Below, piece after piece: positions 1-64,000 of a DNA stretch of 64,000 nucleotides. The position numbers and the translations under genes were made by a program. This stretch comes from Phragmitibacter flavus. Lineage in GTDB: Bacteria; Verrucomicrobiota; Verrucomicrobiia; Verrucomicrobiales; Verrucomicrobiaceae. Every line of letters begins with the position of its first letter. The first letter of the stretch is position 1. The stretch covers positions 1 to 64,000 of the forward strand of contig NZ_VAUV01000008.1 in the NCBI RefSeq assembly GCF_005780165.1, written 5' to 3'. The notes below the pieces were generated by a model that was not told the origin of the DNA, searched no databases, and saw only the letters and a list, made by a program, of their open reading frames with translations.

Positions 1-1203
1 ACGGGCTCCTTGCATTCCGAGCCCGCCGAAGCAATGATGACCCCCTAACCACGGTGTCACACCTAATGAGTCAACGACACCCTCTTTCCTACACCTCCCC
101 GGTGTCATTTACTTTTGAGGCAACAAGCCATGGCATCATTCAAATCCAATTAAATCAAATCAGACTCTCCTCGCCCTTCTTGCTGCGGCCCGGTTTGGCA
201 TTGCCATTCGCAAGCCCACGAACCATATCCGCAACCGTCGTCGGACCATCTTCAGCGACAGCTTCTGTGCTTAACCCGACAATTTTGCCCAAGCTTTGAA
301 CTTCTGCTTTCGCTCCCAGGTGCTGACCGCAGCCGTCAACCACGTTATAGCTCTCTCCTCGCAAATGCCAGGAAACATGCCAAACCCACCGCTCAATCCA
401 ATCCAAATTCGAACGTCCACAGAGTTTCATCCATCAACCCATTCCATCATGGCGCGCTCAATCCAAATGATCCAAGAGCCTTAAACCCAACCCCGTTGAT
501 AAAAGCTTTGTCGATATAAGCCCCCAGCGATCATCTCGCCATCCGAACAGCTTTTCGAATTCAGACAAATGAATTCGTTTTACTTCATTTCTCGATCAAA
601 TCGAATGCAGTAAGTTTAGATGTTCTAATTAATAAGTTATTAGCATGCCTGCTCACCTATTCTGCAAGGAAGACGTTTGACACCATCGAACCACGGCTCG
701 CCGCACGGGAGATGAAACGTAGCCGATCGCCACTCCGCTTCAGAATCCACCGGGGCGCCGTTCGGAGGCGGTCTGAATTTCTGAATGGGGAGTGACGTCG
801 GGTATTGGTTGCGGTCTGGTCCTGATCGGGGGAAATTGAAAGAAAGAATCGGCGCTGCCTGCTTACTACGGACGAAATGGAATCGAGGAGAAGTGATTGC
901 AGTTTTTCTGGCGGGATTAGCTGCCTTGCTGGTTTGAGTAGGTTAAACGCAGGGCACATGCGGGAAAGGTCGCAACGGACTGCGATTAGCCGATCTTAAT
1001 CGGGCAATCAGCCGAATCCCAGCAGATTTGGTCAATCTTTGGTCATGCTCCAAGGTCATGCCGTTTATTGTTCCGTTATGCCCTTGGTCATGATTGACCA
1101 TCGAGACTTGTGCTTTGGGCTTGGGCGGTAAACTATTTACCATGTGTGTTTTTGAAGGGTCAGGTGCTGACAAAAAATGTGACTTTTTAGGGGAATCTCT
1201 TTC
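1..1203. other. gene-poor region upstream of the response regulator
   Basis: No convincing gene was found in these 1.2 kb. Open frames on both strands are short, lack ribosome binding sites and do not resemble known families. The part around 490-660 is visibly AT-richer than the surrounding DNA. A minus-strand frame at 155-430 has a somewhat protein-like C-terminal half but no recognisable domain, and could be a decayed gene. A cluster of GGTCA motifs at 1030-1099 is listed separately. Confidence 0.5.
1030..1099. repeat. cluster of GGTCA motifs
   Basis: GGTCA occurs at 1030, 1041, 1054 and 1086, and its reverse complement TGACC at 1095. The first two are 11 bp apart, close to one helical turn. 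The cluster lies 100-175 bp upstream of the response-regulator start. It could be a binding array for a regulator or a dispersed repeat; a related motif (CATTGGT/CATTGAC) recurs near 61.9 kb, which favours the repeat reading. Confidence 0.35.
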
Positions 1204-1869
1204 ATGATCAATCCGATTAAAGTTGTTCTTGTGGATGACCAGGCTTTGTTCCGCGAGGCGATGTGCTCGTTGCTGGCAAAAGCGACAGATCTCGAAGTCA
1301 TTGCTGACGTCGAAAATGGTGAACGGGCGGTCGAGATCGTGCGTGGACTTCTACCAGATGTGGTGATCATGGATCTATGCATGCCGGGAATTTCGGGCAT
1401 TGAGGCGGCCCGGAGGATCCACTCAGAAAATCCCAGCGTGCGTGTGCTGATGCTGACCGTGCTGGAGGACGATGCTGAATTGTTCGACGCGCTGAGGGCA
1501 GGGGCTTCCGGCTATTTCTTGAAGACGGCGTCCTACCAATTGTTGGTAGAGGCGGTGCGCGTGGTGGCCAGCGGGGAAGTTTACCTGCCGCAGAACATGG
1601 TGACAAAAGTAGTAGAGGCGTTTCGCAGACAGCGTTCCGGTTGGAGAGATGCAACGGACGAGCAGCGGGAACGAGTTAGGGGTTTGTCAGATCGTGAACT
1701 GGACATCTTGCGGCTGGTGGCAAAAGGGCACAGCAACAAAGAGGTCTCCCTCGCCCTTCAATTGACGGAAGGCACGGTAAAAAATCACATGACCAGCATC
1801 TTGAGCAAACTGAAGCTACCGGACCGGACATCGGCCGCGTTGCTAGCCAGGGACTTGGGCATTGTCTGA
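1204..1869 (+). CDS. NarL/FixJ-type response regulator (REC + LuxR HTH)
   Basis: A 221-residue cytoplasmic transcription factor controlled by phosphorylation. The receiver domain (about residues 4-120) has the acidic pair D11/D12, the phosphoacceptor D57 in VIMDLCMPG, T85 and K107. A LuxR-type helix-turn-helix follows at about 158-215, with the usual LSDRELDILRL start and a TVKNHM recognition-helix segment. ATG 1204 is preceded by AGGGGA at about 1188. No histidine kinase is adjacent, so the partner must be encoded elsewhere. The gene converges with the next one, leaving 34 bp between them. Family is certain; the regulated genes are unknown. Confidence 0.93.
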   Translation: MINPIKVVLVDDQALFREAMCSLLAKATDLEVIADVENGERAVEIVRGLLPDVVIMDLCMPGISGIEAARRIHSENPSVRVLMLTVLEDDAELFDALRAGASGYFLKTASYQLLVEAVRVVASGEVYLPQNMVTKVVEAFRRQRSGWRDATDEQRERVRGLSDRELDILRLVAKGHSNKEVSLALQLTEGTVKNHMTSILSKLKLPDRTSAALLARDLGIV

Positions 1870-1903
1870 TGGGCTCAGAGGTGGGCTGTCATGGTCGATG
1901 GCG

Positions 1904-3796
1904 TCACTTGCCACCCTTGAACGATGTCGGCACCAATGGGAAAAACATCTCGCCCGCTTTGCGCAGGTCCTCGTTACGAAGCGATGCCTCATGCACGGCA
2001 TTCGACTGACGACGATGACGCACCAGCAAATGGTAAGCGCCAATGCTCTCAAATCCGCCATTAAGCGCGCTTTGCATCGGCAAAGACTGCTGCACATCAC
2101 GGTCAAAATTTTCCACCATGCCCCATGGCGGAAAAAGCTGCTCGCTCTCCATCCGCCGCAACACGTCATAGACGTTCTCCGGACGTTCATCCGTGCTGGC
2201 CGACATCAGCACATAATGCGGATGCAAAAAGCTTTGTTTCGGCAGATCCACGCCACTGACCATGTAACCCAAGCCCAAACGCGCCTCCCCCGCCGACAAT
2301 CCGTAAAAACCCAGCTTGGCCGCACGGCTTTCAGGCCAGTGAATGGAAAAGTATTCGCGCTGACGCTTCAACATCTCACGTCGTGCTCCCAGCCAGTTCT
2401 GCCTCGATACGGCGTCCAAAACCTCCGTGTCAAAATCTGGATAAAAAAGACTCTGAATCTCCACGATGAAGCCCACGCCATCGTGGACGCGTCCGGTTTC
2501 CAGCATGCGGGGTGGGAGAGCACCGTCAATCATCTTTACCAACCCCAACACCAAGGCCGTCTCTCCTCCCCAATCCCTCCAGACCGATGGCAATGGATCT
2601 TTCACCCCGCCATCCCGAAATCCATGGCCGATGTAACCCTGGGCATCCACCAGATTCTCCAGCGTCATTGACTGAATCATCTTGGCCACCTGCGATTTGA
2701 TGGCCCCGTCGCCCAAGATCTCTGAGGCCAGCAACATGGAGTGGAAATAAAGGCTCGAATCCACGGTGCTGAACTCCGTGCCCGGCACAATCTCATACCG
2801 GCCCCCACCATCCAACCTTACAAAATGAGGCAGCCAGCCGTTCGCCGACGCCATGCCCGCCACATTTTGATGAATGCGCATCAACACCTCCCGCGCAAAT
2901 GCCTCCTCAACCATCCCCTGACGGCTCGCCAGTGCGGTCGCCAAGGCGAACAAACCGGAGGCCGGCACATTGTCAAAAAGTCCCTCACGCGTGTGCGCCC
3001 GGTCCCTCACGAAGCCGTGCTTGGAACTGTAACAGCGCGCCAGCTTGGCATAACTCGACAGAAACACGTATTCATCATAAGCAATCGCCGGTGCTTCCAC
3101 GATGAATGCCAGCGAATCCAGCTCCGCCTGCGCCCCAGCTTCCGCCACCCAGTTCAGAAACTTCGCCTTTCCGATTTTTTCCGGCTCGAGGTTCTCCACA
3201 AAGGTGCGCAAATCCGGGGAATCCAGATCCATGCTCTTCGACCACAGCAGTTCTTCATCGACCCCCTTGATCTCCAGTTTGAACTGTCCCCGGCCCTTGG
3301 CGCGAAATTCTACTCCAACGATCTTGGGCTGGAATTTTGCCGTAATGAACGACGGGAAGCTGGCGGAAAAGTCCAGCGTTTGCCCTCGATCCGCCCCCAA
3401 CCCGGCCAGCGCATGCCACATCCCTCCCCAGCGCCCTTGCGGCATGTCCACCCTTACCGTCCCGACCTGCCAGCCCACCCCTTCATTCGATTGACCAATG
3501 AAACCGAAATCGGTCCCCAAATGTGTGTAGGACACGAACGGGTTCATCGCCTGCTCCAGGCGCTGAACCCCACCATCAACGGGATCCATCACCGTCACAT
3601 ACTCCTGCACCGGCTGCCTCACCCGCCGCGGCTCCGGCGCCGGCAATTCCACCACCGCAGGAGGCGAACCAGCCAAGCTCTGTCCCAGACCGGCGCCCGG
3701 ATTTTCAACCGATTGTGCCGCTGTCCATCCACCCATCGTGATGCAGCCTACCATGAAACCATAGCCGGCAAAGCGATGAATATTCGTGCGCCACAT
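1904..3796 (-). CDS. secreted glucoamylase-like / GH144-like protein
   Basis: A 630-residue protein with an N-terminal hydrophobic export segment (about 10-28) and a Pro-rich stretch at about 45-65. The middle part (about 95-230) looks like a beta-rich domain. From about 255 it resembles the glucoamylase-like (alpha/alpha)6 barrel family related to beta-1,2-glucan-degrading GH144 enzymes: SSYAKLARCYSS, DNVPASGLFALA, EIVPGTEFSTVDSSLYFHSML and a late glycine-rich GGFESIGAYH are characteristic. It is probably periplasmic or extracellular and acts on a glucan, but the substrate cannot be read from the sequence. ATG 3796 is the natural start before the leader. It is transcribed alone, away from an AT-rich region at 3797-3850. 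Confidence 0.7.
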   Translation of the reverse strand: MWRTNIHRFAGYGFMVGCITMGGWTAAQSVENPGAGLGQSLAGSPPAVVELPAPEPRRVRQPVQEYVTVMDPVDGGVQRLEQAMNPFVSYTHLGTDFGFIGQSNEGVGWQVGTVRVDMPQGRWGGMWHALAGLGADRGQTLDFSASFPSFITAKFQPKIVGVEFRAKGRGQFKLEIKGVDEELLWSKSMDLDSPDLRTFVENLEPEKIGKAKFLNWVAEAGAQAELDSLAFIVEAPAIAYDEYVFLSSYAKLARCYSSKHGFVRDRAHTREGLFDNVPASGLFALATALASRQGMVEEAFAREVLMRIHQNVAGMASANGWLPHFVRLDGGGRYEIVPGTEFSTVDSSLYFHSMLLASEILGDGAIKSQVAKMIQSMTLENLVDAQGYIGHGFRDGGVKDPLPSVWRDWGGETALVLGLVKMIDGALPPRMLETGRVHDGVGFIVEIQSLFYPDFDTEVLDAVSRQNWLGARREMLKRQREYFSIHWPESRAAKLGFYGLSAGEARLGLGYMVSGVDLPKQSFLHPHYVLMSASTDERPENVYDVLRRMESEQLFPPWGMVENFDRDVQQSLPMQSALNGGFESIGAYHLLVRHRRQSNAVHEASLRNEDLRKAGEMFFPLVPTSFKGGK

Positions 3797-4070
3797 GATT
3801 GACCGATCGATTAGTTAATTTTTCTTAAAGTTTAATACCTTGGAGTGTCGGAGACCAGTTAAAAAACTTAAGCTGGCGCGGAAGGATCACCCAAGAGCCA
3901 AATCCCAACGAGTTTCGCAACAACGGCAAGACGATGAAGGGATTAGCATTGGACTCACAAGCAGCTGGTTCAGATGGTGGTTGTCCATTCACAACCCAGG
4001 GTGACCGTTCAGGTCAATCAAAAACTGATCGACCTGCCACCGCCAGCCCTAGAAATTTGGGCCGGTCAAA

Positions 4071-5405
4071 TCAAATGCCTTGCAAGACCCCCGTGCTGTC
4101 ACCAATCCGCTCCGCCTTGGCTCCCATGCGTTCAAGCATTGCCAAATAAAGATTGGTCATCGGGGTTTCCCCCGGCAGCATGATGTGCCGACCTGGATTC
4201 AGCGATCCATTGCCACGTCCCGCCAGAATGACAGGCAATTCATCGTGGTTGTGACGGTTGCCATCGGCGATGCCGCCGCCATAAACAATCATCGAACTGT
4301 CGAGCAACGACTGCCCCCCTTCTTTCGTGTCCTTCATCCGCTTCAGGAAATAAGCGAACTGCTCCATGTAGAAACGGTCAATCTTTGCGATTTTCTCCAG
4401 CTTCTCCGCATTGTTCTGGTGGTGAGAAAGATGGTGATGCGCATCCGGCACTCCAATCTGCGGAAAGCTGCGATTGCTGCCATCATGCGCCAGCAAAAAG
4501 GTCGAAACACGTGTGGCATCCGTCTGGAAGGCCAGCAACAGCAAATCAAACATCACCCGGATGTGATCCTGCGTATCGGACGGCATCTCAGCTGGGGGCA
4601 CCACGCCAGGGGGAAGGTTGGGCGTCATGCGCTCCGCTTTTTCAATGCGCGTTTCAATGTCACGGACGGAAGCCATGTATTCGTCGATCTTGCGATTGTC
4701 TGAGGAAGACACCCGACGCTGCAAACTCTTCGCATCATCCATGACAAAATCCAAAATGCTCTTCTGGTAACGCTTGCGACGCTCCCCATCCTTGCCACCA
4801 CCACGAATGCCAAAAAGCCGCTCGAAAACCAGCCGTGGGTCCATTTCAGGTGCCATCGGCATCGATTCGTTCTTCCACGACATGTTGAACTGGTAGGCGC
4901 AGCTGTAACCCGAATCACAACGACCTGACGAACGATCCCCATCGGTGCTCAACTCGAGAGACGCCAGAGGTGTCAAATGCCCCAGATGATCCGCCGCAAT
5001 CTGGTCAACACTCTGACCGATGCGAATGTCCGACCCCGCCGTTTTCTTCGCCTGACAACCGGTCAGGAACGTCGCTGTCGCCCGGGCATGGTCCCCGGCA
5101 CCATCGCCATTGGAACGCGCCTTGTCATGTGCCAGCTTGGAGAACACCGAGAAGTCATTCTTCAAATCTTTCAACACCTGCAAGGTCGGTGACAGCTCAT
5201 AATCCTTGCCTTCCCCCTTCACCTGCCATTGAGGCACATTCACGCCATTGGGAATGTAGAGAAACGCCATCCGCGTCGGACTCACCACCTTCGCCTCAGC
5301 AGCAAAAGCCTTGAACCCAAACGATTCCAAAGCAGGGAGGGAGAACAAAGCGCCCGCACCACGCAAAAATGCCCGGCGGGAATACGGTGAAGATGTAGTG
5401 GCCAT
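4071..5405 (-). CDS. DUF1552 protein, Tat-type leader (orphan copy)
   Basis: A 444-residue exported protein of the DUF1552 family, which is abundant in planctomycetes and verrucomicrobia and has no established biochemical role. The N-terminus carries SRRAFLRG followed by a hydrophobic stretch, a twin-arginine type signal. The family HxxSHH-type motif is present as HHHLSHH near residue 315. These proteins are normally encoded beside a DUF1592/DUF1588 heme protein, as in the second copy at 40453, but here there is no such partner; the neighbour is a divergently transcribed azurin-like gene. The family call is firm. Any link to the copper protein is inferred only from position. Confidence 0.88.
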   Translation of the reverse strand: MATTSSPYSRRAFLRGAGALFSLPALESFGFKAFAAEAKVVSPTRMAFLYIPNGVNVPQWQVKGEGKDYELSPTLQVLKDLKNDFSVFSKLAHDKARSNGDGAGDHARATATFLTGCQAKKTAGSDIRIGQSVDQIAADHLGHLTPLASLELSTDGDRSSGRCDSGYSCAYQFNMSWKNESMPMAPEMDPRLVFERLFGIRGGGKDGERRKRYQKSILDFVMDDAKSLQRRVSSSDNRKIDEYMASVRDIETRIEKAERMTPNLPPGVVPPAEMPSDTQDHIRVMFDLLLLAFQTDATRVSTFLLAHDGSNRSFPQIGVPDAHHHLSHHQNNAEKLEKIAKIDRFYMEQFAYFLKRMKDTKEGGQSLLDSSMIVYGGGIADGNRHNHDELPVILAGRGNGSLNPGRHIMLPGETPMTNLYLAMLERMGAKAERIGDSTGVLQGI

Positions 5406-5642
5406 GAATGCTTTAATTTATTTGATGTGAATTAAATCACCGTGCGTATTCTGCACAAGAATACTACGCGTCGGCGAGGGAACCTCTATCGAAATTCGGT
5501 CCCTGGCGCTTGAAGGTTGCACAAAAATCGTCGTCCATCGACGCTCACGATTTTCGTTTGCAAAATCTTCGCCAAAGAGTCCGTTATCCTCCATCTGAAA
5601 CCACCAGTGCCCCTCAGAGCACTTCATTCGTAAATTCAAGAA

Positions 5643-6101
5643 ATGAGACGTTTATTCATTGCCGCCGCCGCCGTTTGCTCGCTTTCCACCGCCCTTCCAG
5701 CCCAGGATGCGGCAGCCAAAGAGCTCACCCTCAAACCTGACACCGCCAACCCGTTGATGTTTGACCTCAAGGTCCTCACCGTCAAAGCGGGAGAAAAAGT
5801 GAAGCTGACATTTGAGAACAAAGGGTCCATCCCCCAGCCACACAACGTCCTGATCCTCAAGCCAGGCACCTTGCAAAAAGTCGGCGCCCTCGCGAATGGC
5901 ATGCTCGCCGACCCACAGGCCATGGCCAAAGACTACATCCCTGAGTCCGACGACATCCTGCACCACACCAAGCTCATTCAACCAGGACAGACCGGCACTC
6001 TCGAATTCACTGCTCCAGCCGAAGCCGGCGACTATCCTTACATCTGCACCTTCCCAGGCCACTGGATGATGATGCAGGGCACCTTGAAAGTGGAGAAATA
6101 A
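5643..6101 (+). CDS. azurin/plastocyanin-like blue copper protein
   Basis: A 152-residue periplasmic electron carrier. A signal peptide ending near ALPAQ (residue 21) is followed by one cupredoxin domain. The type 1 copper ligands can be placed at H67 (PQPHN), C135 (YICTFPGH), H140 and M144. The Cys-x4-His-x3-Met spacing matches azurin. ATG 5643 begins a good leader; no strong ribosome binding site is visible. It is transcribed divergently from the DUF1552 gene and is followed by a clear hairpin terminator. The electron donor and acceptor are not known; a role in respiration or in oxidation by exported enzymes is possible. Confidence 0.9.
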   Translation: MRRLFIAAAAVCSLSTALPAQDAAAKELTLKPDTANPLMFDLKVLTVKAGEKVKLTFENKGSIPQPHNVLILKPGTLQKVGALANGMLADPQAMAKDYIPESDDILHHTKLIQPGQTGTLEFTAPAEAGDYPYICTFPGHWMMMQGTLKVEK

Positions 6102-6141
6102 TTTCCCACCCCGTCAAATCGTCCCAAGTAAAATTCAACAG

Positions 6142-6174
6142 CCCCGAAGTTTCGACTTTCGGGGTTCGTTTTTT
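6142..6174 (+). terminator. rho-independent terminator after the blue copper gene
   Basis: CCCCGAA at 6142-6148 pairs with TTCGGGG at 6158-6164; the stem can be extended by GT/AC with one bulge around a TTCG loop. A T-rich run at 6165-6174 follows. Confidence 0.85.
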
Positions 6175-6210
6175 CCAGAAACAACCTCTCATCCAACACC
6201 CAACAACACC

Positions 6211-6747
6211 ATGAAAACCATCGCCCTTCCCCTTCTCGCGCTTTGCGCCGTCCTCCTGCCATTCACCGCTTCCCAAGCGGAGGAACCGGCCAAGAAAATC
6301 ACCGTCGGTGAATTCAACTTTACCCTCGCCGCCCCCTGGCAGGAAGCGGAGAACACCGGCATGATGACCAAGGCCATCATCGAGCACCCCATCAAGGACG
6401 CGGTCGCACTCAAAGCCATGTTCTACCACTTCGGTAGCGGTCAGGGCGGAGCCGTTGAAGCCAACATCAATCGCTGGATCGGCCAGTTTGAGGGCACCCC
6501 AGAGGTCAAACGCGACGAACAAACCATCGACGGCGTCCAGGTCGTGATCCTCACTGCCACCGGAACCTATCTCGATGGCCCTCCCATGGGTGGCAACAAA
6601 ACGCCACGTCCCGATTACCAGATGCTCGCCTCCATCCTCGTCGGCAAAGACGCCCCGGTCTTCATCAAACTCACCGGCCCAAAAGCTTCCACCGAAAGCA
6701 TCCACGACGCCTTCAAAAAGCTGACCGTCAGTCCCTTCGAGAAGTAA
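6211..6747 (+). CDS. small secreted protein of unknown function
   Basis: A 178-residue protein with a clear signal peptide (about residues 1-22, cleavage near SQAEE) and no membrane segment afterwards. The mature part alternates polar strands with a C-terminal FKKLTVSPF, a pattern seen in exported proteins that verrucomicrobial and planctomycete genomes encode in number, but I do not recognise a named domain. It lies between two strong terminators and is therefore a single-gene unit. A lipid-binding or PsbP-like fold is conceivable from the strand pattern and the DAFKKL ending, but this is a guess. Confidence 0.75.
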   Translation: MKTIALPLLALCAVLLPFTASQAEEPAKKITVGEFNFTLAAPWQEAENTGMMTKAIIEHPIKDAVALKAMFYHFGSGQGGAVEANINRWIGQFEGTPEVKRDEQTIDGVQVVILTATGTYLDGPPMGGNKTPRPDYQMLASILVGKDAPVFIKLTGPKASTESIHDAFKKLTVSPFEK

Positions 6748-6778
6748 GCCTGCCGTTCTTTCTCAATCCGAATTATCG

Positions 6779-6811
6779 ACACCCTGTCCGCAACTGCGGC
6801 AGGGTGTTTTC
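6779..6811 (+). terminator. rho-independent terminator
   Basis: ACACCCTG (6779-6786) pairs with CAGGGTGT (6800-6807). An inner CCGCA/TGCGG stem extends it with a single bulged T. Four T residues follow, then a T-rich stretch. Confidence 0.88.
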
Positions 6812-6897
6812 ATTTTGCGACGACGAGCAGCCCGGACCACTGACGCTCCGTCGGTCTCCATTCCATTCGCTTCAACCCACGTCCACCCCCTCGTCTC

Positions 6898-8448
6898 TCA
6901 CTTCTTCACCAACAAACTCCCCCCCGTCATCTCCTCCGGTTGTGCCACTCCCAACATCGCCAGCAACGTCGGGGCCACATCCGCTAGAACCCCGTCCTTC
7001 ACCACATAGCCATCCGCATCGCCCGCCACATAAATCCCATGCACCAGATTCGTCGTGTGCGCCGTGTTCGGTGAGCCATCCGGATTGCGCATCGTCTCAC
7101 AATTGCCGTGATCCGCCGTGATGAACAACTTGCCGCCGAGAGCCAGCACCTTCTCCACCACCAGACGCACTGCAAAATCAATCGTCTCCACCGCATGCAC
7201 CCCGGCCTCCACCACCCCGGTGTGACCCACCATGTCCGGATTTGCAAAATTGATGATCGCCAGATCATAATTCTCCAATCGACGCACCAGCTCAAATGCC
7301 AGATCCGGCGCACTCATCTGCGGCTTCTGATCATACGTCGCCACCTCCGCAGGACTCACCGCCAAATACCGCTCCTCCCCCTCAAACGGAATCTCCCGAC
7401 CCCCATTAAAAAAGAACGTCACATGTGGATACTTCTCCGATTCCGCCGCACGCAGCTGCCGCAACCCCGCCTTCGACACCACCTCCCCTAAAATATTCTC
7501 CATGCTCGTCGGCCCAAAAACCACGCGAGCGCCCAGCTTCTCATAGGTCGCATCATACTCCGTCAACGTGTAATACCCCACATGCGGCGTCGCCTCCCGC
7601 TCAAAACCATCAAACGTCGGATCAAGAAATGCCTGACTCAACTGCCGCGCCCGGTCAGCCCGAAAATTGAACCACAAAATCACATCATCATCCCGCACCC
7701 GCAGCTCGCCCACATGACTAAACAACATCGGCGGCATGAACTCGTCCCCGCGCGGTTCGATGGCATACTTGTCCTTCACCGCCTCCGCTGGCGTCAGCAA
7801 ACTCGCCTCTCCCCGACCCAAAACAATGGCATCCCACGCCAGCTTGTTGCGGTCCCAGCGTTTGTCCCGGTCCATCGCAAAATAACGTCCGATCACCGTC
7901 GCAATGTTCGCCCCGCTCGATGCCAGTCCCGCCTGCAATTTTTCCAAATAGGCCACCCCACCCGTCGGTGAAGTATCGCGACCATCCGTGATCGCATGCA
8001 CCATCAGATCATCCACGCCTGCCGCCTTCGCCGCATCACAAAGCGCCACCAAATGATCCTGATGCGAATGCACCCCGCCATCACTGATCAACCCCAAAAA
8101 GTGCAGGCGCTTCCCTCGTGCCTTCGCAAATGCCTCCTTCAACACCGGATTTCCCGCCAATTCGCCATCACGGATCGTCTTGTTGATCCGAGTCAGATCT
8201 TGATAAACAATCCGCCCCGCGCCCAAATTGAGGTGACCCACCTCACTGTTGCCCATCTGACCATCCGGCAATCCCACGTCCTCACCGCTTCCGCTCACCG
8301 TCGCCCAAGGATAGGTCGCATACAGTTCGTCATGAAACGGCGTCTTGGCGAGCAGCGTGGCGTCGCCATTTTCCACTGCTTTTTCTTTGCCACCCGGGTT
8401 GATGCCCCAGCCGTCGCGAATGATGAGAACTACAGGTTGTTTGGCCAT
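6898..8448 (-). CDS. gpmI: 2,3-bisphosphoglycerate-independent phosphoglycerate mutase
   Basis: A 516-residue cytoplasmic glycolytic enzyme that interconverts 3- and 2-phosphoglycerate using two Mn ions. The alkaline-phosphatase-like core has D12 in LIIRDGWG, the catalytic serine in GQMGNSEVGH (S68), and late metal ligands in NFANPDMVGHTG and FITADHGNCE. Length is typical for the family (about 510). ATG 8448 gives the standard N-terminus. It is divergent from the permease gene, and no glycolytic genes are adjacent. Confidence 0.97.
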   Translation of the reverse strand: MAKQPVVLIIRDGWGINPGGKEKAVENGDATLLAKTPFHDELYATYPWATVSGSGEDVGLPDGQMGNSEVGHLNLGAGRIVYQDLTRINKTIRDGELAGNPVLKEAFAKARGKRLHFLGLISDGGVHSHQDHLVALCDAAKAAGVDDLMVHAITDGRDTSPTGGVAYLEKLQAGLASSGANIATVIGRYFAMDRDKRWDRNKLAWDAIVLGRGEASLLTPAEAVKDKYAIEPRGDEFMPPMLFSHVGELRVRDDDVILWFNFRADRARQLSQAFLDPTFDGFEREATPHVGYYTLTEYDATYEKLGARVVFGPTSMENILGEVVSKAGLRQLRAAESEKYPHVTFFFNGGREIPFEGEERYLAVSPAEVATYDQKPQMSAPDLAFELVRRLENYDLAIINFANPDMVGHTGVVEAGVHAVETIDFAVRLVVEKVLALGGKLFITADHGNCETMRNPDGSPNTAHTTNLVHGIYVAGDADGYVVKDGVLADVAPTLLAMLGVAQPEEMTGGSLLVKK

Positions 8449-8574
8449 GTGCCCCTAGATGCGGCAAATTCCACGCCCTTGCAAGTCACAGCCTGCAAAA
8501 AACCTCGCTGAAATCCACGTGGGTCTTGCCTCAGGCCCCAGCGTGTGACACAAAAGAAGGCTCGCCCCATCTCA

Positions 8575-10392
8575 ATGCCTCCTGATCAACTCTTCGTCTG
8601 CGCACTCACTCTCACCGTCATGGGACTCTTCATCTGGGAAAAACTCCCGATGGAAATCGTCTCCCTCGGTGCCCTGCTGCTGCTCATGATCGTCCCTTTC
8701 GACGGTCACCCCATCCTCATGCCCGAGAACAAAACCGAGCAGATAACCATCCTCGGCAGCATCTTTGGCAACAACGCCGTCCTCGTCGTCTCCTTCATGT
8801 TCATCGTCGGTGCCGCCGTCGAACGCACCGGCCTGGTCGAAGACCTCGGACACTGGTTTGAACGCCTCGCCGGCCGCGGCGAACGCCGCATTCTCCTCTC
8901 CCTCGGGGTGCTCACCATCGTCTCCTCCGCCTTTCTCAACAACACCACCGTCGTCGTCGTCTTCATTCCCATGCTGATCGGCCTCTGCAAACGCATCAAC
9001 CTCCCCCCCTCCCGCTACCTCATCCCCCTCTCCTTCTTCGCCATCTGCGGCGGCATGTGCACCATCATCGGCACCAGCACCAACCTCGTCGTCAACGGCA
9101 TCGTCCGCCAGCGCGGCCTCGAACCCTTCGCCATCTTCGACATCGCCCCCCTCGGCATCGTTTTTTCCATCGCCACCATCACCTTCCTGCTCTTCTTCGG
9201 CCGCAAACTGCTGCCCGACCGCCCTAGCCTCGCCGCCCTCATCAATGTCGACGACAGCCGCGAGTTCCTCACCGCCGCCCTCGTCAGCGCCGACTCACCC
9301 CTTCTCGGCAAAACCATTGGCGAAACGCCGCTCGCCAAAATGCGCGACTCCCACATCATCGAGATGCGCCGCAGCGGCAACCGCATCACCACCCCCCTCA
9401 AACAGGTGCGCTTCGAAGCCGGCGACCGCATCATTTTCAAAAGCCACCTCTCCGGGGTCGTCGACATCAACGCCCTCAAAGGCATCGAAATGGCCTCCAA
9501 AGCCGAAATGGGTCTCAGCTACGTCCAAACCGAACAGGCCCTCCTCATGGAAGGCATGCTTGGGCGCCAGTCCAAACTCGTCGGGCACAGCCTCACCGAA
9601 CAAAACCTCCGCCAGCAATACGGCGTCATCATCCTCGCCGTCCACCGCCAGGGCGTGAACCTGCGCGAAAACTTCGAAGACGAAAAACTGGAAATTGGCG
9701 ACACCCTCCTCCTCGAAGGCTCAGCCGAACGCATGCGCCAGCTCTTCGAAGAACGCGACCTCATCAACCTCACCCAGCCCAAAGCCCAGACCTACCGCCG
9801 CAGCCGCGCCTGGATCGCCATGCTCGCCCTCCTCATGGTCATCGTGCTCGGATGCTTCGGCAACTTTATCCCCTTCGAATGGGTCGCCATGTCCGCCGCC
9901 CTCCTCGTCACCGCCACCGGCTGCCTCAAAACCGACGAAGCCTATCGTTCCATCGACTGGAACGTGATCACCATGATCCTCGGCACCCTCGCGCTCGGCA
10001 TCGCCATGGACACCACCGGAGCCGCCACCACCATCGTCCACGGCATGATGTCCGTCATCGGCGACTGGGACCCGCGCCTCATCCTCTCCGCCCTGCTGCT
10101 GCTCTCCATCATCCTTACCGAAGTTCTCAGCAACACCGCCGTCGCCGCCCTCGTCACCCCTCTCGCCTTCGGCCTTGCCGGCGACCTCGGATGCAACTGG
10201 GAACCTTTCATCATCGCCGTCATGGCCGGGGCCAGCATCGGCTTCGCCATCCCCGCCGGCTACCAAACCCACATGCTCGTCTTCGGCCCCGGCGGTTATC
10301 GATTTTCCGACTTCTGCCGCGCCGGCATCCCCCTCGACCTCATCATGTGGGTCCTCGGCTCGATCTGCATCCCCTTGTTCTGGCCTTTGTAA
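8575..10392 (+). CDS. SLC13/DASS-type permease with two TrkA-C domains
   Basis: A 605-residue inner-membrane transporter of the divalent anion:sodium symporter/ArsB-like fold. Hydrophobic segments fill about 1-200 and 410-605. Between them (about 220-400) sit two RCK C-terminal (TrkA-C) domains, each ending in a GDRIIF- or GDTLLLEG-like strand. Conserved NNTTVVVVF and SNTAVAALVTP stretches match the paired re-entrant loops. The substrate could be sulfate, a dicarboxylate or another anion. An in-frame GTG lies 30 bp upstream, but ATG 8575 has GAAGG about 14 bases before it and gives the usual start, so I prefer it. Confidence 0.88.
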   Translation: MPPDQLFVCALTLTVMGLFIWEKLPMEIVSLGALLLLMIVPFDGHPILMPENKTEQITILGSIFGNNAVLVVSFMFIVGAAVERTGLVEDLGHWFERLAGRGERRILLSLGVLTIVSSAFLNNTTVVVVFIPMLIGLCKRINLPPSRYLIPLSFFAICGGMCTIIGTSTNLVVNGIVRQRGLEPFAIFDIAPLGIVFSIATITFLLFFGRKLLPDRPSLAALINVDDSREFLTAALVSADSPLLGKTIGETPLAKMRDSHIIEMRRSGNRITTPLKQVRFEAGDRIIFKSHLSGVVDINALKGIEMASKAEMGLSYVQTEQALLMEGMLGRQSKLVGHSLTEQNLRQQYGVIILAVHRQGVNLRENFEDEKLEIGDTLLLEGSAERMRQLFEERDLINLTQPKAQTYRRSRAWIAMLALLMVIVLGCFGNFIPFEWVAMSAALLVTATGCLKTDEAYRSIDWNVITMILGTLALGIAMDTTGAATTIVHGMMSVIGDWDPRLILSALLLLSIILTEVLSNTAVAALVTPLAFGLAGDLGCNWEPFIIAVMAGASIGFAIPAGYQTHMLVFGPGGYRFSDFCRAGIPLDLIMWVLGSICIPLFWPL

Positions 10393-10393
10393 C

Positions 10394-10450
10394 ACAGCCG
10401 GGAGCGCCGCCGTCCTCGGGCGGCAGTCGTAACATAGGCTTACAGCCTGT
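10394..10450. repeat. REP-like double hairpin between convergent genes
   Basis: GCCGCC (10406-10411) pairs with GGCGGC (10419-10424), and AGGCT (10436-10440) pairs with AGCCT (10444-10448). The element fills the gap between convergent genes and may double as a terminator, although it has no T-run. It belongs to the class of short GC-rich palindromes scattered through this window. Confidence 0.6.
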
Positions 10451-10457
10451 CCGTTGT

Positions 10458-11597
10458 TCACCGGCCCAGCGCCTGATCCAAATCCGCGATCAAATCCTCC
10501 ACCGACTCAATCCCCACCGAGAGTCTCAACAGATTCTTCGCCACCGAAGACTCCGCCCCCTCCACCGTCGCGCGGTGCTCCACCAAACTCTCCACTCCGC
10601 CCAGCGAAGTCGCCCGTTTGAATAGCTGCAACCGACCCGCCACCTTCAGCGCATCGCCGTTCACACAAATCGACATCATCCCCCCAAACCCCTCCTTCAT
10701 CTGCTTTCGCGCCACCTCATGCCCTAAAAACCCCGGCAACCCTGGATACAACACCTTCTCCACGCGCAAGTCCCCCTCAAACCTCTCCGCAATCCGCATC
10801 GCCGCCGCACTCTGCGCCCGCACCCGCACAAACAACGTGCGCAATCCCCTCAACAACAGCCACGCCTCAAACGGGCCCAGCACATGTCCGGCCTGAAACC
10901 GGCCCTTCTTCAGCCCATCCCAAAACGCATCCTTCTCCCGCGTCACCACAATCCCCGCCACCACATCCGAGTGACCATTCAAATACTTCGTCGCCGAATG
11001 CATCACCAAATCCGCCCCCAGCACCAACGGTTGCGTGTGCACTGGCGTTGCAAACGTTGAATCCACCGCCACCCGCGCTCCCACCTCACGTGCTAACTCC
11101 ACTACCGCGGCAATATCTGTCACTTCCAAACTCGGATTCGCCGGCGTCTCAATCCAAACCAGCGCCGTCTTTTCATTGGCCAAAGCAATCCTCACCGCCT
11201 CCAGATCCGTCATGTCCACCTCCTCCACCTTCAATCCCCAAGGCACCGCCCAGTTCATGATCCATCCCCTCAACGCCCAATACATCACCGCCGGAATCAA
11301 CACCCGGTCCCCCGGCCTCAACGCCTGAAAAATCGCCGCCCCCGCTGCATTGCCTGAAGCAAACACCGCCGCATCCGCCCCTGCTTCCAACCGCGCCACC
11401 ACCTCTTCCACCAGATCATAATTGGGATTGTCCGCCCGCGAATACAACCGACCGCTCACCAACTCATAAGCCTCATCCCGCACATAAGTCGTTGAAGGAA
11501 AAACCGGCGGCACGATCCCCCCCGTCCCCACGTCCACAAACCCCAACGCCTGCGCCGCCAAGGTCTCCGGATCAAGTATAGAAAAGTCTGCGCTCAT
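10458..11597 (-). CDS. trans-sulfuration PLP enzyme (cystathionine gamma-synthase / O-acylhomoserine sulfhydrylase family)
   Basis: A 379-residue cytoplasmic enzyme of sulfur amino-acid metabolism. The PLP-binding lysine is K204 in HSATKYLNGHSD. Other family marks are the substrate-side YSRADNPN, ASGNAAG where PLP phosphate binds, ETPANPSLEV, and the C-terminal SLGGVESL and RLSVGIE. The family covers cystathionine gamma-synthase, gamma-lyase and O-succinyl- or O-acetylhomoserine sulfhydrylase; the sequence alone does not separate them. ATG 11597 is preferred over a TTG one codon upstream. No met genes are adjacent. Confidence 0.88.
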   Translation of the reverse strand: MSADFSILDPETLAAQALGFVDVGTGGIVPPVFPSTTYVRDEAYELVSGRLYSRADNPNYDLVEEVVARLEAGADAAVFASGNAAGAAIFQALRPGDRVLIPAVMYWALRGWIMNWAVPWGLKVEEVDMTDLEAVRIALANEKTALVWIETPANPSLEVTDIAAVVELAREVGARVAVDSTFATPVHTQPLVLGADLVMHSATKYLNGHSDVVAGIVVTREKDAFWDGLKKGRFQAGHVLGPFEAWLLLRGLRTLFVRVRAQSAAAMRIAERFEGDLRVEKVLYPGLPGFLGHEVARKQMKEGFGGMMSICVNGDALKVAGRLQLFKRATSLGGVESLVEHRATVEGAESSVAKNLLRLSVGIESVEDLIADLDQALGR

Positions 11598-11751
11598 CAA
11601 TCATCCACCATAATCGAACCGCTCCTCCGTCCCAACAAAAAATACCGCTTCCCCGCTCCGTCTCCATTTCCACACACCAGACAACAATTTTTTGATCGAC
11701 AAAATCACCACATTCCGTTAGCCTACACCAAGCAAAACCCCTTTCGCCCCC

Positions 11752-14700
11752 GTGTCCAACCTGCTCAACCTCGGCTCAGCGACAGCCTTCGGAAAATTTG
11801 CCGCCAACTGCGTTAAGATCTTCAACGAAGTCAGTCCCGCCCTCGTCGTCGGCACCGTCGCCGCCCCCGCCACAGGAGGACTCAGCCTCGTCGCCGCCCT
11901 TGGTGCCGCAGGCATCGCCATCGCCGACCTCTATCTTGATGTCAGCCAGGGCAGAGAGCTCGGCTCTATCAAGGACAGTCTCGACAAAATGCTGTCCCAT
12001 CAGCGGACCCAGGCAAACATCGCCGCCCTCAGCCTGACAACCCTCGATGAGATCAAACAGCTCATCGAAACCAAAACCGCTCCCCGCGAAGCCTTTCAAC
12101 CACTCCAATGCCTGCTCGAAAAAGAGCCTGACCTCGCCCTCTCCCTAAATCACTTGGTTGCCAGGGCCAGCGAAATTCAAACCGCCGCCACCTTCGACGC
12201 CGCAGCGATCATCGCCTCCAACCAGGAAGCACTGCTCCGCCTCATTCAAGACCCCAATTTGCCGGACAAATGCCGACAAAATCTTGCCTCCCTCATCGGA
12301 GAAATCAAAACACAGCTAACCGATCTCCACCGCGGCCAGCAAACCCTGCTGACAAACTCCCGCACCCTCTCCAGCAAATCGACTGTCACCATCCTGATGA
12401 CCCTGGTGATCGTGGCCATCCTCGGTTTTGTCCTCGTCAAACTCCATCAATTCGAACTCAAACAAGCCGCGCTCGCAATCCCCATCGACCGCCCAGGTCT
12501 CGGCGAACTGAAAATGGGGCCGGTCTACCCGCTGCCTCCTCCGTCCCCAAACCTCGTCCCCCCATCCCCAACCCCTTTCCCGACGCCAGCCAACCACAAC
12601 CCCGCCCAAAATCAACCCGACCTTCCGCCACCTGTGCAGGCCGCCTTCGACAACTTTGAAACGCTTGACCAACTCCATGACTTCGATGGACTCAAAAAAG
12701 CCGCCGACGACCTCATCCACCTTGCCCCCCGCAATGCCAGAGCCTGGTTCCTCCACGGGTATGCCGCATTCCAACTTTCCAAAGAACACACGGTCGGCCC
12801 TCAGGCCACTTCTCTCATGCAACAGTCCGAGCGCTCCGCCCTCCGCGCCGTCGAACTCATCGAAACCACCAAGCAATACCAAGACTTCCTCGCATCCTCC
12901 CTCAGCAATCTCGGCAGCGCCCGCAGTGAACTCGGCGAACTCACTGAGGCCGAAACCGTGCTGCGCCGCGCCGTCGAACTGGAACCCCATCACATTGATG
13001 CCTGGCTCAACCTCGACCATGTCTATGGCCAGAAAGGCACGACCGGAAAACCTCAACAACTCGCCCTTCTCCGCGAAGCATTCGCCAAAAACCCAGACCA
13101 TCCCCGAATCCGTGAACGGCTCCTCAGCGAGTTAACTCCCGACTACAATCGAAATTACTCCAACCTCCACCATCAAGAAAGCCTGACCCTCCTCGACGAG
13201 ATCATGCGCATCGAAACGCCCAACTTTGGCACCCTCGTCACCAAATTTCATCTGCACTTATCCTTGGATCAATTCGATCAAGCACAAGGCACCTTGGAAA
13301 AAGCCGTTCAACTGGCCAGCCACCCGCTGGAAACCGTCGAAACCATCCTCCTCAAAGCCACTCTTAACAAGCAACTGAACCCCAACCACACCGTCGCCGA
13401 AGACCCCGATATCCTCTCCACCTGGCCGCTCATCGAGTCCGCCATCAAGTCCACCGACAAGTCCACCAACGCCTACCCATGGTTTCTCGCCACCCACTAC
13501 CACAGCATTCTCGGCAACATCAAAAAGGCTAAAACCTACGCCGCCCAGATCCCACCCGCATCGGAATACTACCCTCGGTCAAAAGGTGCCATCATCGTTG
13601 CGGAATCTAACCAATACGGTCTTGAGATTGCCGCCCTCAACAATGAAAACCTCTCTGCAACAGAAATACAAAACCGCGTCAACCTCCTCACCGAGACCTT
13701 CTTCAACCCCCAGTTCCAAAAGGAAAACGCCAGCACCGAAGGACTTAGTGCCTTTTTTAGCCTGGTCCGCGACGGCCAACGATTGCTTCTCGCCGAAAAA
13801 TGGAACGACCTCCTCATCCTATCGAAATCCTGCGCCCTCAAGCACACCGAAGGATTCATCTTTGAATTGGCCCAATTTTACATCGGATTCGCCCACTACC
13901 AGCTCGATCAATACGAAGAAGCCAACCAGGCGTTTGCAGCGGCCATCAAACACAACCAAAAATTGCGTAAAACCGTCCTTCCTCTCTACGCAAGCTCCCT
14001 CTTCGAAGCCAACCGTCTTGAAGAAGCAGAACAGGCCTATCGCGACGCCCTGAAACTTAGCCCCGAAGACAGCTCTCTCGTCGTCAACCTCTGCATCACC
14101 CTCGGCAAAGTTAACAAACCCGACGAAGGCATCGACCTCTTTCGCCAATACCTCTCCACCCAAACTCAACCACTCACATCCCAGGACAGAAACATCATGT
14201 TCATGCTGCTTCGCATGTCGGCAGATCTAAAGGAAAAGGCCATCCACACCTTCACGGAAATCGAACCGGTCAAACAAACCTTGGCCCGCATCACGCAACT
14301 CTATGCAGAGGCCGCAGAGTTTGCCACCGACCACGAAAGAAAACACTACGCCTGGGCTAAGGAGGCAACCAGCTACTCCTCCCTCTCAGCCTATCCCGAA
14401 TGGAAAAGCCAGATCGATACCTACCTCAACAAGGTCCGAAAGTCCGACCCGTCTTTTGCCGAAACGAACCCCAATTTTGCAGGTCTGACCGGCTCGCTCC
14501 TCTTTTGGGAGACCTCAGAAACCGGACTTGAAAGCGCCCCTCGCCACCAATTACAAAGCATCCGCACCCAGCTCGAAAAAGCTGTCCAATCACCCTTCCG
14601 TCCACTTCGCTGGGACATCAACCTCGCCTACACCATCGACGCCCTGGGCGAGCCCGATCTGGCCATCGGTAACCTGGAAACTCTCGTATCCATAGCTGCC

Positions 14701-15222
14701 CCCATGAACTTCAACGCAGCCAGCGTTGCCTCCGTCCAATATACCATCCTTGAGCTCTATCTTTATCAAGCCCTCAAGAACAAGCATGCTTGGCCTTCAG
14801 AGCAACTGCGTCAGTCGATCGAACGGGTCGAAGCCATCGCCTCCGTGCTCACCCCTGAACAAGTCGGCGCAGACAACTGGAGCTTTGTCGGGGCCATCCA
14901 TCACCATTTAAAACAATATCCCCTCAGTCAGATGGCCTACACCAAAGCCTTGGAACTGAGACCCGATCATTATGCCGACTGGATACAAGTCTCCGACATC
15001 CAGTTGAGAAGTCTCAACTTCTTCGAGGCCACCGTTTCAAGCATCCAAGCCTACCGCATGTTCCCTTGGCGTGACCGCTCAATCTACATAGAAATGTTCC
15101 CCATGTTAGCAAATCTCCTGATGGCAACCTCCCCCGCCACCGTGCCCTGTCTTTGCCTGCTTATCATTGCCGCCCGTCGCCGCAGTAAATCCCGCAACTC
15201 GGGACGCTATATCCTGCCCTGA
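11752..15222 (+). CDS. large membrane-anchored TPR protein
   Basis: A 1156-residue protein with an unusual layout. Residues 1-65 are small-residue-rich and hydrophobic (VAAPATGGLSLVAALGAAG). Residues 66-200 are helical and polar. One clear transmembrane helix lies at 211-230, followed by a Pro-rich linker at about 257-294. Then come many tetratricopeptide repeats spread over about 300-1120, such as LDFGHAAF-like ARAWFLHGYAAF and later SQMAYTKALELRPDHY. A second hydrophobic stretch followed by Arg/Lys closes the protein. Start is GTG 11752; there is no ATG before residue 80. It stands alone between convergent and divergent neighbours. It probably acts as an envelope scaffold; the N-terminal domain is not recognised. 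Confidence 0.85.
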   Translation: MSNLLNLGSATAFGKFAANCVKIFNEVSPALVVGTVAAPATGGLSLVAALGAAGIAIADLYLDVSQGRELGSIKDSLDKMLSHQRTQANIAALSLTTLDEIKQLIETKTAPREAFQPLQCLLEKEPDLALSLNHLVARASEIQTAATFDAAAIIASNQEALLRLIQDPNLPDKCRQNLASLIGEIKTQLTDLHRGQQTLLTNSRTLSSKSTVTILMTLVIVAILGFVLVKLHQFELKQAALAIPIDRPGLGELKMGPVYPLPPPSPNLVPPSPTPFPTPANHNPAQNQPDLPPPVQAAFDNFETLDQLHDFDGLKKAADDLIHLAPRNARAWFLHGYAAFQLSKEHTVGPQATSLMQQSERSALRAVELIETTKQYQDFLASSLSNLGSARSELGELTEAETVLRRAVELEPHHIDAWLNLDHVYGQKGTTGKPQQLALLREAFAKNPDHPRIRERLLSELTPDYNRNYSNLHHQESLTLLDEIMRIETPNFGTLVTKFHLHLSLDQFDQAQGTLEKAVQLASHPLETVETILLKATLNKQLNPNHTVAEDPDILSTWPLIESAIKSTDKSTNAYPWFLATHYHSILGNIKKAKTYAAQIPPASEYYPRSKGAIIVAESNQYGLEIAALNNENLSATEIQNRVNLLTETFFNPQFQKENASTEGLSAFFSLVRDGQRLLLAEKWNDLLILSKSCALKHTEGFIFELAQFYIGFAHYQLDQYEEANQAFAAAIKHNQKLRKTVLPLYASSLFEANRLEEAEQAYRDALKLSPEDSSLVVNLCITLGKVNKPDEGIDLFRQYLSTQTQPLTSQDRNIMFMLLRMSADLKEKAIHTFTEIEPVKQTLARITQLYAEAAEFATDHERKHYAWAKEATSYSSLSAYPEWKSQIDTYLNKVRKSDPSFAETNPNFAGLTGSLLFWETSETGLESAPRHQLQSIRTQLEKAVQSPFRPLRWDINLAYTIDALGEPDLAIGNLETLVSIAAPMNFNAASVASVQYTILELYLYQALKNKHAWPSEQLRQSIERVEAIASVLTPEQVGADNWSFVGAIHHHLKQYPLSQMAYTKALELRPDHYADWIQVSDIQLRSLNFFEATVSSIQAYRMFPWRDRSIYIEMFPMLANLLMATSPATVPCLCLLIIAARRRSKSRNSGRYILP

Positions 15223-15226
15223 TACG

Positions 15227-16384
15227 TCACCTCAACTCCCTCACTCGCGCCAACCTCTCACAAGCCGCTCTCAACGTCTCCTCTTTCTTCGCAAAATGAA
15301 AGCGGATCAAATGCTTCACCGGCTCCCGGAAAAAACTCGATCCCGGCACCCCTGCCACCCCCACCTCTTTCACCAGCCAGTTCGATGCCTCCACGTCATC
15401 TGCAAATCCCAGCGCCGAAATGTCCACCATCACATAATAGGCCCCCTGCGGATCCGTGAACGGCAACCCCGTCGACCGCAATCCCTCAACAAAAACCTCC
15501 TTCTTCCGCGCATACAAATCCCGCAGTCCGACATAATAACTATCCGGCAACTCCAGACCTGCCACCGCCGCCTCTTGCAAAGGTGCCGCCGCCCCTACCG
15601 TTAGAAAGTCATGCACCTTGCGGGCCTGCGCAATCACCTTCGGAGCCGCCTGCACATACCCCAACCGCCAGCCCGTGATCGAATAAGTCTTCGACAATGA
15701 ATTGCAAACAATCGTCCGCTCAAAAGCCCCCGGCAAAGCCGCCGCATGCACATGCTCGTGCCCCTCATAAACGATGTGCTCATAAGGCTCATCAGTGATC
15801 ACAAACGCATCATGCTCTTCCGCCAAACTTAGGATGAACAACAACTCCTCGCGCGTGAACACCTTTCCTGTCGGATTCGACGGATTGCACACAATGATCG
15901 CCTTCGGCTTCTGCGCGAAAGCCGCCCTTAATTCCGCCTCATCAAACCCAAAAAGCGGCGGCCTCAACGGCACAAAGATCGGCTCGGCTCCCGACAAAAT
16001 CGCATCCGCCGCGTAGTTCTCATAGAACGGCGAAAAAACCACCACCTTGTCGCCCGGATTGCACGCCGTCATCATCGCCACCATCATCGCTTCGGTGCTC
16101 CCGCAGGTCACCACCAGATGCTGATCTGCATCAATCGGCAATCCGCTGAACCGTCGAATCTTTGCCGCCAGCGCCTCCCGAAACCTCGGCGCCCCCCAGG
16201 TCACTGCATACTGATGAAATGGCCCACGCGTCGCCCTCTCCAAAGCCGCCAGCAACTCCTCAGGCGGATCAAAATCCGGAAATCCCTGCGACAAATTGAT
16301 CGCGCCATGTTGATTCGCCAGTCGCGTCATTCCGCGAATGACGGACTCCGTAAAAACCTCAAGACGTGCAGCAGTGGAAGGCAT
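15227..16384 (-). CDS. class I/II aminotransferase (methionine/kynurenine type)
   Basis: A 385-residue cytoplasmic PLP enzyme. The N-terminal INLSQGFPDFDPP motif is typical of the subgroup containing kynurenine aminotransferase and YbdL-type methionine aminotransferases. The PLP lysine is in SLSKTYSITGWRLGY, and CNPSNPTGKVF and ITDEPYEH supply the other cofactor contacts. The open frame extends 27 codons upstream of ATG 16384, but that extension reads through a palindromic repeat and would add a hydrophobic, non-homologous stretch, so the shorter start is chosen. It faces the TPR gene with only 4 bp between stop codons. Confidence 0.9.
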   Translation of the reverse strand: MPSTAARLEVFTESVIRGMTRLANQHGAINLSQGFPDFDPPEELLAALERATRGPFHQYAVTWGAPRFREALAAKIRRFSGLPIDADQHLVVTCGSTEAMMVAMMTACNPGDKVVVFSPFYENYAADAILSGAEPIFVPLRPPLFGFDEAELRAAFAQKPKAIIVCNPSNPTGKVFTREELLFILSLAEEHDAFVITDEPYEHIVYEGHEHVHAAALPGAFERTIVCNSLSKTYSITGWRLGYVQAAPKVIAQARKVHDFLTVGAAAPLQEAAVAGLELPDSYYVGLRDLYARKKEVFVEGLRSTGLPFTDPQGAYYVMVDISALGFADDVEASNWLVKEVGVAGVPGSSFFREPVKHLIRFHFAKKEETLRAACERLARVRELR

Positions 16385-16423
16385 GGCCGTCGCCCATCCC
16401 ACACTCCACCAAAAAATCAAGAC

Positions 16424-16450
16424 AAGGAGTGGCGGTCTCCAGACCGCCCA
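16424..16450. repeat. GGCGGTCT palindrome upstream of the aminotransferase
   Basis: GGCGGTCT (16431-16438) and AGACCGCC (16441-16448) form a perfect 8-bp inverted repeat around CC. It lies between two co-directional genes, 40-60 bp upstream of the aminotransferase start. I see it as one of the dispersed hairpins of this genome rather than a specific operator. Confidence 0.6.
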
Positions 16451-16474
16451 TCTACCCAAGTCCACACCACTTCG

Positions 16475-17662
16475 CTACTCCACCAGCCTGAACAACTTCC
16501 CGTTCCAATCCAAAATCAGCAGTTCGCCATTCACATCCTCACAAAACGCTGTCGGCTGCACCCGTCCTTTGCCCTTCGCATCCAGTTCCGACTCAAATAG
16601 TTTTTCATTTCCCACCTTCTTTTTCGCTGCCACATCATATTTTAACGCCCAAATCCGTCCACTGCCCCAGTCTCCATACACATAGCTCCCCACCAGCTTC
16701 GACAGCTTTTTGCCCCGATAAACAAATCCACCCGTGATGCTGATCCCTTCCGCATGCGAATACTCATGAATGGGATCAATAAACTGCGCCCCCTGCGGCG
16801 GCGCATCCGTCCGCAAGGCAAACGGCCTCGCCCCCTCACGGAAACTCCAGCCATAATTGCCACCCTTTTCCACAATGTTGATTTCCTCCCAGATATCCTG
16901 TCCCACATCCGCCACCCACAAGTTCCCCGCCTCATCAAAACTCATCCCCCAAGGATTGCGAATCCCCAAAGCGAACACCTCTTCACGTGCCCCCACCTGA
17001 CCTGCATACGGATTGTCTTTCGGAATCGCATACTGCCGGCTCCCTTGTTTGCCGTTCACATCAATTCTCAACACCTTGCCCAGCAATGAAAACGCATTCT
17101 GCGCCGCGCGGGTGATGTCATCGCGCTTCCCGCCATCGCCCGATCCAATATACAAATAGCCATCCGGACCAAACGTCAAATTGCCTGAGTTATGATTCCA
17201 AAACGGCTGAGGAATCTCCATCAAGATACGCTCACTCGAAGCATCCACCTTGTCAGCATCCTCCTTCGAAACCTGCAGCTCACTGATCACACTGCGCTTC
17301 AAATCCTGCTGCGAGTAATAAACATAAAACTTCCCATTTTCTTTAAACTTGGGATGAAACGCCAGCCCCAGCAACCCCTCTTCAAACAACCCGTCCTTCG
17401 CCTCCATTTTGCGATCTGTGAAATCCAAAAACACCTTCGCCTCCGAGCCCGCCTCATCCTTCGGCAAAATAAGAATCTTGCCACGCTGCTGCACCAAAAA
17501 CTGACGCCCGCTGCCGTCCGGTGCCACCACCAGTGACACGGGCCGCTCCAACACCAAGTTAGGAAACGCCGGTTCCACTTTATAACTCTGCGCTTCAACC
17601 AAAGAAGGCGAAGCCATCAAACCAACCGCCAGAACAACACTGCACAAGACATCGTATTTCAT
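16475..17662 (-). CDS. PQQ-dependent sugar dehydrogenase family protein (secreted)
   Basis: A 395-residue exported protein of the soluble glucose/sorbosone dehydrogenase family (six-bladed beta-propeller; oxidises sugars using PQQ when all cofactor residues are present). A signal peptide covers about 1-25. Family motifs are GLLGLAFHPKF, NHNSGNLTFGPDGYLYIGSGDGG, RNPWGMSFD and VADVGQDIWEEIN, which include the catalytic His and calcium-site region. ATG 17662 starts a good leader. An in-frame GTG at 17701 overlaps the stop codon of the upstream gene by 4 bp, so translational coupling with a longer N-terminus is possible. It is co-directional with the isomerase gene upstream and probably co-transcribed. 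Confidence 0.88.
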   Translation of the reverse strand: MKYDVLCSVVLAVGLMASPSLVEAQSYKVEPAFPNLVLERPVSLVVAPDGSGRQFLVQQRGKILILPKDEAGSEAKVFLDFTDRKMEAKDGLFEEGLLGLAFHPKFKENGKFYVYYSQQDLKRSVISELQVSKEDADKVDASSERILMEIPQPFWNHNSGNLTFGPDGYLYIGSGDGGKRDDITRAAQNAFSLLGKVLRIDVNGKQGSRQYAIPKDNPYAGQVGAREEVFALGIRNPWGMSFDEAGNLWVADVGQDIWEEINIVEKGGNYGWSFREGARPFALRTDAPPQGAQFIDPIHEYSHAEGISITGGFVYRGKKLSKLVGSYVYGDWGSGRIWALKYDVAAKKKVGNEKLFESELDAKGKGRVQPTAFCEDVNGELLILDWNGKLFRLVE

Positions 17663-17697
17663 AAAAACTATAAAGATAAAACTAAATTCACTTAACC

Positions 17698-18591
17698 TCA
17701 CGCCACATCACAAAGACTGACCGCCTCACGCAATCCCACCATCGGGTCCTTGGTTGGAATGAACTCATGCCCCACATACCCGGTGTAACCAATCTCCAGC
17801 AACTTCCTCATTAACGGCGGATAATTCATCTCCTGATCCGATCCTATCTCACAACGACCCGGATTTCCCGCCGTGTGAATGTGACCAATGACATCCTTGC
17901 AGGACTCCACCCGCCTCACCAAATCCCCGTGCATGATCTGCACATGATAAAAATCAAAAAGCAGTTTCATGTTCGGCGAATCCACCGCCCGCACAATTTC
18001 CGAACAATAATCCACATCATCCCCCTGATAGCCTGGATGCCCCTTCATCTCCTCATCCACCCGTGAATTCAGATGCTCCATGATGACCGTCACCCCTTTC
18101 TTCTCCGCATACCCGATCACCTTTTTATACGCCTCGATGCAATTTTTCTTCCCCGTCGCCAAATCCACCACGCTGCCGCCCTCCTTCGTCGTGTCGGCAA
18201 ACCCGGTAAAACTCAGCACATTCGGATTCCCATAAGCCGCACACTGGTCGATCCGCTCATGCATCTTCTGCAAATTTTCATCCCAAAAGGCTGGATTGTT
18301 CATCCCCTTCACAAATCCATGCGCCCCGGTATAGGCACACTTTAACCCGTTCTCCTTCAACAGATCCCAGTGCTCCGGACCCACCCCCTCCACACTCACA
18401 CAACCCAGCTCCTTCGCTGCCTTGATGGTGTCCTCAATCTTCCACTTCGCCCCCTTCGCAAAACACCAGTGAACAATCGACTGCTTGATCTTTCCATGTT
18501 TTACCAATGTCTCCACCCCACGGGCTGAAGACACCGCCGACAAAACCGCCGGAGCGGCCATCCAACGCAAAGCAGAACGACGAGAAAGCAT
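17698..18591 (-). CDS. exported hydroxypyruvate isomerase-like TIM-barrel protein
   Basis: A 297-residue protein of the sugar phosphate isomerase/epimerase superfamily, closest in pattern to hydroxypyruvate isomerases. It starts with LSRRSALRW and a hydrophobic run, a Tat-type leader, so it should act outside the cytoplasm. Metal-site segments are IMEHLNSRVD, LLFDFYHVQIMHGD, GHIHTAGNPGR and the C-terminal GHEFIP. ATG 18591 has AGAAAGGG five to six bases upstream, which decides against a start ten codons further out. The PQQ-type dehydrogenase follows immediately, suggesting joint sugar or sugar-acid processing. Confidence 0.85.
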   Translation of the reverse strand: MLSRRSALRWMAAPAVLSAVSSARGVETLVKHGKIKQSIVHWCFAKGAKWKIEDTIKAAKELGCVSVEGVGPEHWDLLKENGLKCAYTGAHGFVKGMNNPAFWDENLQKMHERIDQCAAYGNPNVLSFTGFADTTKEGGSVVDLATGKKNCIEAYKKVIGYAEKKGVTVIMEHLNSRVDEEMKGHPGYQGDDVDYCSEIVRAVDSPNMKLLFDFYHVQIMHGDLVRRVESCKDVIGHIHTAGNPGRCEIGSDQEMNYPPLMRKLLEIGYTGYVGHEFIPTKDPMVGLREAVSLCDVA

Positions 18592-18629
18592 ATCCCTTTC
18601 TAACGGAACCATTTCACACACTCAATCAC

Positions 18630-18655
18630 AAAGTAGAAGGTCCGTCCCGGGCCTT
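18630..18655. repeat. hairpin repeat AAGGTCC-gtccc-GGGCCTT (copy 1)
   Basis: AAGGTCC (18637-18643) pairs with GGGCCTT (18649-18655) around GTCCC, with one T-G wobble. The flank AAAGTAG and the loop are the same as in copy 2 at 54756. The element sits between the isomerase start and the P-type ATPase stop. Confidence 0.7.
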
Positions 18656-18674
18656 TCAATCCGTTTTCCCTGAA

Positions 18675-21029
18675 TCACAGCTCCACTTTCCGCAACCTCA
18701 GCGCATTGCCAATCACCGACACCGAACTCAAACTCATCGCCGCCCCTGCAATCATCGGGCTCAACACCCATCCAAACACCGGATACAACAAACCCGCCGC
18801 CACCGGAATCCCCAGCGCGTTATACAAAAATGCGAACCACAAATTCTGCCGGATGTTCCGCATCGTCGCCCGACTCAAATGGACCGCACGCACCAGTCCG
18901 CGCAAGTCCCCCTTCACCAAAGTCACCCCTGCGCTCTGCATCGCCACATCCGTCCCGCTGCCCATCGCCAAACCCACGTTTGCCGCCGCCAACGCCGGCG
19001 CATCATTGATCCCATCGCCCGCCATCGCCACCACGCGACCCTCCGCCCGCAACGCCTTCACCCGCTCCATCTTCGAATCCGGTGTCGCCCCCGCCTCCAC
19101 CGAATCAATCCCCAAGGCCTTCGCCACTACCCCCGCCGTTGCCGCATGATCTCCGGTCAGCATGTGAATCTTCAACCCCATCGCATGCAATTCATCAATC
19201 GCCGCTTTCGCCGATTCCTTGATCGGATCCTCCACCGCCACCGCACCCGCCGCCACGCCATCAACCGCCGCAAACACCACCGTCTGCCCCTTTGCCTGCA
19301 GCTTCTCCACCTGAGGCAACATCTCACCCCATCCCATGACTTGGCGATCCTTCATCAACTCCATCTTGCCCACCAGGACCTCCCGACCACCCACCTTGCC
19401 CACCACCCCGCCGCCTGTGATCGAGTCAAAATCGTCCGCCTTCTCCAGCACCACTCCCTTCTCCTCCGCCCCTTTCACCATCGCCGCCGCCAAGGGATGT
19501 TCACTGCCCCGTTCCAGACTCGCCACCAACTTCAATAGATCATCTCGCTGCCAGTCCCCCGTCACCAATACCTCCATCAACTTCGGCCGCCCTTCGGTCA
19601 GCGTCCCCGTTTTGTCCACCACCAAAGTATCCACCTTCTCCAATCCCTCCAACGCCCCCGCATCCTTCACCAGCACCCCCGCCCGCGCCCCACGCCCCAC
19701 CGCCACCATGATCGACATTGGCGTCGCCAATCCCAACGCGCATGGACACGCAATGATCAACACCGCCACCGCATTGATCAATCCATGCACCAACGCCGGC
19801 TCCGGTCCCAACCACCACCACAAAACAAAAGTCACTACCGCAACCCCCAGCACCGCCGGCACAAAATAGCCCGCCACCTGGTCCGCCAACCCTTGAATCG
19901 GAGCCCTGCTCCGTTGCGCCTCGCCCACCATCTGCACAATGCGCGACAACATCGTGTCATCCCCCACCTTCTCGGCACGGATCACCAATCCGCCCGTTCC
20001 ATTCACCGTGCCTCCCACCACCGCATCGTCCTTCACCTTCTCCACAGGCACCGGTTCTCCCGTGATCATCGACTCATCCACCGCCGACCTCCCCTCAACG
20101 ACCACCCCATCCACCGGCACCTTCTCCCCCGGTCTTACCCGCAACAAGTCGCCCACCTTAACCACTTCCAGCGCCACCTCCTTATCGCCACCATCCTTCA
20201 CCAACAGCGCCCGCGCAGGAGCCAGATCCAGCAACGCACGAATCGCACTTCCCGTTTTCGCCCTTGCCCGCAACTCCAACACTTGACCCAGCAGCACCAG
20301 CACCACGATCACTGCCGCCGCTTCAAAATAGACCGGCGCACCGCCATGCCCGTTGTCACCCAGAACAGGAAACACCTGAGGCCACAACAACGCCACCCAA
20401 CTAAATCCAAAAGCCGCTCCCACGCCCAAACTGATCAATGTCCACATGTTAAAATGCCGCGACACCAATGACCTCCACCCACGCCTGAAAAACGGTGCCC
20501 CCGCCCAAACCACTACCGGCGCCGACAAAACCGCCTGCATCCAGCGCGATACTGTCCCGTCCACCCAACCATGCGCCATCGACGGAATCAAATGCGCCAT
20601 CGCCACCACAAAAACCGGAAACGTTAAAATCGCGCTCACCCAAAACTTCCGCGTCATGTCCCTCAACTCTCCCTGATCCTCACCGTCCTCCTCCACACCA
20701 GCCATCACTTTCGGCTCGAGCGCCATCCCGCAAATGGGACAATCCCCCGCCACCTCCCGCTCCACTTCCGGATGCATCGGACAAGTATAAATCGTCTTCT
20801 GCGCCTCGCCCTTCCAAGCCGGATTGCGCTCCAAAGCCATCCCGCACTTTGGACAATCACCGGGCTTGTCCGATTCCACCCCTTCACACATCGGACAAAA
20901 ATATTTCGCCCCTGCCGAAGGTTTCACCTTATCCTGACCACCACCACTACAACAAGACTCCACTGGCGCAGCGTCCGGCTTCTCTTTCGAACAACAGGAA
21001 TGGGAAGGGGAAGGTTCTGACGAATTCAT
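18675..21029 (-). CDS. copA: copper-translocating P1B-type ATPase
   Basis: A 784-residue inner-membrane pump that exports copper using ATP. The N-terminus has Cys-rich clusters (HSCC, ESCC) and two heavy-metal-binding zinc-ribbon-like domains, each of the CPMC/CPMH...CPxCGMALE type at about 42-68 and 81-106; there is no classic CxxC HMA domain. The core has TGEP, the membrane metal-site CPC at 428-430, the phosphorylated D472 in DKTGTLT, SEHPLA and [13 protein letters not shown] 21029 is chosen; the frame runs 22 codons further upstream without support. It ends the copper island, downstream of two small Cys-rich protein genes. CopA- versus CopB-type specificity is not fully resolved. Confidence 0.93.
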
Positions 21030-21124
21030 GAAAAAAAGTGGCACCAATGGTCTGCTGCTGCTGTCGACCAGGAATGCCCGGACAGCAACGGTCACCGGGC
21101 ATTCCCTTCAACAAAAAAGACCGG

Positions 21125-21379
21125 CTACTTCTTCGACTTCTCTGCAATCTCCTTCAAATACTTCTCCGAGTCCTTGTTGAAGTCTTTCAGACAACCTTTG
21201 CAGCAAAGTTTCACTTCCTGACCATCCTTGGTCAACTCAACCGGTTTCCCCATGCTCCCCAATTCTTCGCCAGAGACAATGCAAGTTTTAAGCGGATAAG
21301 GTTTGGCATCCGCCGCCTGAACAAGGCTGGGCATTCCAAAAGCCGAAACGACAAGAGCGATAAATGACAGTGTTTTCAT
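21125..21379 (-). CDS. small secreted Cys-rich metal-binding-like protein (copy A)
   Basis: An 84-residue exported protein. A signal peptide (about 1-22) is followed by a compact domain with C33 in KTCIVSGEELGSMG and CC...C in VKLCCKGCLKDF. The pattern resembles YHS/TRASH-type metal-binding modules. It is clearly paralogous to the product at 21607 (shared TC-V, LGSMG, VK-CCK-C, and -KYL endings). It lies 95 bp upstream of the P-type ATPase in the same direction. A role as periplasmic copper binder or chaperone is inferred from the cysteines and context. Confidence 0.82.
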   Translation of the reverse strand: MKTLSFIALVVSAFGMPSLVQAADAKPYPLKTCIVSGEELGSMGKPVELTKDGQEVKLCCKGCLKDFNKDSEKYLKEIAEKSKK

Positions 21380-21473
21380 ATAGATATGGATTTCGTTTAT
21401 TTGATTAATAACAAGTGATACGGGTTAGCGACAATAGATTACTTCTTCCCAAGAGACGAGGTTGGCCGCGTTT

Positions 21474-21565
21474 ACTCATAGCGCTGAAGGCGCGGCTTCA
21501 TGACAGCCTTGGGCAACGCCCAAGGTTGATTGGCATGAGTTAGCATAGGGCTGAAAGCCCGCTCC
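21474..21565. repeat. structured intergenic palindromes between the two paralogues
   Basis: CCTTGGGC (21507-21514) pairs with GCCCAAGG (21518-21525). An outer ACTCAT (21474-21479) pairs with ATGAGT (21535-21540), enclosing the inner hairpin and a GCGC-rich one. GGGCTgaaAGCCC follows at about 21548-21560. This resembles a dispersed REP-like element more than a leader RNA. Confidence 0.6.
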
Positions 21566-21606
21566 ACGCACGCACCTTCGTAGCTAAAAATTCGCGACAT
21601 TGTGAA

Positions 21607-21855
21607 TTACAAATTGGCCAGGTATTTTTGCGGATCTTTTTCCAGTTTTGTCACACACGGTTTGCAGCAAAATTTCACCTCTTTTCCGTCATACACCTTG
21701 GTAATGACCGGGCCCATGGAGCCCAGCTTGTTGTCCGTCATCACACAAGTGTCACTGGTGTAGGGTTTTACTCCTGCCGTGCTCCCGCCCGTGCTGGCAC
21801 AGGAGGAAAAAAGCAATGCGATCGCACTGAATCCCAGAATAGTTATCGATTTCAT
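21607..21855 (-). CDS. small lipoprotein, paralogue of the 21125 protein (copy B)
   Basis: An 82-residue protein with a lipobox-like leader (LLFSSCAS, lipidation at about C19), so it should be membrane-anchored. The mature part repeats the copy A domain: TCVMTDNKLGSMG, VKFCCKPCVTKL and a KYL ending. Copy A is a soluble secreted form and copy B a lipoprotein, which suggests different locations for the same metal-binding module. It is located between the multicopper oxidase and copy A genes on the same strand. Confidence 0.82.
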   Translation of the reverse strand: MKSITILGFSAIALLFSSCASTGGSTAGVKPYTSDTCVMTDNKLGSMGPVITKVYDGKEVKFCCKPCVTKLEKDPQKYLANL

Positions 21856-21901
21856 GATCTTAGTTGGTTTATTTGTTTGTTATTTATTTTCTGATTGGTG
21901 A

Positions 21902-24028
21902 TTAGAACCGGACCACAACTCCGCCGCCGATTCCAAATTCTGAATGATATTGAACCACCAGCGACACCGGCTGGTTGATCCAATAACTCGCCCCCGCACT
22001 CCACTCCCATTCGGTGTTGGTGTCATAAGCGACCTCTCCAAACACACTCAAGCGGTTGGTTACTGCAAATTCCTTGGACAGCGACAGTTCCACATCGCCC
22101 TCCGTGTCCACCAGCACACTGCTCCACACAAACATCGGCAATCGATAGCGAAGCCCTGCCACCCCACGATTCTCCGCCTCATCTTCATTCGTCAATCGGA
22201 CCCCGCCAAACGCACGCACATTCGGTCCAAGATATCGCTCATACAGCACATCCACCTCATATTCAAAATCCTCCACCTCCTGCCAGCCCGCCTCCCAATT
22301 GATATAAAAATCATCATGCCTGCGACGCAAGTTCAACGAGCCCTCAGACATGTGGGACTGAGCACTGGCCTCCCCCCAAAACGACCACATCTCGTGCCCA
22401 TGCTCGCCCAGGTTCACCCAGCGCGATCCATTCCATTCCTTCGCGCCACCTCCATGATCATGGTGCCCCTTCACCGCTCCATGTGCGCCACTGGAGTGAA
22501 GCGACGGAACCTGATCTTCCGGCAGCGGATCTTGATAAGTCACAATGCGCGTCATCCCCGCCATCATGTGATACAACAGATGGCAGTGGAAAACCCAGTC
22601 ACCCACCTCATTCGCCTCAAATTCAATCGTCGCCTTGCCCATCGGCGGAAGATCCACCGTATGCTTCAACGGTGAATGATCCCCATGCCGGTTCACCACG
22701 CGGAAGAAATGCCCATGCAAATGCAGCGGATGATGCATCATCGTATCATTCACCAACTCAAAGCGCAGCACCTCCCCCTTCTTCACCGGGATCAGCGCTT
22801 CCTCGGCCATCGTCTTGCCATTAAATCCCCACTGATACCTTTCCATGTCACCCGTCAGCCTCAGGGGCACCGTGCGAACCGGAAGTTGCTTCGGTAACTT
22901 CGTGGACCCTGGCGACTTCAACAACTCATACGGCGCACCCGGACGCTCCGCATCATGCAGCGAATCATGATCATCGTTTAACGCTGCATCCATCATGTGC
23001 TCCATGCGATAAAGCTCCGGCTTGGGAACTTCCGGGGCCAGATGGGTTTTCCCACCCCCTTCTCCAATCATCACCGAAGCATGCCCGGAACCATCCTGCG
23101 CCGTCGTGCGAAACTCCCAATGTCCGCTCGAAGGCACTTTGATCAGCACATCATAAGTCTCCGCCATGCCAATAAACAACCGCTTCACCTTCACCGGCTG
23201 CACCGGCATCCCATCCGCCGCCACAATGGTCATCATCCCGGTCGCCGACTCCGCATAAAAGTAAGTTGACGCACCTGAATTGATCAGCCTCAGCCGGACC
23301 GTCTCGCCCGCCCTGGCCACCAACTCCGAACGCGGTTTGCCATTGATCAAAAATGCATCATAAGCCACATCCGAGACGTCCATGGGCATCATCCGATCCC
23401 ATTCGTTGCCCAGGTATTCCTTCAAAGCCCCCGCCCGCGCCGCCCCCACCAGCGACTGCCGGTTGCCCTTTCTCACCGCATACCCTTCGCTGCCTCTCAA
23501 AAGATTCCGCTGCACCTCATGCGGATCTTCATTGGTCCAGTCCGACAACTGCAACACGTAATCCCGATCCGCCCGATGGACCTCACCCTTTTGCGGCGTG
23601 ATCACGATCGATCCATACACCCCCAACTGCTCCTGCAAATGGGTGTGCGAATGATACCAATAGGTCCCCGACTGACGGATCAGAAACTCAAACGTGCGTG
23701 TCGTCCCCGGATGAATCAGCGGCGTCGTCACCTCCGGCACCCCATCCTGAATCGGCGGCAAAAGCAACCCATGCCAGTGCGTCGAAGTCGTCTCATTCTT
23801 CAAGCGATTGTGCACCCGGATCCTTGCCGTGTCCCCTTCCGTAAAACGCAACACCGGCCCCGGTATCCCCCCGTTCACCGTCAAAGCCCGAACCGCTTTT
23901 CCGGCTGGACTCATGATCTTTTCTTCAATCACCAGATCATATTCCACCACTCGACCCGTCGGTTGAACGCTCGATTCAACCGCCGTCGAACAGACCAAAC
24001 AAAGCTGTAACATTAAATTCGCAATCAT
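21902..24028 (-). CDS. multicopper oxidase fused to a CopB-like outer-membrane beta-barrel
   Basis: A 708-residue protein with a leader at about 1-18. Residues 25-500 form a CopA-type multicopper oxidase with all four copper motifs: HWHG (84-87), HSHTH (126-130), HPLHLHGHFF (433-442) and HCHLLYHMMAGM (481-492). A His/Gly-rich linker runs at about 511-545. Residues 545-708 look like CopB: ESSAQSHMSEG-like start, alternating amphipathic strands and a terminal Phe, the usual outer-membrane barrel signature. CopA and CopB are normally separate proteins of one operon. The reading frame is continuous, with no frameshift needed. The product probably oxidises Cu(I) at the outer membrane. Confidence 0.88.
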   Translation of the reverse strand: MIANLMLQLCLVCSTAVESSVQPTGRVVEYDLVIEEKIMSPAGKAVRALTVNGGIPGPVLRFTEGDTARIRVHNRLKNETTSTHWHGLLLPPIQDGVPEVTTPLIHPGTTRTFEFLIRQSGTYWYHSHTHLQEQLGVYGSIVITPQKGEVHRADRDYVLQLSDWTNEDPHEVQRNLLRGSEGYAVRKGNRQSLVGAARAGALKEYLGNEWDRMMPMDVSDVAYDAFLINGKPRSELVARAGETVRLRLINSGASTYFYAESATGMMTIVAADGMPVQPVKVKRLFIGMAETYDVLIKVPSSGHWEFRTTAQDGSGHASVMIGEGGGKTHLAPEVPKPELYRMEHMMDAALNDDHDSLHDAERPGAPYELLKSPGSTKLPKQLPVRTVPLRLTGDMERYQWGFNGKTMAEEALIPVKKGEVLRFELVNDTMMHHPLHLHGHFFRVVNRHGDHSPLKHTVDLPPMGKATIEFEANEVGDWVFHCHLLYHMMAGMTRIVTYQDPLPEDQVPSLHSSGAHGAVKGHHDHGGGAKEWNGSRWVNLGEHGHEMWSFWGEASAQSHMSEGSLNLRRRHDDFYINWEAGWQEVEDFEYEVDVLYERYLGPNVRAFGGVRLTNEDEAENRGVAGLRYRLPMFVWSSVLVDTEGDVELSLSKEFAVTNRLSVFGEVAYDTNTEWEWSAGASYWINQPVSLVVQYHSEFGIGGGVVVRF

Positions 24029-24060
24029 ATCGCATTAAAAACAGAAACGCATTTGGGGAG

Positions 24061-24110
24061 CACACGCATCTTGCGTGTCGTTTTTGGCGTCCCGCCGAAA
24101 ACCCGGACGC
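24061..24110. repeat. two short hairpins upstream of the multicopper oxidase gene
   Basis: ACACGCA (24062-24068) pairs with TGCGTGT (24072-24078), and GCGTCC (24087-24092) pairs with GGACGC (24105-24110). They fall between two co-directional copper genes and look like dispersed palindromic elements. Confidence 0.55.
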
Positions 24111-24177
24111 GAAGCGCCCTCACTGTTCGGGACGCTCATCAGAAGATCCGCGTCACCACACGGATTCCTCAACCCCA

Positions 24178-24585
24178 TCAAATCAGCATCCTGCAATGAC
24201 GCTGATAAATCGGCCTCTCCCCATCAGGCCGCACCCTTGTTTCGCGGCTATACTCGGCCGATGGTCTCGATGAATTAACCCACTCATCGTCTCCAAACTT
24301 CCAGCTCTCGACCACCGCCAAAACCCACCCACCCAGCGGAGCCAGAACTTCATGGGCCACCTTGTCGCGGGCACGCAAACTGTCTTCACAAGGACATTCC
24401 TTCTCAGAATCCGAAGACGAAGAAGATACCGGAGCCGAAGCACCCTCATCCGCGTTGGCCGCCGCATGGCAACAAAGCACCTCCTCCGCCTCGACAACCG
24501 CTGCCTCAGCCCGGGCATCACAACACCAGCACATCGGAACCCCGATGACGCAGGCAAGCATGAAAGCCAAAAGACGGTGAGTCAT
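24178..24585 (-). CDS. small exported Cys-rich protein in the copper island
   Basis: A 135-residue protein with a signal peptide-like N-terminus (residues 1-22) and cysteine pairs just after it (CWCC, then LCCH), a Ser-rich stretch and ECPCED. I recognise no domain. The position at the head of the minus-strand copper genes and the His/Cys content suggest metal binding. ATG 24585 is preferred over a start four codons upstream because it begins directly before the hydrophobic leader. A second open frame overlaps on the same strand, but it has no leader. Confidence 0.65.
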   Translation of the reverse strand: MTHRLLAFMLACVIGVPMCWCCDARAEAAVVEAEEVLCCHAAANADEGASAPVSSSSSDSEKECPCEDSLRARDKVAHEVLAPLGGWVLAVVESWKFGDDEWVNSSRPSAEYSRETRVRPDGERPIYQRHCRMLI

Positions 24586-24728
24586 GATCAAACCCAAGTT
24601 AGCACACTAATTTCTCTATTCAAACTCTTACCTATCTACGAACCCCGCCGCCCATCTCAACCAACTTTTCATCGTTTACCGCCCACAATCCACCTTGCCA
24701 GCCCAATCCCCCACGCGAGAATGCCACC

Positions 24729-26225
24729 ATGCGCACGCTCCTCGCCCTTTTCCTCTTTGCTTCGCTGCTCCATGCCGCCGAACCAGAGCCGGACTTCCCC
24801 CTTACCGAAGACTCCAAACCTCAACCCAACATTCCCAAGGGCGAACTCATCAAAGACGTCTACATAGCCGCACCCGGCAGCGTCTTCCCCGGCACCGAAC
24901 GCGAATACACCCTTTACCTCCCTGCAGGCACCGACCGCACGAAGCCCCTCCATTTCACCATCTTCCAGGACGGCGTCATCTATCAAGGCCCCGTGGTTTT
25001 TGACAACCTCATCGCCGACAAGTCCATCCCACCCATGCTCGGCCTGTTCGTCAAACCCGGCGTTGTGCCCGCCGCCAACGAAAACGCCCTGCCCCGCTTC
25101 AACCGCAGCTACGAATACGACAGCGTCTCCGCCAACTACTCCAAGTTCCTCCTCGAAGAACTCATCCCCGCCCTCGAAGCCAGACATCAGATCCAATTCA
25201 GCAAAGATCCCAACGAAGGCGGCATCGTCGGCAGCAGCAGCGGAGGCATCGCCGCTTACGTCGCTGCCTGGCATCGTCCCGACCGCATCCGTCGCGTCTT
25301 CACCGGCGTCGGCACCTACGTCGGCCTGCGCGGCGGCGATCAACTCAGCACCCTCGTTCGTAAAACCGAGCCCAAACCCGTCAAAATTTTCCTTCAGGAC
25401 GGATCCAACGACCTCAACATCTATGCTGGCGACTGGTGGATGGCCAACCAGACCATGGAACGCGCCCTGATCTGGGCCGGATACGAAGTTTACCACGCCT
25501 GGGGCGAAGGCGGTCACAATGGCAAACACGCCACCCAGGTCATGCCCGAAGCCCTGCGCTGGCTCTGGAAAGACTGGCAGACCAGCAAAGAAATCCAAGC
25601 CAACAAAGACGGTAAGTCCCAGTGGAAGGGTTATGAGATCTTTCAACCCAGCTCCCAGTGGAACGCAGTTTCTGACCTCAAAGCCTCCGCGCTCATCGTC
25701 GATGTAAACGGCAAAGTCACCGCCGCCTCACACCCCAACAACCGCACGGTTCTGCATGGCGGCAAAGCCCTGGGCGACCTTCCCAAATCTGAGTTCGAAA
25801 CCAGCGCGACCACCCTGTCGCCCGACCAGACCCAACTTTTCGTTACCCGTCCTCACGACGCCTATATCCATTCCTTCCAAATTACTGCTGACGGTTCGTT
25901 CGCAAACCAACAACCCTACTTCTATCTCCACTCACTCGACAATGGCACAACCGGTGGGATCTATGAAGCCGCCGGTCTCTGCGTCGACACCGATGGCCGC
26001 CTTTACGTCGCCACCGCTCTCGGCATCCAGGTCTTCGACCAGGCCGGTCGCGTCAACTTCATCATCTCCACCCCCTCCCTGCCCACTGACGTCTGCTTCG
26101 GCGGCAAAGACCTTAGCGAACTCTTCATTGCCTGTGGAGACAAAATCTACAAACGCCCCACCAAGGTCCGTGGCATCGTCAGCGGTCAAATGCCCCCCAT
26201 CAAACCCGCCGCGCCGAAGCTTTAA
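24729..26225 (+). CDS. secreted esterase (Fes-like) fused to an SMP-30/gluconolactonase-like domain
   Basis: A 498-residue exported protein. A signal peptide (about 1-16) is followed by an enterochelin-esterase-like alpha/beta hydrolase domain (about 40-285). The nucleophile is S170 in GSSSGG; QDGSNDLN and GGHNGKH provide the likely Asp and His. Residues about 300-490 resemble an SMP-30/gluconolactonase-type beta-propeller (GLCVDTDGRLYVATALGIQVFD, LPTDVCFGGKD). Verrucomicrobial and planctomycete genomes use this combination in polysaccharide or ester degradation; the substrate is unknown. ATG 24729 is the natural start. It is divergent from the copper island and has no partner gene. Confidence 0.82.
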   Translation: MRTLLALFLFASLLHAAEPEPDFPLTEDSKPQPNIPKGELIKDVYIAAPGSVFPGTEREYTLYLPAGTDRTKPLHFTIFQDGVIYQGPVVFDNLIADKSIPPMLGLFVKPGVVPAANENALPRFNRSYEYDSVSANYSKFLLEELIPALEARHQIQFSKDPNEGGIVGSSSGGIAAYVAAWHRPDRIRRVFTGVGTYVGLRGGDQLSTLVRKTEPKPVKIFLQDGSNDLNIYAGDWWMANQTMERALIWAGYEVYHAWGEGGHNGKHATQVMPEALRWLWKDWQTSKEIQANKDGKSQWKGYEIFQPSSQWNAVSDLKASALIVDVNGKVTAASHPNNRTVLHGGKALGDLPKSEFETSATTLSPDQTQLFVTRPHDAYIHSFQITADGSFANQQPYFYLHSLDNGTTGGIYEAAGLCVDTDGRLYVATALGIQVFDQAGRVNFIISTPSLPTDVCFGGKDLSELFIACGDKIYKRPTKVRGIVSGQMPPIKPAAPKL

Positions 26226-26240
26226 ACCGCTTCACCCCTC

Positions 26241-27320
26241 TCACCGAAAGTCGTCGCCAACGGGCTGTGGGGGTGTCCCACTCGCCGCCCTCGTGGCGGC
26301 GCGCAGCTCATTCAGCAACCCCTCCCACGAAGGCGGCGTTCCCTCAACCGTTCGGCGCACCCACCCGGCAAGCGGTGCGGGCACATCGGCTTCGTGAGCA
26401 AGCGCACAGACCGCAGCGACAGCCCGCGCACCCTCAGGAAGCAGCTTGATCTCCGCTTCAATCGCGGAGGTCAATTTCCCTGAAGCCAGTGCTTTTCCGA
26501 ACTTCCGATTGTGGCTGTCTTGGGAAAGTCCGGTGGCCACCAAATCTCCCATTCCAGCCAGGCCATAGAGCGTCAATGCCTGGCCTCCGCACGCTTCAGC
26601 AATCCGCGCCATCTCGCGCACCGAAGCCGTGAGCGCTGCGGCTTCTACATTGCGGGAATCTTTTCCCAACACGTCAAGACAGCCCAGAAGGATGGCATAG
26701 ACATTTTTGAGAATCCCGCCAAGCGATGCGCCCGTCACGTCCGTTGTCGTCTCTGTTATGAAGCATGGTCCGGACAGCCAGTCAGCAACACGCCTCGCCA
26801 CTAACTCATCCGCCGTCGCCAATACGACCGACGCGGGAGTTCCCCTTGCAAACTCATTGGCAATGGCCGGCCCCGCCATTTGAACGCAGGCATGGGTCGG
26901 TGCCAGCCGTTCCAGCATGGACAGCAACGAGTGCCGCGTGCCCGGCGCGAATCCCTTGGCGACGTTCAGCAGCACCGCATGGTTCTCCAGCCCCAACATG
27001 ATGGGTCCCAGCGTCGATGCCACGAAAGGCGAAGGCACGCTGACCACCACGAGCCTGGCACCCATGACACACTCGACCGCGCTCATCGTGGCTCGAACCA
27101 TTTCATGCAACCGGACATCAGGCAAAAACCGCCGGTTCTCTCGCCGGTTCTGAATGTCCTCAACGACCTCGGGGAAAAAGTCCCACAGCACCACCTCATG
27201 TCCATTGCCCGCCAGCGCATGCGCCAGCGCAGTTCCCATGTTGCCTGCACCCAGCACCGCGACTTTGATCCGTTCTGACGAGATCGACGACCCCCTGTTT
27301 TCGTGGGAAAATGTTGCCAT
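26241..27320 (-). CDS. gpsA: NAD(P)H-dependent glycerol-3-phosphate dehydrogenase
   Basis: A 359-residue cytoplasmic enzyme making sn-glycerol 3-phosphate for phospholipids. The Rossmann motif is VLGAGNMGTALAHALA (about 20-35). The substrate side has MAGPAIANEFARG and the catalytic lysine in GGILKNVYAI, where most homologues read ALKNV-AIA. Length is near typical (about 330-340), with an N-terminal extension of some 15 residues. ATG 27320 is supported by ACGGAG eight to ten bases upstream. It lies 25 bp downstream of adk in the same direction, so they are probably co-transcribed. Confidence 0.95.
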   Translation of the reverse strand: MATFSHENRGSSISSERIKVAVLGAGNMGTALAHALAGNGHEVVLWDFFPEVVEDIQNRRENRRFLPDVRLHEMVRATMSAVECVMGARLVVVSVPSPFVASTLGPIMLGLENHAVLLNVAKGFAPGTRHSLLSMLERLAPTHACVQMAGPAIANEFARGTPASVVLATADELVARRVADWLSGPCFITETTTDVTGASLGGILKNVYAILLGCLDVLGKDSRNVEAAALTASVREMARIAEACGGQALTLYGLAGMGDLVATGLSQDSHNRKFGKALASGKLTSAIEAEIKLLPEGARAVAAVCALAHEADVPAPLAGWVRRTVEGTPPSWEGLLNELRAATRAASGTPPQPVGDDFR

Positions 27321-27345
27321 GGTTCTTCTCCGTGAATCAAATCGC

Positions 27346-28041
27346 TCAACGGTTATGAACCATCGCCGCCGCTTTAATCACACGGGCAGTCACCTCTTCC
27401 ACCGGCCCCTCCGCAGCGACCTCCAGCAGTCGGCCGGTGCCACGATAAAACTCCAGCAGTGGCCGGATCACTTGTTGAAACACGGCGACCCGTTGCCGAA
27501 TGGTGGCCGGTTCATCATCGGCACGCCGAAACAGCTCTCCGCCACAGGCATCGCAAACCCCTTCCAGCACCGGGGGTCTGGAGGTCTCGTGAAAACTCTG
27601 TCCGCAGGCGCGGCAGGTCAGGCGACCCGACAACCGACGCACCATCTCTTCCTCGCTCACCACCAGATAAAGGCTCTGCGTAACCACACACTCCAGTAAT
27701 GGCACCATGACATCCAAAGCCTCGGCCTGGTCAACCGAACGCGGATACCCATCAAGAACGAATCCAGACGCACTCCCGCCATCGCCGAGCATCGTCTGCA
27801 CCAGTTTATTCGTCACCTCATCCGGAACCAGCTGACCCGCCTTGATGAATTCCTTGGCCTGTCGACCCAAGGAGGTTTCCCGTAGAATGTGATCGCGAAA
27901 ATGGGTGCCCGTCGACAGATGTCGATACCCCAGCGACTTCGCCAAGGCCTGACCGTGCGTTCCTTTACCGGACCCAGGGCCTCCCAGTAAAACCACGACG
28001 GGCTTTTCGGATGAGTGTTGCTGCAGAATGGCTTGAGACAT
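27346..28041 (-). CDS. adk: adenylate kinase (zinc-lid type)
   Basis: A 231-residue cytoplasmic enzyme interconverting ATP, AMP and ADP. The P-loop GGPGSGKGTHG lies at about 20-30, the AMP-side STGTHFRD and DGYPRSVDQA are present, and the LID has CRACG and CDACG, a four-cysteine zinc site. The open frame continues 112 codons upstream without homology; the start is placed at ATG 28041, which gives a family-like N-terminus preceded by a short extension. It precedes gpsA by 25 bp. No ribosome binding site is obvious. Confidence 0.93.
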   Translation of the reverse strand: MSQAILQQHSSEKPVVVLLGGPGSGKGTHGQALAKSLGYRHLSTGTHFRDHILRETSLGRQAKEFIKAGQLVPDEVTNKLVQTMLGDGGSASGFVLDGYPRSVDQAEALDVMVPLLECVVTQSLYLVVSEEEMVRRLSGRLTCRACGQSFHETSRPPVLEGVCDACGGELFRRADDEPATIRQRVAVFQQVIRPLLEFYRGTGRLLEVAAEGPVEEVTARVIKAAAMVHNR

Positions 28042-28621
28042 GAGAATTGGCAGGAACGGGAAGGGTAGGAGGTTTAACCACAAACGACGGGAACCACAAG
28101 GCTCCCCGCCCCGGCTCGAAAACCAAAATGCCCAGGCACGGGGCGCACCGCCACAAACTACAGCCTCAGAGCACAAAGGCCAGCACGCACTCAAGCCATT
28201 CCGACTTCTCCGTTCGCAACGGACTGACTGTTCCCGTGACCACTCTAAAACCACGCCCGGGCAAAAAAAGACGCCTCTGATCGATGACATGGCGCGACGG
28301 ATAAACCCCCGAAAACCAGAAGTGCCGCAACGATCAGAAGCGTTTCGTAACGTCGCAGACCAAGCGTCTGGATGCAAGAACTTCAGCCACTTTTTTTCTC
28401 TTGAAGGGACAGTTCGTCATACAGCACTCCTTCACGCCCATTTATTTGTGACGAATCCCGCCAGCCGAACCGGATCGCCATTTGAAATCGCCAAACAGGG
28501 CGATCGGCCGCCGTCTGGCAATTTTTCTCCGATAGATCCACCCCCGGCACTCATTCTCGTCAAGGTCATGCGCCCTCCGCCCCAATCGAATCCTCCAAAA
28601 AAACCTGCAATGAAGCCAGCG
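28042..28621. other. intergenic region between adk and the histidine kinase gene
   Basis: No gene could be supported here. Frames on both strands are open but have no start signal, domain or leader. The region presumably holds the adk promoter and the end of the two-component operon. A short inverted CAGAC/GTCTG is visible near 28360. Confidence 0.45.
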
Positions 28622-29992
28622 CTAACTCTCCACTCCCGGCAAGTGCAGACACACCCGCAGTCCACTTGCCCCCTCATCCAGCCGAACATCACCACCATGA
28701 CTGCGCAAAATGGACCGCGCGATGGAAAGCCCCAGACCCACACCACCGGTATGCCGATTGCGTGACTCCTCCAATCTCACAAACGGATCAAACACCCGTT
28801 CTCGATCTTCTGCCGATATGCCCGGTCCCTCATCTTCTACCACGATGTCCAGCCCATCAATCTGCATTTCCAAACTCACCATCGCCCGCCCCCCATAACG
28901 CACCGCGTTTTCGATCACATTGCGCAATGCCCGTCGCAACGCATTCGGCCGGCATCGCCATGGCACCCGCTCTGGTCCCGGAGTAAAACTTACCTCCCAT
29001 CCCATGGCTCCCAAATCCTCGCACAGACTCTCAATCAACGCGTTGAGATCCACCATTCGAGTTGATTCCGTTGCCGATTCATCCCGGGCAAAGGCCAGCG
29101 TCGATTCCGTCATCGCCTTCATCTCATCCAGCGAAGCAATGAACTTCTCGCGCGTCTCCGCATCCTCCAAAAACTCCGCCCTCAACCGCATCGACGTGAT
29201 CGGCGTTCTTAAATCATGACTGATCGCCGCCATCATCCGCGTTCGATCTTCCACAAACCGACGCAGCCGCAACTGCATCCGGTTAAATGCCGCCGCCGTG
29301 CGCCGAAGGTCATCCGCTCCTACCTCCGGCAATGGCTCCACCTCTTCCCCACGACCCAAACTCTCCGCTGAAGCCGTCAATTTCTGCAACGGTCTCCCCA
29401 CCCTCCGCGCCACCAACACCGACACCAAGGTCAGCAACAACGCCGTGATCCCAAGCGAAAGATAATAAGACCACGGCGGCCGTGCCACCGACTGCGGCTT
29501 CGCATAGACCGTGTGCAGCCAAAGCCGCTCGTTCACCGGAATCACCAGTCCAAACCCATTCCACTCCTTCAAGTTCAACATCCGCACCACCACCCCGTTT
29601 TCCACCGTCATCGTCTGCCACCTTGCCTTCGAATCCGTCACCAACTCCGATGCCGCCGGAGGACGCGAAGATTTCAGCAATTGTTCCCGCGCCTTTTGCT
29701 GCCACGATTCCGTCTCTTCAGACAAATCATCCCCCTCCAGCCAAAAACGCACCACTCCCGTATTCGTCGCCCGCAGAATTTCAGGATACAACTCCGGCTG
29801 CACCGTCTCCACCAAAGACGCCACCGAAACCGCCCGCGCCACCACCTCATCCCGACGCAACTCCAGCACCGCCCGCGCCTGCTCCGCCCGGTAGATGAAA
29901 TAAAACACCATCTGCGATACCAGCAACGCCAGCAGCATCAGCATGATCCACTGTCCGGTCAGGCTGCGCATCCATGTCCACACCCTGCTCAT
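28622..29992 (-). CDS. sensor histidine kinase
   Basis: A 456-residue inner-membrane kinase. Transmembrane helices lie at about 14-35 and 175-196, flanking a periplasmic sensor region of about 140 residues. A HAMP domain follows (RRVGRPLQKLTASAESL), then the HisKA dimerisation helix with phospho-acceptor H259 in MAAISHDLRTP, and the catalytic domain with N-box NVIENAVRYGG, VEDEGPGIS and GVGLGLSIA. ATG 29992 overlaps the response-regulator stop (ATGA), indicating translational coupling. Together with that regulator it should control the divergent RND pump genes. Confidence 0.95.
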   Translation of the reverse strand: MSRVWTWMRSLTGQWIMLMLLALLVSQMVFYFIYRAEQARAVLELRRDEVVARAVSVASLVETVQPELYPEILRATNTGVVRFWLEGDDLSEETESWQQKAREQLLKSSRPPAASELVTDSKARWQTMTVENGVVVRMLNLKEWNGFGLVIPVNERLWLHTVYAKPQSVARPPWSYYLSLGITALLLTLVSVLVARRVGRPLQKLTASAESLGRGEEVEPLPEVGADDLRRTAAAFNRMQLRLRRFVEDRTRMMAAISHDLRTPITSMRLRAEFLEDAETREKFIASLDEMKAMTESTLAFARDESATESTRMVDLNALIESLCEDLGAMGWEVSFTPGPERVPWRCRPNALRRALRNVIENAVRYGGRAMVSLEMQIDGLDIVVEDEGPGISAEDRERVFDPFVRLEESRNRHTGGVGLGLSIARSILRSHGGDVRLDEGASGLRVCLHLPGVES

Positions 29993-30714
29993 CCAGGCAC
30001 CACCTTCCCCGTGAAACAATATCCATCGCCCCAATGCGTTTTGATCAGCACCGGATTCTTCGGATCCACCTCGATCTTCCGCCGCAAACGGCTCACCTGA
30101 TTGTCAATGCTGCGATCCCACGCGCCCGGATCACGACCACTGGTCAAATCAATCAACGTCTCGCGATTGATCACCTTCCCCGCATGCTCAAGAAACACAC
30201 TCAACAATCGAAACTCCGCCGAACTTAGCGGCACCGCCACCCCGTCCTCACCCGTCACCTCCTGACGCACCAAATCCAATACCTGATCCCCAAACCGCAA
30301 CTGCTTCGCCCCTTCCTCTGCTTCGCCCGAAACCATCGAGCCACCCGCACGCCGCAACACCGCGCGAATTCTCGCCAGCAACTCGCGCGGATTAAACGGC
30401 TTTGGCAGGTAATCATCCGCCCCAATCTCCAGCCCTACAATTCGGTCAGTGTCCTCCGCCATCGCCGTCAAAAAAATCATCGGAATGGAGGTCGTCGCCC
30501 GCAGATGCCGACACAAAGAAAGCCCGTCCTCACCCGGCATCATGATGTCGAGAATCACCAGATCAAACCGCTCCTTGGTCAGCAGTTCCCGAAACTCTCC
30601 CGCATCCGCCGCCGCACTCACCGCAAACCCATGCTGACCCAGATACCTTCCCACCAGCTCGCGGATCTCCTCATGATCATCGACCACGGCAATGTGCGGC
30701 TGTTTCTCCATCAT
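29989..30714 (-). CDS. OmpR/PhoB-type response regulator
   Basis: A 242-residue transcription factor. The receiver has D12/D13, the phosphoacceptor D56 in VILDIMMPG, T84-like and K106-like positions (FLTAMAED, LPKPFNPRELLARIRA). The winged-helix domain ends with SRLRRKIEVDPKNPVLIKTHWGDGY, a standard effector. The start is placed at ATG 30714, which has AGGA ten bases upstream; the frame extends 57 codons further without homology. The kinase gene overlaps its stop codon by 4 bp. It is divergent from the RND adaptor gene. Confidence 0.95.
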   Translation of the reverse strand: MMEKQPHIAVVDDHEEIRELVGRYLGQHGFAVSAAADAGEFRELLTKERFDLVILDIMMPGEDGLSLCRHLRATTSIPMIFLTAMAEDTDRIVGLEIGADDYLPKPFNPRELLARIRAVLRRAGGSMVSGEAEEGAKQLRFGDQVLDLVRQEVTGEDGVAVPLSSAEFRLLSVFLEHAGKVINRETLIDLTSGRDPGAWDRSIDNQVSRLRRKIEVDPKNPVLIKTHWGDGYCFTGKVVPG

Positions 30715-30911
30715 CAACACCAATCCTAGCAGCCACCCACTCCCACGGCGCGAAAAAAATTGTCGCAGAATGCGCTCAACTTCATCGCCTCCTGCGACAA
30801 TTTGCGACAATTTCCCCACCCCGCAAAACACCTTTTCTGCCGTATCTGTGCTTGGTGCGTGAGCTCTGGCCCGGCCCGAACGCATGCAACACCCTTTCGA
30901 ATCGACGACTT
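30715..30911. promoter_or_regulatory. shared divergent promoter region, regulator / RND efflux
   Basis: About 200 bp separate the start of the response regulator (leftward) from the start of the efflux adaptor (rightward). It contains repeated GCGACAATTT/TGCGACA motifs at about 30762-30812 (TGTCGCA, CTGCGACAATT, TTGCGACAATT). Repeats of this kind are plausible binding sites for the adjacent OmpR-type regulator, but this is inference. Confidence 0.5.
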
Positions 30912-32045
30912 ATGAAAAACAAATCACGATGGATTTTCGTTCTGCTGATGCTCGCGGCCATAGTCGCCGTTTTCATCTGGCGCAAAGACGCCGCCAGCAG
31001 CAAAACCAACGGCCCACCCCCAGCCCCCGCCGCCATCGCCGTCCTCGCCACCCAGGTCACCACCCGCGATGTCCCCATCTGGCTCACCGGCATCGGCACC
31101 GTGCAGGCTTTCAACACCGTCACCGTCCGCCCCCGGGTCAGCGGTGCGCTTGAAAAAGTCAACTTCACCGAAGGCAGCATGGTCAAGGAAGGCGACATCC
31201 TCGCCCACATCGACCCCCGCCCCTACCAGTCCACCCTCGACCAGGCCCTCGCCCGACAGGCCCAAAACGCCGCCCAGCTCCGCAACGCCCGCCAGGAACT
31301 CGCCCGTGTCGAAACTCTCATCAAAGAACGCGCCGTCAGCGAACAAAACCTCGATCAAGCCCAGGCCACCGTCGCCCAGTTCGAAGCCGTTGCCCAGGCC
31401 GATACCGCCGCCATCGCCGCCGCCCAGCTCGATCTCGACTTCACCACCGTCCGCGCCCCCATCTCCGGTCGCACCGGCATCCGCCAGCTCGACGCTGGCA
31501 ACGTCGTCACCGCCAACCAGCCCGCCGGTCTCGTGATGCTCACCCAGCTGCAACCCATCACCGTCCTCTTCACCCTTCCCCAACAACACCTCCCCGCTCT
31601 GCGCGCCCACATGCAGCCCGGTGCCGCTCCACTCACCGTCCAGGCCATCGGCGAAGACGGCACCCTCCTCGACGAAGGCAAACTGGAACTCGTCGACAAC
31701 CAGATCGACATGACCACCGGCACCCTCAAACTCAAGGCCGTCTTCTCCAACGAAAAACTCGCCCTCTGGCCCGGTCAGTTCATCACCTCCCGCGTGCTCG
31801 TCGACACCCGCAAAGACGCCACCGTCGTTCCCCCCGAAGTCATCCAGCCCGGACTCGACGGACCTTTTGCCTACCTCATCAAACCCGACAACACCGTCGA
31901 AGCCCGCCCCCTTCAAACCGGCCTCAATCTCGACGGCTGGACCATCATCGAAAAAGGCCTCAACCCCGGCGACCGCGTGGTCCGCGACGGACAAAACAAA
32001 CTCAAACCCGGTTCGCTCGTCAGCCACAAGGAAGTCCAATCATGA
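30912..32045 (+). CDS. RND efflux periplasmic adaptor subunit
   Basis: A 377-residue membrane-fusion protein linking an inner-membrane RND pump to an outer-membrane channel. One N-terminal membrane helix (about 5-23) serves as anchor or signal. The lipoyl half-domains are at VRPRVSGALEKVNFTEGSMVKEGDIL and TTVRAPISGRTG, separated by a coiled-coil hairpin (about 95-170) rich in Gln and Ala. A membrane-proximal domain closes the protein. ATG 30912 is preferred over an upstream in-frame start without a leader. It overlaps the pump gene by 4 bp (ATGA). MdtA-like by pattern; the substrates are unknown. Confidence 0.94.
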   Translation: MKNKSRWIFVLLMLAAIVAVFIWRKDAASSKTNGPPPAPAAIAVLATQVTTRDVPIWLTGIGTVQAFNTVTVRPRVSGALEKVNFTEGSMVKEGDILAHIDPRPYQSTLDQALARQAQNAAQLRNARQELARVETLIKERAVSEQNLDQAQATVAQFEAVAQADTAAIAAAQLDLDFTTVRAPISGRTGIRQLDAGNVVTANQPAGLVMLTQLQPITVLFTLPQQHLPALRAHMQPGAAPLTVQAIGEDGTLLDEGKLELVDNQIDMTTGTLKLKAVFSNEKLALWPGQFITSRVLVDTRKDATVVPPEVIQPGLDGPFAYLIKPDNTVEARPLQTGLNLDGWTIIEKGLNPGDRVVRDGQNKLKPGSLVSHKEVQS

Positions 32046-35000
32046 GCATCTCCGCCCCCTTCATCCGCCGCCCCATCGCCACCGCGCTGCTCACCATCGG
32101 CATCTTTCTCGTCGGCCTCGTTGCCTTCCCCCTCCTCCCGGTCGCCCCCCTTCCCCAGGTGGAATTCCCCACCATCCAGGTCTCCGCCAGCCTTCCCGGC
32201 GGCAGCCCGGAAACCATGTCCTCATCGGTCGCCACGCCTTTGGAGAACCAGCTTGCCAAAATTCCCGGCATCACCCAGATGACCTCCAGTAGCGGACTCG
32301 GCAGCGTCTCCATCACCATCCAGTTTGACCTCGACATCAACATCGACGGAGCCGCCCAGGAAGTCCAATCCGCCATCAGCGCCGCCGCCGGTCAACTCCC
32401 CGTCGACCTCCCCAGCCCGCCCAGTTATCGCAAGGTCAACCCCGCCGACTCCCCCATCTTCACCCTCAGCCTCATCTCCGACGTCCTCCCCCTCACCGAA
32501 GTCAGCGACTACGGCAACAACGTCATCGCCCAACAACTCTCGCAGCTCCCCGGCGTCGCCCAGGTCGACATCATGGGCGAACGCAAACCCGCCATCCGCG
32601 TTCAGGTCGACCCCACCAAACTCGCCGCCCTCGGCCTCACCCTCGACGACGTGCGCGGCGTCATCGCCAGCTCCACCGTCAACACCCCCAAAGGCAGCCT
32701 CAACGGCCCGCGCCAAAGCCTCTCCATCTACGCCAACGACCAGCTCCTCGAAGCCGAACCCTACAACGATCTCATCCTCGCCTATCGCAACGGCGCTCCC
32801 ATCCGTGTCCGCGATGTCGGCCGTGCGATTGAAGGACCCGAACAAGCCCGCTCCGCCGCCCTCATCAACAACCAGCGCGGCGTCGGCATCATGATCCGCA
32901 AACAGGCCGATGCCAACGTCATCGACACCATCGCCAGCATCCGCGAAAAACTCCCCGAACTGCAAGCTTCGATCCCCCCCGCCCTCAACCTCGAAATCCT
33001 CAGCGACCGCAGCCGCACCATCCGTTCCTCCGTCGAAGAAGTCCAATTCCACCTCGTCCTCACCATGGTGCTGGTCACCCTGGTCGTGTTCCTTTTCCTC
33101 CGCAACCTCCGCGCCACCCTCATCGCCAGCGCCGTCGTTCCCATCTCCATCATCGCCACCTTCGCCATCATGAAGGTGCTTGGCTTCAGCCTCAACAACC
33201 TCTCGTTGATGGCCCTCACCATCTCCGTCGGATTCGTCATCGACGATGCCATCGTCATGCTCGAGAACATCTACCGCCACATGGAGGAAGGCATGTCCCC
33301 ACGCGATGCCGCCTTCAAAGGCGCTGGCGAAATCGGCTTCACCATCATCTCCATCACCCTCTCCCTCATTGCCGTCTTCATCCCCGTCCTCCTCATGGGC
33401 GGTATCGTTGGCCGACTGTTCCGCGAGTTTGCCGTCACCGTCTCCATCGCCACGCTCGTCTCCGGTTTTGTCTCGCTCACCTTCGTGCCCATGATGTGCG
33501 CCCAGTTCCTCCATCCACATAAAACCCCCGACGCCAAAACCCTGCGCGGCAAGTTCGACACCCTGCTCGAAAACTTCTTCCGCCGCATCGAAAGCCTCTA
33601 CGAAACCGCCCTCAAATTCGTCCTCCGTCACCAACCCCTCACCCTCCTTTCCCTCGTCGCCACCCTCGCCCTCACCGGCTGGGTCTTCGTCAAAATGCCC
33701 AAAGGATTCTTCCCCCTCCAGGACACCGGCATGATCAGCGTCACCGCCGAAGCCGCCCCCGACATCTCCTACCAGGCCATGTATCAGCACGCCGAAAAAA
33801 TCGGTGCCATCCTCGTCGCCGACCCCGCCATCTCCGGCTTCGTTAACCGCATCGGCGGCGGCGGACGCGGCCCCGGCGGCTCCAACAGCAGCCGCTACTG
33901 GGTCACCCTCAAAGAACGCGACGAACGCGAACCTGCCGACGTCGTCATCGCCCGACTCAAAAAAGCCACCGCCAACATCCCGGGCGTCAACGTCTTCTTC
34001 CAAGCCCAGCAGGACCTCAACGTCGGCGGCCTCTCTTCCAAAACCCAATATCAATACACCCTGCGCAATGTCGAGGTCGACGAACTCAACCACTGGGCTC
34101 CCCGCATCCTCGAAAAACTGCGCACGTTGCCACAACTTCGCGACGTCACCTCCGATCAGGAATCCACCGCCCCCGCCCTCAATATTGCCATCGACCGCCA
34201 GGCCGCCTCCCGCTTCGGCATTCAGACCGAGGACATCAACGCCATGCTCTACAACGCGTTCGGCGAACGTCAGGTCACCCAGTTCTACACCCAGGTCAGC
34301 CAATACAAGGTCATCATCGAAGTCCCGCCCGAACTTCAATCGGACCCCACCACCTTCGACAAACTGTTCCTCAAATCCCCCCTCACCGGCGGCCAGGTGC
34401 CCCTGTCCTCGCTCATCAACTTCGACACCGCCAGCACCAAATCCCTCTCCGTCAATCACCTCGGCCAATACCCGGCCGTCACCATCTCGTTTAACCTCGG
34501 ACCCAACTTCGCCCTCGGCGACGCCGTCACTGCCATCGAAGCCGCCACCAACGAAATGCAAATCCCCGCCAGCATCACCGGCACTTTCCAAGGCGCTGCG
34601 CAAGCCTTTCAATCCTCCCTCAAATCCCAACCCTGGCTTATCCTCGCCGCCATCATCGCCATCTACATCATCCTCGGCATGTTGTATGAGAGTTTCATCC
34701 ACCCCCTCACCATCCTCTCCACTCTGCCTTCCGCCGGCCTCGGTGCCCTCCTCACCCTATGGGTCTCCGGTTATGACATCGGCGTCATTGCCATCATCGG
34801 CATTCTCTTGCTGATCGGCATCGTCAAAAAGAACGCCATCATGATGATCGACTTCGCCATCGAAGCCGAGCGCGACCGCAACCTCAGCGCCCACGACGCC
34901 ATCTTCGAAGCCAGCATCAAACGTTTCCGCCCCATCACCATGACCACCCTCGCCGCCATGATCGGCGGCATCCCACTGGCCCTCGGCCATGGCGACGGTT

Positions 35001-35179
35001 CCGAACTCCGCCAACCCCTCGGTTACGCCATCGTCGGCGGCCTCATCCTCAGCCAGGCCCTCACCCTCTTCACCACCCCCGTCGTCTACATCTTCTTCGA
35101 CCGCTTCGGCAAAAAGAAACACCCCGTCAAAGCCAAAGAACAAACTTCCCAGCCGACCGCCCTCCCTGCGTCTGCATGA
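32042..35179 (+). CDS. RND efflux pump permease (MdtB/MdtC-like)
   Basis: A 1045-residue inner-membrane proton-driven efflux pump. The N-terminus FIRRPIATALLTIGIFLVG is typical of the HAE1 group. Large periplasmic loops follow helices 1 and 7. The proton-relay region SVGFVIDDAIVMLENIYRH in helix 4 has the conserved Asp pair, and GIVKKNAIMMIDFAIEAE lies in the C-terminal half. Its full length and intact motifs indicate a working pump. It overlaps the adaptor gene by 4 bp. No TolC-like gene follows, so an outer-membrane partner must be encoded elsewhere. Drug, bile-salt or metal efflux are all possible; MdtC-like patterns favour organic compounds. Confidence 0.95.
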   Translation: MSISAPFIRRPIATALLTIGIFLVGLVAFPLLPVAPLPQVEFPTIQVSASLPGGSPETMSSSVATPLENQLAKIPGITQMTSSSGLGSVSITIQFDLDINIDGAAQEVQSAISAAAGQLPVDLPSPPSYRKVNPADSPIFTLSLISDVLPLTEVSDYGNNVIAQQLSQLPGVAQVDIMGERKPAIRVQVDPTKLAALGLTLDDVRGVIASSTVNTPKGSLNGPRQSLSIYANDQLLEAEPYNDLILAYRNGAPIRVRDVGRAIEGPEQARSAALINNQRGVGIMIRKQADANVIDTIASIREKLPELQASIPPALNLEILSDRSRTIRSSVEEVQFHLVLTMVLVTLVVFLFLRNLRATLIASAVVPISIIATFAIMKVLGFSLNNLSLMALTISVGFVIDDAIVMLENIYRHMEEGMSPRDAAFKGAGEIGFTIISITLSLIAVFIPVLLMGGIVGRLFREFAVTVSIATLVSGFVSLTFVPMMCAQFLHPHKTPDAKTLRGKFDTLLENFFRRIESLYETALKFVLRHQPLTLLSLVATLALTGWVFVKMPKGFFPLQDTGMISVTAEAAPDISYQAMYQHAEKIGAILVADPAISGFVNRIGGGGRGPGGSNSSRYWVTLKERDEREPADVVIARLKKATANIPGVNVFFQAQQDLNVGGLSSKTQYQYTLRNVEVDELNHWAPRILEKLRTLPQLRDVTSDQESTAPALNIAIDRQAASRFGIQTEDINAMLYNAFGERQVTQFYTQVSQYKVIIEVPPELQSDPTTFDKLFLKSPLTGGQVPLSSLINFDTASTKSLSVNHLGQYPAVTISFNLGPNFALGDAVTAIEAATNEMQIPASITGTFQGAAQAFQSSLKSQPWLILAAIIAIYIILGMLYESFIHPLTILSTLPSAGLGALLTLWVSGYDIGVIAIIGILLLIGIVKKNAIMMIDFAIEAERDRNLSAHDAIFEASIKRFRPITMTTLAAMIGGIPLALGHGDGSELRQPLGYAIVGGLILSQALTLFTTPVVYIFFDRFGKKKHPVKAKEQTSQPTALPASA

Positions 35180-35640
35180 TCAACGCATTACACCCAATCC
35201 ATGGGGCCCTGGGTGGTTGGCATAACTCGGCGCACTTGAATACCCGACACTGATTTCGCCACGTCGTTCGGCCACGTCGCTGATCTCCCCTTCATCTGCG
35301 TGAGGGCGGGTTTCGCTATTCGCCCCAAACCGCTTTGGTTCGTCAAAATGGACGGCGGCATAGGCCTTGTTCTGCAAGTCAATCTTCGATGTCGGCAAGT
35401 CCATGAACAGTCGGCCAAATTTTCCGTGGATTAGTTATTCTAATTCAGAAAAATGTAGTGTTTTCCATAATTAGCCTTAGTCAGAATGCTCATCTGAACT
35501 GCATCCTCACGCAGCACTGCCAAAAAAGCCCCCCCATTACCTTGAGCGACCCAGAGTCCGAAGATCCCAAGCGATGTCTCAGCGAATCCCCACCGTCATC
35601 TAACCAGCAAAATCAAAAGCATATCAATGCATCAAACCCC
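35180..35640. other. intergenic region between the RND pump and PEP-CTERM genes
   Basis: No supported gene. A minus-strand frame at 35180-35404 is moderately protein-like in composition but has no domain I recognise and no convincing start. The part from about 35410 to 35480 is AT-rich and could hold a promoter for the PEP-CTERM gene downstream. Confidence 0.4.
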
Positions 35641-36312
35641 ATGAAAATTACACAAACCCTCGCTGCTTTCACCCTTTTGGCGATTGCATCAGTTGCAACC
35701 GTTCAGGCCCAAAATCTGGTCACCAATGGAAGCATGTCGCACCCCAGCTACCCCCTTCCTCCCGACCCGCCAAACAGTCACAATGGCATCATGCCCACCG
35801 GCTGGTCATCGGCATTTGGCAGCACGGATCTATTTCATATCGGAACCAACTTCCAAAACGGTGGGAGTGCGTTCTCCACCTTCGTGAGCAGTTCAGATGG
35901 CGGAACCTTCGTCAGCGGTCTCACTTTTCCCGGTAGTCTTGGTGAAGGTATCCAACAAACGATCAATGGATTGACGATTGGCCAACAATATCTACTGACC
36001 TTCGAACAAACGGTGAGCCGCCGATTTGCCTCTGAGGACGCCTGGTGGGAGGTCAGCTTCGGGTCTGAAACCTTCATTTCGGACATTATGACCACCCCTG
36101 CTCCAGGCGTTGCTCTCCCTTGGGTCAACCAATCCATGTTGTTCACGCCGACCGCCAGCAGCCAGGCGCTCATCTTCCTACCAAGAGGCACCACCGGTCA
36201 AAACACGTGGACTGTCCTTGATGGAGTAAGCCTCGTCGCTGTTCCCGAGCCGACCAGCGCACTCTTCGTTGGATTGAGCGGCATGATCCTGCTCTTTCGA
36301 CGCCGCCGCTAG
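35641..36312 (+). CDS. PEP-CTERM anchor protein
   Basis: A 223-residue exported protein with a signal peptide (about 1-23, ending VQAQN) and the C-terminal PEP-CTERM sorting signal: VPEP at 201-204, a hydrophobic helix and a terminal RRRR. Such proteins are processed by exosortase and often act in biofilm or extracellular polysaccharide matrices. The central part begins NLVTNGSM and contains GWS, similar to choice-of-anchor/DUF642-like beta-sandwich domains. ATG 35641 fits the leader; the frame continues upstream but reads poorly. The gene is alone and its matching exosortase is not in the window. Confidence 0.88.
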   Translation: MKITQTLAAFTLLAIASVATVQAQNLVTNGSMSHPSYPLPPDPPNSHNGIMPTGWSSAFGSTDLFHIGTNFQNGGSAFSTFVSSSDGGTFVSGLTFPGSLGEGIQQTINGLTIGQQYLLTFEQTVSRRFASEDAWWEVSFGSETFISDIMTTPAPGVALPWVNQSMLFTPTASSQALIFLPRGTTGQNTWTVLDGVSLVAVPEPTSALFVGLSGMILLFRRRR

Positions 36313-36803
36313 TTCCGACACATCTGGAGAGGGCCTTTTCTTTTCCTTCAACGAGGATAAATAAAAGGCGGTCTGCGTCGAAAACACCCTGGCCGACAAG
36401 GCGTCAGCGAGTGCCAAAGCTCGCTGGTTCTCGACCAACATTGAGTTCCAGCAATCGTGGATTCATCGATATTGACCCTCCACAGGATTGCCTGGAACAG
36501 GACAATACCGCGCTTCCAGATTGCATTTTCTATCTTCCCTTGGTCCGGCGGATGACTCACTCTGTCGATTTTTGACCAATTTGTCAGAACTGATCGCGAT
36601 GAATCGTTGCAGGTGCAAAGCCAACCATGCCCCTCGATCATCAAACGGTTCTCAGACAACTTTTTGCCGCGCGGCAGCGATTGAAGGCGGCGGCATGGTT
36701 CATCGCCTGGGATGTGTCGTTCGAGCATGAAGGAGTGCTGCTCTCTTGGGCAAAGATCTCCACATCTCATCGTCTCTCATTTTTTTGACCTCCGCACGCA
36801 CCC
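36313..36803. other. intergenic region without a supported gene
   Basis: About 490 bp. Frames on the minus strand at 36178-36441 and 36348-36770 overlap each other and have no domain, leader or ribosome binding site. The promoter of the BNR/DUF1592/DUF1552 operon is expected in the last 100 bp. I see no inverted repeat long enough to suggest an IS remnant. Confidence 0.4.
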
Positions 36804-37940
36804 ATGAAATTTCTCGCCGCTCTTCTCCTCACGCTCACCTTTCTTCTCACCCACGCCGGTTGGGCTGCCGAAGAATCTCCCGCAGACACCAAACTCCGCA
36901 CCGACATCCCACTCGGCGGCAACTTGAAGCCCAACCCCAAGGTGCCGACCTTTGTCGTGGTTGGCCACGGCGCACGCATCCTCGTATCCAAAGACGACGG
37001 CAAGACCTGGCAGCAAACCTTCTTCTCCGCGCCAGGAGCGGATCATGGCCCGTGGGCCACTAAAACGGTGACCTATGATGATGGCGTCTTTTTCGTCGCC
37101 GCCGGCTGGGGTGGACCCACCATTTACCTTGCCTCGAATGACGCCATCAAGTGGCAGCACCTCACCCATGGCAATGCGAAACTGCCGGAGTCGAAAGGCG
37201 ATCCACGGGTAATGCCCGGCACCTGGGGACTCGCGGCGGGAAAGGGCGCATTGGTGGCGGCTGGCTACATGACTATGACGACCACCGCCAACCTTGGCGA
37301 GACCTTTGACACGTTCTCCATGTGGGGAGCCTTCAAGGACGATACGCGCGGCTTCAAGCTGGTCACGCACCACGTCGATCCCGTGTTTGTCAGCGAGGCC
37401 AGCGGACGTTTTCTCGCGCTCGGCACCAATCGCGGCAAAGACGGACCAAAGTTCGGCCACCTCTTCTCCAGCGACGATCTTGGCAAAACATGGCAATGGC
37501 TCGCACCAAAAGGTCTCGACGCCTCCACCGGTCGCGGCACCCTCCTTTGCAATGGCCATCTGCTGGTGATGACCGATGCCGACTCCGCCAACACCTGGAC
37601 CAGCAGCGATGGCGGTGAGACCTGGGACGGTCCGCATCCCACCGGCACAAAACGGGCGGTGCTCAGCGTCGTGCGCGGCGACTTCTGGCTCTGTGGCAAA
37701 CCTTCCCGCTCAAGCTCCGACGGCAAAACGTGGACCGATCTCCCCGCCGCCGTCTCGCCCGGTCAAGTCATCGCCAGCGACACCGGCACCCTCATCAGCA
37801 TCGCCCCACAACGCTTCAACATCCTTCGCAGCACCGATGGCGGCAAAAGCTGGAATGAAGTCCACACCTATACCCCACCCGACATCAAGGGCGGCGCCCA
37901 GGGCCTGCGCGATGGTGCCTTCGGCCTTGTGTCACCCTGA
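36804..37940 (+). CDS. secreted BNR/Asp-box beta-propeller protein
   Basis: A 378-residue exported protein with a signal peptide (about 1-21). It contains several Asp-box (BNR) repeats: SKDDGKTWQ, SSDDLGKTWQW, SSDGGETWDG, SSDGKTWTD and STDGGKSWNE, the mark of sialidase-type beta-propellers. The sialidase arginine triad is not evident, so it may bind or act on something else. It is the first gene of an operon: the DUF1592 heme protein gene starts 18 bp downstream, and the DUF1552 gene follows. This suggests a role in the same extracellular process as these two. Confidence 0.88.
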   Translation: MKFLAALLLTLTFLLTHAGWAAEESPADTKLRTDIPLGGNLKPNPKVPTFVVVGHGARILVSKDDGKTWQQTFFSAPGADHGPWATKTVTYDDGVFFVAAGWGGPTIYLASNDAIKWQHLTHGNAKLPESKGDPRVMPGTWGLAAGKGALVAAGYMTMTTTANLGETFDTFSMWGAFKDDTRGFKLVTHHVDPVFVSEASGRFLALGTNRGKDGPKFGHLFSSDDLGKTWQWLAPKGLDASTGRGTLLCNGHLLVMTDADSANTWTSSDGGETWDGPHPTGTKRAVLSVVRGDFWLCGKPSRSSSDGKTWTDLPAAVSPGQVIASDTGTLISIAPQRFNILRSTDGGKSWNEVHTYTPPDIKGGAQGLRDGAFGLVSP

Positions 37941-37958
37941 TCAAGAACGTCTCAACGG

Positions 37959-40433
37959 ATGAAAATCATCGCCCTCACCTTCCTCTTTGCCGCGTCCATC
38001 TCCGCCGCATCGCCGCCCCATCTCGATCCTAATGTTTCTGTCTTTCTACAAAACTACTGCATCGACTGCCACGGATCGAAGAAACCCAAAGGCGATTTTC
38101 GTGTCGATGAACTCAAAATATCCGCCACCACCGCCGATGCCGAAAACTGGCAACTCGTGCTCGACAACCTCCACCTTGCCGAGATGCCGCCAGAAGACGA
38201 AACCCAACCCCTGCCCGCTGAAGTCGAAGCCGTCACCACATGGATCCAATCCGAGCTCGCGCGAGCGGCCATCGCCCTCAAAGGCACCGGCGGCGAAGTC
38301 GTGCTGCGCCGATTGAACCGCGTGGAATACCAAAACACCATCGCCGATCTGTTCGATGTGCATGGTGACTTCACCGCCGGATTTCCCGAAGACATGCTCG
38401 ACCACGGATTCGACAACAACGGCTCCGCACTCATGCTTTCCGCCGTCCAAATGCAGGAATACATGAAGGCAGCCGACTTCATTCTCGCCCGCGCCATCGC
38501 CCCGGCCAAGCGACCCGCCACAGCCAGCAAAACCTTCACCCTTCACGACTTCAACCGACTCTCCATCGACAACGCGAAGAGGGACCTCACCAATCGTCTG
38601 GCGAAGTTCGATCAACTCACTCCTGCCGAGCAAAAACGCACCCTTGAGGCGCAGGAAAAAGCAAAAGATGACCCCGCCCACGGCTATCGATTCCCCGTGC
38701 GCGACAACGGCACCCTGCGCCCCCCGCAGCCCGGCGACGGCCTCCATCTCGACGCCGTCCTCACCGTCCAACAATACTTCAGCGGCGAACCCCAAACCAA
38801 CCGCTTCTTCCAAGTGCGTCAGCCCGGCTGGTATCAGGTGAAAGCCGTCGCCTACGCGTTAAAAAACGACGGCAAACCCACGCGCCTAAAATTTAAGGCA
38901 GGCAGACCCGCTTCAGGCGTCCTTCCAAAAGCCCAAAGCATCTTCACCTTCACCAACGAACAACCCCGCGAAGTCGAAACCCGCTTCTACCTTGAACCCG
39001 GCGACCGCGTCGAGTTCACTCTCATGGACGGCGCCCCCCACAGCCAGAATCGCACCATGATCGACCAGCCCGGCCCTTTCATCGCGATCCGCGCCTTCAG
39101 CATCGAAGGACCCATCTACGAAACCTGGCCCCCGCACGGCCATCGCACTCTGTTTGGCGACATCGATCCCTCCAATCCCACTCCCGAAAAAGTCGCCGCC
39201 ATCGTCGCCCACCTTGCACCGAAGCTCTTTCGTCGTCCCGTCGAGTCCGCCGCCATCGACAAATACCGAGTGCTTTTCGAGGCGTTCGCGCAAACCATGA
39301 CCCCCGATGAAGCCCTGCGAAGCACCCTCGCCACCATGATGGTCTCACCGCGATTCCTCTACCACGAAGAACCACCCAACCGACTCGACGCCCACGCCAT
39401 CGCCTCACGCCTGTCCTATTTCCTGTGGCGCTCCACTCCCGATGAAACTCTTCTGGCCGCCGCCGCCGACGGCAGTCTCCTCGACCCAGCCAAACGCCGC
39501 GCCCAAGCCCAACGCATGATCGCCGATGCCCGCTCCGAGCGATTCCTCAAAGACTTCACCGGTCAGTGGCTGCGAGTCCGCGAAGTCGGGATCATGCGCG
39601 CCGATGCCAATCTCTATCCCGAATACGATCTCGAACTCGAAGCCGCCATGCGCCTCGAAACCGAACAATTCATTGCCGAAATGTTCCGCCGCGACCTGCC
39701 GCTCCACCAGCTCATCGACTCCGACTGGACCATGCTCAACGAACGCCTCGCGCGCCACTACGGCATCCCCGACGTGGTCGGTCCCGACGTCCGTCGTGTG
39801 AGCCTCGACAAAACCAAAACCGTCCGTGGCGGCCTGCTCACCCACGCCAGCATCCACGCCCTTACCTCGAACGGCAGCACCACCTCGCCCGTCGCACGTG
39901 GCGTCTGGCTGTTGGAAAAGTTCCTCGGCACCCCCTCTCCCCCACCACCCCCCGACGTCCCGGCCATCGAGCCCGACATTCGCGGTGCCACCACCATCAA
40001 AGACCAGCTCTCCAAACATCGCGACATCGCCACCTGCGCCTCCTGCCACAAAAAAATCGACCCGCTCGGCTTCGCGATGGAGAACTTCGATGTCATCGGC
40101 AACTGGCGTGACAACTACCGCGCCCTCAGCGACTCCAATGCCGGGCGACGCGCCAAACTCATCGACGGCCCACCCGTTCACAGCGCCGACGAATGGTTGG
40201 GCACGGGCAAATTTTCCAGCTTCCAGGAATTCCGCGAACTCGTCAAAAAACGCGAAGACCTCGTCGCCCAAAACCTCACCCACCAGCTCGCCACCTTCGC
40301 GCTCGGTCAACGCCCCGGCTTTGCCGACCGCGAACCGCTCCATGCTATCGCCAACAAGTCGCGCCAGAGCCAAAGCGGCATGCGCACCCTCGTCCTCGAC
40401 CTCATCACCAGCCCCGTTTTCACCGAACCCTGA
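37959..40433 (+). CDS. DUF1592/DUF1588-family protein with heme motifs
   Basis: An 824-residue secreted protein of the planctomycete/verrucomicrobial cytochrome-like family. A signal peptide (about 1-17) precedes a c-type heme motif CIDCH (34-38). DUF1587 (RRLNRVEYQNTIADLF, about 113-130), DUF1595-like, DUF1592 (ASRLSYFLWRSTPDETLL, about 485) and DUF1588 (THASIHALTSNGSTTSPVARG) follow. A DUF1585-type ending holds a second heme-like CASCH and the KKIDPLGF motif. It is full length and normally paired with DUF1552, as here. The biochemical role is not established; electron transfer linked to exported oxidation is likely. Confidence 0.93.
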   Translation: MKIIALTFLFAASISAASPPHLDPNVSVFLQNYCIDCHGSKKPKGDFRVDELKISATTADAENWQLVLDNLHLAEMPPEDETQPLPAEVEAVTTWIQSELARAAIALKGTGGEVVLRRLNRVEYQNTIADLFDVHGDFTAGFPEDMLDHGFDNNGSALMLSAVQMQEYMKAADFILARAIAPAKRPATASKTFTLHDFNRLSIDNAKRDLTNRLAKFDQLTPAEQKRTLEAQEKAKDDPAHGYRFPVRDNGTLRPPQPGDGLHLDAVLTVQQYFSGEPQTNRFFQVRQPGWYQVKAVAYALKNDGKPTRLKFKAGRPASGVLPKAQSIFTFTNEQPREVETRFYLEPGDRVEFTLMDGAPHSQNRTMIDQPGPFIAIRAFSIEGPIYETWPPHGHRTLFGDIDPSNPTPEKVAAIVAHLAPKLFRRPVESAAIDKYRVLFEAFAQTMTPDEALRSTLATMMVSPRFLYHEEPPNRLDAHAIASRLSYFLWRSTPDETLLAAAADGSLLDPAKRRAQAQRMIADARSERFLKDFTGQWLRVREVGIMRADANLYPEYDLELEAAMRLETEQFIAEMFRRDLPLHQLIDSDWTMLNERLARHYGIPDVVGPDVRRVSLDKTKTVRGGLLTHASIHALTSNGSTTSPVARGVWLLEKFLGTPSPPPPPDVPAIEPDIRGATTIKDQLSKHRDIATCASCHKKIDPLGFAMENFDVIGNWRDNYRALSDSNAGRRAKLIDGPPVHSADEWLGTGKFSSFQEFRELVKKREDLVAQNLTHQLATFALGQRPGFADREPLHAIANKSRQSQSGMRTLVLDLITSPVFTEP

Positions 40434-40452
40434 CCATCCACCCCGACCGCTC

Positions 40453-41706
40453 ATGAATCCACCTCTTGCCCTCTCCACGCGCCGTCACTTCCTCCGTGGC
40501 GTCGGCATCTCGCTCGGTCTTCCCTGGTTGGAATCGATGGGCGGCATCCTGCACGCCGCCGACGTTGACAAAGAACCACGCCGACTCCTCCTCATCTGCC
40601 TGCCCCTCGGCATCTATCGCGACGCCATCCTCCCCAAACAAACTGGCCCCGGCTATCAGCCCACCGAATATCTTTCCACGCTCGCCGACTTCCGCGACCA
40701 GTTCACCGTGATCTCTGGACTCGACCATCCCGGTGTCAGCGGAGGTCACGCCGCCCAGCCCCGCATCTTCACCGGTCAGCCCTCCACTGAACGCAACCGA
40801 CGCTCGCTCGACCAACACGTCGCCGCCACCCTTGGCCAGCACACGCGCTTCGACACCCTCACGCTGAGCGCCGGAGCCAACGACTTCAGCTGGACCGACA
40901 GCGGCAGCATGGTTCCGGCTGAGAAAAGCGTCGCCGATGCCTACGCCAAACTGTTCGCCGAAGCAGGCGGCACCAACCAGGCCAAAGTGCTGCGAGAAAT
41001 CGCACGTGGCAAAAGCATCCTCGACTTCGTGCTCGACGAAGCCCACGACCTCCAACCCCGCCTCTCCAAACGGGACCAGGAGAAGCTGGAAGAATATTTC
41101 GAATCCGTCCGCGCCACCGAGAAACGCCTCGTCAAATCCGAGGAATGGATGCACACCCCCAAACCCAAGGTCGCCGGCAAAGCCCCCGAACCCTTCGCGC
41201 CGGATGAACTCGTCACCAACATGCGCAACGTCTGCGACCTCACCTACCTCGCCTTCAAGACCGACTCCACCCGCGTCATCACCTTCGGCTACTTCCGCCA
41301 GGACACCGTCGCAGTTCCCGGAGTTAATGTCGGCTATCACAACCTCTCCCACCACGGCCAGGACGAAGGAAACATCGCCCAGCTCAAGCGCGTCGAGCGC
41401 GCCTTCTTCGACGAACTCAAAGCCCTCCTTTCCAATCTCAAAAACGCCAAAGAAGGCAACTCCAACCTGCTCGACCGCACCACCATCCTGATCACCTCCA
41501 ACCTCGGCAACGGTTCCAGTCACAGCAACAAAGACCTCCCCGTCATCCTCGCCGGCGGTCGCTACCAACACGGCCAGCACCTCGCCATCCAGCCCGGCAC
41601 CGTGCCGCTCAGCAACCTCTACCTCAGCGTCCTCCATCAGCTTGGTCTCAATGACAAAACCTTCGGCACCAGCACCGGCACCCTCACCGGACTCAAACTC
41701 ATCTGA
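40453..41706 (+). CDS. DUF1552 protein, partner of the DUF1592 protein
   Basis: A 417-residue exported protein of the DUF1552 family. The leader STRRHFLRG plus a hydrophobic run is Tat-type. The HNLSHH motif near residue 297 and LITSNLGNGSSHSNKDLPVILAGG-type C-terminal region match the other copy at 4071. ATG 40453 lies 19 bp after the DUF1592 stop; the frame continues upstream over the preceding gene as a shadow and is not used. Its full length and position make it the proper partner of the heme protein, unlike the orphan copy. Confidence 0.92.
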   Translation: MNPPLALSTRRHFLRGVGISLGLPWLESMGGILHAADVDKEPRRLLLICLPLGIYRDAILPKQTGPGYQPTEYLSTLADFRDQFTVISGLDHPGVSGGHAAQPRIFTGQPSTERNRRSLDQHVAATLGQHTRFDTLTLSAGANDFSWTDSGSMVPAEKSVADAYAKLFAEAGGTNQAKVLREIARGKSILDFVLDEAHDLQPRLSKRDQEKLEEYFESVRATEKRLVKSEEWMHTPKPKVAGKAPEPFAPDELVTNMRNVCDLTYLAFKTDSTRVITFGYFRQDTVAVPGVNVGYHNLSHHGQDEGNIAQLKRVERAFFDELKALLSNLKNAKEGNSNLLDRTTILITSNLGNGSSHSNKDLPVILAGGRYQHGQHLAIQPGTVPLSNLYLSVLHQLGLNDKTFGTSTGTLTGLKLI

Positions 41707-41717
41707 TCAATAAACTC

Positions 41718-43148
41718 TTACACCAAAAACCACAACAACCCGCAGAACACCAGCGACAGCACCGAAATGCTTGTCCCAACCCAGAACCACGTCTGCAGCG
41801 TCTGTTTCTCGGTCATGCAAAAATAACGACCCACCACCCAAAACCCACTGTCGTTCACGTGCGAAAACCCCGTCGCTCCCGCCGCAATCGCCACCACGAT
41901 CAACGCCGTCTGGCCGGTCGAAATTTCCGTTAACGCCAAGATCGGCCCCATCAACGCCGCCGATGCCACCATCGCCACGGTCGCCGATCCCTGCGCCACG
42001 CGAATGATCGTGCTGAACAACCACGCCATGAACAATGGTGCCGCCCCCAAACTCACCAACGTCTCCGCCAGCGCCTCCCCCACCCGCGTTTCAATCAACA
42101 TCTGCTTAAAAACCCCGCCCGCACCCGTGATCAAAATGATCACCCCTGCCGGACTCAACGACTTCGTCGCAATGTCCATCAAATCATCCCGACCGACCCC
42201 GCGCATCGTCCCCAACACATACATCGCCACCATCGCGCACACCAACAGCGCCACCACCGGATGCCCTAAAAATGAAACGGTCTGCTGCCACCAGGGTGCC
42301 ACCGCCAACAGCTCCGCCTTTGCTGCCGTCAGCTCCGCACGCTCCATTCCCGCTGGCAAAGATCCCGCCACCGACTGCTCCACCAACGCTCCCGCAAAGA
42401 TCATCACCACTGGCAACAACAACACACACGCGATCAATCCAAAAGGCGGCAACTGGCCCTTCTCCTCACCCGCCACCAATGGCGGAGGCGCCACATAAAC
42501 CCGCTTGGCGAGCCACACCGAAAACAACGGCCCCGTCAGCACCGCCACCGGCAACCCAACGAGCAGCCCATACAAAATCGCCTGCGAAAGCGGCACATTT
42601 AGCGCATACGCCACCCAAGTCGGACCTGGAGTCGGAGGCACAAAGGCATGCGTCACCGCCAACCCCGCCCCCAGCGGCAATCCATAATACAGCAGCGACT
42701 TCCCGCTCCTGCGCGCGAGCGTGTAAACGATCGGCGCCAAGATCACAATCGCCACATCCAGAAACACCGGGATTGAAATCAAGAACCCCGTCAACATCAT
42801 CGCCCAGGTCGCCCGCTTCTCCCCAAACCGCGCCAGCAACCCGTTCGCCAAACTCTGCGCCCCACCACTGTGCTCAATGAACGCCCCAAAAATCGACCCC
42901 AACCCAATGATCAACGCAATAAACCCAATCTCCTTGCCCGCCCCACGCACCATCGCCTCTCCCACTTCCGTGATCCCCATCGTCCCCGATGCCACCCCCA
43001 CAAACACACTCGCCAGCAACAGCGCCACAAACGCCTGCACCCGCAGCTTCATCACCAACAGCAAGATCAGTAAAACCGCCGCCACCAACACCCCCACCAG
43101 CCGCATCTGCGACACCTCGATCAACGCCATCAATGGAAAATTCAACAT
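41718..43148 (-). CDS. GntP-family gluconate/sugar-acid permease
   Basis: A 476-residue inner-membrane transporter with about 12 hydrophobic helices. Family signatures are GLGSIFGAFIEHSGGAQ, IPVFLDVAIVILAP, VTHAFVPPTPGP and SATVAMVASA, as in gluconate/idonate:H+ symporters. ATG 43148 is used; a TTG six codons upstream and ATGs at 43130 and 43106 are alternatives. It is the last gene of the minus-strand run starting at 47371, 85 bp after the small membrane-protein gene. It could instead have its own promoter, since its function does not match the DNA genes. Confidence 0.92.
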   Translation of the reverse strand: MLNFPLMALIEVSQMRLVGVLVAAVLLILLLVMKLRVQAFVALLLASVFVGVASGTMGITEVGEAMVRGAGKEIGFIALIIGLGSIFGAFIEHSGGAQSLANGLLARFGEKRATWAMMLTGFLISIPVFLDVAIVILAPIVYTLARRSGKSLLYYGLPLGAGLAVTHAFVPPTPGPTWVAYALNVPLSQAILYGLLVGLPVAVLTGPLFSVWLAKRVYVAPPPLVAGEEKGQLPPFGLIACVLLLPVVMIFAGALVEQSVAGSLPAGMERAELTAAKAELLAVAPWWQQTVSFLGHPVVALLVCAMVAMYVLGTMRGVGRDDLMDIATKSLSPAGVIILITGAGGVFKQMLIETRVGEALAETLVSLGAAPLFMAWLFSTIIRVAQGSATVAMVASAALMGPILALTEISTGQTALIVVAIAAGATGFSHVNDSGFWVVGRYFCMTEKQTLQTWFWVGTSISVLSLVFCGLLWFLV

Positions 43149-43233
43149 GTCCGCCACTCTGGGCAATCCCGCTCAAAAGCACAACTGCGAAATGATTGCC
43201 CCTCAAAGAATGCCACTCCCCAACCACGTCATT

Positions 43234-43386
43234 CTAGGTGCAACCGCGCAGCAAAAAGAGAATCAGCAACACCGGAATCGGAATTCCGATCAACCACAAA
43301 AAGATCCACCCAATTTTGCCGCTCTCCAGCTTCCGACGTAGGTTTTGAACGTGCGTTTTCATAATGTTGAAATCGTTCTCCATCAT
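43234..43386 (-). CDS. 50-residue single-pass membrane protein
   Basis: A short gene below normal annotation length. The product has an N-terminal basic amphipathic part (about 1-24, NLRRKLESGK) and one membrane helix (WIFLWLIGIPIPVLLILFLL, about 26-45) followed by RGCT. The FLWLIGIPIP-LL-RGCT pattern is a recurrent type of tiny verrucomicrobial and planctomycete protein. ATG at 43386 overlaps the stop of the topoisomerase gene (ATGA), and 43383 and 43362 are alternative in-frame starts. The function is unknown. Coupling to topoisomerase IB is structural evidence of co-expression, not of shared activity. Confidence 0.75.
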   Translation of the reverse strand: MMENDFNIMKTHVQNLRRKLESGKIGWIFLWLIGIPIPVLLILFLLRGCT

Positions 43387-44507
43387 CTGTTCGGTCGGAC
43401 CTTCCGACCCACCTTCACCCGACTTTTCCGATCCCCATCCTTGAGCCGCCGTTGCAGGAGCACAAACACCGCCGCCTCATCCGGCTTCAGCTGACGCAAG
43501 TGCGGCATCTTCGGCGAGATGCGCTGCTGAATCATCTCCGTCGTCGCCCCTTCCAGATACGAATTCAAAATCTCTGGATGCACATAACATTTCCGACAGA
43601 CCGTTGGCGTATTGCCCAACATCTTGGCCACTGCCTCAATCGCCGCCACAATGTTTTTTCGCGCCTCATTCTGCGAGGTCACCTGCTCAAATTCCTTCAA
43701 CGCCATCGCCGCCAACACCGTCCCCGACCAAGTGCGAAAGTCCTTCGCCGTAAAATCAGCTCCAGCAATCTCACGCAGATAGGCATTCACATCCTGCGAG
43801 CCTATGTCCCGCATCGCCCCATTCTCATCCACATATCCAAACAACTCCTGGCCCGGCAAATCCTGACACCGCTTCACCATCTTCGCCATTTGTTTGTCCT
43901 CCAGCCCAATCTCATGACGTTTGCCACTCTTGCCACGAAATGAAAACGACACGCGCATCCCCTTCACCTTCACGTGCTTCTTCCGCATCGTCGTCAATCC
44001 ATAAGAGCCATTCTTCTTCGCATACTCATCATTGCCCACCCTGATCAAGGTCACCTCCAACAACCGAACGACTGTTGCCAGGACCTTTAAACGCGGCGCA
44101 TTGTCCTTCCTTAAATCCCGCTTCACCCGCCGCCGAATCTTCGGCAACGCCCGCGCAAACGCCAGCATGTGCTGAAACTTCGCCTCGTCACGACGGGACC
44201 GCCAATCGGGATGATAGCGATATTGTTTCCTCCCCCGCGCGTCCCTGCCCGTCGCCTGAATATGCCCATTCGCCACCGGCGAAATCCACACATCCTTCCA
44301 CGCTGGCGGAATCACCAGACCTCTGATCCGCCCCAGCGTCTCCGCGTCCTTCACCACTTTCCCCTTCGCATCCACATACCGGAACTTTCCAACCTCCCCC
44401 AACCGACTTATCCCCGGGCGCTCATCATTTATATATCTCAACCCCGCCGCCCGCGCTTCTTCAGCGACATCCTTGCCCACCTCAGACCTGGACGTCGTGG
44501 TTGACAT
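43383..44507 (-). CDS. DNA topoisomerase IB (poxvirus type)
   Basis: A 374-residue cytoplasmic enzyme that relaxes supercoils through a 3'-phosphotyrosine intermediate. The N-terminal domain has PPAWKDVWIS and ATGRDARGRKQYRYH. The catalytic domain has RVGNDEYA, AKDFRTWSGTVLAA (active Arg) and the tyrosine in CRKCYVHPEILNSYLEG. Length is typical for bacterial members. ATG 44507 is preferred over a start six codons upstream. It is 18 bp downstream of the DJ-1 gene and overlaps the small membrane-protein gene by 4 bp. Position in a run with a primase-like and an EndoIV-like gene suggests a DNA maintenance role. Confidence 0.96.
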   Translation of the reverse strand: MSTTTSRSEVGKDVAEEARAAGLRYINDERPGISRLGEVGKFRYVDAKGKVVKDAETLGRIRGLVIPPAWKDVWISPVANGHIQATGRDARGRKQYRYHPDWRSRRDEAKFQHMLAFARALPKIRRRVKRDLRKDNAPRLKVLATVVRLLEVTLIRVGNDEYAKKNGSYGLTTMRKKHVKVKGMRVSFSFRGKSGKRHEIGLEDKQMAKMVKRCQDLPGQELFGYVDENGAMRDIGSQDVNAYLREIAGADFTAKDFRTWSGTVLAAMALKEFEQVTSQNEARKNIVAAIEAVAKMLGNTPTVCRKCYVHPEILNSYLEGATTEMIQQRISPKMPHLRQLKPDEAAVFVLLQRRLKDGDRKSRVKVGRKVRPNR

Positions 44508-44525
44508 ACAAACCCTTCTCCTCAC

Positions 44526-45095
44526 TCACACCGAGCGTGCCATTCCCGCGTGATACCCTTCGCCAACCTCCTCAATCAATTTCGCGTTGAACGCCTTCAA
44601 ATCGTCCGGCTTGCGACTCGTCACCAGTCCCTCATCCACCACCACCTCCTCATCCACCCATACCCCGCCCGCGTTTCGAATGTCTGATTGAATCGCTGGC
44701 CATGAGGTCATCCTTCGCCCTTCGACCAAACCCGCTTCGATCAACACCCACGGCCCATGACAAATTGCCGCAATGGGTTTCCCCTCTTCCGCGAACTCCC
44801 GCACAAAATCGATGGCGTCTTGATCCGCCCTCAAAGTATCTGGATTCACCAAACCACCCGGAATCACCAGCGCATCAAAGTCATCCGCCGAAGCCTCGCT
44901 CAGCGCCAGATCCACCTCAAATTCGTCACCCTTGTCCAAATGATTCATGCCCTGAATACGCCCCGTTTTCAGCGACACAATGCTCACCTCTGCCCCTTCA
45001 TTTCTCAAAGCTTCCAACGGCGAAGTCAGTTCGATCTGCTCAAATCCGTCTGCCGCGAGAATGGCCACCCTTTTGTTCTTCAACGATGTGTTCAT
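44526..45095 (-). CDS. DJ-1/PfpI family protein
   Basis: A 189-residue cytoplasmic protein of the DJ-1/PfpI superfamily (class I amidotransferase fold; members act as glyoxalases, deglycases, chaperones or proteases). The nucleophile elbow is AAICHGPWVLIEAG with the catalytic Cys followed by His, and the conserved Glu is in GFEQIELTSP near residue 19. The motif fits the PfpI/YhbO group, associated with stress resistance. ATG 45095 is preferred over an upstream start. It sits between the EndoIV-like gene (39 bp) and topoisomerase IB (18 bp) on the same strand. Confidence 0.93.
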   Translation of the reverse strand: MNTSLKNKRVAILAADGFEQIELTSPLEALRNEGAEVSIVSLKTGRIQGMNHLDKGDEFEVDLALSEASADDFDALVIPGGLVNPDTLRADQDAIDFVREFAEEGKPIAAICHGPWVLIEAGLVEGRRMTSWPAIQSDIRNAGGVWVDEEVVVDEGLVTSRKPDDLKAFNAKLIEEVGEGYHAGMARSV

Positions 45096-45134
45096 AAAGG
45101 CGGATCGAACCAGCAAGTCATTCCGGATGGACTC

Positions 45135-45974
45135 CTATGCCAGACTCAGGGTCAACCCCTCCAGATAACTCCGCGCCCTCGTCGCCCTCTCCAGGACCAC
45201 CTCAACCGGTTCATTCGCCCCACCCGACAGTTCCAAAATCAGCGAACCCGCAAAATGATACTTGTCCAATTCCCCCACCAGCCACGGCCAGTCAATCAGC
45301 CCTTCGCCCGGCGGCAAATGCGCGTCCGTATCGCGCCGATTGTCATTCACATGCAGCATCTTCAAATGCCCGGAAAGCGTGTGAATCGTCGTGCCCAATT
45401 CCCCCGCCAGATTCGCGTGCCCCGTGTCCAGACAAGCCCCCACATTGCACTCACGGATCTCACCCAGCAGATACATCATGTCGCTCACATGCCCAAACAA
45501 CAGATGCGGCAGCATGTTCTCCAAAAGTAACTCAATCCCCAAATCACAACACACCCGCGCCACCCGATCCAGCGACACCGCCGCATGTTTCATGTGCTCA
45601 AGAAACTCATGCGAAGGCGGCCGCCCTGACCGCTCCGGCCCCGGATGCAACACCACATGTCGCACCCCCAGCACCGCCGCCGCCCGACACGCCGTCAACA
45701 ACTCCTGCACCGCCGCCTCCCTCACTCCCGAGTCGAACGAAGTGATATCAATGTGATCCGCAAACGGCGCATGAAACGAAAACGGCAGCATGTCCAATTC
45801 GCGAATTTTCATCGCCGCCCGCTCCACCTCATCCTCCCGGTGATAATCCAGATGTTTCGGAAACGAACAGATCTCAATCACCCGAAATCCGCTGTTCCTG
45901 ATCTGCTCCAGCACGTCCACAAAACCGCGCTGATAAAAACATCCTGTCGACAAACCAATCGGCCACGTTTTCAT
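45135..45974 (-). CDS. TIM-barrel protein, endonuclease IV-like / sugar isomerase-epimerase
   Basis: A 279-residue cytoplasmic TIM-barrel protein of the AP_endonuc_2 superfamily. It carries residues at all nine positions corresponding to the trinuclear zinc site of endonuclease IV: H68 (SFHAP), H110 (VVLHPG), E152 (LLLENM), D183 and H186 (CLDTGH), H208 (LHVND), D217 and H219 (DAH), and E248 (LILEL). The DAHLPPGEG loop is also typical of sugar isomerases, so the substrate is open. ATG 45974 overlaps the primase-like stop (ATGA) and has AAGGA nine bases upstream, which decides the start. The coupling to a primase-like protein makes a DNA role attractive but unproven. Confidence 0.8.
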   Translation of the reverse strand: MKTWPIGLSTGCFYQRGFVDVLEQIRNSGFRVIEICSFPKHLDYHREDEVERAAMKIRELDMLPFSFHAPFADHIDITSFDSGVREAAVQELLTACRAAAVLGVRHVVLHPGPERSGRPPSHEFLEHMKHAAVSLDRVARVCCDLGIELLLENMLPHLLFGHVSDMMYLLGEIRECNVGACLDTGHANLAGELGTTIHTLSGHLKMLHVNDNRRDTDAHLPPGEGLIDWPWLVGELDKYHFAGSLILELSGGANEPVEVVLERATRARSYLEGLTLSLA

Positions 45975-47371
45975 AAACATTGATCCTTTAGAAGTTGCTC
46001 TCTCAATGGATCCAGGCACGCACCCGCATCCTCAGGTTTTCCGCAAAACCCTTTTTCAAAAGTGGAAACACAATTAAAATCCACCAACCGATCCACCCCG
46101 GTCGCATACAATCCGGCAAACGCCCGCACATAAAAATCCGCCCGCGTCCCCGCCTCATAATCCGCCCATCCCAACGGCCAGCCATACGCGGAATTCTCAA
46201 AGATCGAACGGATATACCCCGCCACATGACGCGGATGCCAGCCCTGCGCCATCAAGGTGCGCGTCACCAGTTGCATTCCCGCAGGCTTCAACAACCGGTC
46301 ATTAGGATCCTCCAGCACCCTCCGCACACACGGCGGCAACATTGCCATCGGAAGCTGCCCATAAGTCTGCGACCACCTCTCCGGCGGATCATGCCGCGTC
46401 GAATAAAAATGCTCATGAAAACGCCTCAACCGCGAAGCCAGATAGTCATCCAGCAAACGCCTCGTGCCCTCGCTCTGTTCCGGAATGCGCACACAAGCCC
46501 GGCGCGCCAGCTCATGCACGCTGTCCTCCACCTTCCTCACCTCCAGGGCACCCCGATAATCCATCTCGTGCAACGGAATCGCCCGCAACGCCGGCGAGTT
46601 CCCCTCCAGCCCCAGATGCTTTTCCATGCCGCTCAACCCCGGCTTCAGGTAATTCGTAAATGGCATCCTCACCATGCGCGTGTGCAGCGGATCACCGTAT
46701 TCCGAAATGTCGATCGAGATCATCTCCCTCGCCCCCGTCGCCCCCGGCCCCACATGCACCGCCGTGATTTCCACCGGCACCGCGCAAACCTTCGAAGCCG
46801 CTACCTTCACCTCCTGCGCCACATGCTCCAGCAACAGCCCCAGTCCACCAAAAGCCTCCTGCATCGCCAGATCAATCCTGCTCTGAAACATCGCCGGCAC
46901 CCGCAGCTGACACAACTCCGCCAGCTCCGGCGCAGGTCCCAATTTTCGGATCGATTCCGCCACCTCCCCCTCCCGCCGCACACGCCACACAAAATGATGC
47001 CCCTGACCCGTGATCACATGCAATGGACGAATCCCCCACTTCAACAACAACGCCTCAATCACCCGCACCACCGGCTCCTGCAGTTCAAACGCCCACAACG
47101 GATCCCGATAAGCCTCCAACGGCGAATCAAAATTCACATACTCCAAATCGAGATGCAGCAACAGCGACTCCTCATCCGCCAGCGACCTCGACACATCCGT
47201 CTGCTGATCCAACAACCGGTTCAATTCCGTCGGCAAATGCAACGCCCGCGGATCAAAGGACTGCCCGTCCGCTTTCGTGATGTAGATCGCACTCGCCTTC
47301 TCAAGCGAGTCGCCTCCCAAAAATTCCATCAACCGTTCTCGCACGGCAGCATCAGCATAAAAATGGTCCAT
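45971..47371 (-). CDS. single-chain primase-like protein (PriS-like core plus PriL-like Fe-S domain)
   Basis: A 466-residue protein that I read as an archaeo-eukaryotic primase homologue. Motif I is LHLDLEY (D75, E77). Motif II is TGQGHHFVW (H125/H126). Motif III is SIDISEY (D221), followed by R235-x-P and K243-P-G, as in the PriS RxPxSxHxKTG segment. From about 340 the protein resembles the Fe-S domain of the primase large subunit: LPPC (C348), then C434, C443 and C452, with RxDFYVRAFAGLYATGV between. Separate PriS and PriL chains are usual; here they would be one chain. The assignment rests on motifs only. ATG 47371 is used; a TTG lies one codon before. It is the first gene of the run. Confidence 0.72.
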   Translation of the reverse strand: MDHFYADAAVRERLMEFLGGDSLEKASAIYITKADGQSFDPRALHLPTELNRLLDQQTDVSRSLADEESLLLHLDLEYVNFDSPLEAYRDPLWAFELQEPVVRVIEALLLKWGIRPLHVITGQGHHFVWRVRREGEVAESIRKLGPAPELAELCQLRVPAMFQSRIDLAMQEAFGGLGLLLEHVAQEVKVAASKVCAVPVEITAVHVGPGATGAREMISIDISEYGDPLHTRMVRMPFTNYLKPGLSGMEKHLGLEGNSPALRAIPLHEMDYRGALEVRKVEDSVHELARRACVRIPEQSEGTRRLLDDYLASRLRRFHEHFYSTRHDPPERWSQTYGQLPMAMLPPCVRRVLEDPNDRLLKPAGMQLVTRTLMAQGWHPRHVAGYIRSIFENSAYGWPLGWADYEAGTRADFYVRAFAGLYATGVDRLVDFNCVSTFEKGFCGKPEDAGACLDPLREQLLKDQCL

Positions 47372-47528
47372 CAAATTATTCGGGAGATCATGGTTGCATT
47401 CGGTGTCATTCCATCATCGGCGGCATCCCCAGTAATTCGCTTCAGCCAAACTTCATGGTTGTGCGTCGCCGCCATTTGCCTCCGAACCGATTCAAGGTAG
47501 GTTGCACCAAATTTACCCCTTAACCCCC

Positions 47529-48689
47529 ATGAAATCCTCCGCGCGATTGTTTCTCCTGCTCGTCCTGCTCACTGGCTCCCTGCTTCAAGCGGAAACCAAA
47601 AAGCCCGTTTCGCTCACCTCCGCCCTGCTACCGTTTGTCGACAAGAACGAACTCGCGGGCGCGGTCATGCTGGTCGCCAACAAGAGCAGGATCATCACCA
47701 TCGAAACCGTCGGCAGGGCAGACATTGCCGCCGACCGGCCCATGGCGAAAGACGACTTGTTCTGGATCGCCTCCATGACCAAACCCATGACCGCCGCCGC
47801 GTTCATGATGCTCGTCGACGAAGGTAAGGTAAAGCTGGGCGATCGTGTCACCAAACACCTTCCAGAGTTTCGTGAACAAATGGTTATCGCGAAAAAAGAC
47901 GACGATCAAATCTTGCTCAAAAAACCCAAACAACCCATCCTCATCCGCCATCTCCTCAATCACACCAGCGGTCTCCCCTTCACCTCTGCCCTGGAAATTC
48001 CCACCCTCGACATGCTGCGCCTCGAAACCGCCGTGCGCAGCTACGCCGCCGCCCCGCTGCTCAGCGAACCCGGCACCACCTACCTCTACAGCAACGAAGG
48101 CATCAACACCCTCGGCCGCATCATCGAGATCATCTCCGGCATGTCCTATCAAGAGTTCATGCAGAAACGCCTGCTCGAGCCCCTTTCCATGAAAGACACC
48201 ACCTTCTTCCCCAGCGAAGAACAACTCAAACGCCTCGTCAAAACCTACAAACCCAAACCCGGCAGCAAATCCGCGCTCGAAGAAACCCGCACCGGTTATC
48301 TGCGGTTTCCGCTCAGCGATCCCGCCCGCCAGCCCATGCCTGGCGGCGGCCTCTTCTCCACCGCCGAAGATGTCGCGCACTTCTGCCAAATGATCCTCAA
48401 CAACGGCACTTTCCGAGGCCAGCGGCTCCTCAGCGAAGAAAGCGTCAGCCAGATGATCACCCGCCAAACCCCCGAAACCCTCAAGGAAAGCTACGGTTAT
48501 GGCTTCACCGTCAGCGACCACGGCGTCGGCCATGGCGGTGCCCTCTCGACCAACATGACCATCATCCCCTCCATGAACTTCATCTCCATCTACCTCGTCC
48601 AGCATGAAGGCTTTCCGGGCCAGGGCAAAACCGCCGGAGGCGCTTTCATCAGCACCGCCCTCAATCTCTACGGCCCCTTGCGACCGTAG
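47529..48689 (+). CDS. secreted beta-lactamase-type serine hydrolase
   Basis: A 386-residue exported protein of the class C beta-lactamase / penicillin-binding fold (esterases, peptidases). A signal peptide lies at about 1-21. The catalytic tetrad is SMTK (82-85), then YSN (187-189), and GHGGAL near the C-terminus takes the place of the KTG box, as in family VIII esterases. Full length. ATG 47529 opens the leader; an in-frame upstream start has none. It is convergent-free and alone, 117 bp before the DUF4407 gene. Substrate specificity cannot be deduced. Confidence 0.92.
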   Translation: MKSSARLFLLLVLLTGSLLQAETKKPVSLTSALLPFVDKNELAGAVMLVANKSRIITIETVGRADIAADRPMAKDDLFWIASMTKPMTAAAFMMLVDEGKVKLGDRVTKHLPEFREQMVIAKKDDDQILLKKPKQPILIRHLLNHTSGLPFTSALEIPTLDMLRLETAVRSYAAAPLLSEPGTTYLYSNEGINTLGRIIEIISGMSYQEFMQKRLLEPLSMKDTTFFPSEEQLKRLVKTYKPKPGSKSALEETRTGYLRFPLSDPARQPMPGGGLFSTAEDVAHFCQMILNNGTFRGQRLLSEESVSQMITRQTPETLKESYGYGFTVSDHGVGHGGALSTNMTIIPSMNFISIYLVQHEGFPGQGKTAGGAFISTALNLYGPLRP

Positions 48690-48805
48690 TCCGCCGATTT
48701 CCCCCGCCAAATCACCCACGCCAGAGTTTTCCTGTATGGAAACCTCCCGTTCCACAGTATCTCTGCGGTGACGGCGACTCTTTCCCAGCCACCCCGACTC
48801 TCCTC

Positions 48806-50512
48806 ATGAGCTCCTCCAATCCCATCAAACGCCTGTTCTTCTGGCTCTCCTCCGCAGGCACCGAGACCCTCGACCAGTGCCCCGACTGGGAACAACGCAA
48901 ATACGTCGCCTTTGGAGCCACCGTCCTCGTCCCCTCCGTTTTCGCCTTCATCGCCTGCGCCTACGCCCTCTCCACCCTCACCGAAAACCCCGGCGTCATC
49001 TACCCCGTCGCCGCCGTCTGGGCCTTCATCATTCTCACCATCGACCGCGCCCTGCTCGCCTCCTACCGACCCTACCTCGGTTTCTTCCGCAAAATGAGCC
49101 AGTTCACCCTGCGCTTCGTCGTCGCCATGCTCATGGGCCTCACCATCGCCCACCCGCTCGTCCTTCTTCTCTTCAGTGACACGATCCACACCGTCATTGA
49201 AAAAGAGCGGGAAGTCGAAATGGCCGAGGTTCGCTCCCGATTTGACGTCGAAAAAACCAAAGCCCGCACCGAACTCGCCTCCATCGAACAAGGCATCGCC
49301 GGCCAGCGCGAACTCTGGGACAAAACCTTCCAGGCCGAATTCGTCGTCAAACAGGAAGTCACAGACGACGCCCCCATTGCTGGCCTGACCCCTGAGCAAA
49401 ACACCGAGCTCAAAGCCGCCATCGAGGAATCCACCGCCCCCGTTCGCGCCCGCCTCACTGCCAACGCCAATCAAGCCGCCGAACTCACCCCCGCTTATAC
49501 CAAAATCCAGGGTGAACTCGCCAGCTGGCAGGCCGAATTTGAACGCGAAGTCAACGGTCAGCGCTCCGGCATCGTCGGACTCGGCCCGCGCGCCAAGTCC
49601 ATCCAGGAAGACCAGCTCGCCTGGCGTCGCGAAGAAACCCGCCGCCTCGGCGCTCTCCTCGAACACCTCAGCAGTGAAAAAAGCAGTCTCGAAACCCAAA
49701 GCCGTCAGGCCGAACAGGCTGCCATTGCCACCTTTGAAGGCAAGCTCGCCAGCCTCGCTGCCAAACAGCAGGCCGAAGAAGCCCGCGTGACCGCCCTTCG
49801 CCAAAAAGTCGAATCCGACCAGGCCTCCCAGTTCGCCGATCAGCAGTCCCAGCTTCGCGGCACCATCAAACAACAAATCGACGCCCGCCTCACCGAACTC
49901 GAGCGTATGCAAGGCGAACTCGCCAGCGTCGCCAACGAAGAAGCCGAACGCCTCGCCGCCCTCAAAGCCGAACCCCGCCGCGACATCCTCACCCAAACCC
50001 TTGCCCTCCACGGCCTTTTTGGTGCTGGCAGCGAAGGTGGCCAGTTCGCCTTCTACACCTACCTCATTCTCACCCTGCTTTTCATGCTGGTCGACACCAT
50101 CCCCCTCATCGTCAAATTCTTCTGCCGCCCAGGCCCGTATGACACGCTTCTCGACCGCGACGAAGTCCGCTTCTCCTCCGAACACCAATCCTTCCTCAAA
50201 AGCAACGCCCGCTACATGGACCAGCTCACCGCCGGCAACCTTGTCGCCGTGACCCGCAACAAACCCCTCGAACACGCCCTCGTCGACGGTGTCGAACACA
50301 CCCGCGCCGCCCGCGAATTCCTTGATTCCATCATCGAACTCGAAAAATCCTTCCACGAAAAACTCCGCCTCGAAGAACTCGCCGCCCAAGAAGCCGCCCC
50401 CGAAAAACAGGCCATCCTCGAAGCCATCAAAAAGCAGTTTTATGATGACATGCAACTTCGCATGACCCAGTTCTTCTCCCAAAACCACCGCTCCGCCGAC
50501 TTCCGCGCGTAG
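48806..50512 (+). CDS. DUF4407 membrane coiled-coil protein
   Basis: A 568-residue inner-membrane protein. Three hydrophobic segments fall in about 32-132 (FGATVLVPSVFAFIACAYALS; VIYPVAAVWAFIILTIDRAL; the third near 110-128), followed by a long Glu/Gln/Ala-rich coiled coil (about 130-400) and a fourth membrane helix near 420-437. The C-terminal part is charged and helical. The LTIDRALLASYRP segment is typical of DUF4407. The family has no settled function and occurs in varied bacteria, where it is sometimes linked to envelope or mobile-element contexts. It ends in a convergent terminator with the oxidoreductase gene. Confidence 0.9.
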   Translation: MSSSNPIKRLFFWLSSAGTETLDQCPDWEQRKYVAFGATVLVPSVFAFIACAYALSTLTENPGVIYPVAAVWAFIILTIDRALLASYRPYLGFFRKMSQFTLRFVVAMLMGLTIAHPLVLLLFSDTIHTVIEKEREVEMAEVRSRFDVEKTKARTELASIEQGIAGQRELWDKTFQAEFVVKQEVTDDAPIAGLTPEQNTELKAAIEESTAPVRARLTANANQAAELTPAYTKIQGELASWQAEFEREVNGQRSGIVGLGPRAKSIQEDQLAWRREETRRLGALLEHLSSEKSSLETQSRQAEQAAIATFEGKLASLAAKQQAEEARVTALRQKVESDQASQFADQQSQLRGTIKQQIDARLTELERMQGELASVANEEAERLAALKAEPRRDILTQTLALHGLFGAGSEGGQFAFYTYLILTLLFMLVDTIPLIVKFFCRPGPYDTLLDRDEVRFSSEHQSFLKSNARYMDQLTAGNLVAVTRNKPLEHALVDGVEHTRAAREFLDSIIELEKSFHEKLRLEELAAQEAAPEKQAILEAIKKQFYDDMQLRMTQFFSQNHRSADFRA

Positions 50513-50531
50513 CGCAGATCCCCCCACTAAA

Positions 50532-50563
50532 AAACCTCTCCCGACCAAAGCCAGGAGAGGTTT
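50532..50563. terminator. bidirectional rho-independent terminator
   Basis: AAACCTCTCC (50532-50541) pairs perfectly with GGAGAGGTTT (50554-50563). Six A residues before the stem give a U-run for the leftward oxidoreductase gene; a short T-run follows for the rightward DUF4407 gene. Confidence 0.9.
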
Positions 50564-50586
50564 CCAAATCAATCAAGACCACTCAC

Positions 50587-52044
50587 TTACTTCATCCAAC
50601 CCTCGCGATAAGCCGCGCGTTTGATGAACTTGTTGGCCGACTCCACATTGGTCACCTTGCCAGCGTCCTTGTCCCAAACAATCGTCTCACCGGAACGGAT
50701 CGCCAGGTTGCCCAGCAACACGAACTCGGTCAGCGGGCAGCTGTAATCGAAGTTCGAGCTCGGCGTGCCACCATTGACGATGCAATGCGCCCACTCACCC
50801 TGCGGGTTGTTCGGCTTCGGACTGCGAGCCTCGGTTTTTTTGATCTTGCCATCGCGCATCGCGATTTTCGTTTCCGTAAACTTCGCGTCAGGATAAACCG
50901 CCGGGCTTGCGCAATACGCTTCGCCTTCATAAACCAAAGCATCCGTGCCTTGGAAAATCATCCCGCTCGACGCCTTCGCCCAGCCTTCATCGGTCATGGC
51001 CGACATCATCTCAGGCTTTTCAGGCTTGTTCGGTTTGCCATCTTTCGAACCATCCTGCCAGCTCACCACCAAAGGCTCTGGATTGTTCGGACCCACCGCA
51101 AAGTGATACTTCAACGATGCCCAGGTAGGCGCGCAAAGATCCGTCGTCTCACCGGACACCACTTCAATTTTCGTGGGAATCGCCTGACCAAGAATGCTGA
51201 ACGTCGCATCCATGATGTGGCAACCCATGTCGCCCAACGCACCGGAACCGAACTGCCACCAACCACGCCAGTTGAACGGATGAACCTTGTTGCCCCACTT
51301 GGTGCTCTGACCCTCAGGAATTTCGAACTCGAAATAAGGCTCCATTGCCTCCTGCGCCAGCCACAAATCCCAATCCAATTCCGACGGCACTTCAGCCGCC
51401 AACTTTTTCAGCGGCCCTTGTGGCCAGATGGGACGGTTGGTCCACAAATTGATCGACTTCAACGTGCCAATCGCACCCTGCTCGATCCATTCCTTGGCAA
51501 GACGCTGACCTTCCATCGTCCGCCCCTGGTTGCCCATCTGCGTAACCACACCAGCTGCTTTCGCGGCCTTGTGCAATTCGCGCACTTCCCAGATGTAGTT
51601 ACAAAGCGGCTTCTGCACACAGATATGTTTGCCGTAACCGAGAGCCCACATCGCTGCAGGGAAATGGGTGTGGTCAGGAGTGCTGATGATCACGCCATCA
51701 ATTTCCTTGTGATTCTCATCCAGCATCTTGCGGAAGTCCTGATACAGCTTCGGAGCCGTCGCAGGAGCGGTCAGACCAGCATCCACAAAAGTCTTCGCAT
51801 GACGTGCGGCAGCCTGTTCGAGCCGACCCTTGTCCACGTCGCAAAGCGCCACCACATTGTGATCCAGCGCAATGGCCTGGGTATCCGACTGTCCTTTGCC
51901 AAACGCACCGATAATGGCCAGATTGAGCTTTTTGCCGGCCGTATTTTGACCGTGCAGCAGGAGGTTGGGGAAACTGAATGCACCCCCCGCGACCGCAGCG
52001 GAAGAGGTGAGGAAACGACGGCGATTAAAGGATGTTTTGGCCAT
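50587..52044 (-). CDS. Tat-exported Gfo/Idh/MocA-family oxidoreductase
   Basis: A 485-residue NAD(P)-dependent oxidoreductase-like protein with an NRRRFLTSS leader plus a hydrophobic stretch, i.e. a Tat-type signal. The Rossmann segment LAIIGAFGKGQSDTQAIA, with ALCDVDKGRL, differs from the usual GxGxxG (here GAFGKG). The EKPLCNYIWE-like segment appears as VQKPLCNYIWEVRELHKAA with the conserved Lys-Pro. Many verrucomicrobial genomes carry dozens of these, with sugar-related substrates. ATG 52044 is preferred, because the open frame upstream has no homology. It is divergent from hpf. Confidence 0.9.
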   Translation of the reverse strand: MAKTSFNRRRFLTSSAAVAGGAFSFPNLLLHGQNTAGKKLNLAIIGAFGKGQSDTQAIALDHNVVALCDVDKGRLEQAAARHAKTFVDAGLTAPATAPKLYQDFRKMLDENHKEIDGVIISTPDHTHFPAAMWALGYGKHICVQKPLCNYIWEVRELHKAAKAAGVVTQMGNQGRTMEGQRLAKEWIEQGAIGTLKSINLWTNRPIWPQGPLKKLAAEVPSELDWDLWLAQEAMEPYFEFEIPEGQSTKWGNKVHPFNWRGWWQFGSGALGDMGCHIMDATFSILGQAIPTKIEVVSGETTDLCAPTWASLKYHFAVGPNNPEPLVVSWQDGSKDGKPNKPEKPEMMSAMTDEGWAKASSGMIFQGTDALVYEGEAYCASPAVYPDAKFTETKIAMRDGKIKKTEARSPKPNNPQGEWAHCIVNGGTPSSNFDYSCPLTEFVLLGNLAIRSGETIVWDKDAGKVTNVESANKFIKRAAYREGWMK

Positions 52045-52355
52045 ATTTGAGTTGGTATTGTGAATTGGAAAACGTGCGGCGCAAAGCCCAGCGTGGGCTA
52101 AAAGGCTAGGTGATTCAAACGTGCATGGCGATCTCTTTTTACGGGTGGTTCGGGAAAATTTCTTATTTCGCACGCAAAATTCCCCGGCCTCATCTTCACC
52201 GTCATAAAATTCGTGCCTGAAACCTGTATCGGGGGTTCAAATTTTCCAACAAGGTCACCCATCTGTTGTCTAAATCACTAAGCGCCAACCAAATCAGACC
52301 TCTGTTTTGGAACCAACGGTGCAGACAGAAAACACAACCAACCAACTGAAGAACC
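52045..52355. other. divergent intergenic region, oxidoreductase / hpf
   Basis: This 311-bp gap presumably contains promoters for both flanking genes. It is AT-richer than the coding DNA around it, but I could not identify paired -35/-10 boxes with confidence, and no small gene, hairpin or operator is evident. Confidence 0.35.
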
Positions 52356-52706
52356 ATGCAAATTCATTTAGACCCAAGGAACTTCCGGTTTACCACTCCC
52401 ATCCGCCAGTATGTCTCGCAGAAAATGGAGTCTCTCGGCGATCTCGCCGACATTTTAGCCGCCCACGTGGTGCTCTCCCACAACCCGTCCGAGAATCCGG
52501 AAAAGCAATACACCATCAAAGCCCACCTCGCCGTTCCGGGTCCCGACATTCACGCCAAACAAACCGGCGGAGATGTCTACAGCACCCTCAACAAAGTCAG
52601 CAGCCAGCTGGCCCGCCAGCTGCGCAAACGCCATACCGCACTGATCGACAAACGCCGCCAAAAAGTGCAGCGCACCGTCGAACAAGAAAAACGTCTCGGC
52701 GCATAA
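52356..52706 (+). CDS. hpf: short-form ribosome hibernation factor HPF
   Basis: A 116-residue cytoplasmic protein of the HPF/RaiA (YfiA) family that binds the 30S subunit in stationary phase. It starts IHLDPRNFRFTTPIRQYVSQK and has the basic C-terminal helix with RQLRKRHTALIDKRRQK. It is the short form without the dimerising C-terminal domain of long HPF, so a separate 100S-promoting factor may be needed. ATG 52356 is the only reasonable start. A terminator hairpin follows. It is followed, after hairpins, by aspS on the opposite strand. Confidence 0.93.
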   Translation: MQIHLDPRNFRFTTPIRQYVSQKMESLGDLADILAAHVVLSHNPSENPEKQYTIKAHLAVPGPDIHAKQTGGDVYSTLNKVSSQLARQLRKRHTALIDKRRQKVQRTVEQEKRLGA

Positions 52707-52732
52707 TACTTCCGAATCAAGACTCAAACACC

Positions 52733-52766
52733 ACCCCGTGCAAGCCACCCTTGCCCGGGTTTTTTA
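52733..52766 (+). terminator. rho-independent terminator after hpf
   Basis: ACCCCGTGCAAG pairs imperfectly with CTTGCCCGGGT around a CCAC-type loop, followed by six T residues (52760-52766). Two mismatched positions weaken the stem, but the T-run is clear. Confidence 0.8.
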
Positions 52767-52779
52767 TTGCCCATGGAGC

Positions 52780-52833
52780 GCCGATGTGTCATCGGCTAAG
52801 AAATCCCATCGGACCACCGACGTTCCGTCGATC
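52780..52833. repeat. hairpin and ACCGACG repeat between hpf and aspS (copy 1)
   Basis: GCCGATG (52780-52786) pairs with CATCGGC (52790-52796). It is followed by TCGGACCACCGACGTT-C-CGTCG (52809-52830). This second part recurs at 63365-63386 with a single base change, after another gene end. Confidence 0.65.
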
Positions 52834-52849
52834 TCGAGTCATCACTCGA

Positions 52850-54673
52850 TCACTTCACCCCTTCGACACCCGTCTCAGCCACCTTCTCCTTCGGCTTGAA
52901 CGTGCTCTGCACATACAAATCCCTCAACTGCTTGAAGTCCACCGACCCCGGACTCATCGTCATCAACTCCTGACCCCGGTTGTTCTTCGGAAACGCAATC
53001 ACCTCACGGATGCTGTCCTCGCCAGCCGCCAGCATGATGATCCGATCCAACCCGAGCGCCAGTCCACCATGCGGCGGCGCGCCATATTGAAACGCTTCCA
53101 AAATGTGGCCAAACATTTCGTGCTGCTCCTCACCCGTCACCCCCAGCACCTCAAACATTTTCGCCTGCAAATCACTCTCGTGAATTCGCAATGACCCCCC
53201 ACCCAGCTCAGTGCCGTTCAACACCACGTCATACGCCACCGCCCGCACCTTCGCATACTCCCCAGCCTCAAGCAGCGGAATATCTTCCGCCTTCGGACGC
53301 GTGAACGGATGATGCACCGCGTTCCACTTGCCGTCTTCTTCACTGTAACCCAGCAACGGAAAATCAATCACCCACAAGAAGTTCAACTTCTCCGTGTCTT
53401 TCGTGATCCCCTGCATGTCCGCAATCTCAAGGCGCACCCGACCCAAAATCGTCGACGTGCTCTCCCACTCACCGGCCACAAAAAACACGATGTCACCTTC
53501 CTCGATCGCCATCTTCGCCACCAAACCCGCCTTCTCTTCCTCGGTGAAGAACTTCCACAACGGCGACTTGTATTCGCCGTTCTCGCACTTGATGAACGCC
53601 AGCGTCTTCACCGGCAACCCGGCCTGAATGGCAATCTCGTTCAAGCGGTTCATCTGTCCGGTCGTCAGACACGCAAACCCCTTCGCGTTGATCGCACGCA
53701 CCACGCCGCCCTTGTCAAAAGTGCCACGGAAAATCTTGAACTCTGTCTTCGCGAACACATCGCCCAAATCCACGATTTCATTCCCAAAACGCGTGTCCGG
53801 CTTGTCGCTGCCAAACCGATCCATCGCCTCTTTCCAAGTCATGCGCAAAAACGGCGTGGGGATGTCCACCCCGCGACCCGCCTTGAACATCGACGCCACC
53901 AATCCCTCGACCAGCGCATAAATGTCCTCCTCCGTCACAAACGAAGCTTCGATGTCCACCTGCGTAAACTCCGGCTGACGATCCGCCCGCAAATCTTCAT
54001 CGCGGAAACAACGCGCAATTTGAAAATACTTCTCCAAACCGGCCACCATCAACAGCTGCTTGTATTGCTGCGGCGCCTGCGGCAACGCGTAAAATTTCCC
54101 CGGGTTCAACCGCGCCGGCACCAAAAAGTCCCGCGCGCCCTCAGGCGTCGACTTCGACAAAATCGGCGTCTCCACCTCCACAAACCCCGCCTCGTCCAGA
54201 TAATCCCGCGTGGCCTTCACAATGCGATGCCGCGTGCGCAGGTTCTTGTTCATGCGCGGACGACGCAAATCCAGATAGCGATACTTCAAGCGCAAATCCT
54301 CGTTGCTCAGCTCCGTGTCCAACTGAAATGGCAGCACCGCCGCCTTGTTCAGCACCTCGGCTACCTGCGCCACGATCTCGATCGCGCCCGTCGCCAGCTT
54401 TTCATTCGCCGTGCCCTCAAGCCGCTGCACCACTTTGCCCGAAACGCGCAACACATCTTCATCCCGCAGCTTGTGGCTCAACGCCGCCGCCTCAGGACTC
54501 TCCTCCGAACGGAACACCACCTGCGTAATCCCTTCACGGTCACGCAAATCCACAAAAATCACCCCACCCTGGTCACGCACCGTGTTGATCCAGCCCGTGA
54601 GCGTGACGGTTTCCCCGATATGATCCGGGCGAAGTTCGTTGCAATGGTGGGTGCGGTAGACGTTGGCGATCAT
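52850..54673 (-). CDS. aspS: aspartyl-tRNA synthetase
   Basis: A 607-residue class II enzyme of the long bacterial type, with an N-terminal OB anticodon-binding domain (TVTLTGWINTVRDQGGVIFVDLRDREG), the catalytic core and the bacterial GAD insertion (about 300-420). Class II motif 2 is FRDEDLRADRQPEFTQVD; motif 3 is GLALGLDRIIML. ATG 54673 is preferred; the upstream extension of 28 codons has no homology. The start is preceded on the coding strand by CCTCCT rather than a Shine-Dalgarno sequence. It is opposite to hpf and to the vapBC-like pair, so it is a single-gene unit. Confidence 0.96.
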   Translation of the reverse strand: MIANVYRTHHCNELRPDHIGETVTLTGWINTVRDQGGVIFVDLRDREGITQVVFRSEESPEAAALSHKLRDEDVLRVSGKVVQRLEGTANEKLATGAIEIVAQVAEVLNKAAVLPFQLDTELSNEDLRLKYRYLDLRRPRMNKNLRTRHRIVKATRDYLDEAGFVEVETPILSKSTPEGARDFLVPARLNPGKFYALPQAPQQYKQLLMVAGLEKYFQIARCFRDEDLRADRQPEFTQVDIEASFVTEEDIYALVEGLVASMFKAGRGVDIPTPFLRMTWKEAMDRFGSDKPDTRFGNEIVDLGDVFAKTEFKIFRGTFDKGGVVRAINAKGFACLTTGQMNRLNEIAIQAGLPVKTLAFIKCENGEYKSPLWKFFTEEEKAGLVAKMAIEEGDIVFFVAGEWESTSTILGRVRLEIADMQGITKDTEKLNFLWVIDFPLLGYSEEDGKWNAVHHPFTRPKAEDIPLLEAGEYAKVRAVAYDVVLNGTELGGGSLRIHESDLQAKMFEVLGVTGEEQHEMFGHILEAFQYGAPPHGGLALGLDRIIMLAAGEDSIREVIAFPKNNRGQELMTMSPGSVDFKQLRDLYVQSTFKPKEKVAETGVEGVK

Positions 54674-55051
54674 GACAAAGGAGGGCGAAAAAAGCGGGCG
54701 GTGAGATGCCCCAGAACTGGCTCTTGCGCAAGTGCCATTATGGCAATGCCCGAGCAAAGTAGAAGGGCCGTCCCGGCCCTTGCTGTTCCATCAGCCAAGG
54801 CTCGGGACGAGCCTACTACCTTCCCTGCCCCCGGAAAATCATCCCGAACATCCCCACTTCCGCATTTCAGACCAACCCGAGCCTCCTCACTGTCGACCTA
54901 ATGTCAGCTCAAACCCCAGCCCCTCTCACACTCAACTTGAGGAATCCACGCTCCGTCCTCACATCTCCTTCCCCACCTGAGAATCAGCCCCTTCTCACAC
55001 TCAAACACCACTTGAATTTCAACCCGCCCGTATTACGATTCACCCATCGAT
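54674..55051. other. intergenic region upstream of aspS and vapBC
   Basis: This 378-bp region carries the hairpin pair at 54756-54814 and two copies of a CTCACACTCAA-type sequence (about 54925 and 54994). TTGAAT at 55012 and TACGAT at 55034, separated by 16 bases, could be a promoter for the vapBC-like pair; the resulting leader would be only a few bases long. Confidence 0.4.
54756..54820. repeat. hairpin repeat AAGGGCC-gtccc-GGCCCTT (copy 2) plus second hairpin
   Basis: AAGGGCC (54763-54769) pairs with GGCCCTT (54775-54781). AGGCTCG (54798-54804) pairs with CGAGCCT (54808-54814). The first matches copy 1 at 18630 in flank and loop; where copy 1 has T-G, this copy has G-C. Confidence 0.75.
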
Positions 55052-55258
55052 ATGAGCACCGTTACCGTATCTCCAAAATTCCAAGTCGTCATCCCACAAG
55101 CGATACGAGAAGCATTACATATTACCGCAGGCGAAAAAATGCGAGTATTAAGCTTCCAGAACCGCATTGAGTTCATTCCTTTGCGACCCATTAAGGAGAT
55201 GAGAGGGTTTCTACGCGGCATGGACACTCACATTGAACGCGAAGAAGATCGTCTGTGA
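55052..55258 (+). CDS. vapB: AbrB/MazE-type antitoxin of a vapBC-like pair
   Basis: A 68-residue DNA-binding antitoxin of the SpoVT/AbrB swapped-hairpin fold. TVTVSPKFQVVIPQAIREAL and ITAGEKMRVLSFQNRIEFIPL are the family pattern. The C-terminal tail (about 50-68, acidic EREEDRL) should bind and neutralise the PIN toxin. Its last codons overlap the toxin start by 4 bp (GTGA), the usual coupling in type II toxin-antitoxin operons. The antitoxin probably represses its own promoter, which may be at 55012-55039. Confidence 0.9.
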   Translation: MSTVTVSPKFQVVIPQAIREALHITAGEKMRVLSFQNRIEFIPLRPIKEMRGFLRGMDTHIEREEDRL

Positions 55259-55623
55259 CTTCTATGAACGTCGTCGATTCCTCCGCATGGCTTGAATACT
55301 TCATCGACTCCGAGAAAGCTTCTTTATTCGCACCTGCGATTGAGGACACGGATTCACTCATTGTGCCAGTCGTCGTGCTTTACAAAGTGTTCAAGAAAGT
55401 CCTGCGCATACGAGGAGAAAATGAGGCCCTACAGGTGGCAGCCATCATGCAAGACTCGATGATCGTAGATCTGGATAGCTTACTCGCTCTCGAAGCTGCC
55501 AAACATCAACTCCCCTTCGCAGAAAGCATCATCTACGCGACAACCTTGCGTTACAAAGCAACTCTTTGGACCCAAGATGCCCATTTCCAGCATCTTCCAG
55601 AAGTGAACTATTTCCCCGCTTGA
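55255..55623 (+). CDS. vapC: VapC-type PIN-domain toxin with altered active site
   Basis: A 122-residue PIN-domain protein; normal members are magnesium-dependent RNases of type II toxin-antitoxin systems. D8 (VVDSSAWLEY) and D108 (WTQDAHF) are intact. In the second motif, usually VLYEVFKK, K44 replaces the catalytic Glu (codon aaa instead of gaa), and in the third, E90 stands where Asp is usual (FAESIIYAT). The toxin is therefore likely weak or inactive, or the strain uses different residues. Start: GTG 55255 overlaps vapB by 4 bp; ATG 55264 is an alternative. Confidence 0.88.
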   Translation: MTSMNVVDSSAWLEYFIDSEKASLFAPAIEDTDSLIVPVVVLYKVFKKVLRIRGENEALQVAAIMQDSMIVDLDSLLALEAAKHQLPFAESIIYATTLRYKATLWTQDAHFQHLPEVNYFPA

Positions 55624-55645
55624 GCTGCTTCGACCCCTACCCGCA

Positions 55646-58210
55646 TCACCCCTTCTCAAAAACCACCCGTCCCTCCACCAGCTTCGCCTCCACCACATCC
55701 CCGTCGACGAACTTGCCATCCAGCAAGTCCAGCGACAAAGGATCCAGCACCAGCTTCTGAATCGCCCGCTTCAACGGACGCGCCCCATACACCGGATCAT
55801 ACCCCTCATCCGCAATCTTGCGCACCGCCTCATCCGAGAAGTTCAAGGTCACATTCAGCTTCCTCAGCCGCTCGACCACCCGCTCAATCTGGATCTTCAC
55901 AATCTCATCCAGATTGCTCGCATCCAGCCGGTCAAAGATGATCACCTCATCAATCCGGTTCAAAAACTCCGGCCGGAAAAACTGCTTCAGCGACTCCCGC
56001 ACCAACGCCTCACGCTGTTCCGCATTCTCCTCACCCATGATGAACTGACTGCCAATGTTGCTCGTCATGATGATCACCGTATTGCGGAAATCCACCGTCC
56101 GCCCCTGACCATCCGTGATCCGACCATCATCCAACACCTGCAAGAGCGTGTTGAACACATCCGGATGCGCCTTCTCCACCTCGTCAAACAACACCACACT
56201 ATACGGCTTGCGACGCACCGCCTCCGTCAACTGCCCGCCCTCCTCATACCCCACATACCCCGGAGGCGCTCCCAAAAGCCGCGCCACCGCATGTTTCTCC
56301 ATGTATTCGCTCATGTCGATGCGCGTCATCGCATTCTCATCATCAAACAAAAACTCCGCCAGCGCCTTGCTCAGCTCCGTCTTGCCAACGCCCGTCGGAC
56401 CAAGAAACAAAAAGCTCCCAATCGGCCGGTTTTCATCCTGCAAGCCCGCCCGGGCACGCCTCACCGCATTCGACACCGCACGGATCGCACTCTTCTGCCC
56501 GATCACCCGGTTCGCCAAACGATCCTCCATCTGCGTCAGCTTCGACCGCTCCCCCTCCTTCAACCTCGACACCGGAATCCCCGTCCAGGTCGCCACCACC
56601 TTCGCAATGTCATCCTCCGTCACCTCCTCACGCAGCAACTGCGACGACGTCAAACTCGCCGACTGCTCCGCCAACTGCTTCTCCAATTCCGGAATCAACC
56701 CATACTGAATCTCCCCCGCCCGACCAAAATCCCCACGCCGTTGCGCCTGCTCCTGCTCCGTGCGCAGACGATCAATGTCCTCCTTCACCTTGCGACTCGC
56801 CGCCACACTCTCCTTCTCCTTCAACCACTGCGCCTTCAACCCATCGCCCTTCTCACGCAAATCCGCGATCTCCTTCTCGAGCCGCTCCAACCGCGCCAAA
56901 CTCGCCGCATCCTTTTCCTTCTTGAGCACCTGACGCTCCATCTCGTTCTGCATCACCTGACGCTCAATCACATCAATCTCCGTCGGCATCGAATCCAACT
57001 CAATCTTGAGCCGGCTCGCCGCTTCATCCATCAAATCCACCGCCTTGTCCGGCAGAAACCGGTCGCTGATATACCGATGACTCAACGTCGCCGCCGCCAC
57101 AATCGCCGAATCCTGAATGCGCACGCCATGATGCACTTCATACCGCTCCTTCAGCCCCCGCAAAATGGCGACCGTATCCTCCACACTTGGCTCATCCACC
57201 GTCACCGGCTGAAACCGACGCTCCAACGCCGCATCCTTCTCAATATACTTCCGATATTCATCCAACGTCGTCGCCCCTACACAACGCAGCTCCCCCCGCG
57301 CCAACTGCGGTTTCAGCAAATTGCTCGCATCCACCGCCCCCTCGCTCGCCCCCGCCCCCACAATCGTGTGCAGCTCATCAATAAACAAAATGATCTCCCC
57401 CTCACTCGAAGTCACCTCCTTCAAAAACGCCTTCAGTCGCTCCTCAAACTCCCCACGGAACTTCGCCCCCGCCAGCATCCCGCCCAGGTCCATGCTCACC
57501 CCCCGCTTGTTCTTAAAAGAACCCGGCACACCCCCCGCCACAATTCGGCGCGCGAGACCTTCGACAATCGCCGTCTTGCCCACTCCAGGCTCCCCGATCA
57601 ACACCGGATTGTTTTTGCTCCGTCGACTCAGCACCTGCATCACGCGACGAATCTCCTCATCGCGACCAATCACCGGATCAATCTTCCCACGCCGTGCCCG
57701 CGCCGTCAGATCCGTCCCATACTTCTCCAGCGTTTGATATTTCCCCTCCGGATCCTGATCCGTCACCCGCTGCGCCCCACGCACCTCCGTTAACGCCTTA
57801 CGCAACGCCACCTCCGTTACCCCCGCCTGCTTCAAAGTCCCTTCCACATCCGTGCGCGTCTTCGGCAGCGCCAGCAACACATGCTCCACACTTAAATATT
57901 CATCCTTCAACCCCTTCTGCTCCTTCTCCGCATTCGCGATCAATTCCCGCAAATCACTCGAAAGATAAGCCTGCCCACTCCCACCCGAAACCTTCGGCTG
58001 CCGTTCCAGCAACCCCTCCACCCCCGCCTTCAGACCCGCCACCGCAATCCCCGCCTTCTCCAAAAGCGGAACCGTCAACCCATCCTCCTGCTCCAAAAAC
58101 CCCAACACCAAATGCGAAGGTTTGATTTCCGGATGCCCAAATCGAGCAGCAATGCCCTGAGCCGAGGCCAAAGCCTCTTGAAGTTTGCGAGTAAAGCGTT
58201 CGGGATTCAT
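55646..58210 (-). CDS. clpB: ClpB disaggregase (AAA+ chaperone)
   Basis: An 854-residue Hsp100 disaggregase that works with DnaK to resolubilise aggregated protein. The N domain (about 1-145) has the double Clp repeat. Two AAA+ modules follow: Walker A GEPGVGKT with Walker [10 protein letters not shown], and [12 protein letters not shown] with [12 protein letters not shown] coiled-coil M domain lies between them (about 405-525). Length is typical. ATG 58210 gives the standard MNPERFT-type start. It is a single-gene unit with a 327-bp upstream region containing short palindromes. Heat-shock control is expected, but no CIRCE sequence is visible. Confidence 0.97.
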
Positions 58211-58537
58211 AAGGAAAAAAAGATAATGTATTTTTCTGGTGCTGCATCAAATCGGTGCATTAACTGAGCCTAACACAATTTGTTCACAATTCTGCTCATA
58301 ATGAGTAAATTACATCGATAATTTCAATTTTAAGGTCCCTTGATTTATGCCATAATGCCTCAACTGGCGCATTAAAGCATTATTCGAAAGCGCCTTTATG
58401 TCACACTTGGCTCAGATAGACTTCTCATCGCGACAATTGCCAAATTCCAGAGGGTGGATGGGGCTTGTGAATTTTTCCTGGGCTGTATAGGATGATCACG
58501 TCCCGGACACTGACTTCAAACACTTTTAAGTCCCATT
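58211..58537. other. intergenic region upstream of clpB
   Basis: Contains ATAATGC (58352-58358) paired with GCATTAT (58377-58383), the palindrome CTCATAATGAG (58295-58305), and AATTGTG repeated about 11 bp apart in the 58275-58295 region (reverse strand). No CIRCE element (TTAGCACTC-N9-GAGTGCTAA) is present. Whether any of these controls clpB is unknown. Confidence 0.45.
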
Positions 58538-59005
58538 GTGATCCCGATAACGAAAGAAAAAATCAATTCGGGCCTGCCAGCGATCGGCTGCGCAATCCTT
58601 GTGTTTGTTTTCATGACTCCTTTTATAGGGCTCATTCTGAAAATGCGAGCACAAGCCCGGGAGGCTGAAAATGCTTGTGCTGAATTTCAGCGCATCGTCG
58701 ACGCGAACGAACTGAGATCCTGGGTTTTTACTCAGCTAAAAAAGAATCCACAGGGAGTGGAGAGCACAACAACTAGGAATGAGTGGCCTTCCAACTTCCC
58801 ACGATTTGATGCAGACTGCCCTTATGTCTATCTTTACCCCATGGGGCAAAGTCCTGATGAGCCGATGAGTGCCTCCCTCGCCTGGAGCTTTGGGCTTTAC
58901 TCACTGATAGTGTCGGTTTTCCTAAACCCAGACGGAACTGCTGCTGATGTGGATCGGCAATCATCGTGGGCCAAGGGGATCACCTTCTATATTATTGGCA
59001 AATAG
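58538..59005 (+). CDS. small membrane-anchored protein of unknown function
   Basis: A 155-residue protein with one N-terminal membrane helix (about 13-34, IGCAILVFVFMTPFIGLIL) and a mainly extracytoplasmic remainder containing an Ala/Glu helix, a DADCPYVYLYP segment and DRQSSWAKGITFYIIGK at the end. I recognise no domain. The gene is AT-richer and less biased in codon use than its neighbours, which could mark a recent arrival. The start is GTG 58538, the only candidate before residue 26. No ribosome binding site is obvious. Confidence 0.6.
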   Translation: MIPITKEKINSGLPAIGCAILVFVFMTPFIGLILKMRAQAREAENACAEFQRIVDANELRSWVFTQLKKNPQGVESTTTRNEWPSNFPRFDADCPYVYLYPMGQSPDEPMSASLAWSFGLYSLIVSVFLNPDGTAADVDRQSSWAKGITFYIIGK

Positions 59006-59161
59006 AGGATCGGGTCGAATTGGTAATTGAAGGTCCATGCCTCGATTCAAGCCGAGGGTGCCACGGTGGCGATTGAGGGGATAGATCGTCAAGACTCGCA
59101 AAAGCGGCCAGATCGGTTTTTCTTCGCTTACGTAGTCCACTCTTCATATGTTGCTAATGAA

Positions 59162-59236
59162 TGGAGCCGAGGGCCGGATTCGAACCGGCGACCCGCTCAT
59201 TACGAATGAGCTGCTCTACCCCTGAGCTACATCGGC
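59162..59236 (-). tRNA. tRNA-Thr (anticodon CGU)
   Basis: The minus strand folds as a 75-nt tRNA with an encoded CCA. The anticodon loop TTCGTAA gives CGU (reads ACG). D stem GCTC/GAGC, anticodon stem GCTCA/TGAGC and T stem GCCGG/CCGGC are perfect. The acceptor GCCGATG/CCTCGGC has one mismatch at pair 6-67 (T-C), and the discriminator is U. The plus strand over it encodes the familiar spurious peptide GPDSNRRPAHYE, which is not a gene. Confidence 0.95.
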
Positions 59237-59339
59237 GCGGCAATACAAAATGCCTAAGAGAAACAATCTATAAAACCAAATCCCCCTTTGTCACTCAGTT
59301 TTTACAACTTCCCAAAAAGCCTCCCCTCTGGTTTATCCC

Positions 59340-59362
59340 TTAGCCTTTAGCCTTTAGCCTTT
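59340..59362. repeat. tandem 7-bp repeat TTAGCCT
   Basis: TTAGCCT is repeated three times in direct tandem just downstream of the isomerase stop codon (the gene is on the minus strand). A degenerate array of the same unit lies at 60592-60629 beyond the other end of that gene. Confidence 0.75.
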
Positions 59363-59365
59363 CGA

Positions 59366-60343
59366 TCACACCCACTTCAACCGCGTCAGGTCCTGAGTAT
59401 CCACCAGCCCCACCGGCACCCCCACCTCGTTCACCACCACCAGCTCATCAACCCGACGCTGCTCCAACAATGCCAGCACTTCCGTCGCCAGGCGATCTTC
59501 CCGAATCGTCAACGGCTGCCTCGTCATGTAGGCCTCTACCGCCTTCCCTGCAATCATCGGCTCCATCTGAAACGCCCGGACAAAATCCCCGTGCGTAAAA
59601 ATCCCCACCAAACGCCCCACTTCATCCACCACTACCGCCGCCCCTGCCCGCGCTTTGGTGATCACCTCCAGCGCCAGCCCCACCGTGTCCCCCGGCCCCA
59701 CCAACGCCAGCGCATCGCCCGACCGCATCACATCACTCACCCGCGTCAACAACGCACGGCCAATCGCCCCATTTGGATGATACTTCGCAAAATCATCGGC
59801 CTGGAACCCCCGCACCTCCAGCAACACCATCGCCAAGGCATCACACAACACCAGCATCGTTGTCGTGCTCGAAGTCGGCGCCAGGCCCAAGGGACAGGCC
59901 TCCCGTTCCACCTGCACATCCAAAACCACATCCGCATGCTGCGCCAAAACACTTTGCGCATTGCCCGTGATCCCAATGATCTTCACATTCAACCGCCTCA
60001 AATGCGGCAGCAAATCCACCAATTCCCGCGTCCCGCCGCTGTAGCTCATCAACACCACCACATCCCCTTCATCCACCATCCCCAGATCCCCATGCAACGC
60101 ATCCTGCGCATTCAGAATCACCGAAGTCGCCCCCGTGCTGTTCAACGTCGCCGCAAACTTCCGCGCAATGCTGCCATTTTTGCCCACCCCGCACACCACA
60201 ATTTTCCGCGTTACTAACAGCGCATCCCTCAACAAATCCACCGCCTGCTCAAAACTGCCACTCTCCCCAATACGCGCCCCCAGCCGATTCAACTCAGCCA
60301 TCTCAATCTCAATCACACGCCGCGCCAGTTCAGAATAATTCAC
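59366..60343 (-). CDS. kdsD: arabinose-5-phosphate isomerase (KpsF/GutQ type)
   Basis: A 325-residue cytoplasmic enzyme converting ribulose 5-phosphate to arabinose 5-phosphate, the first step to KDO for lipopolysaccharide. The SIS domain has CGVGKNGSIARKFAAT, GDVVVLMSYSGGT and LAPTSSTTTMLVLCDALA, and two CBS domains follow (VSDVMRSGDAL; VEAYMTRQPL). GVGKNG replaces the common GMGKSG. The start is taken as GTG 60343, which gives the family N-terminus; an ATG at 60301 is an alternative, and an upstream extension is less likely. Both flanks carry the same 7-bp repeat. Confidence 0.92.
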   Translation of the reverse strand: MNYSELARRVIEIEMAELNRLGARIGESGSFEQAVDLLRDALLVTRKIVVCGVGKNGSIARKFAATLNSTGATSVILNAQDALHGDLGMVDEGDVVVLMSYSGGTRELVDLLPHLRRLNVKIIGITGNAQSVLAQHADVVLDVQVEREACPLGLAPTSSTTTMLVLCDALAMVLLEVRGFQADDFAKYHPNGAIGRALLTRVSDVMRSGDALALVGPGDTVGLALEVITKARAGAAVVVDEVGRLVGIFTHGDFVRAFQMEPMIAGKAVEAYMTRQPLTIREDRLATEVLALLEQRRVDELVVVNEVGVPVGLVDTQDLTRLKWV

Positions 60344-60410
60344 AGTCAAAAAAGTTAAAATCCAAACCCCACCACACACCACCCCCAACTCAAATCAAAT
60401 AGAAACTATC

Positions 60411-60556
60411 CGTGTTCATCTGTGTCCATCTGTGGTTTAAAAATTCAGAACAACCACAGATGGACACCGATAAACACCGATTCCCCAACCCAAAAAAAGC
60501 TGCAAATTTCCCTACTCAAAAACATTCGTGTCGATTCGTGTCCATTCGTGGTTAAA
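60411..60556. repeat. imperfect inverted and direct repeat GTGTTCATCTGTGTCCATC-type
   Basis: A sequence of the pattern cGTGTTcATCtGTGTCCATCTGTGG at 60411-60436 is followed, after about 15 bases, by its imperfect reverse complement (60453-60480). A third, direct copy of the same pattern (GTGTCgATTcGTGTCCATTCGTGG) lies at about 60527-60551. The arrangement is that of a dispersed intergenic element. Confidence 0.7.
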
Positions 60557-60591
60557 AATCCCACCCGCTGTCTACTGCCACTTCCCACCGC

Positions 60592-60629
60592 ATTAGCCCT
60601 TATCTTTTAGCCTTTAGCCCTTAGCCTTT
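60592..60629. repeat. degenerate 7-bp repeat TTTAGCC
   Basis: Imperfect TTAGCCC/TTTAGCC units ending directly before the TTG start of the glycosyltransferase gene. It pairs with the exact array at 59340 on the other side of kdsD. Confidence 0.7.
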
Positions 60630-60631
60630 CC

Positions 60632-61783
60632 TTGCCTCCCTCCGTCGCCAGCTACGTCGTGGACTTTCTCAAACCCGAGATGCTCCACATCTACCGCCAG
60701 ATCGCTGGCCAAAAGAACGTCACCCCCTGGGTCCTCACCCACAAACGCGAAAACGCCGAATACTTCCCCTTCCCCGAAAAACGCCTCGTCGTCTTTCCCA
60801 AAACCCGCCTGCGATGGTGGCGCCGACTCGTCCACAAGCACTTCATCGCCGCCCCCTGGCAAATCTACCGCTGGGAACTCCATCACCTTCTCCTTACCCT
60901 CGTCCGCACCGACGCCAAACTCCTGCACATTTACTTCGGCCACATGGCCCTGCACCTCCTCCCCCTAATAAAAACCTTTCCGAAACCCGTCGTCGTCTCC
61001 TACCACGGTGCCGACGCCGGCATCGACACCCACAAACCCGCCCGCCTCGCCGCCATGCGCGAAGTCTTCCGCTTCGCCACCCAGATCCAGGCGCGCTCCA
61101 ACAGCCTCGCCAACGACCTCATCGCCCTCGGCTGTCCTCCCGAAAAAATCCACATCCAACGCACCGGCATCCCCCTGAACGAATGGCACTTCAAACCCCG
61201 CACCCCTCCCGATGACGGAGCCTGGCAGCTCATCCAAACCTGCCGACTCATCCCCAAAAAAGGCCTCGACCTCACCCTCAACGCCTTCGCGCAAATCAAA
61301 CAAACCTACCCGAAAGCCACCCTCACCATCGCCGGTGAAGGCCCCCTCCTTGCCGAACTCCAACAGCTCGCCCAAACCCTCAACATCGCCGACTCCGTCC
61401 ACTTCACCGGCTTCCTTCAACAAGAGCCCCTCCGCCAACTCGTCCAAAGCGCCCACCTCTTCCTCCACCCCAGTCGCACCGGCACCGACGGCAATCGCGA
61501 AGGCGTTCCCAACTCCATGCTCGAAGCCATGGCCAGCGGCTGCCCCGTCATCGCCACCCACCACGGCGGCATCCCCGAAGCCATCACCCACAACCACAGC
61601 GGCCTCCTCATCGAAGAAAACGATCAAGCCGCCCTCACCCAATCCATCCAAACCCTCCTCTCCAACCCCACCCAATCCCAAACCCTCGCCCTAAACGCCC
61701 GCCAGACCATCGAAACCACCTTCAACCGCGACCAAAACCTCGCCACCCTCGAACAAACCTACCTGCAATTGATTAAAGGTTGA
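60632..61783 (+). CDS. GT4-type glycosyltransferase
   Basis: A 383-residue GT-B-fold glycosyltransferase. The N-terminal acceptor half has HIYFGHMALHLLPL and YHGADAG; the C-terminal donor half has CRLIPKKGLDLTLNAF, IAGEGPLL and the GT4 signature REGVPNSMLEAMASG with the two conserved Glu residues. The start is a TTG at 60632 directly after the heptad array; no ATG exists upstream in frame before a stop, and the first ATG would remove the N-terminal strand. It lies near kdsD (opposite strand), so a role in lipopolysaccharide or exopolysaccharide is plausible. Donor sugar unknown. Confidence 0.9.
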   Translation: MPPSVASYVVDFLKPEMLHIYRQIAGQKNVTPWVLTHKRENAEYFPFPEKRLVVFPKTRLRWWRRLVHKHFIAAPWQIYRWELHHLLLTLVRTDAKLLHIYFGHMALHLLPLIKTFPKPVVVSYHGADAGIDTHKPARLAAMREVFRFATQIQARSNSLANDLIALGCPPEKIHIQRTGIPLNEWHFKPRTPPDDGAWQLIQTCRLIPKKGLDLTLNAFAQIKQTYPKATLTIAGEGPLLAELQQLAQTLNIADSVHFTGFLQQEPLRQLVQSAHLFLHPSRTGTDGNREGVPNSMLEAMASGCPVIATHHGGIPEAITHNHSGLLIEENDQAALTQSIQTLLSNPTQSQTLALNARQTIETTFNRDQNLATLEQTYLQLIKG

Positions 61784-61805
61784 GATGCGCCCCGCTCCTG
61801 TTTTA

Positions 61806-61922
61806 AATGACCATTGACCAAATCCCAATGACCAAGGGCATGCCCAACCACCCAAACGCCTTTCAAGCCATCCTTTAACCTTTGGACTTTCCTTGGACAT
61901 TGGTCATTGACCATTGGTCATT
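61806..61922. repeat. CATTGGT/CATTGAC heptads and inverted copies
   Basis: A heptad array of the pattern CATTGGT-CATTGAC-CATTGGT-CATT lies at about 61899-61922, immediately before uxaC. Reverse-complement fragments (AATGACCATTGACCAA, 61806-61821; AATGACCAAG near 61828) lie about 80 bp upstream and could pair with it. Confidence 0.7.
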
Positions 61923-61943
61923 CCTCCCCTTCCCCTCCTCCCC

Positions 61944-63353
61944 ATGTTCATCCACGACGACTTCCTCCTCACCACCAAAGCCGCCCGCCGCCTTTACCAT
62001 GAGTTCGCCGAAAACGAACCCATCTACGACTACCACACCCACCTCCCCATCGACGAAATCGCCAGCAACACGTCGTATGAAACCATCGGCCACCTGTGGC
62101 TTGGTGGCGACCACTACAAATGGCGGGCCATGCGCGCCAACGGCATCCCCGAATCCCACATCACCGGCAACGCCCCCTGGAAAGACAAATTCACCGCCTG
62201 GGCCAAAACCATCCCCCACACCCTGCGCAACCCCCTCTACCACTGGACCGCCCTCGAACTGAAACGCTTCTTCGGCATCGACGAACTCCTCAACGAATCC
62301 AATGCCGCCAAAATCTGGGACCAGTGCAACGAACAACTCGCCACCTCCGACTTCAGCTGCCGCAGCCTCCTCACCCGCTCCAACGTCCGCCTCGTCTGCT
62401 CCACCGACGATCCCACCGACACCCTCGAAGCTCATCAAGCGGTTGCCAAAATTGACGGCTTCACCACCAAAGCGTATCCCACCTTCCGGCCCGACGCCGG
62501 CATGAAACTCGAAGACCCCGCCGCCTGGAACACCTGGACCGACAAACTTTCCAACATCACCGGCCAGCCCTGTGACAATCTTGAGTCCTTCCTCGCCGCC
62601 ATCCGTCAGCGTCACGACTTCTTTCATGACAATGGCGGACGCCTCTCCGACCACGGCCTCACCGCCATGGACACCGAAACCGCCACAGACGACGAAGCCG
62701 CCACCATCTTCAGCAAAGCCCGCCACCTCGACACCCTCAGCCAGTCCGACATCACCCGCTTCCGCAGCTATATCATGTTGTTCTTCGGCCAGCTCGACGC
62801 CGAAAAAGGCTGGACCAAACAGCTCCACCTCGGAGCCCTGCGCAACACCAACACCCGCCTCTTCAACCAGCTCGGACGCGACATCGGCTGCGACTCCCCC
62901 GACGACGTCGCCCATGCCGCCGGATTGAAATTCTACCTCGACACCCTCGAACAACGCGGCCACCTCCCCAAGATTGTCCTCTACAACCTCAACCCCAAGG
63001 ACAACTACATCTTCGCCTCCATCATCGGCAACTATCAAGGCAATGAAAACGGCATCGCCGGTCGCCTTCAATACGGCTCCGGCTGGTGGTTCCTCGACAC
63101 CCTTGAAGGCATGGAATGGCAGATCAACGCCCTCAGTTCCGTCGGCCTCCTCAGCCACTTCGTCGGCATGCTCACCGACTCGCGCAGCTACCTCTCCCCT
63201 CCAAGGCACGAATACTTCCGCCGCATCCTTTGCAACCTCCTCGGCAAGGACATGGACAACGGCCTCCTCCCCGACGACTTCGAACTTGTCGGCAACATGG
63301 TCAAGCGCATCTCCTACGGCAACGCCCACACCTACTTCGGCATGGACGTCTGA
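61944..63353 (+). CDS. uxaC: glucuronate/uronate isomerase
   Basis: A 469-residue cytoplasmic enzyme converting glucuronate or galacturonate to the keto-hexuronate, the first step of uronate degradation. The amidohydrolase-like core has DYHTHLPIDEIA (metal His pair), GGDHYKWRAMRANG, VCSTDDPTDTL and a late CDNLESFL/QRHDFFHDNGGRLSDHGL region. Length is typical (about 470). ATG 61944 gives the standard start; an in-frame ATG 10 codons earlier reads through the repeat and is unlikely. No uxuA/uxuB or regulator is adjacent, but a GntP permease lies at 41.7 kb. Confidence 0.95.
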   Translation: MFIHDDFLLTTKAARRLYHEFAENEPIYDYHTHLPIDEIASNTSYETIGHLWLGGDHYKWRAMRANGIPESHITGNAPWKDKFTAWAKTIPHTLRNPLYHWTALELKRFFGIDELLNESNAAKIWDQCNEQLATSDFSCRSLLTRSNVRLVCSTDDPTDTLEAHQAVAKIDGFTTKAYPTFRPDAGMKLEDPAAWNTWTDKLSNITGQPCDNLESFLAAIRQRHDFFHDNGGRLSDHGLTAMDTETATDDEAATIFSKARHLDTLSQSDITRFRSYIMLFFGQLDAEKGWTKQLHLGALRNTNTRLFNQLGRDIGCDSPDDVAHAAGLKFYLDTLEQRGHLPKIVLYNLNPKDNYIFASIIGNYQGNENGIAGRLQYGSGWWFLDTLEGMEWQINALSSVGLLSHFVGMLTDSRSYLSPPRHEYFRRILCNLLGKDMDNGLLPDDFELVGNMVKRISYGNAHTYFGMDV

Positions 63354-63364
63354 TCACGGTCCCC

Positions 63365-63389
63365 TCGGACCACCGACGTTTCGTCGGTC
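63365..63389. repeat. ACCGACG repeat (copy 2)
   Basis: TCGGACCACCGACGTT-T-CGTCG at 63365-63386 matches the repeat at 52809 except for one base (C to T) in the first 22 and one more after them. It lies just after the uxaC stop. Confidence 0.65.
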
Positions 63390-63593
63390 ACCATTCCCCA
63401 TGCCCATCCACAGGGCCCTTCCCAACGCCTTTCCGATCGGCAAGGTGCAAAATCCACCCCAAGTCGTGGACCGTCTCACCAATACCCAGAAACCTCTCCC
63501 AAACCTATGAAACGATCTCGCGATAAACCGAAAATGTTCATCGAATACGCATCGTAATTCTCCAGGCGAAAATTTATAAAGGCTTGAAACGCT

Positions 63594-64000
63594 ATGGAAA
63601 AAGCCTACAACGTCGATCTACTTCCAGAGAAACTCGCTCAGCTAACCAATCTCATCAGAGAAGGTGAAAGCTCAGCCGCCGAAGAACTGGGAAGCTCTGG
63701 CAGTTCCAACGCCGTCGATGCCCTAACACTTGCATTGACAAGCAAAAGCTGGAATCTGCGCGACAAAGCACTCACAGGCATCCGCGCAGCCATAAAGAAA
63801 CACAGGGCAACGCCCAAATTTATGGAGGCTTTGGCAGATCCTATCGCGGCCATACTAAAGCATCCGTTCACGATAAAGAAAAGAGACCAGCCCCAGGATG
63901 CCCAATTCGCATGCCAGAAAGCCATCCAAATCCTTCCTCAGATAGATGGAGAAAAAGCAATCTCGCTGCTCAATGATCCAAAGATCTTGCGCTTGACCAA
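63594..64000 (+). CDS. HEAT-repeat-like protein, cut by the window end
   Basis: The frame opens at ATG 63594 and is still open at the window edge (135 codons). It is absent from stop-to-stop lists because no stop codon is reached. The product is helical, with short repeated helix-turn-helix units containing LRDKALTGIRAAIKKH, DPIAAILKH and CQKAIQILPQIDGEKAISLL, as in HEAT/PBS-lyase-like scaffolds. No catalytic motif is seen. AAAGG lies about 13 bases upstream of the start. The function cannot be judged without the C-terminus. Confidence 0.7.
   Translation, partial: MEKAYNVDLLPEKLAQLTNLIREGESSAAEELGSSGSSNAVDALTLALTSKSWNLRDKALTGIRAAIKKHRATPKFMEALADPIAAILKHPFTIKKRDQPQDAQFACQKAIQILPQIDGEKAISLLNDPKILRLT

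Follow-up and report, generated by a model that had tools for sequence, protein, structure and literature searches.

Two overlapping genes in the window (the whole stretch of 64,000 nucleotides analysed here) may constitute a two-protein DNA excision and gap-repair cassette, a reading with a probability of roughly 50%. The first gene encodes a primase-polymerase whose confident structural model has an AEP fold and whose catalytic residues are conserved. The second is its fixed, overlapping neighbour and encodes an endonuclease IV-superfamily protein in which a set of putative metal ligands is conserved. The coordinates of both genes and their features are collected in Table 1.

Table 1. Positions in the window of the two genes and of their domains, motifs and putative ligands
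Feature	Position	Strand	Remarks
AEP primase-polymerase gene, 466 aa	45971..47371	-	ATG start; TGA stop at 45971-45973
AEP catalytic core, residues 1-313	46433..47371	-	Structural matches cover model residues 1-313
Motif I, D75-x-E77	47141..47149	-	Invariant
Motif II, TGQGHH, residues 121-126	46994..47011	-	H125, H126 invariant; H126 likely catalytic His
Motif III, D221	46709..46711	-	Invariant; then invariant R232, R235
Helical C-terminal domain, residues 314-466, PriL-CTD-like, four Cys	45974..46432	-	
C348	46328..46330	-	Invariant
C434	46070..46072	-	Cys in 62/63; Ser in L054
C443	46043..46045	-	Invariant
C452, fourth Cys	46016..46018	-	Cys 4-14 residues past C443 in 62/63
ATGA, primase stop overlapping partner start	45971..45974	-	4-bp overlap
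TIM-barrel partner gene, endonuclease IV superfamily (PF01261)	45135..45974	-	Start ATG 45974-45972
Nine putative metal ligands of partner, span	45231..45773	-	H67, H109, E151, D182, H185, H207, D216, H218, E247 (alignment A2 numbering)

The primase-polymerase and its C-terminal domain

The original prediction described a 466-residue frame with AEP motifs and four cysteines. The frame is real and runs on the minus strand from 47371 to 45971; frame 1 of the plus strand over the same interval meets stops close to its start. D75-L-E77, TGQGHH (121–126), D221 and the cysteines C348, C434, C443 and C452 are all located at the residues originally named. The query was aligned with 62 homologues of 43–63% identity to it, giving 63 sequences in all. 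D75, E77, H125, H126, D221, C348 and C443 are invariant throughout, and the motif and cysteine residues are for this reason considered to be beyond chance. The combination of D-x-E, G-x-H and a third acidic residue, which we take to be the AEP motifs, is present in every one of the 63. The protein alone has no family match in Pfam, NCBIfam or PHROGs, and phmmer against the PDB gave no match. The sole matches of the primase profile to PDB sequences are two lipoproteins (BT_2263 and a near-identical one), which were taken as chance (E 0.36 for the whole protein, 0.066–0.069 for the C-terminal domain).

The AlphaFold model of the protein has a pLDDT of 91 and supports the AEP fold in a single chain that had been proposed, with residues 1–313 matching structures of Prim-PolC, LigD polymerase, CAPP and PriS. 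The best structural match of the core (VIA) is mycobacterial Prim-PolC on gapped DNA (6sa0; Z 16.9, rmsd 3.4, 246 aligned), in an alignment that extends to model residue 433. The LigD polymerase structures follow at Z about 15, and CAPP Prim-Pol, which has also been solved as a primer initiation complex, at 12.7–13. PriS structures reach 11.3, under both Prim-PolC and LigD polymerase. This ranking, with gap-bound Prim-PolC and LigD polymerases above PriS, argues for the cassette. Z is at least 8 for 34 of the 836 chains aligned to the primase model; Foldseek alone gave a best E of 2e-3, with none at or below 1e-3. The label 'PriS-like' for the core needs correction, since among solved structures it comes nearest to repair Prim-Pols and the Pfam PriS model PF01896 has no match in the host genome at E ≤ 0.001 (in the control search, 4 archaeal genomes gave matches). 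As a member of the AEP superfamily the protein would be predicted to carry out nucleotidyl transfer.

The motif II histidine is probably H126 rather than H125. Both are invariant in the 63 sequences, and of the two only H126 is kept in more distant relatives (5 of 5 sequences). The same position is indicated by PolpTN2, which reads TGGGLQLW at motif II and in which, according to passages of PMC5862659, the motif II histidine is replaced by Gln. The histidine originally singled out was H125; the catalytic role probably belongs to its neighbour.

Weak but converging evidence from alignment and model suggests that the C-terminal domain resembles the Fe-S domain of PriL. The spacing of C434 and C443 is 9 in all 63 sequences and that of C348 and C434 is 85–87. 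In L045, cysteines follow C443 at +1 and +3 only, and L082 (genome G172), which is not among the 63, retains the catalytic residues but has none of the four cysteines. The best structural match is the human PriL-CTD (5f0q_B; Z 5.8, rmsd 3.9, 110 aligned; the next 4.3), by the VIA measure, in which Z below 8 (below about 13 for helical folds) may reflect a common arrangement. Foldseek with the domain alone had no PriL among the 50 matches listed, the best having an E of 2.4.

PF04104 gives matches below cut-off in 4 of the 63 members (Pfam scan, E up to 10), the best at E 0.01, no better than single chance matches in the same list (GMAP, 0.0083). Fourteen further families appear in the scan, nearly all in one member each and with best E from that GMAP value up; PF04104 is distinguished only by its recurrence in four members, themselves mutually related. 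Across the 57 related genomes it is nowhere above cut-off (0 of 57). Three of its nine weak matches there, the best among them, fall on primase genes, and 16 of the 19 primase-bearing genomes have no PF04104 match on that gene. The PriL region of PolpTN2 likewise fails to match this model. Of the predicted PriL-like Fe-S domain, the four conserved cysteines stand, with a spacing like that in PolpTN2; PriL-CTD comes first among the VIA matches at a low Z, and the profile stays below cut-off. A single metal site, more likely an Fe-S cluster than zinc, is probably formed by the four cysteines.

The endonuclease IV-superfamily partner and its pairing

Just downstream of the primase lies an endonuclease IV-superfamily gene that the original prediction overlooked. 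Its product matches the PF01261 TIM barrel with E 3.6e-39. At nine positions, which we take to be those of the endonuclease IV metal ligands, none of the 65 sequences deviates; all nine are identical in M. tuberculosis EndoIV (5zhz) and eight in 3aal, where the alignment ends before the ninth. The closest solved relative is MJ1311 (E 8.9e-28), and TTHB071 is also among the closest; EndoIV matches at 2.4e-12, with sugar epimerases close behind (best E 9.4e-10). The nine residues recur, within the aligned regions, in MJ1311 and TTHB071, both listed as uncharacterised, and the ligand set therefore leaves the substrate unfixed. The partner falls under every NCBIfam cut-off: the best model, CbiR, gives 46.5 bits against a cut-off of 105, and the nfo models give 31.3 against 129.65 (TIGR00587) and, for deoxyribonuclease IV, 41.3 against 244 (NF002198).

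The ATGA at the junction suggests translational coupling, and a four-base overlap occurs at 39 of 62 loci (starts chosen mechanically). The partner adjoins the primase on the same strand at 75 of 76 loci, the single exception being a contig end. The primase was found in 19 of 57 related genomes and the partner orthologue in exactly those 19, with orthologues at 421 bits or more and other partner matches in the same genomes at 50.3 bits or less. The two genes are fused in frame once. Adjacency, co-presence and fusion together argue for the cassette, as does the mirror-tree correlation of 0.83 (62 genes, uncorrected for shared phylogeny), taken with the invariant partner ligands and a host genome in which no Nfo was found above cut-off. 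So constant an arrangement in the close relatives examined suggests that the two proteins serve as a dedicated unit, possibly in DNA repair. Primase homologues without the four-cysteine arrangement and without a nearby partner also exist.

The immediate neighbours examined include no helicase, integrase or Ku, as originally stated. No ligase or glycosylase was found to be conserved beside the pair, either in the neighbour clusters of 32 loci or in the Pfam listing, which covers 25 of 133 neighbour families. The commonest cluster besides the pair occurs at 8 of the 32, and the example read by eye appears to be a wrong reading frame. A topoisomerase IB adjoins the pair also at L012 and L013; the available flanks, often short, show none at the rest of the 76 loci. 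No PolX-like neighbour was found by motif, although the 121 neighbours include 3 with an HHH_8 domain and 4 with HHH_5. The host encodes an ExoIII-type AP endonuclease, and its ATP ligases and Ku are encoded on different contigs (a LigD-sized ligase frame of 911 aa and a Ku-ligase locus).

Searches for relatives in phage and plasmid sets found none, nor did a search of IMG/VR by exact peptide patterns, which detect close relatives only. A mobile-element origin is unsupported in these three collections, a result that favours the cassette and makes the earlier suggestion of a chromosomal repair or priming enzyme a reasonable one.

A proposed repair pathway and its alternatives

In the proposed cassette, the partner would act as an endonuclease IV-type phosphodiesterase, incising abasic sites or clearing blocked 3' ends so as to leave a short gap with an extendable 3'-OH. 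Filling this gap would fall to the primase-polymerase, which would be kept in place there by its PriL-like C-terminal domain and would add a few nucleotides, perhaps ribonucleotides; sealing would be left to a ligase encoded at another locus. The metal site of the four cysteines may stabilise the C-terminal domain and aid gap binding. In this scheme we infer DNA as the substrate of the partner, a physical complex of the two proteins, the gap filling and the kind of metal. Mycobacteria offer a precedent: passages of PMC5663958 describe Prim-PolC as filling gaps of 1–3 nt, tagged EndoIV as co-purifying LigC, and repair in vitro as most efficient with EndoIV. Set against the cassette are the scores of the partner below all NCBIfam cut-offs, the lack of a conserved ligase or glycosylase neighbour at the loci clustered, and the host ExoIII-type AP endonuclease. 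The uncharacterised proteins that share the ligands, the sugar epimerases close behind EndoIV, and the primase homologues lacking both the four-cysteine arrangement and a nearby partner also weigh against it.

A more specific version of the cassette is tentative and falls well short of even odds. Here a single-chain primase-polymerase with an Fe-S site and a PriL-like domain would be firmly tied to an endonuclease IV-type enzyme of its own, forming one chromosomal machine that would both incise or clean the ends at an abasic-site gap and refill it. The Fe-S site would be an add-on to an older bacterial primase family without the four cysteines, of which L124, L138 and L139 are examples.

The best placed of the alternatives, although unlikely, is a PrimPol-like primase for replication restart or lesion skipping that makes de novo primers on single-stranded DNA. 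Its PriL-like domain would hold the initiating nucleotide as PriL does, and the partner would trim primer ends or incise damage. The presence of that domain is consistent with such a role, and the corresponding part of the eukaryotic and archaeal primase serves initiation. The match to CAPP, with its primer initiation complex, points the same way, as do the invariant R232 and R235, which resemble the flange arginine, a residue described in passages of PMC5862659 as absent from LigD. However, the nearest folds are those of gap-filling and end-joining enzymes, and a fixed endonuclease IV-type partner suits excision repair better. In addition, Pfam listed 25 of the 133 neighbour families, and these include no helicase or SSB family.

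Less likely again is a partner that is a non-DNA phosphodiesterase or sugar isomerase, CbiR-like or new, with the pair acting on RNA or another substrate that is not DNA, as in the repair of RNA ends or the processing of nucleotides. Among NCBIfam models CbiR scores highest, if far below its cut-off, and its homologues too keep the superfamily metal residues (in passages of PMC7733943). The nine residues of MJ1311 and TTHB071, and sugar epimerases that match the partner profile nearly as well as EndoIV does, are likewise compatible with a substrate other than DNA. The fixed neighbour, however, is a polymerase-type protein, and among the neighbour families listed no cobamide or sugar pathway gene recurs comparably to the pair.

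A defence or mobile-element module, with nuclease and polymerase turned against invading DNA, would fit the patchy presence (19 of 57 relatives) and varied neighbourhoods but is very improbable, given that PADLOC models do not match the primase and match the partner to one candidate only (11.9 bits, E 0.027), that no phage, plasmid or viral-contig relative was found, and that the flanks resemble one another within each of genera g2 and g3 and in 5 of 7 g8 genomes.

If the cassette reading is true, the kind of excision repair described until now in mycobacteria, in which endonuclease IV works with a primase-type polymerase, would occur also in Verrucomicrobiota, there as a fixed and once-fused gene pair. 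Two small proteins would then allow direct tests of the sequence of steps and of whether a physical complex is required. With its cysteine-less relatives, a PriL-like Fe-S domain found in bacteria outside mobile elements would be a natural system for the role of Fe-S in primases and, if the cluster is an add-on, informative on how PriL gained it.

Comparison with known systems

PriS-PriL fusions and cooperation between Prim-Pol and EndoIV are already known; no description of a fixed pair of primase and endonuclease IV-type genes was found in the open-licence PMC literature. The archaeal and eukaryotic PriS-PriL share the AEP fold (PriS Z about 11), and the C-terminal domain is best, if weakly, matched by human PriL-CTD (Z 5.8). 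Unlike them, the protein described here is a single short bacterial chain with no room for the PriL N-terminal domain and no match to PF01896. The LigD polymerase domain has the same fold (Z about 15), whereas the primase is neither fused nor adjacent to a ligase or Ku.

PolpTN2, a PriS-PriL fusion with a predicted 4Fe-4S cluster encoded by Thermococcus plasmid pTN2 (gene at 10248–13013), likewise joins an AEP core and a PriL-like cysteine domain in one chain. Its cysteines (581-671-677-686) have a similar spacing to those here (348-434-443-452), and the protein is light brown as purified, according to passages of PMC3973330. It is plasmid-borne and 922 aa long, in contrast to a chromosomal 466 aa, and it carries Gln at the motif II position where the primase keeps its histidine. 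A profile comparison of the primase with the PolpTN2 PriL region aligned 10 columns only. Traits of the PolpTN2-like and PrimPol-PV1 enzymes, as given in passages of PMC5862659, are a relaxed motif II histidine, a PriCT domain and a mobile-element location. The primase differs in its invariant H125/H126, in having no PriCT among the 15 Pfam families matched by the 63 members, and in that no relative was found in the phage, plasmid and IMG/VR sets.

The partner has the TIM barrel and the nine ligand positions in common with endonuclease IV (5zhz) and MJ1311, and is unlike Nfo and CbiR in scoring below the curated cut-offs of both. Prim-PolC of the LigC complex is the system closest to the primase in its AEP core, with chains of about 330 residues against 466. 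According to passages of PMC5663958 it lies in an operon with ligase C; here no conserved adjacent ligase was found, and the fixed neighbour is the endonuclease IV-type gene. The same source places Prim-Pol and EndoIV of mycobacteria in one excision-repair pathway, and at this locus the EndoIV-type gene is itself the gene partner of the primase.

The gene pair and its distribution

The primase gene encodes 466 residues from an ATG start to a TGA stop, and every residue named in the original prediction was found in the product at its claimed position. The gene is present in 19 of 57 related genomes, including that of the window, which carries two copies (contigs C8 and C16) that are 58% identical. 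A collection with one genome per species contains 55 loci, all with Verrucomicrobia-type labels except L038 and L054, which are labelled Planctomycetes. An even sample of the host's own phylum gives 9 matches among 387 genomes, counting the host itself, and the last two are confined to the C-terminal half. In a sample of the phylum of the L054 genome there are three matches in 392, namely that genome itself and two in the C-terminal part only. Some copies are apparently decaying: the gene in G048 (L014/L021/L066) is split, with an in-frame TGA, and at L083 (G307) the primase match stops early and the partner is matched over residues 135–232 only.

The partner gene lies immediately downstream on the same strand at 75 of 76 loci, some of which are one gene met in two collections. 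The sole exception (L052) ends within the primase gene. In the window the primase stop and partner start share four bases, ATGA; across loci the two frames overlap at 57 of 62, by exactly four bases at 39, with starts chosen mechanically. At L038 the two form a single frame of 758 aa, on one metagenome contig where a sequencing indel could be responsible. Among the 57 genomes, the partner profile scores at least 421 bits in exactly the 19 that carry the primase; nowhere else does it exceed 50.3 bits. No comparably conserved third gene occurs near the pair, the best other cluster reaching 8 of 32 loci.

Coordinates of the pair, its neighbours and sister-family genes
Feature	Sequence	Position	Strand
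Primase	window	47371–45971	minus
Partner, TIM-barrel protein	window	45974–45135	minus
DJ-1/PfpI family protein	window	44526–45116	minus
Type IB topoisomerase (PF01028, PF21338)	window	43383–44525	minus
Universal stress protein	L123 (C16 of the window's genome)	10190–11089	
Sister AEP, first copy	L124	8148–9512	plus
Sister AEP, second copy	L124	9843–11156	minus

The flanking genes vary. The DJ-1/PfpI gene directly follows the partner in the window, and was not seen at other loci within the flanks examined. The bacterial topoisomerase gene lies downstream of the pair; a homologue adjoins the pair at L012 and L013, there in opposite orientation. The universal stress protein gene is ~200 bases upstream of the genome's second pair. 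Of 58 loci, 11 have such a gene within the flanks examined, at distances of up to 8 kb, against a background, counted in the window's genome only, of ~4 genes (6 domain hits).

Assignment of the partner

The partner belongs to PF01261 (E 3.6e-39). Nine positions, counterparts of the metal ligands of endonuclease IV, are invariant in all 65 sequences. All nine are identical in the aligned Mycobacterium tuberculosis EndoIV (5zhz), as are eight in 3aal, where the alignment ends before the ninth. The closest solved relative is MJ1311 (E 8.9e-28), which has the same nine residues, as does TTHB071; both are annotated as uncharacterised. Sugar epimerases rank close behind EndoIV (E 9.4e-10), and the partner scores under the curated cut-offs for both deoxyribonuclease IV and CbiR. 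Based on these observations, the partner is placed at superfamily level, as a putative metalloenzyme of the endonuclease IV superfamily whose ligand set leaves the substrate unfixed. CbiR, as presented in PMC7733943, indicates that this superfamily can act on other phosphodiesters too.

Two domains of the primase

The AlphaFold model (mean pLDDT 91.0) finds Prim-PolC as its best Foldseek match (E 2e-3). In VIA-align it matches Prim-PolC on gapped DNA with Z 16.9 (rmsd 3.4, 246 aligned), followed by LigD polymerases (~15), CAPP (~13) and Pyrococcus furiosus PriS (11.3). By this ranking the modelled AEP core resembles the Prim-Pols of DNA repair more than it does PriS; the AEP fold of the predicted 'PriS-like core' therefore stands, but its closest affinity lies elsewhere. 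In an alignment of the query with 62 distinct full-length genes, drawn from the 76 loci, D75, E77, H125, H126, D221, R232, R235, C348 and C443 are invariant. C434 is conserved in 62 of 63 sequences, and a cysteine follows C443 by 4–14 residues in 62 of 63. In the divergent pair L082/L126 (G172) the catalytic residues are intact, all four cysteines are gone and the partner is present. Such joint loss would follow if all four belonged to a single site, and this locus shows that the partner is retained when they are lost.

The prediction of a PriL-like Fe-S domain fared less evenly. The four cysteines are in place and, with residues 292–466 modelled separately (pLDDT 91.6), human PriL-CTD is the top VIA match (Z 5.8, rmsd 3.9, 110 aligned; next 4.3), although a Z this low may reflect merely a common helical arrangement. 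PriL is absent among the Foldseek matches listed (best E 2.4). Pfam DNA_primase_lrg hits 4 of 63 primases (best E 0.01), with single chance matches in the same list scoring no worse. A PF04104 scan of the 57 genomes (E up to 10) gave nine hits, all sub-threshold, three of them on primase genes; the top hit is the G033 primase (E 0.049), the window's own has E 0.52, and in 16 of the 19 genomes carrying the gene it is not hit. Random placement would give this with p ~6e-11, a figure that is too small, as it assumes a 5.6 Mb mean genome and treats three related genes as independent. PF04104 also fails to match the accepted PriL region of PolpTN2, the PriS–PriL fusion of Thermococcus plasmid pTN2, so its weak score is no strong counter-argument. 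The cysteine spacing is near that of PolpTN2 (581-671-677-686 versus 348-434-443-452). When profiles of the two were compared directly, using PolpTN2 and its relatives, only 10 columns aligned. A PriL-like C-terminal domain is thus likely, but not proven.

A sister AEP family (L124, L084, L138 and L139) retains D75, E77, H126, D221, R232 and R235 and has a similar helical C-terminal domain. It lacks the four-cysteine arrangement, its chains stopping short of the last part of that arrangement. One protein from L124, where two divergently oriented copies lie side by side, aligns with the primase family in hhalign at 98.6% probability (columns 92–421). No TIM-barrel partner was detected by tblastn in 2 to 19 kb stretches around these genes. 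The partner and cysteine site therefore appear tied to one clade.

Host background and known systems

The host genome contains no Nfo over cut-off and one ExoIII-type enzyme. Contig C1 carries Ku with a ligase, and C25 has a ligase of LigD size; the pair is separate from this NHEJ locus. Searches by tblastn in phages and plasmids found no relative, nor did exact peptide patterns run on IMG/VR, and PADLOC gave no match for the primase. The flanks of the pair are similar among members of genus g2, among those of g3, and in five of the seven genomes of g8. Members of g8 are not all grouped together in the gene tree, which indicates loss or transfer.

Mycobacterial Prim-PolC fills gaps of 1–3 nt, LigC co-purifies with tagged EndoIV, and repair in vitro is best when EndoIV is present, as described in PMC5663958. 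By analogy, the pair would incise or clean DNA and then fill it, a reading to which we give about even odds. In open-licence PMC papers we found no description of a fixed primase–partner gene pair, or of a chromosomal bacterial AEP with such a cysteine domain, and these two features are apparently new. Prim-Pol together with EndoIV is already known from mycobacteria (PMC5663958). Single-chain PriS–PriL enzymes are known too: PolpTN2 is one, and PMC3973330 also mentions Nanoarchaeum equitans and, in Bacillus, the provirus phBC6A51.
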